In this document: positions 1 through 34,147 of the stretch, piece by piece | How the letters are laid out: every line of letters begins with the position of its first letter | Position numbering within the stretch: the stretch's first letter is position 1 | Origin: Sphaerochaetaceae bacterium | GTDB lineage: Bacteria; Spirochaetota; Spirochaetia; Sphaerochaetales; Sphaerochaetaceae | NCBI GenBank assembly: GCA_028702575.1 | Contig: JAQVOO010000005.1 | Location: 1 to 34,147 of the forward strand | Length of the DNA: 34,147 nt | Reading direction: 5' to 3' | Program-made: the position numbers and the translations under genes | Notes under the pieces: model-generated | Databases searched by the model: none | What the model was told of the DNA's origin: nothing | What the model saw: only the letters and a program-made list of their open reading frames with translations

Positions 1-56
1 TCCTGTTGTCAGAACGTTTCGATTTTGTTAGTATGGGTCACATCGCTGTAGTATAA
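1..56 (+). CDS. possible 3' end of an upstream gene (partial)
   Basis: Reading frame 3 is open from the window edge to a TAA at 54-56 and gives a plausible C-terminal tail (about 17 residues, ending FDFVSMGHIAVV). It stops 14 bases before the valS ATG, just upstream of the valS Shine-Dalgarno, the spacing expected of an operon neighbour. The piece is too short to identify. The other two forward frames are also open for 30-50 bases, so this is a weak call. Confidence 0.25.
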   Translation, partial: LLSERFDFVSMGHIAVV

Positions 57-70
57 TCAGGAGGCCATCC

Positions 71-2722
71 ATGCATGCTGTTGAGCTCGAAAAATCCTAT
101 AATCCCAAAGATTTTGAAGATAGGATTTATGCTGATTGGAAAACCAATGGATGTTTTTTACCTAAAGAGGGAAAATCACCCTCGTTCACCATCGTTATGC
201 CTCCTCCCAATGTGACTGGTATTTTACATATGGGACATGCCTTAAACATCCTCTTACAAGATACCATCGTCCGTTATTGGCGCATGCATGGCCGTCCCAC
301 ACTCTGGGTGCCTGGTACTGACCACGCTGGTATTGCTACGCAGAACATCGTTGAACGTCAACTAGCAGCCAAAGGACTTACGAGACAAGAACTAGGACGT
401 GAGCGCTTTCTAGAAGAGACTTGGAAAGTAAAAGAGCGTCACCACGCAATTATCGCAAACCAATTGGAAAAGATTGGTTCTTCCTGCGACTGGTCTCGAG
501 AACGCTTTACTATGGATGAAGGGCTATCTCAAGCAGTACGCGAATCTTTTGTGACCTTGTATGAAAGAGGACTGATCTATAAAGGCAATTACTTAGTTAA
601 TTACTGCACCCACTGTGGCACAGCCCTAGCAGACGATGAAGTTGAGTATAAGAATTTACCAGGTAAACTGTATCAGGTTACCTACCCTTATGCCGAAGGC
701 GAGGGTTCTATCATGGTTGCTACCACCCGACCAGAAACTATGTTTGGAGACGTTGCTGTCGCAGTAAACCCTGAAGATGAACGTTATAAAGATTTACTTG
801 GGAAATCAGTTATTTTACCCTTAGCCAATAAACCAATCCCCATCATTGCTGACAGCTATGTCGATATGGAGTTTGGCACGGGTATGGTTAAGATCACTCC
901 TGCGCATGACCCCAATGACTGGGAAATAGGGCAACGACACAGTTTGGAAATTGTAAATATTCTAAACAGTGATGGCACCCTCAACGAGAATGTCCCAACT
1001 CCTTATCAAGCGATGGATGTTCTTAGTGCACGAGCTAAAGTTGTCGAAGACTTACAAGCCGGCGGCTATTTAGTCGGAGTGAAGGAACATAATCATGATG
1101 TGGGACACTGTTATCGGTGTTCTTCAGTTATTGAACCTTACCTCTCTGAGCAGTGGTTTGTGGCGATGCGTGGTATGGCAGATAAAGCCTTAGCAGCTTG
1201 GCGAAATGGTGAAATTTCTTTTTATGCTAAACGTTGGGAGAATACTTATAACCATTGGTTAGAAAATATTCGGCCTTGGTGTATCAGCCGCCAGTTGTGG
1301 TGGGGCCACCGCATTCCAGTTTGGTATTGTTCAGACTGCAACCATATGATGGTAGAGCGCAATGACCCTACCCACTGCACGCAGTGTGGAAGTTCACATA
1401 TAGTCCAAGAAACTGACGTCTTAGATACTTGGTTTAGTTCTTGGCTCTGGCCATTTAGTACCTTAGGTTGGCCGCAAGAAACGGATGATCTCAAAAACTT
1501 TTTCCCCACCAGCACCCTCGTTACCGGCTACGATATTATTTTCTTCTGGGTTTCCCGCATGATCATGGCCTCTTTAGAGTTTTTAGGAGAAGTCCCCTTT
1601 AAAGATATTTATATTACCGGCCTAGTGCGTGACAAGCAGGGACGCAAGATGTCTAAATCATTAGGCAACGGTATTGATCCACTTGAGGTAGTTGATCTCT
1701 ATGGGGCCGATGCCATGAAATTTACCCTTTGCTACATGGCAGCCCAAGGACAAGATCTGTTAATCGATATGGAATCTTTTAAGTTAGGCTCCCGCTTTGC
1801 TAACAAGATGTGGAATGCGACACGTTTTCTTCTCATGAATCTAGAGGGACGTGAATTAATCCCACTCAAAGAACAAGATTTTACGGTTATGGATCAATGG
1901 ATGTACCATCAAATTAATGAAGCAACTGCTAAAATTGCTACCGCAATCGAAAGTTATCGCTTCAACGATGCAACGCAAGTAATCTACGATCTCTTTTGGA
2001 GCGATTTTTGTGATTGGTACGTAGAAGCTACCAAGCATGCCCTAGCAACTAAAAGTGCGAGCGAGATAAATCGCCAAGTAAGTGTCATGCTCGACCTATT
2101 AGCACAACTTATGCGTCTAATGCACCCCTTTGTTTCATTTATCACAGAAGAAATCTATAGTAAGTTGCCCAACACTGAAGGGCGAGTGATCGATAGCGAA
2201 TACCCAGTGTATTGTGAAGAAAAACGCTTTGATAGCGCAAAAACCACAGTTGACGCCATGCAAGAATTGGTCCATGGGGTGAGAACATTACGCAGTGAAT
2301 TACGAATTACAAACGATCGAAAATTAGCGGTAGTATTCCGTCCTGATGTTTCATTTCTGGCTACCGATTTTGTCAAAGAGCACGTTGATCTTATCTCCAC
2401 TTTTATAGGAGCTTCCGAATTAATTGTCGACACCGCGCATACCGCCGCTATTGATACAGCAGTCCCCATAGCCGGACCAGGATATGAAGCTTTTGTATTT
2501 GTTCGTGATGCCCTGGATGTTGCTACCGAGATAAAAAAAATTGAGACAGATCTGGCTCGTACTGAAAAGTCACTAGAAGGGACTTTGAAGAAACTTGCCA
2601 ATCCTCAATTCTTAGGGAATGCCAAACCAGAAGCAATTGAAAAAGAGCGTGGCAAACAAGCTGAGTTTGAAGAGAAGATAGAGAAAGGACGCAAACATCT
2701 GACCCTATTAGAGTCACTTTGA
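71..2722 (+). CDS. valS: valyl-tRNA synthetase
   Basis: Charges tRNA-Val with valine in the cytoplasm; a class I aminoacyl-tRNA synthetase with an editing domain. The 883 residues match the usual ValRS length. The HIGH-type motif reads HMGH at residues 53-56 within PPPNVTGILHMGHALN, and the KMSKS motif appears in GRKMSKSLGNG (bases 1640-1675). Cys pairs (YCTHCG, CYRC, YCSDC and HCTQC) mark the zinc-binding insertions common in ValRS, and the C-terminus is a Lys/Glu-rich coiled-coil arm (EIKKIETDLARTEKSLEGTL). AGGAGG at 59-64 sits six bases before the ATG, fixing the start. The gene ends facing a leftward small gene, with a hairpin between them. No frameshift or missing motif was seen. Confidence 0.97.
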   Translation: MHAVELEKSYNPKDFEDRIYADWKTNGCFLPKEGKSPSFTIVMPPPNVTGILHMGHALNILLQDTIVRYWRMHGRPTLWVPGTDHAGIATQNIVERQLAAKGLTRQELGRERFLEETWKVKERHHAIIANQLEKIGSSCDWSRERFTMDEGLSQAVRESFVTLYERGLIYKGNYLVNYCTHCGTALADDEVEYKNLPGKLYQVTYPYAEGEGSIMVATTRPETMFGDVAVAVNPEDERYKDLLGKSVILPLANKPIPIIADSYVDMEFGTGMVKITPAHDPNDWEIGQRHSLEIVNILNSDGTLNENVPTPYQAMDVLSARAKVVEDLQAGGYLVGVKEHNHDVGHCYRCSSVIEPYLSEQWFVAMRGMADKALAAWRNGEISFYAKRWENTYNHWLENIRPWCISRQLWWGHRIPVWYCSDCNHMMVERNDPTHCTQCGSSHIVQETDVLDTWFSSWLWPFSTLGWPQETDDLKNFFPTSTLVTGYDIIFFWVSRMIMASLEFLGEVPFKDIYITGLVRDKQGRKMSKSLGNGIDPLEVVDLYGADAMKFTLCYMAAQGQDLLIDMESFKLGSRFANKMWNATRFLLMNLEGRELIPLKEQDFTVMDQWMYHQINEATAKIATAIESYRFNDATQVIYDLFWSDFCDWYVEATKHALATKSASEINRQVSVMLDLLAQLMRLMHPFVSFITEEIYSKLPNTEGRVIDSEYPVYCEEKRFDSAKTTVDAMQELVHGVRTLRSELRITNDRKLAVVFRPDVSFLATDFVKEHVDLISTFIGASELIVDTAHTAAIDTAVPIAGPGYEAFVFVRDALDVATEIKKIETDLARTEKSLEGTLKKLANPQFLGNAKPEAIEKERGKQAEFEEKIEKGRKHLTLLESL

Positions 2723-2740
2723 ATTCACGCCTAAAGAAAC

Positions 2741-2766
2741 AGGCCAATCAGTATATTGATTGGCCT
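2741..2766. terminator. hairpin between convergent genes, probably bidirectional
   Basis: A perfect 10-bp stem, AGGCCAATCA (2741-2750) with TGATTGGCCT (2757-2766), and a 6-base loop. It lies 18 bases past the valS stop and 27 bases past the stop of the leftward small gene. The T-tail is better on the minus side (GTTTCTTTAG) than on the plus side (GCTTAGC), so it may serve the leftward gene best. Confidence 0.75.
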
Positions 2767-2793
2767 GCTTAGCATCTAAGTAACATGAACTCA

Positions 2794-2970
2794 TCAGATC
2801 TCGTTTTTCTCTTCTTGAATCTCTTTGCGCCTTTCTTTAGCAAGTTTTCCCATCTCGCCAAGAGCCTTCCTAGCCCTTGCGGCAGATGCTTTAATCCCTT
2901 TTTCAGTGAATTTCTGGTTTTCTGCGATGTAAGCTTCATACTGAGCTACGATTTGCTCATGAATTGTCAT
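2794..2970 (-). CDS. small histone H1/Hc1-like basic protein (58 aa)
   Basis: A 58-residue protein on the minus strand, starting MTIHEQIVAQYEAY and ending EEKNEI. A near-perfect AGGAGG (2983-2978) stands seven bases before the ATG, and a hairpin follows the stop. The core ASAARARKALGEMGKLAKER resembles the histone H1-like (Hc1-type) small proteins of Bacteroidetes, Chlamydia and some spirochaetes, where a GxRARKA..E..KL pattern is typical. Known family members bind DNA and help compact the nucleoid; that role is inferred here. The protein is helical and highly charged (Lys, Arg, Glu), without the long Lys/Ala/Pro tail of chlamydial Hc1. It has its own likely promoter and terminator, so it is probably monocistronic. 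It is easily missed because it is short and lies opposite another open frame. Confidence 0.8.
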   Translation of the reverse strand: MTIHEQIVAQYEAYIAENQKFTEKGIKASAARARKALGEMGKLAKERRKEIQEEKNEI

Positions 2971-2999
2971 TGGCTAGCCTCCTAATAAATCTTAAGATA

Positions 3000-3027
3000 A
3001 TACTACCATATTTAGCTCAAAAAACAA
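3000..3027 (-). promoter_or_regulatory. candidate promoter of the histone H1-like gene
   Basis: On the minus strand, TTGTTT (3027-3022) is followed after 16 bases by TAGTAT (3005-3000), which is preceded by TGG to make an extended -10 element. The start of transcription would fall about 22 bases before the ATG, leaving room for the ribosome site. The -35 box overlaps the terminator of the upstream U32 gene. Based on pattern only. Confidence 0.4.
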
Positions 3028-3047
3028 CAAATTTTCGTGGTTTGTTG
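3019..3047 (-). terminator. terminator after the U32 gene
   Basis: On the minus strand, CAACAAA (3047-3041), a nine-base loop and TTTGTTG (3031-3025) are followed directly by six T residues (3024-3019). The stem is AT-rich and so modest, but it is placed 23 bases after the U32 stop and has a good U-tract. Confidence 0.5.
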
Positions 3048-3069
3048 AGAAAAAGAGTAAATTATAGCG

Positions 3070-4311
3070 TTATTTCAGCTTTTGTCGGATAATAAAACCT
3101 TTTGAAATCGGCTTATCGGTCCGTAATAGTACCTTTTGATGATGATTCGCAACCTCTACAGAATTGCCATCACTATCTTCTAAAGTAAAAGAATCGTCTT
3201 CAATACTCAAAATGGCCGGACCTATATATTCAACGGTTTTACCAACTTCTATTTTATTCTTTAAATGTAAAGCAAAGAGCTGTGGCCCCATTTCTTCGCC
3301 AATAGTCCCAATTAATAGATAATCTCTGATATAACTTACCTCAGTAGGGTTAGCAATCTGCTCTGTATTAAAGAAAAACCCGGTGGAAAATTCTCGGTGG
3401 CTGACTCGAAATAATTCATCTCGATAGAGCTTCCAGTCAGAAGCTGAAGCCTTTCCTTCTAAAGCATCTAGAGCTTTACGATAAGCACGACTGACTGTTG
3501 CCACATAATAGAGCGATTTCATTCGCCCCTCAATTTTAACAGAATCGACACCTGCTTCCCGCAATTGAGCCAAATGATCGATCATACACAAATCTTTAGA
3601 AGAGAGGATTGTGGTATAGCCATCGCCCTCAAACACTGGATAGTATTCTCCAGGGCGAGATTCTTCCTCCAAAGCCAATTCTCCACCAACTAGGGGAGTA
3701 TCCGCTCTTTGAGTCAGCCGATACGACCAGCGGCACGTGTGGGCACAATCGCCTTGATTGGCACTACGTCCCGTCAGGAAGGCACTCAAAAAACAGCGCC
3801 CAGAATAGGCCATGCACATCGCACCATGAACAAACGTCTCTATTTCCATCTCCGGAACGGCCTGCTTGATGCGATCAATATCTACTAAAGAGGCTTCCCT
3901 GCCTAAAATAATTCTAGAAAAGCCAAATTCTTGATAAGCTTTGACTGCCTCACTATTGAGGCAGTTAGCTTGTGTACTGAGGTGTAAAGCTCGTGTATCA
4001 CCAAAGTAGTTACGCAATAAAAGTGCCGCCCCCAGATCGCTGACAATACATGCATCGAAAGGGTAGGCTTTAATTGTTGCGAGACGATCTGAGAGAAGGG
4101 CCAGATCATCTTCATGTAAATAACTGTTTAACGCCGCATAAAGTTTCTTAGTTCCCTTAATCTGCGTTAGTTCAGCGATATCGGCATCGGTAATATTTCC
4201 TGCGCGTGTGCGCAGAGAAAAATCCTGCATACCGATATAAGCTGCATCGGCGCCATAGGTATAGGCGTAACTAAGTTTTTCTAACGTTCCAGCAGGGCTT
4301 AAAAGTTCCAT
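3070..4311 (-). CDS. U32 family peptidase-like protein (TrhP/YegQ-type)
   Basis: 413 residues with the U32 signature: ETFVHGAMCMAYSGRC around residues 158-173, followed by GDCAHTC. The four cysteines (166, 173, 189, 193) match the Fe-S-binding set of TrhP/RlhA, which hydroxylate RNA using prephenate-derived chemistry. TrhP makes 5-hydroxyuridine at tRNA wobble position 34. The N-terminal MELLSPAG and the YIGMQDFSLR region fit this group, and a small C-terminal beta domain covers about residues 330-413. The call to TrhP rather than another U32 branch is by resemblance only. It starts 12 bases after the lon stop, with AAGG overlapping that stop as a modest ribosome site, so it is the second gene of a lon operon. 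Confidence 0.85.
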   Translation of the reverse strand: MELLSPAGTLEKLSYAYTYGADAAYIGMQDFSLRTRAGNITDADIAELTQIKGTKKLYAALNSYLHEDDLALLSDRLATIKAYPFDACIVSDLGAALLLRNYFGDTRALHLSTQANCLNSEAVKAYQEFGFSRIILGREASLVDIDRIKQAVPEMEIETFVHGAMCMAYSGRCFLSAFLTGRSANQGDCAHTCRWSYRLTQRADTPLVGGELALEEESRPGEYYPVFEGDGYTTILSSKDLCMIDHLAQLREAGVDSVKIEGRMKSLYYVATVSRAYRKALDALEGKASASDWKLYRDELFRVSHREFSTGFFFNTEQIANPTEVSYIRDYLLIGTIGEEMGPQLFALHLKNKIEVGKTVEYIGPAILSIEDDSFTLEDSDGNSVEVANHHQKVLLRTDKPISKGFIIRQKLK

Positions 4312-4323
4312 CTTTAATCAACC

Positions 4324-6681
4324 TTAAGCTTTTGCATCAAGATCGAACACATGGGAAAGAACTTCATCAAAGGTTGCTACTGGGTGGAACGTGATGCCAG
4401 TTTTTATCTCATCATCTAATTCATCTAAATCACGTTTGTTAAACTTAGGAATCAGAATCGTCTCAATCTTATTGCGTCGGGCTGCTAAAACCTTCTCCTT
4501 CAGCCCGCCAATAGGCATGACCTTACCCACCAGATCGAGCTCTCCCGTCATAGCCAGGTTTTCTTTAATGATTTTCTCCGTTGCTAGGGAATAGAACGCT
4601 GTTGCCATAGTAACTCCAGCCGAAGGCCCGTCCTTGGGAGTTGCTCCTTCTGGAACGTGCATATGGATCGCATGGGTTTCAAACCAAGATTGTTCAATTC
4701 CATGTTTTGCGGCAATAGATTTAAGGTGGGTTAGAGCAATGTTGGCCGATTCTTGCATAACTTCACCCAATTTACCGGTTAATTTCAATTCTCCTTTACC
4801 AGGGTATGCTACAGCTTCAATAATGAGCGTATCACCACCCATACTCGTCCAAGCCAAGCCCACCGCCATACCTGGATGATCGGCTCGCAAGATTTCATCT
4901 TCACGGAAAATTGGTTGACCAAGGTACTGCACCATCTTTTCACGGTTGATTCGAATCGGCAAGGCGGGAGAGTCTTCTAAGATCTCACGAGCTGCCTTAC
5001 GGTGAATTTTATCGAGCGACTTCTCATAATTACGCACACCAGCCTCTCGCGCATACGATTCAGCAATTTCTTGTAAAATTGCGGAAGTATAGGAGATCTC
5101 TTTGCGATTAAGTCCATGCTTTTTCAAACTCTTAGGAACCAAATATTTTTTACCGATCGCTAACTTCTCTTGCGTTGTATACCCAGCAATATAGATAACT
5201 TCCATCCGGTCGAGCAAAGGCCGTGGAATGGATTCTAACGTATTAGCGGTAACAATAAAGAGAATCTGGGAGATATCAAACGGGAGATCGAGATAATGAT
5301 CACGGAACTCCTTATTCTGTTCTGGATCGAGGACCTCTAATAAAGCCGAGGCTGGATCGCCTTGGAAAGAGACTCCCATCTTATCTATCTCATCAATTAA
5401 GAAAACGGGGTTCTTTGTTTTTACGGTTTTTAAACCCTGAATAATTTTACCCGGCATAGCGCCAATATAGGTACGACGGTGTCCCTTAATCTCAGCTTCA
5501 TCGCGCATACCACCAACACTAAAGCGATAGTATTCTTTTTTAAGAGCTCTAGCGACAGATCTTCCCACTGAAGTTTTACCAACACCAGGGGGGCCTACTA
5601 AACAAATAATCGAACCCTTGGTATCATTTTTCTTTTTCCTAACCGCTAAATATTCAAGAATGCGATCTTTTACATCTTTTAGACCGTAGTGATCACGTTC
5701 AAGAATTTTGCTAGCTGCTGCTAATGAGAAGTTCTCAGGTTTGGGGTCCTTCCAGGGAAGGGCCGCAATAGTTTCCAAATAGGTGCGTGTAATGGAATAA
5801 TCGGGGCTATTGGGATCGAGAGATTGAAATTTTTCGAGTTCATTCTGAACCGCCTCACCAACTTCGCCCTCTAATTCCAATGCTGCAATTTGTTTGCTCA
5901 ATTTATTGAAAACAGCACTTCGAGGATCCGTAGTTAACCCTAATTCCTGCTGAATATGTTTGAGCTCTTCACGCAAGAAGTATTCACGTTGATTTTTTTC
6001 AAGTTTGCTGTTGACGCGCTTTTGAATCTGTTCCTGCATAGCCAACACTTGCTGCTCTTTCTTAATAAAGACCAAGACGCGCTCCATACGACGTCGGACG
6101 TTAAGAGTCTCTAGGATCCGTTGTTGTTGCCTGCGGTCAATGTTAATAATGCTGGCTATGAAATCAGCCATCTTACCCGATTGGTCTATGTTGACCATAT
6201 TCAAACGCATCTCTTCGGTGAATAGCGGATTACCTTTCGATAATTTCTTGGTTTCAGTAATGAGCTGCCTAGTCCAAGCCTTTAATTCGGTTGGGTTATC
6301 TTCAATATCATTTAGATAATCGACTTCAGCAATAATATATTTACCACTGGTGTGAAAATCTTTCACTTGAAACCGTTTAACGGTTGAAATGAATATATTC
6401 ATTCCACCATCCGGTAATTTAATCCGCTTAATAATCTTCGCGATAGTTCCCACCCGATAGAGGTTATCTGCCTCATATTCGGTTTTATTTTCATCCTTAA
6501 CCAATAATAGCCCCAGATCTCCACCATGAGCCATAGCTTGGGTTACTATTTCTATATCTTCTCTGCTTTCTATCACCAACGGGGTGAAGAGTCCTGGAAA
6601 TATTGGATTTCCAACCAGAGGTAGTACGAAAAGATTACGGGGCAGTGTTTGTTCGACGGGCATCAATTCCTGTTCTGCCAT
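4324..6681 (-). CDS. lon: ATP-dependent protease Lon
   Basis: Cytoplasmic serine protease that degrades damaged and regulatory proteins. At 785 residues it has the full bacterial layout: N-terminal substrate-binding domain (about 15-210), coiled coil (210-260), AAA+ module with Walker A GPPGVGKT (363-370) and Walker B FLIDE (427-431), and C-terminal protease. The catalytic Ser687 lies in PKDGPSAG and Lys730 in GGLKEKVLAA; their 43-residue spacing equals that of E. coli Lon (679/722). The start is the ATG at 6681, five or six bases after TGGAGGA; an ATG 33 bases upstream lacks such a site. A small dyad (CACGC/GCGTG, 6707-6719) lies just upstream of the ribosome site; no CIRCE heat-shock operator was seen. 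The U32 gene follows as a likely operon partner. Confidence 0.96.
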   Translation of the reverse strand: MAEQELMPVEQTLPRNLFVLPLVGNPIFPGLFTPLVIESREDIEIVTQAMAHGGDLGLLLVKDENKTEYEADNLYRVGTIAKIIKRIKLPDGGMNIFISTVKRFQVKDFHTSGKYIIAEVDYLNDIEDNPTELKAWTRQLITETKKLSKGNPLFTEEMRLNMVNIDQSGKMADFIASIINIDRRQQQRILETLNVRRRMERVLVFIKKEQQVLAMQEQIQKRVNSKLEKNQREYFLREELKHIQQELGLTTDPRSAVFNKLSKQIAALELEGEVGEAVQNELEKFQSLDPNSPDYSITRTYLETIAALPWKDPKPENFSLAAASKILERDHYGLKDVKDRILEYLAVRKKKNDTKGSIICLVGPPGVGKTSVGRSVARALKKEYYRFSVGGMRDEAEIKGHRRTYIGAMPGKIIQGLKTVKTKNPVFLIDEIDKMGVSFQGDPASALLEVLDPEQNKEFRDHYLDLPFDISQILFIVTANTLESIPRPLLDRMEVIYIAGYTTQEKLAIGKKYLVPKSLKKHGLNRKEISYTSAILQEIAESYAREAGVRNYEKSLDKIHRKAAREILEDSPALPIRINREKMVQYLGQPIFREDEILRADHPGMAVGLAWTSMGGDTLIIEAVAYPGKGELKLTGKLGEVMQESANIALTHLKSIAAKHGIEQSWFETHAIHMHVPEGATPKDGPSAGVTMATAFYSLATEKIIKENLAMTGELDLVGKVMPIGGLKEKVLAARRNKIETILIPKFNKRDLDELDDEIKTGITFHPVATFDEVLSHVFDLDAKA

Positions 6682-6770
6682 TAAAAATCCTCCACAAATA
6701 ATGATCCACGCCAAGCGTGTGTATATAATGTACTAAAAGATAGGCGAGGGGTGAAGTTGTTTTCGGCCAA

Positions 6771-7478
6771 CTATTGAGATAAAAGGGGAGTAAGAGCTTT
6801 TGCAATAGCTTTGGCACCAATACTGTTTGGATGAATGCCATCAATAGTGACAATTAAATTGCGTTGTCGCGAAATTTCTGCTGCTTTATCTTCATCATCG
6901 CCGATATAAGCAGCATCAGATGCAAAATTGCTCACGTCATTGATAAAATAGACATTTTGAGTATGCTTTTCCTTTTCTTGCATTATAAGAGCTTCTAGTG
7001 GGGAAGCAATATCACACCAGAGCGCTCCAGCACTATGGGAAACTAAGGATTCTAAGAGCTCGTTTCTTTGCCGCCTTCTTTCATTTAACTCGGAACTCAG
7101 ATCTTCTCCAATAATGGGCAATGAACAGATTATAAGGGGGATGGTCGGATGTGCTTGCTCAATTGCAAAAAGCATGTCAGAAAAAATGCCAGCAAATTCA
7201 TCATCATGAGCATAGGGTGGAGTTTTAGCATTGATTAAGTGTTTCGCTTGTGGCCGAAAAGTAAGGAGCAGGTCATTAGCTCCTCCTTGAATAACCACTG
7301 TAGGCTCTTCTACGCTTCTTTTTGTCGTCAGAAACCGCTTAGATCGGGAAGCTACTCCAACCCACGTATCACCCTCAATTCCCCGGGCTGTGACAGGGAA
7401 GGGGAGGTAGCGACTATAGGCAATCCCAATACGGCCTGCGGTAAGGCTATCTCCAAACAAAACGATAGGTTTCTTCAT
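6771..7478 (-). CDS. SGNH/GDSL-type hydrolase
   Basis: 235 residues with the blocks of the SGNH superfamily: GDSL with nucleophile Ser11, the oxyanion Gly-Asn in GGAND (Asn68), and the C-terminal DGIHPN with Asp213 and His216. These enzymes are esterases, lipases or acyl-/acetylhydrolases; the substrate cannot be read from the sequence. There is no signal peptide, so the enzyme is probably cytoplasmic. Its ATG overlaps the stop of the upstream transporter gene by four bases (ATGA), so the two are translationally coupled. It ends about 90 bases before lon, and read-through into lon is possible since only a weak GTTG/CAAC dyad follows its stop. Confidence 0.88.
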   Translation of the reverse strand: MKKPIVLFGDSLTAGRIGIAYSRYLPFPVTARGIEGDTWVGVASRSKRFLTTKRSVEEPTVVIQGGANDLLLTFRPQAKHLINAKTPPYAHDDEFAGIFSDMLFAIEQAHPTIPLIICSLPIIGEDLSSELNERRRQRNELLESLVSHSAGALWCDIASPLEALIMQEKEKHTQNVYFINDVSNFASDAAYIGDDEDKAAEISRQRNLIVTIDGIHPNSIGAKAIAKALTPLLSQ

Positions 7479-8128
7479 GACACTACTGGGGCTTTTTTAG
7501 TCTCTTCTTTGCGGAGCCACCAAACCCCTAGATAACACAAAGGGGTATCGATGAAGGCAAACAGCACCTTAAAGGCCCAATAAGGGATTATTAAACTCCA
7601 AATGAATGCAAAAGTGTACTGACTAGTCATACGGAAGAAGGCAATAAACATAAATATGGTGGTATCAAATAGCTGACTCACAATAGTACTGACATTGTTA
7701 CGAATCCAGAGGTGTTTCTCTTTGGTAAGGCGCTTTATTAAGGAGAATGTAAACACATCAATATGTTGGGCGATGAAGAAGGAACAAAGACTAGCAAAAG
7801 TCATCCGCATACTCGAACCAAATATGGCGGCATACGAATCTTGTAAACCCCAAGTTGCATTTGGGGGTAATATGATACACACCCCAATCATAATAAACAT
7901 AAAGACAAGCATCATAGTTGAGAGATTGACAAACTGAGCCGAAGTTTTACGTCCATACACCTCCCCTATAATATCGGTAATAAGAAATAAAATAGGCATG
8001 AAAAACACTCCTACTGAAGCGCGGACAGTGCCTAATGTAGTAATTTTAGAACCCAATGTATTCACTAATACCATTGAGGTTAGATAGAGTGCAAATAAGA
8101 ATAATTTTTTCTGATCTCGACTTAACAT
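7475..8128 (-). CDS. queuosine precursor transporter (YhhQ/QPTR family)
   Basis: 217 residues, strongly hydrophobic, with about six membrane segments. It matches the PF02592 (formerly DUF165) pattern in NTLGSKITTLG near residues 23-33, FFMPILFLITDIIGEVYGRK around 42-61, and the ISQ..D..IF-like segment VSQLFDTTIFMFIAF. E. coli YhhQ of this family imports queuosine precursors (preQ0/preQ1); some homologues salvage queuine. This suggests the cell imports a precursor for the G34 tRNA modification. GGAGG stands four bases before the ATG. Its stop overlaps the start of the SGNH gene by four bases. Confidence 0.88.
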   Translation of the reverse strand: MLSRDQKKLFLFALYLTSMVLVNTLGSKITTLGTVRASVGVFFMPILFLITDIIGEVYGRKTSAQFVNLSTMMLVFMFIMIGVCIILPPNATWGLQDSYAAIFGSSMRMTFASLCSFFIAQHIDVFTFSLIKRLTKEKHLWIRNNVSTIVSQLFDTTIFMFIAFFRMTSQYTFAFIWSLIIPYWAFKVLFAFIDTPLCYLGVWWLRKEETKKAPVVS

Positions 8129-8142
8129 GCTACCTCCAGAAT

Positions 8143-8188
8143 CTTACCAGTTCGTCATGACAATAGCGAAATTTTGTCGTTTGGTAAA
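8143..8188 (-). repeat. two-part inverted repeat in the leader of the transporter gene
   Basis: An outer pair TTACCA (8144-8149) with TGGTAA (8182-8187) encloses an inner pair GACAA (8159-8163) with TTGTC (8174-8178). It lies between the GH3 stop and the ribosome site of the queuosine-precursor transporter, so it could form a leader structure or operator. No preQ1 riboswitch consensus was recognised, and there is no T-tract for termination. Confidence 0.35.
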
Positions 8189-8200
8189 GCAGGGTTCTCT

Positions 8201-9724
8201 TCACCAGCGAACTGGAAGAATTCCGGTTGCGATCCGTTCTTGAGTCAAGATGCTCCGAATAGCTTCAAAGGCAACACTAGAGTATTCAAATGCGGCAAAA
8301 CTATGAATATTTTCGGCTAAATAGATTAAGTCGTAGGGGTCGCGAAGGGCCACCACGATAGTTGGTAGGCCAGTGCCTGCCAGTGCATTACATAAAGCCA
8401 ACTGACCCCGGTGTAAATGGCCATTATAGGTGCCAATTACCAACGTTGTAGCATGTGAAGTTTCTTGCACCAACTCGATAATCTCTTCGTTTGAGGGATC
8501 CGTTGGGATGATGACTGCTCTTCCTCCAATATGAAAGGCCATCCATTCTGAAAACGTTTCAACTTCGGATTCACCAATACCACGACAACCATAAAAGAGG
8601 GGTGAAGAGCCTAAATCAGGGAAATCCTGAATGGGTTTATTACCAACACAAATGGCTCGTTCCATGATTGCTTTAGCAACAGCTCGATGTTTTTCTGAGC
8701 CTACAATCTCGATAGATTGATTTTGAGTGGTGCCCCTCTGCGATTTCATAGTAACAATACGCTCTACTGCTGCGGTATGTTCATCATAATTCAAATACCC
8801 ATTTTCAAGACTAGTTTGAATGGCCTGAACAATTTCACCAACCAAGTCATAGGAGTGACTGATAGTTACCATATCGACACCAGCATGCAAAGCTTCAATA
8901 GCGGCATGCGGGATGCCATAGTGGGTTTTAATAGCACCCATTTCAAGACAATCAGCGATAATAACCCCTTCAAATTGTAAGGAATTGCGTAGCAAATCGG
9001 TGGTAATAGTTCGAGACATGGTCGCAGGCACCGTTTGGACTTCAATTTCTGGATAGAGAATGTGGGCTGTCATAATTGCCGGAATGCCCGCTTCTACGGC
9101 TGCTCTAAAGGGGATAATCTCATTATTTAGTAACTCTTCCATCGTTTTGGAGATGGTGGGAAGGGCGATATGAGAATCTATTTCTGTTCCTCCGTGCCCA
9201 GGAAAATGTTTTCCCACACTGACAACGCTAGCATCCTTGAGGCCGTTGACCATTGCAGTGCCAAAACTGGCCACCACGTCAGGATTGTCTGAATAGGAAC
9301 GCACCCCACTAATTGGATTTTGACGGTTGTTGTTAATATCTAAAGTTGGTGCGAGAGTCGCATGGATGCCTAAGGCACATAGTTCAGTACCTAAGATTCG
9401 ACCCACCGTATAGGCATTGCCTTGATCGGCTGTAGCGCCTATGGCCATAGGTGCAGGCAGATGAGTCGCATCCGCGCTCAAGGGGGTCGTCATGCCACCT
9501 TCTGCTTCCACCATAATGAAGGCCTCTTGGCCTGTTTCTTCCATGATAAGTTTGTTAATTGCGCTACAGAGCTCTTTAGTCTGGTGTTTATCGACAATAT
9601 TGCGCGGTAAGAGCACTACATTTACAATTTTATAGGTGCGGATTAACTCGATGAAAGCATCATCCAGCATTGGACCGTGAAGTCCAATTATAATACGCTG
9701 CCCAATCGCGAGCGAATTTTCCAT
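8201..9724 (-). CDS. glycoside hydrolase family 3 (beta-N-acetylhexosaminidase-like)
   Basis: 507 residues in the NagZ-like branch of GH3. The TIM barrel carries KHFPGHG (172-178), the acid/base Asp-Ser-His (183-185) and the nucleophile Asp258 in IIADCLEMGAI. A C-terminal alpha/beta domain of about 160 residues follows, as in longer Gram-positive-type enzymes rather than short E. coli NagZ. Such enzymes cleave beta-linked GlcNAc or related sugars from cell-wall fragments or glycans. The usual substrate-contact motif DQEGGR is replaced by EAEGGM (73-78), so the substrate may differ. No signal peptide is present. The start is the ATG at 9724, preceded by AAAGGAGC at good spacing; an in-frame ATG 18 bases upstream lies before that site. 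Confidence 0.88.
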   Translation of the reverse strand: MENSLAIGQRIIIGLHGPMLDDAFIELIRTYKIVNVVLLPRNIVDKHQTKELCSAINKLIMEETGQEAFIMVEAEGGMTTPLSADATHLPAPMAIGATADQGNAYTVGRILGTELCALGIHATLAPTLDINNNRQNPISGVRSYSDNPDVVASFGTAMVNGLKDASVVSVGKHFPGHGGTEIDSHIALPTISKTMEELLNNEIIPFRAAVEAGIPAIMTAHILYPEIEVQTVPATMSRTITTDLLRNSLQFEGVIIADCLEMGAIKTHYGIPHAAIEALHAGVDMVTISHSYDLVGEIVQAIQTSLENGYLNYDEHTAAVERIVTMKSQRGTTQNQSIEIVGSEKHRAVAKAIMERAICVGNKPIQDFPDLGSSPLFYGCRGIGESEVETFSEWMAFHIGGRAVIIPTDPSNEEIIELVQETSHATTLVIGTYNGHLHRGQLALCNALAGTGLPTIVVALRDPYDLIYLAENIHSFAAFEYSSVAFEAIRSILTQERIATGILPVRW

Positions 9725-9779
9725 CCATTTTGCTCCTTTCATACTCTACAAAAATAACGGTAACATTGGGCTAATTGCT

Positions 9780-9818
9780 TTGTCAATGTGTTGCATTCTA
9801 TTGTCATATTGATATACT
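9780..9818 (+). promoter_or_regulatory. arcC promoter in a divergent control region
   Basis: TTGCAT (9791-9796), a 16-base spacer and TATACT (9813-9818) would start transcription about 15 bases before the arcC ATG. TTGTCA occurs twice, at 9780-9785 and 9801-9806, exactly 21 bases apart, or two helical turns. On the minus strand TTGACA (9786-9781) offers a -35 box for the GH3 gene, though its -10 (TTACCG after 17 bases) is poor. Confidence 0.55.
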
Positions 9819-9839
9819 GAAAAACTAATGGAGAAAATC

Positions 9840-10787
9840 ATGGAAAAAAGTAAACTCATCGTCATAGCAATTGGAGGGAACTCTCTTATTGAAGATAGTA
9901 AAAACGTCACTGTTAAAGCTCAGTATGAAGCGGCTAGAAAGACAGCTGTCCATATTGTTCGTCTAGTGGAGGCTGGACATCGAGTCGTCATAGCTCATGG
10001 CAATGGCCCTCAAGTGGGATTTGTCCTCCTCAGAGCTGAGTATGCCAAATCGATCTTACACACCGTGCCACTTGATATGTGTGTGGCAGATACCCAAGGT
10101 GCTATTGGGTACCAGTTGCAGATGGCTTTACATAACGAGTTTGTTAAAGCGAAGCTAAACCAGCAGATCGCTACCGTGGTAACTCAAGTAGAGGTCGACC
10201 CGCGTGATCCCTCGTTTCAAAATCCAACTAAACCTATAGGCTCATTTATGACCGAAGAAGATGCTAGTCAACATCGGCTTCAAGATGGCTGGGATGTTGT
10301 TGAGGACTCCGGACGTGGATACCGGCGGGTGGTTCCTTCCCCAAAACCTCTTGCGATTGTCGAGCTCGAAACTGTGAAAACTTTAGTCTCCAACGATGTT
10401 CTTGTGATCGCCGCTGGTGGTGGTGGAATTCCAGTTAAAAAACTCCCCGATGGTAGCTACGAAGGGTTAGAGGCAGTCATAGATAAAGATTTAGCTGCAG
10501 CATTGATGGCCAAAGAACTTCGTGCTGATTTGTTTGTAATTTCGACTGCAGTTGAAAAAGTGTGTCTCAATTATGGCCAGCCAAATCAAAAAAGATTGGA
10601 TACTATCGACTTAGCTCAATGTCAACGTTATGTTGATGAGGGCCATTTTGCCCCAGGGAGTATGCTCCCCAAAATTCAGGCGATGATGGATTTTGTGAAA
10701 ACTACGGGAAATGTAGGCCTTATTACTAACCCTGAAAATATCTATGGAGCATTATATGAGGATAAAGGGACAAAAATAGTCCTTTAA
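9840..10787 (+). CDS. arcC: carbamate kinase
   Basis: 315 residues, the normal length for carbamate kinase. It transfers phosphate between carbamoyl phosphate and ADP to make ATP, usually as the last step of arginine, agmatine or purine-derived catabolism. Typical motifs are IAIGGNSL at the N-terminus, VIAHGNGPQVG, VVPSPKPLAIVE, AAGGGGIPV and VIDKDLAAALMA. The ATG at 9840 is preferred over the one at 9828 because GGAG lies six bases upstream of it. No arginine deiminase, ornithine carbamoyltransferase or antiporter gene lies next to it, so the pathway feeding it is not visible here. Its TAA directly abuts the stop of the convergent DUF4105 gene. Confidence 0.94.
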   Translation: MEKSKLIVIAIGGNSLIEDSKNVTVKAQYEAARKTAVHIVRLVEAGHRVVIAHGNGPQVGFVLLRAEYAKSILHTVPLDMCVADTQGAIGYQLQMALHNEFVKAKLNQQIATVVTQVEVDPRDPSFQNPTKPIGSFMTEEDASQHRLQDGWDVVEDSGRGYRRVVPSPKPLAIVELETVKTLVSNDVLVIAAGGGGIPVKKLPDGSYEGLEAVIDKDLAAALMAKELRADLFVISTAVEKVCLNYGQPNQKRLDTIDLAQCQRYVDEGHFAPGSMLPKIQAMMDFVKTTGNVGLITNPENIYGALYEDKGTKIVL

Positions 10788-12176
10788 TTAAAACTCGTCA
10801 CTATCGTCGATAATTCTTTTTCTCACAAACAACTTCTCAAAAGGGATGCTACTATTGCAGAGGTATAAGGGGAGCATTGTGAAGATTATTTGCCAATTTT
10901 GTTGAATAAGAAAGTCAACAAAGACCCCTTTGAAAAGAATGGATATCCCAGTGAGTACCAAAAAGAATGTATTGGCTTTTCTGAAGCGTCTCAGTGAACG
11001 CTGATTGCCAAAAGCTACTTTTAAGGACTGCAGTGCCATTACTAACAACCAAGGGGTCACAAAGAAAATATTTTCATTCCAATAGGTTACATCATGGCTA
11101 CTGATAGTCATCATGAAAAGTAAAAGAAGCGAGAGAGCACCAAGGACAAAGGTCCATGTGAAATTTAGGAGACCATACAAAAACAGACTTCCTCTTTGGA
11201 AAAATCGAATAGAACTATGAACTATAATTCGAAGTAGCACTAGAGAGACAAGACCGATTCCCAGTCCAAATAGAAAGGCTGGTAATGTCATTGATTGCCA
11301 CTGGTCTAAATTTGCAGGACGTCTGCCTGGTGGCTCGGTGTTGATTATTTCTCGCTTGGCAGCAAGGGGCACTAGCTTTCCATTGGCTTGTATATAGGAG
11401 AAATCGAGGAGTGCTTGTTCTAAGACGGCTGGAAGGAACATTGCCTCCCAAAGCGAAATGGGGTGGTCAATTTCACCACTTTGGAGAAAGTTTAAAGTCC
11501 AGTCGACAAAGGGGGAGGCATAGGTGTGACGCATCACTAGTTGGCGAAGCGTCTCCTCCATTGGAATTGATTGTGCCCATGCGGAAAATTGGCCACCAAC
11601 AGCCTTATCGAGGATATCACGGATACGGGTAGCACAATTTTCGCGATAATGGTGGTAGAGATAGGTACTGTTTTCGGGTTGGAGATTGAAGTTAAGGAAG
11701 TGAATGATATCTAATTTTGTCTTCTCAGGGAGATTGAGGGTGATAATAGAGATTTCACGATCTTCAGATTTTGCCAAATCGTATCGTGCTAACGCTGAAG
11801 TTGCCCACACCTCATAATTGAGACGCCCCAAGGCAAATGTCTGGTAAAAATTATCATCAAAGCTAAAAATACCATAATCGTACATGACGCTACGATCTTG
11901 GATTTTGTCGGTCACGACTAGGCCTGAATGGCCAAACCAGACATATAAAGGATCTCCCCGTCCCATAGTCGTTACTAATAACTCAAATTGTGAAGATGTT
12001 GAAGGCTCTAATTCTGGTTCTTTATTTGAAAAACTCCACTCTCTCAGTAAAGCTTGTGAACCAGCTGGATCTTCTAGCGGGGCTCCTCCTTTCACCGATA
12101 TTGCTCCCATCTGCGTCAGAGTGATAAAGAGGAGGAAAAGAGAGGAGAGAAGACGAATAGCTTTCTGTGGCAACAT
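10788..12176 (-). CDS. DUF4105 (Lnb N-terminal periplasmic domain) membrane protein
   Basis: About 462 residues. An N-terminal signal or anchor segment (LLSSLFLLFITL) leads to a periplasmic domain containing WFGHSGL (His83) and ENCATRIRDIL (Cys181). These match the conserved His and Cys of DUF4105/PF13387, a domain related to NlpC/P60-like cysteine hydrolases. About five membrane segments follow in the last 180 residues. The family is common in Bacteroidetes and spirochaetes and its reaction is unknown. The start at 12176 gives a clean signal sequence; an in-frame ATG at 12194 adds six polar residues and has no ribosome site. The gene is divergent from recO and convergent with arcC. Confidence 0.82.
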   Translation of the reverse strand: MLPQKAIRLLSSLFLLFITLTQMGAISVKGGAPLEDPAGSQALLREWSFSNKEPELEPSTSSQFELLVTTMGRGDPLYVWFGHSGLVVTDKIQDRSVMYDYGIFSFDDNFYQTFALGRLNYEVWATSALARYDLAKSEDREISIITLNLPEKTKLDIIHFLNFNLQPENSTYLYHHYRENCATRIRDILDKAVGGQFSAWAQSIPMEETLRQLVMRHTYASPFVDWTLNFLQSGEIDHPISLWEAMFLPAVLEQALLDFSYIQANGKLVPLAAKREIINTEPPGRRPANLDQWQSMTLPAFLFGLGIGLVSLVLLRIIVHSSIRFFQRGSLFLYGLLNFTWTFVLGALSLLLLFMMTISSHDVTYWNENIFFVTPWLLVMALQSLKVAFGNQRSLRRFRKANTFFLVLTGISILFKGVFVDFLIQQNWQIIFTMLPLYLCNSSIPFEKLFVRKRIIDDSDEF

Positions 12177-12182
12177 GCGCTC

Positions 12183-12191
12183 ATCATAGCA
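12183..12191 (-). promoter_or_regulatory. possible extended -10 element of the DUF4105 gene
   Basis: On the minus strand, TGC followed by TATGAT (12191-12183) fits an extended -10 box. Transcription would start at or next to the ATG at 12176, giving a leaderless message, which agrees with the lack of a Shine-Dalgarno. No -35 box is evident. Confidence 0.3.
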
Positions 12192-12262
12192 CATTTTTGC
12201 TGGTTTGGTTGACAGATTTTCAGCGAGGGGCTACTCTTGCAATATGCTTGAATTTTGGCTAA

Positions 12263-12291
12263 TTGACTGTATGTTATGTTGCGACTATAAG
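12263..12291 (+). promoter_or_regulatory. promoter of recO
   Basis: TTGACT (12263-12268), a 17-base spacer and TATAAG (12286-12291) form one of the best sigma-70-type matches in the window. The predicted start point (about 12298) is only one to three bases before the recO ATG. Confidence 0.6.
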
Positions 12292-12299
12292 GTTTATTA

Positions 12300-13061
12300 A
12301 TGGAGAGGAATCTCACGTGTGAAGCCGTAATCCTTGCCAATAAAAGGTGGGGAGATTTACATCGTTTAGTCACATTACTTTCACCCACATTGGGGCTGTT
12401 TGAAGCCGTAGTCTACGGAGCACAAAAAGGGAAACTGGCTGGTGGCATTGAACCCTTTTCGATGGGGACGTTCTATGTTTACAACAATAGACCTAAAAAA
12501 GGATATACTCTCAAAGATGTCGACCCAATAATTATGCACGGGGGCATTAAGGGGGAACTAGCCAACTTCTATACTGCTAGCGCCTTGAGTGAAATTGCCA
12601 TGCGGATGCACGGGGGCGATTTTAGTGAGCTGTATACTTTATTGCGTAGTTGTTTGCTCGTGCTAGATAGTGCTACAATAGACCCACGACGCTTACTTAT
12701 TCTCTATATTTGGCGTTGTGTGCGCATCATGGGGCTTGAACCCGACTTAACGAGTTGTCCTATGTGTGCCCGTTTATATGGAGAAAAAGAGATTCTTTCT
12801 TTTAATGCAGCACTAAATTCGCTTTGCTGTAAACAATGTGCAGATGTGAACACTGAAGATTATGCTTGGGCCCTCGGGCCTGGTGCAAGAAGGTATCTAG
12901 AGTTCACGCAAGAATTGCCTGAAGCAGAAGCTGTCTTGGTTCCGTTAAGTGAAATTGCAACCATGCGTCTAGTACGCTATATGGTGCGTTACATGACCGC
13001 AATTTTAGGATGGCCACTACGAAGCCTCGAAGGTGGAGTACTGCTGGAGACTTGGATATGA
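12300..13061 (+). CDS. recO: DNA repair protein RecO
   Basis: 253 residues. RecO anneals single strands and, with RecR, loads RecA onto SSB-coated DNA in the RecF pathway. The N-terminal OB-fold begins CEAVILANKRWGDLHRLVTLLSP, the usual RecO opening, and a helical domain with a zinc motif follows: CPMC (153-156) and CKQC (177-180). The start matches family N-termini; AAGG seven bases upstream is a modest ribosome site that overlaps the predicted promoter. recJ follows after 21 bases, so two genes of the same repair pathway are co-transcribed. Confidence 0.92.
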   Translation: MERNLTCEAVILANKRWGDLHRLVTLLSPTLGLFEAVVYGAQKGKLAGGIEPFSMGTFYVYNNRPKKGYTLKDVDPIIMHGGIKGELANFYTASALSEIAMRMHGGDFSELYTLLRSCLLVLDSATIDPRRLLILYIWRCVRIMGLEPDLTSCPMCARLYGEKEILSFNAALNSLCCKQCADVNTEDYAWALGPGARRYLEFTQELPEAEAVLVPLSEIATMRLVRYMVRYMTAILGWPLRSLEGGVLLETWI

Positions 13062-13082
13062 TTATAATTAAAAGGTTGATAT

Positions 13083-15275
13083 ATGAAGGAATGGAAAAAG
13101 GAACCAGTCTCAGTCGAGTTGGTCCGAAAACTCAACGAAACGTACAATGTAGATTACATTACAGCGTCATTATTGATTCGGCGAGGAGCAACCGAACCAG
13201 AAACGGTTAAGTTTTTTCTCGAAACAGATGTTTCATATTTGCACAATCCCTTTCTCTTTGATGAAATGGAGAATTTTGTGGAACGGGTTTTACAGGCTCG
13301 CCAAGAGGGTGAGAAAGTCTGTGTTTTTGGCGACCGCGATGTGGACGGAATTACCAGTACCGTCCTTTTAGTACAAGAGTTGCGTGCCATGGGGATCGAC
13401 ACTACGTGGCGACTTCCCCAAGGAGATGAACCCTATGGGCTGACCCGCTTAGGCCTCGAAGAGGCTGCTGCTCAACATGTTACCCTCATTATTACCGTCG
13501 ATTGTGGTATCTCTAATATTGAGGAAGTTGCCTACGCCCATCAATTGGGCTTGAGTGTCTTGGTAACTGACCACCACTTGAGTGGCGATGCTATTCCAGC
13601 AGCTGAAGCTGTTATAAATCCGAAGATAGAAGGGTGTGGCTATCCTTTTTCTCACCTTGCTGGGTGTGGAGTTGTAGCTAAATGTATTTGGGCACTCAGA
13701 TTTGCCCAAACCGATTTTTTCCGTGAAGAATGTGTTTTAGTGCATGCCTATCCTGGCAATACTACCCCTGGCAATGAGACCATCATCATGGAGGCGGTTC
13801 GCCTCAAAAACCTTATAGTTGAGGACCGTATAATAGAGGAAGTGGTTCCGGGCCTTGTTCAGTTGCATCAAAGCCGCATGATTAAGTTCTTGGATTGTGG
13901 GTTGCCACTGCTAGCTTTAGATGTCGAAGTTGAAACAAAATTGTTTCGACGGGCATTTGGGACAAAAGCAGAGATTCATCTTGGTGAATTGCGCACCCAG
14001 TTTGAACAAATACTCCCTCAAGTTAAAGGGAAAACACTTTTTAGTCTTATGCGGAAGAGCCGTTCAATCCGTTATTCACAGACTGCCAGCGAACTCGATC
14101 TTCTAATTTCGTTATTCCAGGCATATGTGTTACGTAAAGAACCATCTCTCTCTTTTGAATACGAAAACATCTTAGATTTAGTTGCTCTGGGAACTATTGG
14201 GGATCTAATGCCAATGCTGGATGAAAATAGAATTCTTGTTCGTACTGGCATGAAGAAGATAACTCAGGGAAACCGTCAGGAATTATTGCCCCTCCTTAGT
14301 ATGCAGAACTTGGTTGGTAAAAAGTTGTCTACCTCTGATGTCGGCTGGCAAATTACCCCGATTATTAACGCTTCAGGACGACTGGGGCGGCCTGAAGTGG
14401 CTGCTAACATGTTGTTAGCTGAAAATTTACAAATCTGTGAAGAGTATGCTAGCGAGTTAGTAGGACTAAACCGCGAGCGTCAGCGTCAAGGTGACGTTGC
14501 TTGGTCCCGTTTGTTGCATAAAGCTCAATCGAGTCATACCAGTTTTGATGGAAAATTTTTAATGGTCGAAGATAATGAAGTGCATCGGGGGTTGACCGGA
14601 ATTATGGCATCACGGCTACTGCGCCAGTTTAAAACACCCTCTCTTGTTGTGGCCCATGTGGGTGAACAGCGCGTAACAGGTTCAATGCGAAGTCCTAAAT
14701 ATTTCGATGTACGTGAATTTCTTCACTCCTTTACCGATCTCTTTATCGATTTTGGTGGGCACCGCTGTGCCGGTGGTTTTAGCATGGATGAAGTGCATCT
14801 ACCTGAATTGCGCAAGCGCATTACTACCATGATCGATGAATTCAAATTACATGAAGATCTGAAAGATGAGATTGTTACGATTGATGCTGAATTACCTGCG
14901 AACTATCTTACCCCTGAAATAATAACCCTGGTAGAATCTTTTGAACCTTTTGGAGAAGGAAATCCTCCGCTCCAATTTTTGATTCAAGGGGCCAAGGTGG
15001 AAGAAATACAATTTCTGAACCGTAGTAAAGGTTCTGATATCGCTCATGTGAAGTTACAGTTACATTATGGCCAATACCGCTGGCCAGCACTCTATTGGAA
15101 TGCTTCTGATGAGGTGGGTACTACCTTTAATACCAACGATAGTGTTGACGTTGTTTTTAGAATGGGACGGAACTATTTTAGAAATAATGAGACGTTACAG
15201 CTCACGGTGATCTCCTTGAAAAAGCATAAAACGCCGATCGAACAAATTATTAAGGGGGTAGGTCAGGTACCTTGA
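13083..15275 (+). CDS. recJ: single-stranded-DNA-specific exonuclease RecJ, with insertion
   Basis: 730 residues, well above the roughly 570 of E. coli RecJ. This 5'-to-3' exonuclease resects DNA ends for repair. DHH-family motifs are intact: GDRDVDG (83-89), VDCG (139-142), TDHH (162-165), LGTIGDLMP (369-377), SGRLGRPE and GGHRCAGG. A segment of about 150 residues (roughly 209-361) interrupts the core between AGCGVVAKCIWAL and ILDLVALGTIGDL. Within it, the pattern TIIMEAVRLKN...EVVPG and later LFRRAFG...LPQVKGKTLFSL is reminiscent of a DnaQ-type exonuclease fold without the first catalytic acids. AAAGG seven bases before the ATG sets the start. Its stop lies inside a TTGACA (15272-15277) that may be a -35 box for rpsU. 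Confidence 0.93.
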   Translation: MKEWKKEPVSVELVRKLNETYNVDYITASLLIRRGATEPETVKFFLETDVSYLHNPFLFDEMENFVERVLQARQEGEKVCVFGDRDVDGITSTVLLVQELRAMGIDTTWRLPQGDEPYGLTRLGLEEAAAQHVTLIITVDCGISNIEEVAYAHQLGLSVLVTDHHLSGDAIPAAEAVINPKIEGCGYPFSHLAGCGVVAKCIWALRFAQTDFFREECVLVHAYPGNTTPGNETIIMEAVRLKNLIVEDRIIEEVVPGLVQLHQSRMIKFLDCGLPLLALDVEVETKLFRRAFGTKAEIHLGELRTQFEQILPQVKGKTLFSLMRKSRSIRYSQTASELDLLISLFQAYVLRKEPSLSFEYENILDLVALGTIGDLMPMLDENRILVRTGMKKITQGNRQELLPLLSMQNLVGKKLSTSDVGWQITPIINASGRLGRPEVAANMLLAENLQICEEYASELVGLNRERQRQGDVAWSRLLHKAQSSHTSFDGKFLMVEDNEVHRGLTGIMASRLLRQFKTPSLVVAHVGEQRVTGSMRSPKYFDVREFLHSFTDLFIDFGGHRCAGGFSMDEVHLPELRKRITTMIDEFKLHEDLKDEIVTIDAELPANYLTPEIITLVESFEPFGEGNPPLQFLIQGAKVEEIQFLNRSKGSDIAHVKLQLHYGQYRWPALYWNASDEVGTTFNTNDSVDVVFRMGRNYFRNNETLQLTVISLKKHKTPIEQIIKGVGQVP

Positions 15276-15326
15276 CAAAATATCCCATATTTAGGAAAAT
15301 ATGCTTACATTAGTTCCAATGACTGG

Positions 15327-15345
15327 AAAGGAGGTGATTACTATA
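15327..15345 (+). promoter_or_regulatory. strong ribosome site selecting an ATA start for rpsU
   Basis: AAAGGAGGTGAT (15327-15338) is almost a full complement of the 16S anti-Shine-Dalgarno. GGAGG ends eight bases before ATA at 15343-15345, the best spacing in the area. In-frame ATG (15319, also 15301) lies upstream of the site and GTG (15334) lies inside it, so none of these can be served by it. Confidence 0.7.
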
Positions 15346-15552
15346 GCTTACGTAAGAGTTGACGATAATGAACCACTCGAGAAATCGATCAAGAAGTTTA
15401 AACGGATGGTCGAGAAAGAGGGTATCATTCGGGAGTGGAAAAAGCGCGAATATTTCGAGAAGCCCTCTACTATTGAAAATCGCAAAAAGAAGGCATTAGA
15501 GCGCAAGCAAATGAAGAAAGTTCGTAAGATGCACTCCATGAAGAGCTATTAA
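15343..15552 (+). CDS. rpsU: ribosomal protein bS21, probable ATA start
   Basis: 69 residues from the ATA codon. The sequence after the start, [20 protein letters not shown], matches the usual bS21 N-terminus [11 protein letters not shown], and the Lys/Arg-rich C-terminus ([20 protein letters not shown]) is typical. The protein belongs to the 30S platform near the anti-Shine-Dalgarno end of 16S rRNA and helps initiation. Starting at the upstream ATG codons would add 8 or 14 unusual residues and leave the strong ribosome site inside the gene. An ATA start would make translation sensitive to initiation factor IF3. A terminator follows, so the gene ends its transcript; it may be transcribed with recJ or alone. 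Confidence 0.92.
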
Positions 15553-15577
15553 TCATCTCGTACATGTGACGTCGTCG

Positions 15578-15604
15578 CCGTCGGTTGTACACCGACGGTT
15601 TTTT
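15578..15604 (+). terminator. rho-independent terminator of rpsU
   Basis: CCGTCGGT (15578-15585) pairs with ACCGACGG (15591-15598) around a five-base loop, followed by six T residues. It lies 26 bases after the rpsU stop. Confidence 0.92.
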
Positions 15605-15632
15605 ATTATTCTTTTGGAAGGGGGTTCCTTAC

Positions 15633-15731
15633 ATGAACAGTACATGGCAAGCAATAAAAAGTTTTGGTCCTGTTCACAGTAGTATGCTTAAGAAAAAGCA
15701 GACCATCTTATATAATTATAAAGGAACCTAA
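15633..15731 (+). CDS. small upstream ORF before metY (32 aa), uncertain
   Basis: An ATG with a GGAAGGGGG element eight bases upstream opens a 32-codon frame (MNSTWQAIKSFGPVHSSMLK...) that ends two bases before the metY ATG, so a ribosome finishing here could re-initiate on metY. It has two internal or initial Met codons, one Trp and no Cys, so it is not an obvious methionine attenuation peptide. A separate promoter for metY seems to lie inside it. No homologue is recognised, and it may be chance. Confidence 0.3.
   Translation: MNSTWQAIKSFGPVHSSMLKKKQTILYNYKGT
15634..15676 (+). repeat. inverted repeat in the metY leader
   Basis: TGAACAG (15634-15640) and CTGTTCA (15670-15676) are perfect complements separated by 29 bases. 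They could form a long-loop hairpin in a transcript starting upstream, or be operator half-sites. No SAM or SAH riboswitch pattern was found here. Confidence 0.35.
15688..15716 (+). promoter_or_regulatory. candidate promoter of metY
   Basis: TTAAGA (15688-15693), a 17-base spacer and a perfect TATAAT (15711-15716). The start point would be near 15722, leaving AAGGA and about ten bases before the metY ATG. Confidence 0.5.
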
Positions 15732-15733
15732 TC

Positions 15734-17020
15734 ATGAAAAAAACAGATACATATCATTTTGAAACACTGCAGCTCCACGCTGGTCAAGAAACTCCCGATT
15801 CAGCCACAGGAGCACGAGCAGTTCCTATTTATGCGACAACTTCCTTCGTTTTTGATGACTGCCGGCAAGCTTCTGCGCGATTTGACCTAACAGCACCTGG
15901 TAATATTTATACGCGAATTGGTAATCCAACTACCGAAGTGTTTGAACAACGTGTTGCGGCCTTAGAGGGGGGTGTTGGTGCTGTGGCGACGGCTTCGGGT
16001 CAAGCTGCTATTACCTTGGCGATGCAAAATTTAGCCCAAGTGGGGGACCATATTGTCGCATCCCGAACTATCTATGGGGGGACGTACAATTTATTTGGGC
16101 GCACTTTTGCCCACATAGGAATTACGACCACCTTTATTGATGTCGCTGACATTGATGCTATCAAGGCGGCTATCCAACCGAATACTAAAGCAATCTTTAT
16201 TGAAAGTATTGGCAATCCCAATGCTAACGTGGCCGATATTGAAAATATCGCTGCTATTGCCCACGCTCATGCTATCCCGTTAGTTGTTGATAATACCTTT
16301 GCTACCCCCTATCTATTACGCCCTTTTGAATATGGAGCAGATATTGTCGTCCACTCAGCAACTAAGTTTATTGGTGGGCATGGTACTTGTATTGGGGGGA
16401 TTGTAGTGGATGGTGGTACCTTTGATTGGGAGGCTTCGGGAAAGTTCCCTTGGTTTGTGGAAGGTGACCCTTCCTACCATGGTATTAGTTATACAGAAAC
16501 GATGGGTTCACACGCTTTTATCGTGCGTGCTCGGGTAATTCTTTTACGTGATTATGGTGCTACTTTGAGTCCATTTAACGCTTTTTTGTTTTTACAGGGA
16601 CTGGAAACTCTCTCTTTGCGTGTTGAACGGCATATAGAAAATACTCTGGCAGTAGTCAAATTTTTAGCAGCACATCCCCGTATTGAACGAGTCAACCATC
16701 CTTCTTTGGAGAGTGCGCCTTCCCATGCACTCTATAAAAAGTATTTTCCCTTAGGCGGAGCCTCTATTTTTACATTTGTAATTACAGGGGGCGCTGCAAG
16801 TGCAATTCGTTTTATAGATCGTTTAAAGCTCTTTTCTTTACTCGCTAACGTGGCCGATGTAAAGTCTTTGGTCATTCATCCAGCTAGTACCACCCATAGC
16901 CAGCTTACTGCTGCCGATTTAACCAGCGCCGAAATAGAACCAGGAACAATTCGGTTGTCGATTGGAACAGAGCATCAAAGCGATTTGTTGGCTGATTTAG
17001 CGCAAGCTTTACTAGAGTAA
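15734..17020 (+). CDS. metY: O-acetylhomoserine sulfhydrylase (aminocarboxypropyltransferase)
   Basis: 428 residues, the length of the MetY group of Cys/Met-metabolism PLP enzymes. It converts O-acetylhomoserine plus sulfide to homocysteine, bypassing cystathionine. Visible features are LHAGQ near the N-terminus, YTRIGNPT (59-66), SGQAAI and the PLP lysine Lys211 in HSATKFIGGHG. The long SYTETMGSHAF insertion region distinguishes MetY from the shorter MetB/MetC proteins. AAAGGA lies eight bases before the ATG. metA follows after ten bases and encodes the enzyme supplying its substrate, so the pair forms a direct-sulfhydrylation operon. Confidence 0.93.
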   Translation: MKKTDTYHFETLQLHAGQETPDSATGARAVPIYATTSFVFDDCRQASARFDLTAPGNIYTRIGNPTTEVFEQRVAALEGGVGAVATASGQAAITLAMQNLAQVGDHIVASRTIYGGTYNLFGRTFAHIGITTTFIDVADIDAIKAAIQPNTKAIFIESIGNPNANVADIENIAAIAHAHAIPLVVDNTFATPYLLRPFEYGADIVVHSATKFIGGHGTCIGGIVVDGGTFDWEASGKFPWFVEGDPSYHGISYTETMGSHAFIVRARVILLRDYGATLSPFNAFLFLQGLETLSLRVERHIENTLAVVKFLAAHPRIERVNHPSLESAPSHALYKKYFPLGGASIFTFVITGGAASAIRFIDRLKLFSLLANVADVKSLVIHPASTTHSQLTAADLTSAEIEPGTIRLSIGTEHQSDLLADLAQALLE

Positions 17021-17030
17021 GGAAAACATT

Positions 17031-17990
17031 ATGCCAGTAAAAATATCAGAGGGACTACCAGCTCGTTCAATTTTAGAACGTGAAAATATTTTCGTCATGA
17101 CCGATAAAAGGGCTATGAGTCAGGATATTCGTCCCCTGAAGTTATTAATCCTGAATTTAATGCCCCTCAAAACGAGTACGGAGACTAGTTTGTTGCGACG
17201 TCTCTCTAATACCCCGTTGCAAATCGAAGTCGATTTCTTGCGTACAGCAACTTATACCGCTCGTCATGCCTCCAAAGCCTATTTAGAAGAATTTTATAAA
17301 ACTTTTGCAGAAATAAAGAAGCAAACTTATGATGGGATGATTATTACCGGAGCTCCAATTGAAACTATGGAATTTGAAGAGGTTGATTACTGGAAAGAGT
17401 TGTGTACTATCATGGAATGGGCAAAAAAGCATGTTTTTGCCACATTATTTCTTTGTTGGGGAGCCCAAGCCGCTCTCTATTATCACTATGGAGTACAAAA
17501 ACGACCCTTGGCAAAGAAGGTCTTCGGGGTTTTTCAACATAGAGTCTTAGTTCCTAATACGCCATTATTGCGCGGTTTTGATGATCTGTTTAATGCACCA
17601 CATTCTCGATATACTGAAGTAAGAAAAGAAGATATAGCTACCATTTCTACCTTACAAGTGCTCGCTTCAAGTGATGAGGCAGGACTCTATATTGTTGTTA
17701 GTAAAGACGGGCGTCAAGTTTTTGTTTTTGGTCATCCAGAATATGAAGCGAGGACTTTAGACGAAGAGTATAAACGAGATATAGCCAATGCCTTACCCAT
17801 AGCAAAGCCCAAAAATTATTATCCCGAAAATGATGTCAAAGCCGCGCCACTGGTTAGTTGGTATTCTCACGCACAATTATTATACTCGAATTGGCTTAAC
17901 TATTATGTATACCAAACAACACCTTTTGATTTGAGCCTTCTACCAGAAGCTCCTGGGAAGCATTTTGATCCAACAAAATTAAAAAAATAG
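17031..17990 (+). CDS. metA: homoserine O-acetyltransferase (MetA family)
   Basis: 319 residues of the MetA acyltransferase family, which activates homoserine at its hydroxyl. The catalytic residues fall at the same numbers as in E. coli MetA: Cys142 in LFLCWGAQAA, His235 in FGHPEYEA and Glu237. Position 111 is Glu (in GAPIETMEF) instead of the Gly of the E. coli succinyltransferase. In Bacillus cereus MetA this Glu is known to favour acetyl-CoA, so acetylation is inferred, which agrees with the neighbouring O-acetylhomoserine sulfhydrylase. It starts with GGAAAAC seven or so bases before the ATG. No clear terminator follows, only an AT-rich region leading into the serA promoter. Confidence 0.92.
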   Translation: MPVKISEGLPARSILERENIFVMTDKRAMSQDIRPLKLLILNLMPLKTSTETSLLRRLSNTPLQIEVDFLRTATYTARHASKAYLEEFYKTFAEIKKQTYDGMIITGAPIETMEFEEVDYWKELCTIMEWAKKHVFATLFLCWGAQAALYYHYGVQKRPLAKKVFGVFQHRVLVPNTPLLRGFDDLFNAPHSRYTEVRKEDIATISTLQVLASSDEAGLYIVVSKDGRQVFVFGHPEYEARTLDEEYKRDIANALPIAKPKNYYPENDVKAAPLVSWYSHAQLLYSNWLNYYVYQTTPFDLSLLPEAPGKHFDPTKLKK

Positions 17991-18065
17991 TAAGTTGTGA
18001 TAGGGTGGGTATATAGCAAGATATTCTAATTAAATTTATCATATCACCAATTTCATATTACATAT

Positions 18066-18095
18066 TTGACAAATTCCTAATTAATACAGTATTAT
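18066..18095 (+). promoter_or_regulatory. promoter of the serA-serC-lrp operon
   Basis: A perfect TTGACA (18066-18071), an 18-base spacer and TATTAT (18090-18095). The roughly 50 bases upstream are very AT-rich, like an UP element. GTGATA (17997-18002) and TATCAC (18042-18047) form a distant dyad upstream that could bind a regulator. Confidence 0.7.
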
Positions 18096-18127
18096 ATAGC
18101 CACGTTTTCAAGATAAGGAGATACTTA

Positions 18128-19012
18128 ATGCTGATATTGATTTCTGATGCATTCGATGCATCATTGCCAAAGTTGCTAGAGGCTTTTGGCGAGGTTACCG
18201 ACGACAAGGGCCGCTTGTCCGAAGCCGATGTTGTTCTGGTTCGCAGTAAAACAAAAGTTACAAAAGAATACATCGATTCGGCTAAAAACCTAAAATTGAT
18301 TATACGGGGGGGCGTCGGTGTTGATAATATCGATTGTGTCTATGCTAAGCAAAAAGGAATCCTCGTCAGAAACACCCCTAAGTCTTCTGCAATCGCTGTG
18401 GCAGAATTAACTTTTGCCCTCATGCTGTCTGCGCCAAATCATCTCATAAAAGTGCACAATGGGATGAAGAAAGGGGAGTGGTTAAAATCACTTAAACGAA
18501 CCGAATTATATGGTAAAACGCTTGCTCTCATTGGGATTGGTAACATAGCTACTGAGGTTGCAAAAAGAGCTTTAGCTTTTGGTATGCACGTAGTGGCCTA
18601 TGACAAATATGTCACGACCAGTCCTGTGGCAACGATGGTATCCACATTAGAAGAGATTGTGCAAGAAGCTGATTATATCTCCTTACACCTCCCTTTGACT
18701 GATGAAACTTTAGGGATATTCTGTGACGATTTGATTAACAAGTGCCAACGTAAACCTGTAATTATTAACACTGGTCGAGGACCTTGTGTCGATGCTGAAG
18801 CCATAGTTGCAGCCTTAAAGGATGGTCGAATTAGTTGGTATGCTACGGATGTTTATCCTAGTGATCCTCCAGCTCCTGATTATCCCTTGCTTGCTTGTGA
18901 GCGGGTTACTTTGACCCCTCATTTTGGAGCTAACAGCGTTGAAAATTTACTTAGGATTGGGCAAGAGACTTGTGATATTATAGACGAAGTACTTAAAGGA
19001 GGAGTTCTATGA
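18128..19012 (+). CDS. serA: D-3-phosphoglycerate dehydrogenase, short form
   Basis: 294 residues. Oxidises 3-phosphoglycerate to phosphohydroxypyruvate, the first step of serine synthesis; the assignment is supported by the adjacent serC. The fold is that of NAD-dependent D-2-hydroxyacid dehydrogenases: RGGVGVDNID (60-69), nucleotide-binding GIGNIA (136-141), Arg217 in INTGRGP and His265 in TPHFGA. The catalytic Glu of the DVFxxEP motif is replaced by Asp246 in DVYPSDPP. There is no C-terminal ACT domain, so feedback by serine through ACT is not expected. AAGGAG lies seven bases before the ATG. The stop overlaps the serC start (ATGA). Confidence 0.88.
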   Translation: MLILISDAFDASLPKLLEAFGEVTDDKGRLSEADVVLVRSKTKVTKEYIDSAKNLKLIIRGGVGVDNIDCVYAKQKGILVRNTPKSSAIAVAELTFALMLSAPNHLIKVHNGMKKGEWLKSLKRTELYGKTLALIGIGNIATEVAKRALAFGMHVVAYDKYVTTSPVATMVSTLEEIVQEADYISLHLPLTDETLGIFCDDLINKCQRKPVIINTGRGPCVDAEAIVAALKDGRISWYATDVYPSDPPAPDYPLLACERVTLTPHFGANSVENLLRIGQETCDIIDEVLKGGVL

Positions 19013-20094
19013 GCCGAAAAAAGAATTTTTTTGCTGGCCCATCGGTACTACCGATGGAGGTATTGCAAGAACTACAGGCCCAATTACTTGATTATAACGA
19101 CAATGGACTTTCGATGATAGAGGCGAGTCATCGCGGGCAACCATTTGAAGATATGTATAATGAATGTTTGTCGTTAGTAAAAGAGTTATTGAAAATCCCC
19201 GATAATTATGCTGTATTCTTTCTCGGTGGGGGAGCATCTCTCCAATTTTCTATGATTCCCATGAATTTCTTACGCCCAGGGAGTGTCGCCGATTATATTA
19301 AGAGTGGATCTTGGGCTAACAAGGCTGTCAGTGATGCTAAAAAAGTAGGTGATGTCAATATTTACTACGATGGAAGTGTGAATAATTATACTTCGCTACC
19401 CGACGTAGCAACAGTGAAACCTTCTTCTAATTCCTCATATATGTACCTGTGTTCAAATGAAACTATTGGCGGTATTGAGTGGCAAGAGTGGCCTGATACC
19501 AAAGATGTTCCTCTCATTGCCGATATCTCAAGTGATTTATTAAGCCGTCCCATTCCCGTCGAAAAATTTGCCATGTTGTATGGAGGTGTCCAGAAAAACT
19601 TAGGCCCCGCTGGTGCAACCCTCATTATTTTACGAGAGGATATGTTAGAAAAACAAAATAAAAATCTTACCGCCTATTTAGACTACGCCCAACATGTTAA
19701 AAGTGGAGGTTTATATAATACACCACCAGTCTTCTCCATTTGGGGTGTGAAGTTGGTCTTAGAGTGGATTAAGAAAAATGGTGGAGCCCACGGAATGGCT
19801 AAGCGGGCAACGCTGAAGTCAAATCTAATTTATGATGTAATTGATGGTAGTGGAGGATATTTCAAGAGTCCAGTTGATCCAGCTTATCGTTCGAAGATGA
19901 ATATTGTCTTCCGTCTTGAAACTGAAGAGTTGGAACAGAAATTCCTAGCCGAGACAAAGGCTGCCGGTATGGTAGGCTTAAAGGGGCATCGTAGTGTCGG
20001 CGGATTGCGCGCTTCGCTTTACAATGCATTGCCTATTGATGATGTGCAAGCTCTTGCTGATGTGATGAAAGAATTCCAGCGAGTGAACGGCTAA
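19009..20094 (+). CDS. serC: phosphoserine aminotransferase
   Basis: 361 residues, the normal length. Transfers an amino group from glutamate to phosphohydroxypyruvate to give phosphoserine, using PLP. It opens with the family-typical NFFAGPSVLP, carries the EASHRG segment (38-43) and GGGASLQF (73-80), and has the PLP lysine Lys196 in YGGVQKNLGPAG. The C-terminal GLKGHRSVGGLRASLYNA is the substrate-phosphate-binding region. It overlaps serA by four bases and the Lrp-like gene by one, so all three are coupled. No phosphoserine phosphatase gene lies in the window. Confidence 0.95.
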   Translation: MSRKKNFFAGPSVLPMEVLQELQAQLLDYNDNGLSMIEASHRGQPFEDMYNECLSLVKELLKIPDNYAVFFLGGGASLQFSMIPMNFLRPGSVADYIKSGSWANKAVSDAKKVGDVNIYYDGSVNNYTSLPDVATVKPSSNSSYMYLCSNETIGGIEWQEWPDTKDVPLIADISSDLLSRPIPVEKFAMLYGGVQKNLGPAGATLIILREDMLEKQNKNLTAYLDYAQHVKSGGLYNTPPVFSIWGVKLVLEWIKKNGGAHGMAKRATLKSNLIYDVIDGSGGYFKSPVDPAYRSKMNIVFRLETEELEQKFLAETKAAGMVGLKGHRSVGGLRASLYNALPIDDVQALADVMKEFQRVNG

Positions 20095-20546
20095 TGAAAA
20101 AAATAGACGAAACCAATAGAGCCATTATTCGCCACCTTGCAGATGGTCGCAAACCTTATAGTGCAATTGCGGAGGAGCTATCGATTACGGAAAATACTGT
20201 TCGTGCCCGCGTTAATAAACTTATGGAAGAGGGTGTATTGCAAATCACCGGTCTCGTTAATCCTGAGTTTTTTCCAGGTTTGCAAATCGTTCTTATGGGG
20301 GTGAAATTAAAGACTTTGGATCTTGGGCGTAAAGCCCAAGAGTTTTCCCGTCTTCGTGGTGTTGTCTCTGCTGTTGTTGTCACAGGACGGTATGATTTAA
20401 TATTACAAGTTATTTTGAGTGAAGATGAAGGACTAAGCTTATTAAGTTTTTTTAAAAAAGAATTAGCCAAAGTTCCCGAGATTTTAGAAGTCGAGACTTT
20501 TGTCGTCTATCAATCGTATAATTATAGCGTTCCGTTTATTCTTTAG
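20094..20546 (+). CDS. Lrp/AsnC family transcriptional regulator
   Basis: 150 residues with the AsnC/Lrp layout. The N-terminal helix-turn-helix reads YSAIAEELSITENTVRARVN (about 20-40) and is followed by a RAM/effector domain with the beta pattern VVVTGRYDLILQVIL. Family members bind amino acids and change oligomeric state. The start codon overlaps the serC stop (TAATG), so it is made together with the serine pathway enzymes and probably senses serine or a related amino acid and controls this operon; that is inferred from position only. The last residues (YQSYNYSVPFIL) are longer than the minimal Lrp core. Confidence 0.88.
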   Translation: MKKIDETNRAIIRHLADGRKPYSAIAEELSITENTVRARVNKLMEEGVLQITGLVNPEFFPGLQIVLMGVKLKTLDLGRKAQEFSRLRGVVSAVVVTGRYDLILQVILSEDEGLSLLSFFKKELAKVPEILEVETFVVYQSYNYSVPFIL

Positions 20547-20630
20547 GCTCCTTTTGATCAATTACGACAAGTAACTCTTTGTATTCTTTAAAAACTTCAT
20601 AGAAAAGTTCTCTAGTTATAGGCAATCAAT

Positions 20631-20664
20631 GCTTAGCTTATTGCTTTAGTTGAGCTTCTTTTTG
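20631..20664 (+). terminator. weak terminator candidate after the Lrp-like gene
   Basis: GCTTAG (20631-20636) can pair with TTGAGC (20650-20655) using two wobble pairs, followed by TTCTTTTTG. The 150-base gap before lysC otherwise holds no recognised RNA element; no lysine riboswitch was seen. Confidence 0.3.
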
Positions 20665-20699
20665 TAGAATGGTGTTCAACGTAAAAAAAAGAGGTGGGT

Positions 20700-22019
20700 A
20701 TGGAAAACAAGAAGGCAATCTGGGTAAGTAAGTTTGGTGGGACCTCCTTGGCTAACGCTCAACAGATTAAGAAGGTCAAAGAGATCATCTTTGCCGATGA
20801 ACGACGCAATATAGTGGTTGTCTCAGCTCCTGGAAAAGAGGATCCGACCGATACTAAAATTACCGACCTCCTTTTGCAGTGTCACGCTTTAGCTAGTCAA
20901 GGAAAATCTTTCGATGAGCCTTTTGCCAATATTAGTAAAAGATTTCTAACTATTGCGGAGGAGCTTCAGGTAGGACAGCAAATAAAAGAAGAATTAAAAA
21001 CAATCTACAAGCGACTTTTCCAAGAAGAAAGTGCTGATTATGCTGCTAGTCGTGGAGAATATCTCAATGCCCTAATCATTAGTGAATATTTTGGGGCTGA
21101 ATTTGTCGATGCTGAAGAGATTATCCGTCTCACTTCTGCCGGGCGAGTGGATGAACTATCTTATGATCTTACTGCCAAACGGTTAACCAAATGTACTGGG
21201 CGTATCGTAATTCCCGGGTTCTACGGAACCAATACAAACGGTACTATCCAAACTTTTTCTCGAGGAGGTTCCGATATTACTGGAGCCATCGTAGCGCGGG
21301 CAGTGCAAGCAGAACTCTATGAAAATTGGACCGATGTCTCTGGTATCTATCTAGCAGATCCGCGTATTGTCCCTGATGCTAAGCCAGTGGCTCAAATTAC
21401 CTACCGTGAGATTCGTGAACTATCTTGTATTGGAGCGAATGTATTGCACGAGGATGCAATAGGGCCTGTCCGAAGTGCTCAAATTCCGATCCACATCAAA
21501 AATACTAATGATAGTACGGCACCAGGGACCATTATTCGAGCAACTCGCGATAGTAACCTCCAACACATCGTGGGTGTTTCGGGGAAGAAAGGGTACCGCA
21601 AGCTCTCTATTGAAAAGTTCATGTTAGCTACTTATCCAGCACTTAAAGAGCAGTTACAGCAAATATTACATAAAAAGAAGATTCGTTTTGATCTTGTTGT
21701 TGATGCATTTGATGCCATGACAATCTACCTTAGTACTGAAATAGAGGAAGAACAGGCACAAGCTTTAGCTCAGGAGCTACAATTAGTGCTCGACCTTGAT
21801 AATTGCCAGATGTCTGAACCCTTAGTGCTCATCGGCCTCGTTGGCGAAGGTCTCGGTCGTGAGGAGCATTTAGCAGAACGCATTAATCAAGCACTGGGCA
21901 CTCAAAAACGCTATTTCAGCCTTCTAGCAGGAGTTTTTGATTTGAAAATGGTCATGACAGTCCCTGTAAAAGCCTATGAGTCAACTCTTCAAGCCATTGT
22001 AGAGGTAGTGAGAACGTAA
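20700..22019 (+). CDS. lysC: aspartate kinase
   Basis: 439 residues, a monofunctional aspartokinase. It phosphorylates aspartate at the head of the pathway to lysine, threonine and methionine, feeding homoserine to the metA-metY pair nearby. The N-terminal KFGGTSLANAQQI holds the ATP-binding KFGGT, and SRGGSDITGAIVARA and TDVSGIYLADPRIVPDA are catalytic-domain landmarks. Two ACT domains cover roughly residues 300-439, so feedback by an end-product amino acid is likely. The ATG at 20700 has GAGG five bases upstream and is preferred to a GTG six bases earlier that lies inside that site. About 65 bases separate it from the next gene, without a clear terminator. Confidence 0.95.
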   Translation: MENKKAIWVSKFGGTSLANAQQIKKVKEIIFADERRNIVVVSAPGKEDPTDTKITDLLLQCHALASQGKSFDEPFANISKRFLTIAEELQVGQQIKEELKTIYKRLFQEESADYAASRGEYLNALIISEYFGAEFVDAEEIIRLTSAGRVDELSYDLTAKRLTKCTGRIVIPGFYGTNTNGTIQTFSRGGSDITGAIVARAVQAELYENWTDVSGIYLADPRIVPDAKPVAQITYREIRELSCIGANVLHEDAIGPVRSAQIPIHIKNTNDSTAPGTIIRATRDSNLQHIVGVSGKKGYRKLSIEKFMLATYPALKEQLQQILHKKKIRFDLVVDAFDAMTIYLSTEIEEEQAQALAQELQLVLDLDNCQMSEPLVLIGLVGEGLGREEHLAERINQALGTQKRYFSLLAGVFDLKMVMTVPVKAYESTLQAIVEVVRT

Positions 22020-22086
22020 TAGCTTGTCCTCTTTCTCTGTACATCAAGTTGGTTATTGGCTATTATGAAGTATCGGAGGTAAGCAT

Positions 22087-23073
22087 ATGGAACGTTTGAC
22101 AACAACATATCTCGGCTTAGAATTAAAAAACCCAATTATTGTGGGGAGTTCCCCGCTCACTGCATCCCTTGATAACTTAAAAAAATGTGAAGACGCTGGT
22201 GCAGGTGCTGTTGTGGTAAAGTCAATTTTCGAAGAACAAATCGATCACGATGCGAAATTGATGATTAGTGAGAGTGAAGGATATGTTGTGCATGCGGATG
22301 GTCAAGACTTTCTTGAAGATGCGTCCCGCAACTATTACATTGATGCTTATTTATCGTTAGTTGAAAAGGCGACTGATGCCTTAGATATCCCTGTAATTGC
22401 TAGTGTTAACTGTCGTACACAAGGAACTTGGCTTGATTATGTTTCCCGCTTTGCTGAAGTGGGAGCTGATGCCTTAGAGTTAAACTATTTTGTACTTCCG
22501 TCTGATTTTAAACGGACTGCAGAAGAGATGGAGACTGAATTTATAGCATTGGTAGAAACTGCTCGTCGCCGTTTTCCTTTGCCGCTTTCAATTAAAATGG
22601 GTTCGCAATTTACTGCGCTAGCCAATATCGTTGGCCAATTAGATAAAATTGGTGTCGACGGGTTAGTCTTGTTTAATCGATTTTATCAACCTAATATCGA
22701 CATTGAGAAAATAGCTACAAAAGCTTCCATAGTGCTTAGTAGCCCCCATGAATATACCTTACCGTTACAATGGACGGCCCTACTTTCAGCCTATCTCAAT
22801 TGTGATATCTGTGCATCGACCGGTATTCACTCAGGAGAGACCCTCATTAAAATGTTATTATCGGGGGCCAAAGCAGTACAAGTTTGTTCAGCAATAATGA
22901 AAAATGGGCATCCAGTTATTACTGAGATGCTTAACACCCTTACTACGTGGATGGATCGTCACCACGCCCAAACCTTTGTCGACTTCAGAGGAAAGCTCGC
23001 TCACAAGCGGACGAAAGACCCTTCCCAATGGGAACGGGCTCAATACATGAAATCGCTCAATGTGGAGTTTTAA
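22087..23073 (+). CDS. dihydroorotate dehydrogenase-like flavoprotein
   Basis: 328 residues with the TIM-barrel pattern of class 1 dihydroorotate dehydrogenases: LELKNPIIVGSSPLT at the N-terminus, the conserved Lys45 in VVVKSIFEE and Asn108 in ASVNC. The class 1 catalytic motif ELNxSCPN is ELNYFVLPSD here (131-140), so the base Cys is replaced by Val. This matches a separate group of PyrD-like proteins in Bacteroidetes and spirochaetes whose substrate is not established. FMN binding is inferred. GGAGGT lies about six bases before the ATG. It shares a transcript with the acyltransferase (three-base gap), not with pyrimidine genes. Confidence 0.85.
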   Translation: MERLTTTYLGLELKNPIIVGSSPLTASLDNLKKCEDAGAGAVVVKSIFEEQIDHDAKLMISESEGYVVHADGQDFLEDASRNYYIDAYLSLVEKATDALDIPVIASVNCRTQGTWLDYVSRFAEVGADALELNYFVLPSDFKRTAEEMETEFIALVETARRRFPLPLSIKMGSQFTALANIVGQLDKIGVDGLVLFNRFYQPNIDIEKIATKASIVLSSPHEYTLPLQWTALLSAYLNCDICASTGIHSGETLIKMLLSGAKAVQVCSAIMKNGHPVITEMLNTLTTWMDRHHAQTFVDFRGKLAHKRTKDPSQWERAQYMKSLNVEF

Positions 23074-23076
23074 ACT

Positions 23077-24213
23077 ATGAACGAGGCTAAGTATAAAGAT
23101 ATTGCACCTTATAAAGGTCAAGATGTCATTGATGCAGTGAACCGAATTAAAGCGTACCCTAAGTTCTTACGTAACATGGCTGAGGTTCTGTATGCCGGGA
23201 ATATTGTCAAGACAAAATGGAAAAGTCTCCACATGAAGGAGACTATTCCACCGCTTCTTGATCAAGTAAAGTCATACGAAGATTTTCAGCGTCTGATAAC
23301 TGCAGGCGTATTTCTTCCCACAATTGAACGTAATTCAATGACTGAGTTCACTTTTAGTGGACAAGAGAATCTTGATGCCGACACCCCTTATCTTTTCATT
23401 AGTAATCATCGTGATATCCTTCTTGATTGTGCTCTGCTCGATTATGCTTTGTTGCAGAGTGGTTTTCCAACCTGTGAAATGGCCATCGGCGACAACCTTT
23501 TGGTTAATCAGTTCACCACTGATATGTTTAAGCTCAATGGTGGTGTGACCGTTAAACGTGATCTTCCGATGCGAGAGCAATATAAAGAGTCGTTACGGTT
23601 ATCTCAATACTTTGTAGAGCTTATTACGGATGCCAAGAAATCAATTTGGGTTGCCCAACGTAGTGGCCGTACCAAGGATGGCATCGATAAAACCAATCCA
23701 GCAATTATTAAGATGCTCTATCTCTCCTATAAATTCTCAGGAATCTCGTTTAAAGAGTTAATTAAGCAATGTAATATTGTGCCAGTTGCTATTTCGTACC
23801 AATACGATCCTAATGATATCAACAAAGGGCGGGAAGAAGTTTCTAAGAAGTTACATGGCACCTATACTAAAAAGAAGTATGAGGATCTCGTTAACATGCT
23901 GCGGGGATTAAGACGGTTTAAAGGTAATGTTCATCTACAGTTAGGCACACCTTTACGAGAAGATTATAATAATGCTGATGAGGTCGCCTATGAAATCGAT
24001 CGGCAAATCCATCTTGGTTATAAATTATGGGATACTAATTACTTGGCCTATGATTTATTACAAGGTCCTACACGTTTCACCGATAAATATGCATCGCTAA
24101 ACACTAAGAAGTTTCTTAATCGCTATAAAGATCTCTCAGATGAACTGCGCCACATTATCTTACGCTCTTATGCCAATCCAGTGGTGATGCAATTAGAGGC
24201 TTTAGGGATGTAA
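23077..24213 (+). CDS. PlsC-like glycerolipid acyltransferase
   Basis: 378 residues. The region FISNHRDILLDCALL (about 107-121) corresponds to acyltransferase block I (NHxxxxD), and AIGDNLLVNQF...GGVTVKR and SIWVAQRSGRTKDG resemble the later blocks of a 1-acyl-glycerol-3-phosphate acyltransferase group seen in Bacteroidetes and spirochaetes. The spacing is His111-x5-Asp117, one residue longer than canonical HX4D, although Asp113 directly follows the His-Arg pair. It probably acylates lysophosphatidate or a similar lipid at the inner membrane; no clear membrane helix is present. The start lies three bases after the previous stop, with GTGGAG inside the end of the upstream gene. Confidence 0.8.
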   Translation: MNEAKYKDIAPYKGQDVIDAVNRIKAYPKFLRNMAEVLYAGNIVKTKWKSLHMKETIPPLLDQVKSYEDFQRLITAGVFLPTIERNSMTEFTFSGQENLDADTPYLFISNHRDILLDCALLDYALLQSGFPTCEMAIGDNLLVNQFTTDMFKLNGGVTVKRDLPMREQYKESLRLSQYFVELITDAKKSIWVAQRSGRTKDGIDKTNPAIIKMLYLSYKFSGISFKELIKQCNIVPVAISYQYDPNDINKGREEVSKKLHGTYTKKKYEDLVNMLRGLRRFKGNVHLQLGTPLREDYNNADEVAYEIDRQIHLGYKLWDTNYLAYDLLQGPTRFTDKYASLNTKKFLNRYKDLSDELRHIILRSYANPVVMQLEALGM

Positions 24214-24218
24214 CGGAT

Positions 24219-24917
24219 ATGAGGAGTCGCTCTCTTATCCTTAGCCTAATAGTACTTATATTAATAAGTGTTGGTTGCAGTCGTGATTCTTTTGCTATCC
24301 ATTCCACAACGTTATTACCTTCTATTGTGGCAACGCATAGTGCCGCGGTTAATTCAACCATTGCTGAAGGGCTGGCTATAGCAATTTCAGCTGACCCCCT
24401 CACAAAGGATGAAATCTATCAACTATCGATTACCTCACCTTCTGCGACCTTTGTTTGGGAGCCACTTGTTACCCCTTTTTTAGCAGCTGACAGGTGGTTT
24501 ATTGGTAGTTCAGATTTGTTGCTTCCTCCCGATACTGCTCTTGAAGTTGGCACTTATGAGGTAGAAATATTTTTACCTGATGGTCGCAGATTTGAACAAC
24601 AAGTCACGTATGATCGACCTCGTCGTATATTGCAGGAAGCTAGTTTGTTTGTGGCGTCACTAGCGCCTGTAACTTGGGAGTATGTCAATAATAGGTGGCG
24701 CCTTAATGGGTACGCTGAAGATGAGGACCAACCATGGCGCTATACATTTTACGATGCTAATCACAAGGTGCTCCATACCCAAGAGAGTGCTAGTGCCTAC
24801 CTAGAAAGTCGGGCTTTAGATGATGGAAAAATCAAAGCATTAACTACCTCTATTATTGCTTCCCGTTTTAACGATAATCAAACAATGTTATTTGTTGTAA
24901 GAACATTCTTTACATAG
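24219..24917 (+). CDS. putative lipoprotein, function unknown
   Basis: 232 residues. A signal peptide rich in Leu/Ile ends in LISVGC, a relaxed spirochaete-type lipobox with Cys20 as the acylation site. The rest is polar and looks beta-rich (for example TALEVGTYEVEIFLPDG and YTFYDANHKVLH), with no motif recognised. It follows the acyltransferase by five bases and ends overlapping the convergent mutL by eight bases. The ribosome site (CGGAT) is weak, so translation may depend on coupling. Confidence 0.7.
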   Translation: MRSRSLILSLIVLILISVGCSRDSFAIHSTTLLPSIVATHSAAVNSTIAEGLAIAISADPLTKDEIYQLSITSPSATFVWEPLVTPFLAADRWFIGSSDLLLPPDTALEVGTYEVEIFLPDGRRFEQQVTYDRPRRILQEASLFVASLAPVTWEYVNNRWRLNGYAEDEDQPWRYTFYDANHKVLHTQESASAYLESRALDDGKIKALTTSIIASRFNDNQTMLFVVRTFFT

Positions 24918-26664
24918 TTCGACCAACTGCGCGCCAAAGATGTTCCTTTGTTATCTCAACAACAAAGGTGCGTCCATGTGGGCAAACTGGATGTTCTAAC
25001 TGGAAGACTTGTTTAATTAGTGTTTCAGCTGTAATTCGGTCGATGTTATCGCCATCTTTGATTGCGCCATGACAAGCAATATTAGCATAGAGTTCTTTTT
25101 CTAATTCGCCAAGGTCGCCACTGGAGTGAGAACTGATAAATTTCACTACAGCTTGTTCTATTGGTTTCCAAAGAGCGGGTATTGAACTTAGTTCCCATTC
25201 TAAATCATCAATGCGTTTGAGTTCTAAGCCATAGTCTGCGTACCACGGAGCATGATTAGTGAGAAATTCATCTACAGAACGTTCAACTTCGAATTGGAGC
25301 GGGATGATGAGTCTTTGAATACCTTTATCTTGCCGAATTTGATCGAATAGAATCCGTTCGTGGGCAGCATGTTGGTCGATGAGATACAGAGCATCTCCTC
25401 GTTGTACGACTAAAAATAGGTTGAAAACTTGGCCAAGATAGGCAAAGTCTTCAGTTTTAGGAGTGCTGACAGAAACGGGGGTTGGTTGTTTTTCAAGAAT
25501 TTCTTTAGCCCGTTGAAACCAATCATTATCGTGTGGTTTGGCTTGGTTTTGATTGAAAAAGGATTGAGAACTAGAATTCTTCTTCCCCTGATATCCTTTA
25601 GGACTTTCAGAGGTAGCCAGATTGTGAAGCTCTGGTTGTGCAGTAGGTTGAGTTTCTAAGGAGAGGCGAGGTAGCGATTTGCTTATTTGTTGGCGGACCA
25701 TGACTACGATTTGATGGTGGATCTCCGCCTTATTGCGTAATTTAGCCTCTCGTTTGGCCGGATGTATATTGAAATCGACTAATTCAGGATCTACTGTTAC
25801 AAAGAGGTAGCAGTAGGGGAAGGCTCCCCCGGGTAGCATTTCCCTATACCCATAGGTGACCGCCTGGACTAAGGCATACTCGTCTATGAGTCTTTGATTG
25901 ACATAGATAGCTATATGGGAGCGGTCTGTGCGATAATAAGCTGGAGTTGATGCAACCGCATAGAGGCTAAAGCGACTCGCTTGGTCTCTTAATTCGGTAG
26001 TTTCCGTTGGAATGACCCGCCCATCATGGGCTAAAGTATCGAGGATTCTTTGTTTCGGTGTGGTAGCCGGTAAATCCATACGTAAGGTTTCACCGTCATA
26101 AAAGCGAAATGAAATCTCTGGGAAAGCTCTCGCTTTTTCAACCATGGTATTGCGACACATTGTCGATTCAGTGGCCGGTCGTTTTAAAAATAGGCGACGT
26201 GCTGGAATAGCGGCGAACAGATGTTCGACATCAATCCTAGTTCCCCGATCAGGGCCTCCTGGGATGATTTCAGCATCTTGGCCATTATCTATAATGAGGG
26301 TTGTAGGTTTTGATTCAGCGTGCGTGCTGGCAATGGTAATTTTGGCACTAGCGGCAATACTATACAACGCTTCACCACGAAAACCCATGGTTGAAAGGTT
26401 GAAAAGGTCTTCTAATGTAGCTATTTTACTAGTTGCATGAGAACGGCAGCATAGCGGGAGATCCTCACTTTGAATGCCAATTCCATCATCTATTACCGTA
26501 ATACGTTCTATACCACCAGAGACAACTTGTACGGTAATAGTTTTGGCTTGAGCATCAATGGCATTATCGAGTAATTCTCGTACCACAGATGCAGGTCGTT
26601 CAATGACCTCTCCGGCTGCGATGCGCTGAGCTACCAAAGGGTCTAATTGTTTAATCCTTTCCAT
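24910..26664 (-). CDS. mutL: DNA mismatch repair protein MutL
   Basis: 584 residues. MutL couples MutS mismatch recognition to strand incision. The GHKL ATPase is complete: RELLDNAIDA (29-38), IDDGIGI, ATSKI and GFRGEALYSI. A variable linker follows, then the C-terminal dimer domain. The endonuclease metal motif reads DQHAAHERILFD (430-441), with Asp441 in place of the usual final Glu. The supporting ACHGAIK and CPHGRT (561-566) motifs indicate an incising MutL, as in organisms without MutH. Its start is 13 bases past the T-tract of the giant gene's terminator, and AGG lies two bases before the ATG, so the ribosome site is poor. mutS is not in the window. Confidence 0.95.
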   Translation of the reverse strand: MERIKQLDPLVAQRIAAGEVIERPASVVRELLDNAIDAQAKTITVQVVSGGIERITVIDDGIGIQSEDLPLCCRSHATSKIATLEDLFNLSTMGFRGEALYSIAASAKITIASTHAESKPTTLIIDNGQDAEIIPGGPDRGTRIDVEHLFAAIPARRLFLKRPATESTMCRNTMVEKARAFPEISFRFYDGETLRMDLPATTPKQRILDTLAHDGRVIPTETTELRDQASRFSLYAVASTPAYYRTDRSHIAIYVNQRLIDEYALVQAVTYGYREMLPGGAFPYCYLFVTVDPELVDFNIHPAKREAKLRNKAEIHHQIVVMVRQQISKSLPRLSLETQPTAQPELHNLATSESPKGYQGKKNSSSQSFFNQNQAKPHDNDWFQRAKEILEKQPTPVSVSTPKTEDFAYLGQVFNLFLVVQRGDALYLIDQHAAHERILFDQIRQDKGIQRLIIPLQFEVERSVDEFLTNHAPWYADYGLELKRIDDLEWELSSIPALWKPIEQAVVKFISSHSSGDLGELEKELYANIACHGAIKDGDNIDRITAETLIKQVFQLEHPVCPHGRTFVVEITKEHLWRAVGRTM

Positions 26665-26676
26665 GACCTATCGTAT

Positions 26677-26711
26677 CAAAAAAAGCCATCCCCCACTAGA
26701 GGGATGGCTTT
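26677..26711 (-). terminator. terminator of the giant surface-protein gene
   Basis: On the minus strand, AAAGCCATCCC and GGGATGGCTTT pair through a stem of about 11 bp (26711-26701 with 26692-26682) around an eight-base loop, and are followed by a run of T. It lies about 20 bases after the stop and just before mutL. Confidence 0.93.
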
Positions 26712-26729
26712 CATCTTCAATAGTTTGAT

Positions 26730-29700
26730 CTAGAAGAGATTGATATCAACTCCGAAGGTTATAGCTGGAGAACTTGTCGTTGCACTTTGTCTGTTCCAAG
26801 CACCGGCAATAGGAGTCAAATCAGCTAATGTTGAGATGGTTGCATTAAAGGTCAATGGACCTTGGCTTACCCCAACACCGGCGTGAATGACACTATCTGT
26901 TCCGCCAAGGAACGTCTTGATTCGGCTAATCACTGCTGCTGAGCCGGTTAAGAGTGTCTTCGCCGCTGGCATGAATCCACGGCGATTGTACCCCAATGAA
27001 ATATCAAATTGACCCAATTTAGCACTCCCTTTCAGCATAAGAAGATCGCTAGTGGTATTAGCCGCAAATGATGTAGAGAAGGGAAGGATATAGGAAGCTG
27101 CTAAATCAAAGTATTCGTTTCTCCAGGCACTAGAAGCCCCCACAGAGAAGGTTCTGTCAACTGGGATTTCCAGAGATCCAGGCCAAGCTGAATCAAGTGA
27201 TGCTAACACTCCATTTGCTGCAGACCGTTCACGAATGAAGAGGGGGTTGAACATCCCATACGAGAGAGCTCCCTTTTGCATTGCAACGTCCAAACCTATC
27301 ATAAAGTTCTGTGTTTCGACCTTGAGGCCACCCTGGACAAGATAGTTATTTAAACTGTTGAAGAAGGATGAGCCTGAGCTATCATAGAATAGTTGTTCAA
27401 ATCCATAGGTTCTATCATATCCCAGCATAGTGGAGAAGCTACCGTTAGTACTCATCGCAAAATGTTCTTTTTCAATAACAGGGAGAACCATATCGATGGT
27501 TGGGATGAAATCTATACGTTTAATACTATTCGTGAGCGTTAGATTTCCAAGAGCCGACAAGCCAAATTCAGCGCCATAGTTTTTAAATGGAGCAATTCCC
27601 AAGCGGAAGCCACCAAGTTGCCATTCCGCGAGGTTGTTCATAAACAAATCAACATCTACTGCCTTCGACTCGAAAGAGGCCTGTAATCCAACGGCATCCT
27701 GAAGGGTGCTGTCGGTTCGAGTTGTTAGTTCTTTGACCATGGGGCCCATTGAAACAGTTTGGTCGCGACCAATAGCAAGGGTGAAAGCATCCCCTTCTTT
27801 ACCAATGGTTAAATGATCAATAAGTGAGAACAAATCGGTCGTTATATCATAGACTTTACCAATGGTACTACCACCGTAGGAACTACTACCGAATGAGAAG
27901 GGGGCCCCATCGTGGGCATAGAGCTGCATAGCCTGTAGATCTAGCGCAACTTTTGGTCCCAGCCCGAAAGAGAAAGAATCTCCCTTAGCTAGTGTAATAA
28001 CAGGTTGCACGGTAATATGATCGTTATCTAGTCCACCAGCAAATGTTTTGGTATAAGCTGTTCGCAAATCAGCGGAGAAATCAAATTTCTTAGTTTTTAC
28101 CGTATCGCTAAAAACTTTTTCTTTAAGCGCGAGCTCTTTAGATTGTGCAAGAGCTCGTTTAGCGACAAATACTGTAGCCCCAAAATTAAAGCGTGGGGTG
28201 AACACGGTAGGTGCACCAGCTTGTGCTACTACACTTGCATCACCAAAGATACTGAACAAACCTTGTTGATAACGTAAAGCGACGTAAGGTTGGGCATTTC
28301 CTCCAGACCTTAGAAGAGCTTTGGTATTATTTACAAAACCTGAGAATCCTCCGGAGAAATCGAAGAGATTAGTAATAGCAGTTACAAAACCCACTCTGCG
28401 CAATCCCAATGCAGCTTCAAAATTGGAACCAGTATAGGTCGCCTCAATGGCGAACATATCTCCAGAGACTGCACTGTTGGTATCTAGGGGGATAATGCGA
28501 GAGAAGTTTTGTTCAATTGGAAGGTACCATGACCCTGAAAAACTAAATGTATCGCCAGTGTATCGCGCTTCTGCACCAAAGGTAAAATAGATCCCGGCGT
28601 TAGCATCAAGCATCCGTTTCCCTGAGTAGTGACTCTGGTTCAATGATCCTAAAGATAAAATTCCGTCAGCACTGTTTTGCACTGCTCCAACTAAACGATA
28701 ATTCCAGTTAAGGGTACGTAAATCGAGACCGCCGGCAGCTAAGAAATTAGGAAGTTTATTACTTAAGGAGCTACCTGAGCTGTTATAGATGGTGTTTAAA
28801 GAGAACGAATCAAGGCTGACCATAGTAGCCATATTTACAAAGGCGTCAATGCGCAATCTGCGCTCATTTTTAATTGTCCATAATAAATCAAGAGCGGGGT
28901 AGGCATTAAAGTTCTTACTTGAATTAGCACTAAGCAACGAAGATGCCCCTAACGAAATAGCAGGAGAGAAGGCGTAGGTCACCCGCATTCCACCTATTTG
29001 TTTATCCCCAGCCAGCCAATTACTAAAGTACAAGTCATCAGCAAAGAGTTCTAAACCAAACTTCCCGATGGTAGCAGAGCTATAAAGTCCAAGATGTTCT
29101 TCATAAGGACCGCTAGCAACACCAAGGTTGTTCACTAAAATTCGGTTTCCAAATGCAATGGGGGTGGTATCATCAGCTAATAGATAGAAGGCATCTCCAG
29201 CTTGTCCATACCGGATATAATCTAAAAAGCTCATGGCCGAACTTACAGTAGTAGCAATACCTGAGCCACTTCGTAAATTAAAGACATCATAGGTTGATGG
29301 AGAGAGAAGACTTCCATCGGTCAAGAAGAAGGCCTGTAAACCCATTGCAAAGGCGTTGTGATTAAAGAATGGATTTATAGAAAGACCAAGTTTAGGAGTT
29401 TGACCACTGGCAAAACTATCACGGGATACGGTCAGAGTTGCCGAGAGGCCCCAATCAAAACTATCCGCAGGAGCTTCAGACACACTCGCTGTGATGCCTA
29501 GAGGTTGTTTAATAGCTAAGGGACTTTCTGTGATTGTTTGGGCTGGGACATCTTCAGCTACAAGAATTTCTTCAGGGGTAGGTTCGCCTTCGACCACTAC
29601 AGGCGTTTCTACAATATCTGCTGGTTCTGTAACTTCTAAAGCGGGTTCCTTTGCGATATCTGCTGGCTCTGTGACTTCTAAAGCGGGTTCCTTTGCGACG

Positions 29701-31673
29701 AGTGTCTCAGTTACAACTGGAACAATTTGCTGGGCAGCATAGCGTGCCTTTTGTTTTTCTATAAAGGTTACAACGTCGGAGTCGAGAGGTACGTGGGTAA
29801 TTCCAAAAGATTTTGCCAGAGCACTCTTATTGGGGTTATTTATATCTTCTACACTGATTCTGGCAGTGTCTAAAGTAACGGCTTCACCATCTACCACATG
29901 AATAGCTACTACTCCAACACTTTGTAGTCTTGCATTAGCATTTACAATTAAAGTAGATCCCACGAGTTTACCTCTAGCAGGAGTTTGAGTTGCTTCACCA
30001 TCAATAATAAGATCAATCCCGGAAATTGCTTGAGCAATGTCAGTACTAGTTATACCAGCTGGAGCACCTGAGGTATTACCTAGTAAAATAACAAAATCAG
30101 ATTGAGAAGCAACTTCGTCAACTAAATTTTGTGCTTGTGCAATAATTGTCTCATTAAGATAACTAATGCCACTGACGTCTTTGGGGGGAACACTTATGCC
30201 AATAACTCCGATGGTATATCCCTCAAGATCAAAAATTCCGTACGGGTCAAATAAGAACTCACCTTGGGAATCGAGGATGTTTGCAGCTAATATTTTTACT
30301 TGGGAAAATTGGGTCGCCATGTTGGCAGCTTCTTGTAAGCGCTCGATGCCATAGGCATAATCAGCTGGTCCGGGAGCAATAGCATTATAGCCAAGCATAT
30401 CGAGTAATACTGCGACAGTTTCTCCCTTAAAAGCTTCTGCAAGGGGTGTCCCACTAGTAGTATTACCAGCATCAAGTAATAAATTACGATCAGAAACACT
30501 TCGTCCCCAATCAAGGAGTGTTGCTAAACGAGCATAACCAATCCCTTCATCTTCAATTTGTCCCAACACGTCATTTGTGTGGACAACATAAACATCAAAA
30601 ACTTCTTGTTCAGCTACTAGCTCTGCAGGAGCAACTACTTCAGGAGTCTCTTCAACTACTACAGGAGCAACTACTTCAGGAGTCTCTTCAACTACTACAG
30701 GAGCAATTACTTCAGGAGTCTCTTCAACTACTACAGGAGCAACTACTTCAGGAGTCTCTTCTACTACTACAGGAGCAATTACTTCAGGAGTCTCTTCTAC
30801 TACTACAGGAGCAATTACTTCAGGAGTCTCTTCTACTACTACAGGAGCTGCTACTTTAGGAGTCTCTTTAACTACAGGAGCTACTACTTTAGGAGTCTCT
30901 TTTACCACAGCCGGAGTGGGTTTTTGTGGAGTGACAACCTTTTCAGTCTCTACTTTTTGTGCTTTGAATAGAGGTTCTGGATTTTGGAAGGTGATTCCGT
31001 CTTGCACTTTTACACTGGGTAATATTCTAGTTGTGGTCTTCTTAGGATTAATCGAGAGTGTTTCATAGGTCTCTCTTGAAAGTTCTTTTGTGTTTACAAA
31101 TGGGTCCGCGAGGTTAAGATAGGTAAATTCAGGTAGGTCGGTAATTTGGCGTGTAATTGCATTCATGACACGAATTTTACCACCTAGTGAGAACACAATT
31201 TCAGCATAATCGGAGGAGATGAACATCTCTCCATGACCTTGGAGTGTATAAATCCCTACTGGTGTTGAAACCTCTAATTTGCCTAAAAATGGGGTATCCA
31301 TTAAAAAAGAGGCCGAACCGGCAATCAGATAATAGGAAGGTTTGTTCACAGTGGTTGAGCCAATCGTGAGAATAGATTCTCGTTGCAATACAATCGTAGT
31401 ATTAGGTCCTTTGATAGTAACAGGCTCTTGCCCTGAGAGAACAATCCACCCCTCTTTAAGAGCAGTCACAGTCGATGTTGGAGCAACGTATACCCCTTTT
31501 GCATCAAACTGGAAGTAATCTGAGTTTATGTCGTTAGCAACATAAAGAAATTGAGGAGTCGAAGCCTCAGTCGTAGGTAAAATTGCAGCCGATACTGTAA
31601 ACAGCATCACCAACATTGTCATTGCTACTAAAAATATCACTTTTTTCACGTGCGTTAACCTCTTCATTTTCAT
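26730..31673 (-). CDS. giant chimeric outer-membrane protein (FecR-like, Pro/Glu repeats, 5'-nucleotidase-like, two beta domains)
   Basis: 1647 residues. In order: signal peptide (about 1-37); FecR-like beta domain (about 60-190, with VSTPVGIYTLQGHGEMFI); Pro/Glu tandem repeat (257-349) based on APVVVEETPEV; a 5'-nucleotidase/metallophosphatase-like domain (about 358-650); a second linker with a duplicated KEPALEVTEPADI (661-687); and a beta-rich C-terminal region (740-1647) ending in Phe. That region is two diverged copies: GDAF (826/1294), YNSSGSS and YDSSGSS (963/1430), SWYLP and SYILP, LRRVGF and YNRRGF. The nucleotidase motifs are eroded (see findings), so binding rather than catalysis is likely. 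A GTG at 31649 preceded by AAGAGG is an alternative start giving MKKVIFLVAM. Probably exported and inserted in the outer membrane; function unknown. Confidence 0.9.
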   Translation of the reverse strand: MKMKRLTHVKKVIFLVAMTMLVMLFTVSAAILPTTEASTPQFLYVANDINSDYFQFDAKGVYVAPTSTVTALKEGWIVLSGQEPVTIKGPNTTIVLQRESILTIGSTTVNKPSYYLIAGSASFLMDTPFLGKLEVSTPVGIYTLQGHGEMFISSDYAEIVFSLGGKIRVMNAITRQITDLPEFTYLNLADPFVNTKELSRETYETLSINPKKTTTRILPSVKVQDGITFQNPEPLFKAQKVETEKVVTPQKPTPAVVKETPKVVAPVVKETPKVAAPVVVEETPEVIAPVVVEETPEVIAPVVVEETPEVVAPVVVEETPEVIAPVVVEETPEVVAPVVVEETPEVVAPAELVAEQEVFDVYVVHTNDVLGQIEDEGIGYARLATLLDWGRSVSDRNLLLDAGNTTSGTPLAEAFKGETVAVLLDMLGYNAIAPGPADYAYGIERLQEAANMATQFSQVKILAANILDSQGEFLFDPYGIFDLEGYTIGVIGISVPPKDVSGISYLNETIIAQAQNLVDEVASQSDFVILLGNTSGAPAGITSTDIAQAISGIDLIIDGEATQTPARGKLVGSTLIVNANARLQSVGVVAIHVVDGEAVTLDTARISVEDINNPNKSALAKSFGITHVPLDSDVVTFIEKQKARYAAQQIVPVVTETLVAKEPALEVTEPADIAKEPALEVTEPADIVETPVVVEGEPTPEEILVAEDVPAQTITESPLAIKQPLGITASVSEAPADSFDWGLSATLTVSRDSFASGQTPKLGLSINPFFNHNAFAMGLQAFFLTDGSLLSPSTYDVFNLRSGSGIATTVSSAMSFLDYIRYGQAGDAFYLLADDTTPIAFGNRILVNNLGVASGPYEEHLGLYSSATIGKFGLELFADDLYFSNWLAGDKQIGGMRVTYAFSPAISLGASSLLSANSSKNFNAYPALDLLWTIKNERRLRIDAFVNMATMVSLDSFSLNTIYNSSGSSLSNKLPNFLAAGGLDLRTLNWNYRLVGAVQNSADGILSLGSLNQSHYSGKRMLDANAGIYFTFGAEARYTGDTFSFSGSWYLPIEQNFSRIIPLDTNSAVSGDMFAIEATYTGSNFEAALGLRRVGFVTAITNLFDFSGGFSGFVNNTKALLRSGGNAQPYVALRYQQGLFSIFGDASVVAQAGAPTVFTPRFNFGATVFVAKRALAQSKELALKEKVFSDTVKTKKFDFSADLRTAYTKTFAGGLDNDHITVQPVITLAKGDSFSFGLGPKVALDLQAMQLYAHDGAPFSFGSSSYGGSTIGKVYDITTDLFSLIDHLTIGKEGDAFTLAIGRDQTVSMGPMVKELTTRTDSTLQDAVGLQASFESKAVDVDLFMNNLAEWQLGGFRLGIAPFKNYGAEFGLSALGNLTLTNSIKRIDFIPTIDMVLPVIEKEHFAMSTNGSFSTMLGYDRTYGFEQLFYDSSGSSFFNSLNNYLVQGGLKVETQNFMIGLDVAMQKGALSYGMFNPLFIRERSAANGVLASLDSAWPGSLEIPVDRTFSVGASSAWRNEYFDLAASYILPFSTSFAANTTSDLLMLKGSAKLGQFDISLGYNRRGFMPAAKTLLTGSAAVISRIKTFLGGTDSVIHAGVGVSQGPLTFNATISTLADLTPIAGAWNRQSATTSSPAITFGVDINLF
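29617..29700. repeat. two 42-bp direct repeats in the second linker
   Basis: Two adjacent 42-base units (29617-29658 and 29659-29700) differ at only a few positions. They encode the duplicated ALEVTEPADI-type linker of the giant protein on the minus strand, and keep the frame. Confidence 0.9.
30625..30909. repeat. 36-bp tandem repeat array (six full, two decayed units)
   Basis: Six 36-base units start at 30625, 30661, 30697, 30733, 30769 and 30805. Each encodes twelve residues (VVVEETPE, V, V or I, AP) on the minus strand. Units vary at a C/T that switches Val and Ile, and at a second C/A-to-T position. Two shorter, more diverged units follow at 30841 and 30874. All keep the reading frame, as expected of a copy-number-variable linker. 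Confidence 0.95.
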
Positions 31674-31682
31674 AACTATACA

Positions 31683-32516
31683 TTACTCTAAATCATGATG
31701 GACCGCAACTGTGTTTGCGAGATCTGGTAGGGTAGAAACAGGATTTTTTCGCGGTATTTCGTACGAAAATTGATGAGAATGATAGATATGTTCACGAACA
31801 TCTCGATCAATGTGAGCTAAATCGCGTACGATAGGCTTTAATCGAGCCCGTATATTAGTCTTATCATAGGGGCATTTAGGTTTCACTGCCGGTAAATTAT
31901 AGGTATCGGCTAGTTTTTGAATTGTTGTTTCATGTACTTCTATCATGGGTCGAATAACATGAATCTTCCCTTTGAAAAATTCTTGGACTGGAAGCATGGT
32001 CTCAAACTTTGCCCGACTCGTTAGATTTAAAAGGGTCGTTTCGACTAAATCATCCAAATGATGCCCCATGGCAATCAGTTTATATCCATGTTCTGCAGCA
32101 TATGTAAAGAGGATTCTACGCCTGTTTCGAGAACAAAGATAACAATTAAATTCACCTTTAAAGCTATCTGGGTATTGTTTTTCATCTAAAATAAGCAATG
32201 GGATTTGCAGAGCCCCAAAAAATTCCTCAATGCAAAGCCGATCTTCAATTTCTATGGGATGTTCAATCCAATTAATCATGACTGCTTGCAATGAATAAGA
32301 GATTGGTAGCCACTGTAAGCGGATCGAGAGGGCAAGAGCGAGAGCCAGCGAGTCTTTGCCTCCCGAGACACTGAGCAAGACAGCATCATTATCTCGAATC
32401 ATCGCATGCCGGTTAATACCTTTGCCCGTGAGCTTAATGAACCGCCTAACCCAAGGAGGAATAGGGGCTGAGAGTAACTCGCGCCATTTTTGTGGAGGAT
32501 GTTGTAGGCTATGCAT
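31683..32516 (-). CDS. ttcA: TtcA-like tRNA 2-thiocytidine synthase
   Basis: 277 residues. PP-loop ATPase SGGKDS (51-56) with Cys125 and Cys128 in CYLCSRNRR and a third Cys215 in PKCPYD, the three-cysteine pattern that holds the Fe-S cluster of TtcA. The GHHLDDLVET segment (151-160) is the family's second ATP motif. TtcA thiolates cytidine 32 in the tRNA anticodon loop. The related TilS lacks these cysteines, so TtcA is preferred. The gene overlaps the upstream HD gene by eight bases and is nine bases from the giant protein gene, indicating one transcript. Confidence 0.88.
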   Translation of the reverse strand: MHSLQHPPQKWRELLSAPIPPWVRRFIKLTGKGINRHAMIRDNDAVLLSVSGGKDSLALALALSIRLQWLPISYSLQAVMINWIEHPIEIEDRLCIEEFFGALQIPLLILDEKQYPDSFKGEFNCYLCSRNRRRILFTYAAEHGYKLIAMGHHLDDLVETTLLNLTSRAKFETMLPVQEFFKGKIHVIRPMIEVHETTIQKLADTYNLPAVKPKCPYDKTNIRARLKPIVRDLAHIDRDVREHIYHSHQFSYEIPRKNPVSTLPDLANTVAVHHDLE

Positions 32517-33804
32517 GCTCGTTTAATCCTTCTTTGAGCACCTTTTCTGCAATTGAAGAAGAGATGTAATCAGGTAGAAATAACCGTAATTTCCTTAAAC
32601 TAGTAGTAAAAGCTCGAACTAAAGGTGGAGTAAATAATTCATCTACTGATGCGAAATCTTTCAACGTGTTATGTTCAAGTAGGATAGGGATATCAGATTC
32701 AAAAGAGATATCCTCTGGAATATCGATTATCACTTCACATGAGTTCAATTTAGGATATGAGCGAACTAGTTCTTCGTACACAGACTGTTCCACCAGAGCA
32801 CGACTTTCTTGATTTGTAAAAAGATTACGGCAGTGCTCAGTTTGGGTTAAGGAGAGGGTAGCTTTTGTTTGTAGCAAATCGTTATTGCGTACTTTTTTTA
32901 CAAGCTCTACCACCTCGAGATCTTGCATATGTGAAAAAAGTGTCCAAAAAGATTCATCATCTAAATTGAATAGATCTGTTTCATGACAGATTTCTTTTTG
33001 AAGCGCAAGTCGGACTGCTTTTTTAATCATAGCAGTGGCACTGCGGGTCACCCGATGCCAATATACATTACGATACATCGAGTATTTTGCAAAAAGAAGA
33101 TGTTCTACCGCGCCAATAGCTTCTAAAGGGATACAAAGGGTTTGTCCTTGATGCACAGATAAGTGACGAATTATGTAGGAAGCATCTTGCATGCCATAAG
33201 GGATGCCACAGAACAAAGCATCCCGACTAAGATAATCGAGTTTGTCAGGGTCCATGGTTCCCGATAATATAGTGCGATAAAAAAAGATTTCAGCATCGTC
33301 ACATGGTAAAGCTGGATCAATAATCTGGCAAACAGCCTCAACAGAAGTTCCTAATTGGTCGGTTATGATATGACCTAAACTCTTATCTTCAGCTATAATT
33401 TCAGCCCCTAACACCTCATGTTCTCGACTTATATTATCTTTGAGAGCATGGGCATAAGGGAAATGACCCACATCGTGTAACATAGCTGCTGCTAAGAGTG
33501 CCTGAATCCCTTCCTGGCTCAGAAGTGGATGAGAGTGCTCCCCAGTAAGGAGTGCTAGCACAATTAAACGAGTTGCATGGAACACTCCTAGGCTATGGTC
33601 CAAACGGGTATGGACAGCTCCTGGATATAACAAATGAACTGGACCCAATTGTTTAATTCGCCCAAGTTTCTGAAGAGATTCACTAGTAAATAATCGTTTA
33701 AATCCTTTAGATAGCGGAATATCTCTCCATAGCGGATCTCTTACTGTTTGTGTAAAATCGCCTATGAGACGGGCAATTTGATTCTTCACAAAATTGTTTT
33801 TCAT
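32509..33804 (-). CDS. HD-domain phosphohydrolase (COG1078/dGTPase-like)
   Basis: 431 residues. Metal-binding HD motifs are present: TRLDHSLG (His70), AAMLHDVGHFPYAH (His110, Asp111), an EHE at 128-130 and GTMDPDKLDYLSRD (181-194). This arrangement belongs to the SAMHD1/dGTPase-like HD superfamily. Members hydrolyse dNTPs or other nucleotides; the precise substrate is unknown. The C-terminal part (about 290-431) has few recognised motifs. It is the first gene of the HD-ttcA-giant protein operon. The ribosome site at the ATG is poor (GGGGCA directly before it). Confidence 0.85.
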   Translation of the reverse strand: MKNNFVKNQIARLIGDFTQTVRDPLWRDIPLSKGFKRLFTSESLQKLGRIKQLGPVHLLYPGAVHTRLDHSLGVFHATRLIVLALLTGEHSHPLLSQEGIQALLAAAMLHDVGHFPYAHALKDNISREHEVLGAEIIAEDKSLGHIITDQLGTSVEAVCQIIDPALPCDDAEIFFYRTILSGTMDPDKLDYLSRDALFCGIPYGMQDASYIIRHLSVHQGQTLCIPLEAIGAVEHLLFAKYSMYRNVYWHRVTRSATAMIKKAVRLALQKEICHETDLFNLDDESFWTLFSHMQDLEVVELVKKVRNNDLLQTKATLSLTQTEHCRNLFTNQESRALVEQSVYEELVRSYPKLNSCEVIIDIPEDISFESDIPILLEHNTLKDFASVDELFTPPLVRAFTTSLRKLRLFLPDYISSSIAEKVLKEGLNEHA

Positions 33805-33848
33805 TGCCCCAATGGTACCGAAAGCCCTCTTTTCTGTCTAGGCAATGT

Positions 33849-33878
33849 TTGACATCCAACTACTTCTTAGGTCATCAT
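33849..33878 (+). promoter_or_regulatory. candidate promoter of the right-edge gene
   Basis: A perfect TTGACA (33849-33854) with an 18-base spacer and CATCAT (33873-33878). The -10 box matches only four of six positions, and the start point would be at or near the ATG. Confidence 0.35.
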
Positions 33879-33884
33879 AGAGAT

Positions 33885-34147
33885 ATGAAAAAGGTGTTGA
33901 TTGGACTACTGGTATTAATAGCCTGGAGTGGGGTTTTTTTAACTGCTACCACAGTAACCCAAGCAGTATTAGAACTTCCTTGGATAGGGCAGATGCCTAT
34001 CCATGAAACACTAGGCATACTTAGTGATCCTGGAATTCCTAGTCACCCGGTAATTGCTAGGACACAAGAGGCCTTCTCCGGTGTCTATGGTCCCCTCTGG
34101 TATGAGGATTTTGTCCATAGCGATGCTCGTTATATGCTGAATAAACT
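33885..34147 (+). CDS. secreted protein, 5' part only (runs off the window)
   Basis: An open frame of 87 complete codons with no stop before the window end. It begins MKKVLIGLLVLIAWSGVFLT, a clear signal peptide with possible cleavage after TVTQA, and continues with GILSDPGIPSHPVIARTQEA and FSGVYGPLWYEDF. No family was recognised. It is divergent from the HD operon. AGAGAT just before the ATG is a weak ribosome site. Confidence 0.65.
   Translation, partial: MKKVLIGLLVLIAWSGVFLTATTVTQAVLELPWIGQMPIHETLGILSDPGIPSHPVIARTQEAFSGVYGPLWYEDFVHSDARYMLNK

Follow-up and report, generated by a model that had tools for sequence, protein, structure and literature searches.

How does a single polypeptide come to join a FecR-like domain, a nucleotidase-like domain, and two outer membrane-type beta domains, and what might such a protein do? 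The question is posed by gene X (26730-31673, minus strand), an ORF with an ATG start and no interruption in the window, i.e., the whole 34,147-nucleotide stretch of DNA analyzed here. In the 2.29-Mb draft genome of an uncultured member of Sphaerochaetaceae, a relative of Sphaerochaeta, this stretch is contig C128. We favor, with a probability of roughly 0.6, the reading that X is a tandem-barrel outer membrane protein in which porin-like channels are preceded by a periplasmic docking arm made of a FecR-like domain and a dead nucleotidase domain.

A composite gene outside the named protein families

Full-length or near-full-length orthologues of X were present in other genomes, including at the same locus, so the 1,647-residue product is neither a chance ORF nor an assembly fusion. 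From the N terminus, its order was signal peptide, FecR-like domain, Pro/Glu linker, 5'-nucleotidase-like domain, second linker, and two homologous barrels. The first-pass annotation, made from the sequence alone, had proposed this ORF and domain order and could assign the whole to no named family; the order is confirmed by the ORF, profile searches, orthologues, and models, and no Pfam or NCBIfam family searched covers the whole protein. Each component that it named held up in the analyses below, except that the nucleotidase domain is catalytically dead and comes without the C-terminal 5'-nucleotidase domain. X itself had no Pfam match anywhere along its 1,647 residues, and our literature searches found no description of X or of its barrel family.

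Both termini read as those of an exported barrel protein. The predicted Sec-type signal peptide (residues 1 to ~30; 31584-31673, minus strand, as are all features of X below) has a basic start, a hydrophobic core, and an AxA-like end, and orthologues start similarly. The last strand, ITFGVDINLF (26733-26762), is a predicted BAM-type beta-signal; the C-terminal residue is Phe in X and F or Y in most near orthologues. Signal peptide, modeled barrel fold, and C-terminal aromatic beta-signal together would make X an outer membrane barrel protein, although the TM-scores behind the fold assignment are low.

Two homologous barrels in one chain

Barrels B1 (residues 739-1171; 28161-29459) and B2 (residues 1198-1645; 26739-28082) were 25% identical (blastp, E = 1e-16) and are joined by a helical, low-confidence connector (residues 1172-1197; 28083-28160). 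AlphaFold2 modeled B1 alone, from 41 rows, as a barrel of ~18 to 20 strands (pLDDT 91.4, pTM 0.87). The tandem model (residues 732-1647; pLDDT 84.2) contained two beta-rich halves with a low-confidence helical join and, at a pTM of 0.57, does not fix the relative placement of the barrels. In Foldseek searches with B1, MOMP and AlgE were nearest by E-value, with OprD-type channels lower, and the near-top matches were all outer membrane barrels (MOMP, AlgE, chitoporin, OprD types, and ushers); with TM-scores of ~0.2 to 0.44 and large rmsd, these matches support the barrel fold class but no specific relative, and leave closure and the exact strand number unproven. Internal homology, the tandem model, and the existence of single-barrel relatives all point to two separate barrels in one chain.

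The barrel family is described by none of the Pfam or NCBIfam models searched. Queries with 27 homologous rows returned no Pfam family except for two isolated, unrelated matches near E 0.01, and the barrel profile had chance-level matches only among PDB sequences. In the strand list of the B1 model, odd strands lead into long loops and even strands into short turns; together with an even strand count, this pattern would put both barrel ends, and hence the N-terminal arm, on the periplasmic side.

A conserved locus across spirochete families

Upstream of X lie a TtcA-like PP-loop gene (31683-32516, minus strand; Pfam and NCBIfam), which ends 9 bases before X, and an HD/HD_assoc_2 phosphohydrolase gene (32509-33804, minus strand; Pfam), both in conserved positions; downstream lies mutL (24910-26664, minus strand; Pfam), which adjoins X in all families examined. 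The HD and tRNA thiolase neighborhood had been taken to give no clear hint of role, yet it proved more informative once relatives were compared. Domain HMMs run over relatives recovered the order HD - TtcA-like - [Y] - X - mutL in Sphaerochaetaceae, where Y is a single-barrel gene of ~450 amino acids, and the order Y - X - mutL was conserved in four other families (L051, L053, L054, and L055; L and G labels denote our loci and genomes), with X - mutL also in L052. Two features of the region stand apart from these genes: a fast-evolving 232-amino-acid gene (24219-24917) between the acyltransferase gene and mutL, conserved in place with 23 to 40% identity and no Pfam family, and a terminator-like hairpin with a T-rich tail (26690-26704, minus strand) between X and mutL, of a kind whose matches were not above chance regionally.

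A scan of contigs with the whole protein had no match, and a query with the neighboring acyltransferase yielded 46 named loci. Relatives at the locus included the uncultured Sphaerochaetaceae MAGs HGW-Spirochaetae-4, HGW-Spirochaetae-2, and SM3-B16.1 and Sphaerochaeta sp. UBA6084, and, more distantly, Sphaerochaeta halotolerans and Bullifex porci. The taxonomic survey found the barrel class-wide in Spirochaetia and the nucleotidase-bearing form in few genera: the barrel model matched 154 of 297 sampled Spirochaetia genomes (79 of 113 genera), and the tandem model matched 76 of the 139 genomes of the family. The usual X at this locus is a protein of ~660 to 920 amino acids with a FecR domain, a Pro-rich linker, and one barrel. 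Two-barrel forms of X lacking the nucleotidase domain occurred at L045, L046, and L091. At ten loci (L082, L092, L097, L098, L100, L103, L104, L106, L111, and L112), FecR and a two-barrel protein were encoded by separate, adjoining genes, an adjacency which argues that both parts work together; at L105 and L108 (Bullifex porci), a FecR gene was detected and no barrel was found adjoining it.

This distribution bears on whether X could be a surface protein or adhesin, its N-terminal arm passed outside through the barrel, as in autotransporters, to bind surfaces or cells. In its layout, X does follow a classical autotransporter, with a signal peptide, passenger-like domains on the N-terminal side, and a barrel at the C terminus. 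Yet no autotransporter or adhesin family in Pfam was matched by X or its barrel homologues, the modeled barrel exceeds the 12 strands of type V autotransporters (~18 to 20) and is duplicated, and a passenger could not tolerate the separation of FecR and barrel into different genes that is seen in many relatives. We therefore regard an adhesin as very unlikely. Of the two roles first suggested for X, the periplasm-spanning design fits the loop pattern, which would place the arm in the periplasm, whereas the surface or adhesion role found no positive support.

Origin of the tandem barrels

Gene Y (L044:7298-8698, L045:4833-6257, and L051:6482-7819, among others) constitutes a second single-barrel family beside X across Spirochaetia. 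None of the copies tested had a Pfam match, and Y was absent from the window clade wherever the interval was available. We placed 56 barrel domains in a tree rooted by midpoint only. Y formed one clade (support 100/99), while the B1 set (100/99) and B2 set (99/99) of the window clade both fell among X barrels. This topology rejects the idea that Y was fused to X to give B2 and favors an origin of the second barrel by duplication inside X. One member of the B1 set is the one-barrel X of G002, in which B2 has apparently been lost. A separate duplication may underlie the two-barrel X of L046 (from another family) and L091.

The FecR-like domain and its flexible linkers

Residues 55-188 (31110-31511), delimited with our own HMM, form the FecR-like domain. 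Its identity came through homologues, 16 of 40 of which matched PF04773 (best E 1.1e-13); X itself did not, and a PF04773 search of the host genome had no match either, the copy in the window having diverged too far. The FecR profile had chance-level matches only among PDB sequences. Linker 1 (residues 189-358; 30600-31109) is rich in Pro, Glu, and Val and contains six copies of a 12-amino-acid repeat, VVVEETPEV[IV]AP (residues 278-349; 30627-30842); linker 2 (residues 637-738; 29460-29765) is again Pro/Glu rich, such that sequence of this composition flanks the nucleotidase domain on both sides. Among relatives, linker length and sequence vary freely. An apparent repeated alpha/beta unit of ~100 amino acids follows the FecR domain in other lineages (L103:9757-11505, L082:15823-16881, and L094:13456-17244), in the slot held by the nucleotidase domain in X.

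In iron systems, FecR acts together with an outer membrane barrel. Given that likeness, and the PF04773 membership of the homologous segment, X might be a surface signaling protein that detects a ligand at its barrel through the FecR-like domain and relays the signal inward. The inner membrane anti-sigma architecture of iron-signaling FecR is nevertheless absent: X has no cytoplasmic anti-sigma part, its N terminus is a signal peptide, and the domain is fused to a barrel at the other end of the chain; that barrel matched no TonB-dependent receptor family in Pfam. Signaling of this type appears even less probable than adhesion.

A dead nucleotidase domain kept under selection

The remaining domain (residues 359-636; 29766-30599) is a degenerate, UshA-like metallophosphatase of the 5'-nucleotidase group, as judged from profile matches, motifs, and a tree. 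NCBIfam models matched within residues 351-604 (UshA-like, E = 2e-21; SoxB, E = 5.6e-21), and phmmer against the PDB retrieved CD73, UshA, and SoxB structures (best E 4.5e-10). The motifs DxH, GD, GNH[DE], GH, and GHSH are replaced in X by NDVL, GN, GPAD, GN, and GEAT; no X copy compared retained the full metal-binding and catalytic set, and X lacks the C-terminal 5'-nucleotidase domain (no Pfam match to 5_nucleotid_C, PF02872). The clear homology to UshA, CD73, and SoxB might suggest an active outer membrane 5'-nucleotidase that carries an uptake channel in its own chain; given this loss, we reject that reading as scarcely credible.

The domain was found in X of genera g1, g3, g5, g15, g17, and g21 and, very diverged, in g18 (G017 and G033); a further g18 match, in G122, was seen by coordinates only. 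In g18, the diverged domain sits in a single-barrel X (L065:4083-7343 and L067:2138-5260), with Y retained in L065, and is possibly an independent insertion.

Between two close MAGs, dN/dS was 0.10 for the nucleotidase domain, 0.06 to 0.09 for the barrels, and 0.12 for the linker. With a value like that of the barrels, the dead domain is maintained by purifying selection. Former active-site stretches were slightly more conserved than the remainder (0.63 versus 0.49, P = 0.05), a small difference that allows for retained ligand binding but supports it only weakly.

These data also bear on another reading, in which the arm serves mainly to tether the outer membrane mechanically to some periplasmic structure, peptidoglycan or another, with the dead domain as a mere spacer. 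Such a tether could account for a conserved core of FecR and Pro-rich linker without the nucleotidase domain, for linkers free to vary in length and sequence, for different sequence in the linker slot of other lineages, and for the FecR proteins of L105 and L108. However, the Pfam scan found no known peptidoglycan-binding domain, and a dN/dS of 0.10 implies tighter constraint than one would expect of a pure spacer, though the linker itself is at 0.12. We consider a tether unlikely.

The nearest relatives of the dead domain outside X were, at ~50% identity, pseudo-repeats that open a lipoprotein UshA of the same genome (G000:C110; L031:4278-8251). In this lipoprotein, which has one N stretch inside, the degenerate repeats precede an intact module matching Metallophos and 5_nucleotid_C. 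X copies and UshA pseudo-repeats have losses in common: GD has become GN, GNHD has become GPAD-like, and GHSH is gone. In the tree, the active lipoprotein modules grouped with X copies and pseudo-repeats, apart from other nucleotidases, with support of 99/100. The nucleotidase copy of G004 grouped weakly with the pseudo-repeats, and window-clade copies were not one clade, so the tree does not establish a single capture. Several Sphaerochaeta relatives carry up to three near-identical nucleotidase repeats in lipoprotein UshA (G148).

A probable porin-like protein with a proposed docking arm

The architecture, conservation, motif loss, purifying selection, and barrel fold class of X are computed results; from them we infer its membrane insertion, the periplasmic location of its arm, channel activity, and docking. 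X would leave the cytoplasm through Sec and enter the outer membrane through BAM, such that two porin-like barrels of ~18 to 20 strands each sit in that membrane, behind a periplasmic arm of FecR-like beta domain, Pro/Glu spacer, dead nucleotidase, and second spacer. The core of FecR, Pro-rich linker, and barrel would be an old spirochete family; in the window clade, the barrel would have been duplicated within the gene and the neighboring Y lost, and the linker would have gained a degenerate UshA domain akin to the pseudo-repeats in the lipoprotein UshA of the same genome. The barrels are most likely channels, and the dead domain most likely serves in binding or docking, keeping a ligand or a partner in the periplasm close to the channel; the docking role is suggested only by the shared ancestry of the domain. 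A more specific version, in which the pseudo-nucleotidase of X pairs with the like domain of lipoprotein UshA and thereby holds an active nucleotidase at the two-barrel channel, is distinctly unlikely; if true, it would amount to an outer membrane nucleotide-scavenging complex built by copied dead-enzyme domains. The safest statement is that X is a porin-like tandem-barrel outer membrane protein with a periplasmic arm.

Spirochete outer membrane proteins are poorly catalogued, and X belongs to a class-wide spirochete barrel family that is missing from Pfam and NCBIfam and has a conserved place beside mutL. In X, moreover, an enzyme domain has lost its activity, stayed under selection, and ended up in a membrane protein; the growth of a multi-barrel protein can be followed through its living stages (single barrel, duplicated barrel, inserted domain, and split genes).

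Comparison with known systems

UshA and CD73 have an N-terminal metallophosphatase domain homologous to that of X, whereas the X copy lacks the catalytic motifs and the C-terminal domain and is fused to an outer membrane protein. With FecR, the X segment shares the Pfam family PF04773 through its homologues; unlike FecR of iron signaling, it has no cytoplasmic or transmembrane anti-sigma part and is joined to a barrel. AlgE, MOMP, and OprD-type channels were among the top Foldseek matches of B1, at ~10% identity and TM-scores of ~0.3 to 0.44, a likeness for which we claim no sequence homology. The YjbH family model had no match in Pfam scans of X and its barrel homologues; the YjbH/GfcD multi-barrel proteins do likewise carry two barrels per chain, and GfcD is predicted to have a globular domain with a 12- and a 13-stranded barrel around it (PMC8592465, citing Solan et al. 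2021, pmid 34330833). By comparison, the modeled barrels of X would be larger, are homologous to each other, and stand head-to-tail, preceded by an arm of FecR and pseudo-nucleotidase domains.

Follow-up and report, generated by a model that had tools for sequence, protein, structure and literature searches.

The window, as we call the whole stretch of 34,147 nucleotides analysed here, encodes on its reverse strand a 1647-residue protein in a single reading frame. Its N terminus resembles a signal peptide. Next come a FecR-like domain and a Pro-rich linker, then a 5'-nucleotidase-like domain and another linker, and last two copies of a barrel domain. The gene, its parts and its neighbours are as follows:

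26730..31673 (-), whole gene, 1647 aa, single reading frame
31560..31673 (-), signal-peptide-like N terminus, residues 1-38, read from the sequence by eye
31059..31559 (-), FecR-like periplasmic domain, residues ~39-205, from phmmer matches to the N termini of syntenic relatives
30633..30881 (-), Pro-rich linker with 12-residue APVVVEETPEV repeats, residues 265-347, from a pattern scan
29724..30608 (-), 5'-nucleotidase-like metallophosphatase domain without metal ligands, residues ~356-650, from NCBIfam (below cut-off), PDB 5'-nucleotidases and alignment with a paralogue
28161..29459 (-), barrel copy 1, residues 739-1171, from alignment, tree and predicted structure
28083..28160 (-), inter-barrel linker, residues 1172-1197, partly helical and of low pLDDT, from model and sequence
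26733..28082 (-), barrel copy 2, residues 1198-1647, C-terminal end ..TFGVDINLF, from alignment, tree and predicted structure
24910..26664 (-), mutL, a neighbour of the barrel gene also in relatives, from locus comparison
31683..32516 (-), tilS-like PP-loop gene, upstream neighbour, from locus comparison
32509..33804 (-), HD-domain gene, upstream neighbour, from locus comparison

The unit of tilS, barrel and mutL shows synteny across the class. In the window's family, HD gene, tilS, barrel gene(s), mutL and acyltransferase follow one another in this order; the arrangement is partly conserved in other families, where a gene for a FecR domain and a single barrel adjoins mutL (L048-L052). In one of these, mutL is present as two abutting ORFs of 326 and 267 aa (L050:1582-3365).

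Pfam gives no match to the window protein at E 0.1, FecR (PF04773) included, and we call its N-terminal domain only FecR-like because the protein itself falls below the Pfam FecR cut-off. The assignment is drawn through syntenic relatives, two of which pass the gathering cut-off of 24 (L048, 36.8 bits; L050, 40.1 bits) and a third of which fails it (L045, 15.9 bits). Like these barrel relatives, the spirochaete FecR-type proteins LipL45 and Lsa33 have an N-terminal FecR-type domain; to our knowledge, their families have no barrel. Two single-barrel relatives match LipL45/Lsa33-type NCBIfam models below the cut-off, and the window protein has no such match. The linker at 30633-30881 consists of six near-identical repeats of 12 residues (APVVVEETPEV), and other linkers in the family have different Pro-rich repeats.

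The middle domain is homologous to 5'-nucleotidases such as UshA and CD73, with matches to PDB 5'-nucleotidases down to 4e-10 and a score of 76 bits against NCBIfam NF041198 (cut-off 275). Unlike these enzymes, the window protein has no Pfam match to the 5'-nucleotidase C-terminal substrate domain, and its metal-binding residues are replaced. An intact paralogue, L062 of this genome, has TNDVHG, DAGD, GNHD, LLGH and DGHSH at the positions where the window has TNDVLG, DAGN, GPAD, LLGN and DGEAT; we take DxH, GD, GNHD/E, GH and GHxH to be the metal-ligand positions of metallophosphatases. At the paralogous locus (L062:4278-8251), the intact copy carries the C-terminal domain of 5'-nucleotidases, and beside it lie two more copies that are as degenerate as the window's; because of these, the dead form of the phosphatase may have existed before it joined the barrel gene. 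A phosphatase-like domain with a degenerate GPxDF motif also occurs in a single-barrel chain accompanied by a stand-alone barrel gene (L104:11659-14826). Given this chain, the domain may have arisen before the window clade.

A sequence-only reading of 26730-29460 had claimed an ancient tandem duplication, with eight landmarks in the same order in both copies at offsets of 467-479 residues. All eight are where it placed them: YGQAGDAF at 822 and GKEGDAF at 1291 (+469), YNSSGSS at 963 and YDSSGSS at 1430 (+467), GSWYLP at 1047 and ASYILP at 1526 (+479), and LGLRRVGF at 1089 and LGYNRRGF at 1560 (+471). Its coordinates agree with the extent of the two copies. It also had each copy end in a strand, the last in Phe, and the terminal strand pattern is indeed common to both (..TPRFNFGATVFV / ..SPAITFGVDINLF), with Phe as the final residue of the protein. 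Comparison of the halves with shuffled sequence, which it had proposed as a check, gives a Smith-Waterman score of 227 for residues 740-1190 against 1191-1647, versus a maximum of 99 (mean 44.8, s.d. 7.0) in 1000 shuffles. When residues are shuffled within ten-residue windows, the maximum of 1000 trials is 91, none reaching 227, and the reversed copy scores 49. Chance or generic barrel similarity between the halves is ruled out by the shuffle scores.

The optimal alignment joins residues 752-1168 with 1232-1644 over 373 pairs at 29% identity, and BLASTP of copy against copy gives E = 8e-17 (25% across 341 columns). With phmmer, each copy as query recovers the other (7e-12 and 2e-12). Sequence comparison thus confirms that the tandem repeat in the protein encoded at 26730-31673 (-) is real. 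The repeat is worn elsewhere in the family; in 7 of 23 double chains the copy-copy score is not above 60 shuffles.

Relatives of the barrel are widespread: a 45-row profile matches 121 of 392 sampled Spirochaetota genomes. Despite this spread, searches with 45 members against Pfam, NCBIfam and PDB sequence profiles assign the barrel to no family. Pfam matches of two single members (E 0.003-0.009) were taken as chance, the PDB profile search of the barrel has one match at E 0.41, and against NCBIfam the barrel part of L050 weakly matches ImpL63, far under the cut-off. A single-sequence scan of genome contigs found no relative; the barrel genes of relatives were read from the flanks of matches to the conserved acyltransferase neighbour in an alignment scan. 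These loci and the G-labelled loci come partly from the same genomes. One 1232-residue open frame (G121) was considered as a further double chain and set aside, as it holds one barrel only and its upstream stretch is an unrelated frame that overlaps.

Structure prediction of the whole and of a half, which the sequence-only reading had also proposed, gives folds that agree between the halves. An AlphaFold2 joint model of residues 720-1647 (17 alignment rows; mean pLDDT 79.7, pTM 0.64) has long strands and helices in identical order in both copies. Of the aligned pairs, 82% have matching secondary structure, versus a mean of 42% when one copy is slid by 5-60 residues. Copy 2 modelled alone with 45 rows reaches a pLDDT of 90.7 and a pTM of 0.88. 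With VIA-align 2, both copies rank the OprD/Occ porin OccK3 (3szv) first (copy 1: Z 15.4, 301 of 364 aligned, rmsd 6.3; copy 2: Z 14.9, 296 of 364, rmsd 6.4). The match of the copies to the 18-strand porin fold has a Z of about 15 but an rmsd of about 6 A and no sequence relation. OprD/Occ porins are of similar size but are single barrels, share about 7-10% identity with the copies and are not matched by them in PDB sequence profiles. Based on these models, each copy looks like a complete barrel of ~18 strands, with closure and strand number predicted; the DSSP strings have about 19 strand segments per copy, so that 18 is approximate. Foldseek with the joint model returns LptD chains as top matches, which we dismissed as support for one large barrel since TM-scores are <=0.2 and rmsd is >22 A.

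The sequence-only reading had left open two barrels in series or one fused barrel. A single barrel of about 36 strands built from both copies would fit with the lack of a stop or long linker between them (about 26 residues) and with a joint-model pTM of only 0.64. However, copy 2 alone is predicted as a confident, complete domain, closed barrels match either copy from one end to the other and the terminal strand motif is present in each. In addition, there are single-copy relatives and an orthologue with copy 1 only, which stops directly after that copy (L038). A fused barrel is therefore very improbable, and two separate barrels are favoured. The words 'in series' are misleading, as barrels that share a membrane would sit next to each other; their relative placement is not given by the model, its joint pTM being only 0.64.

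The locus takes several forms among relatives (B1 and B2 denote the barrel copies and S a stand-alone barrel gene between tilS and the FecR-barrel gene). The chain FecR-phosphatase-B1-B2 is found complete in the window, L066, L067 and L068, and cut at a contig edge in L065, L069 and L107. The window contig belongs to a genome in 265 contigs, which could raise the suspicion of a metagenome assembly artefact, but the same chain in these independent assemblies makes that hardly conceivable. FecR-B1-B2 with S is present in L070, L091 and L105, and FecR-B-B without S in L082, L083, L085, L087, L090, L092 and L098. In L094, L097, L101, L102, L103 and L115, a FecR gene is followed by a double-barrel ORF. 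A FecR-single-barrel gene occurs with S in L071, L077, L079, L081, L086, L088, L089, L099 and L104, and a single barrel without S in L095, L096 and L100. The contig ends inside the gene in L065, L069, L107, L082, L087 and L098, where S at the locus is outside view.

Other loci are without a recognised barrel (for example L072-L075, L093, L112, L113 and L121). In the gut relatives L072-L075 the barrel is gone, and there is little but a FecR-like ORF between mutL and tilS; the remnant was read in L072 only (~265 aa, L072:10293-11090). An S profile run on 37 genomes finds no separate S in six window-clade genomes (G000, G002, G004, G014, G016 and G020), four of which match only in their own barrel gene and two not at all. 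The copy-1-only orthologue (L038:2328-5591) has 1087 aa and ends 36 bases before mutL; the S profile search found no S gene in its genome.

To place the copies, we used a tree of 76 barrel domains and 417 columns, with copy 1 trimmed at alignment column 520, short of where its last strand ends. Window-clade rows under G labels only (L038, L039, L041, L042 and others) were left out, as were L076, L080, L109-L111, L114 and L122, which have no, a partial or an unplaced barrel match. Within the window clade, copy-1 rows form one clade (100/100) and copy-2 rows another (100/99). The copy-1 rows of the window and gut clades group with L070 and 11 single-barrel rows at 100/97, and the copy-2 rows of the window and gut clades with L070 at 86/85, a moderate support. 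On this tree, the duplication dates from before the split of the window's clade, the gut sister clades and Sphaerochaeta. 'Ancient' is thus a fitting word, the orthologous copy-1 and copy-2 clades being common to several genera.

The S gene offers another source for the second barrel. It is a homologous barrel at the same locus, and shared-duplication doubles mostly lack it, as would be the case had S been fused to the FecR-barrel gene without any internal duplication. Yet the S rows, 12 in all, group as a single clade (100/99) to which neither copy 1 nor copy 2 belongs, L070 holds both copies as well as S, and the gene order (S, then FecR-barrel) is incompatible with FecR-B1-B2. We regard such a fusion as very unlikely and retain an internal tandem duplication.

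Single-copy relatives, for which the sequence-only reading had advised a search, do exist, yet those in Sphaerochaeta are losses. In AU tests, which were selected after inspection of the tree, holding the double chains together without the Sphaerochaeta-type singles is rejected (p-AU 0.0002). This rules out the Sphaerochaeta singles as the ancestral state, and because of it we read these chains as copy 1 with copy 2 lost. A single clade for all copy-2 rows including L091/L105 is also rejected (p-AU 0.0007; 0.003 for the corresponding copy-1 set), and with it one origin for all double chains, while a separate duplication in L091/L105 is not (p-AU 0.368). In L091/L105, copy scored against copy gives 573 and 469, and either of them against any window copy <=303. 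Together, the AU tests and these scores indicate two or more tandem duplications of the barrel. These results would also suit a duplicated state that arose separately in each lineage, but the copies of the window clade, the gut clades and L070 sort by position, not by genome, and so general an independence is very unlikely. The preferred history remains one shared duplication, with a further one in L091/L105.

Fourteen loci with the shared duplication have tilS in view (the window, L066, L067, L068, L070, L085, L090, L092, L094, L097, L101, L102, L103 and L115), and only L070 among them keeps S, versus 9 of 12 single-copy loci (L071, L077, L079, L081, L086, L088, L089, L095, L096, L099, L100 and L104). 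This difference suggests a tendency of the locus to hold two barrels, though few evolutionary events lie behind the pattern.

Taken together, it is probable that the window encodes an exported outer-membrane protein with two separately closed ~18-strand barrels, derived from one tandem duplication, behind a FecR-like domain. The homology of the copies, their duplication and its age, the later losses, the loss of metal ligands and the common fold come from the comparisons above; the two closed barrels are predicted. The protein would be exported by Sec, and each barrel would fold into the outer membrane separately by its own C-terminal signal. The result could be a covalent pair of pores, side by side in a fixed 1:1 ratio. 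The FecR-like domain, Pro-rich linker and dead phosphatase may form a periplasmic stalk or binding module. That the protein functions as a paired pore on such a stalk is a tentative proposal, which we hold to be rather doubtful.

Solan et al. (PNAS 2021) reportedly describe multi-barrel outer-membrane proteins as a class. Based on structure prediction, the window protein would be a member. Like other such proteins, it has more than one complete barrel per chain, by prediction only in its case, and is lineage-specific. The sequence-only reading's phrase 'rare for a single chain' is fair, though these chains are a recognised class. In GfcD of E. coli, according to PMC11494523, which cites Solan et al. 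2021 on multi-barrel chains, barrels of 12 and 13 strands are separated by a periplasmic middle domain. Unlike GfcD as described there, the window protein has two ~18-strand copies of one barrel, a short linker and an N terminus with FecR-like and dead-phosphatase domains. It is set apart from the known class by having a single large barrel in two copies, by its N-terminal modules and by a locus at which gain, re-gain and loss can be traced. Few chains have two large barrels, and here duplication, re-duplication, copy loss and loss of the whole barrel are readable at one syntenic locus. The single- and double-copy homologues allow a direct comparison of folding and pore function.

The window gene is in one frame. 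In some sister genomes, FecR and the double barrel lie in separate ORFs, and we examined 19 such junctions from 15 distinct loci (including L144:3758, L145:3757, L150:3778 and L151:3804 on the + strand, plus 11 further loci). In all 15, the barrel ORF is in the -1 frame with a slippery heptamer inside the overlap, which is only 13 nt long in L144, L101, L152 and L156. The site is exactly nine A followed by C (A9-C) in 12 loci and CCCTTTC in 3. Across the split loci, in-frame slippery heptamers occupy 234 of 56,770 codon positions, and the only coding-strand runs of >=9 A in the 15 loci (138,702 bases) are 12, all at junction sites. Runs of >=7 A are absent from the ORFs of the five in-frame relatives tested. 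The barrel ORFs have no signal peptide in the starts read, and the first possible barrel-frame start codon in L101 lies 312 nt past the slip site, within the barrel, so that a barrel translated from a start of its own would be truncated. With all 12 A runs exactly 9 long and every shift towards -1, sequencing error or phase variation is an unlikely source of the frameshift. Stem-loops downstream of the site were dropped as a general stimulator, being strong in only 2 of 15 loci (L155, z -6.5; L145, z -2.6).

Both A9-C and CCCTTTC are covered by the motifs V_VV.A_AA.R and H_HH.U_UU.Y, which are among the efficient E. coli frameshift motifs in PMC4066793. Runs of >7 A may also work through transcriptional slippage, according to PMC3711429. 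The words 'fecr' and 'outer membrane' have 0 occurrences in the main text of the latter, and 'outer membrane' has 0 in 300,000 characters of PMC5009743, counts that do not imply absence from print. The conserved -1 slip site leads us to expect programmed frameshifting or slippage during transcription in the sister loci. The fused FecR-double-barrel protein of these bacteria appears to be made only upon a one-base slip of ribosome or polymerase. If true, recoding would set the attachment of an outer-membrane barrel to a periplasmic domain.

We lean slightly towards a wider reading, in which the double barrel serves as a two-pore module that is quickly remodelled and that the locus reaches by several routes (two genes S and F, a B1-B2 chain and independent re-duplication). 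In at least 15 sister genomes, the FecR fusion would form only via the conserved -1 slip at A9-C or CCCTTTC, and one mRNA would yield a soluble periplasmic FecR and a membrane-anchored FecR-double-barrel in a set ratio. The 15 frameshift loci are not 15 independent events, because the tree needs only one or two origins (2 changes); they include close pairs (L153/L158, 94%; L144/L101, 89%). One clade for the frameshift state is not rejected (p-AU 0.316), in a test that counted among the in-frame chains two in which only one barrel is recognised (L096 and L163).
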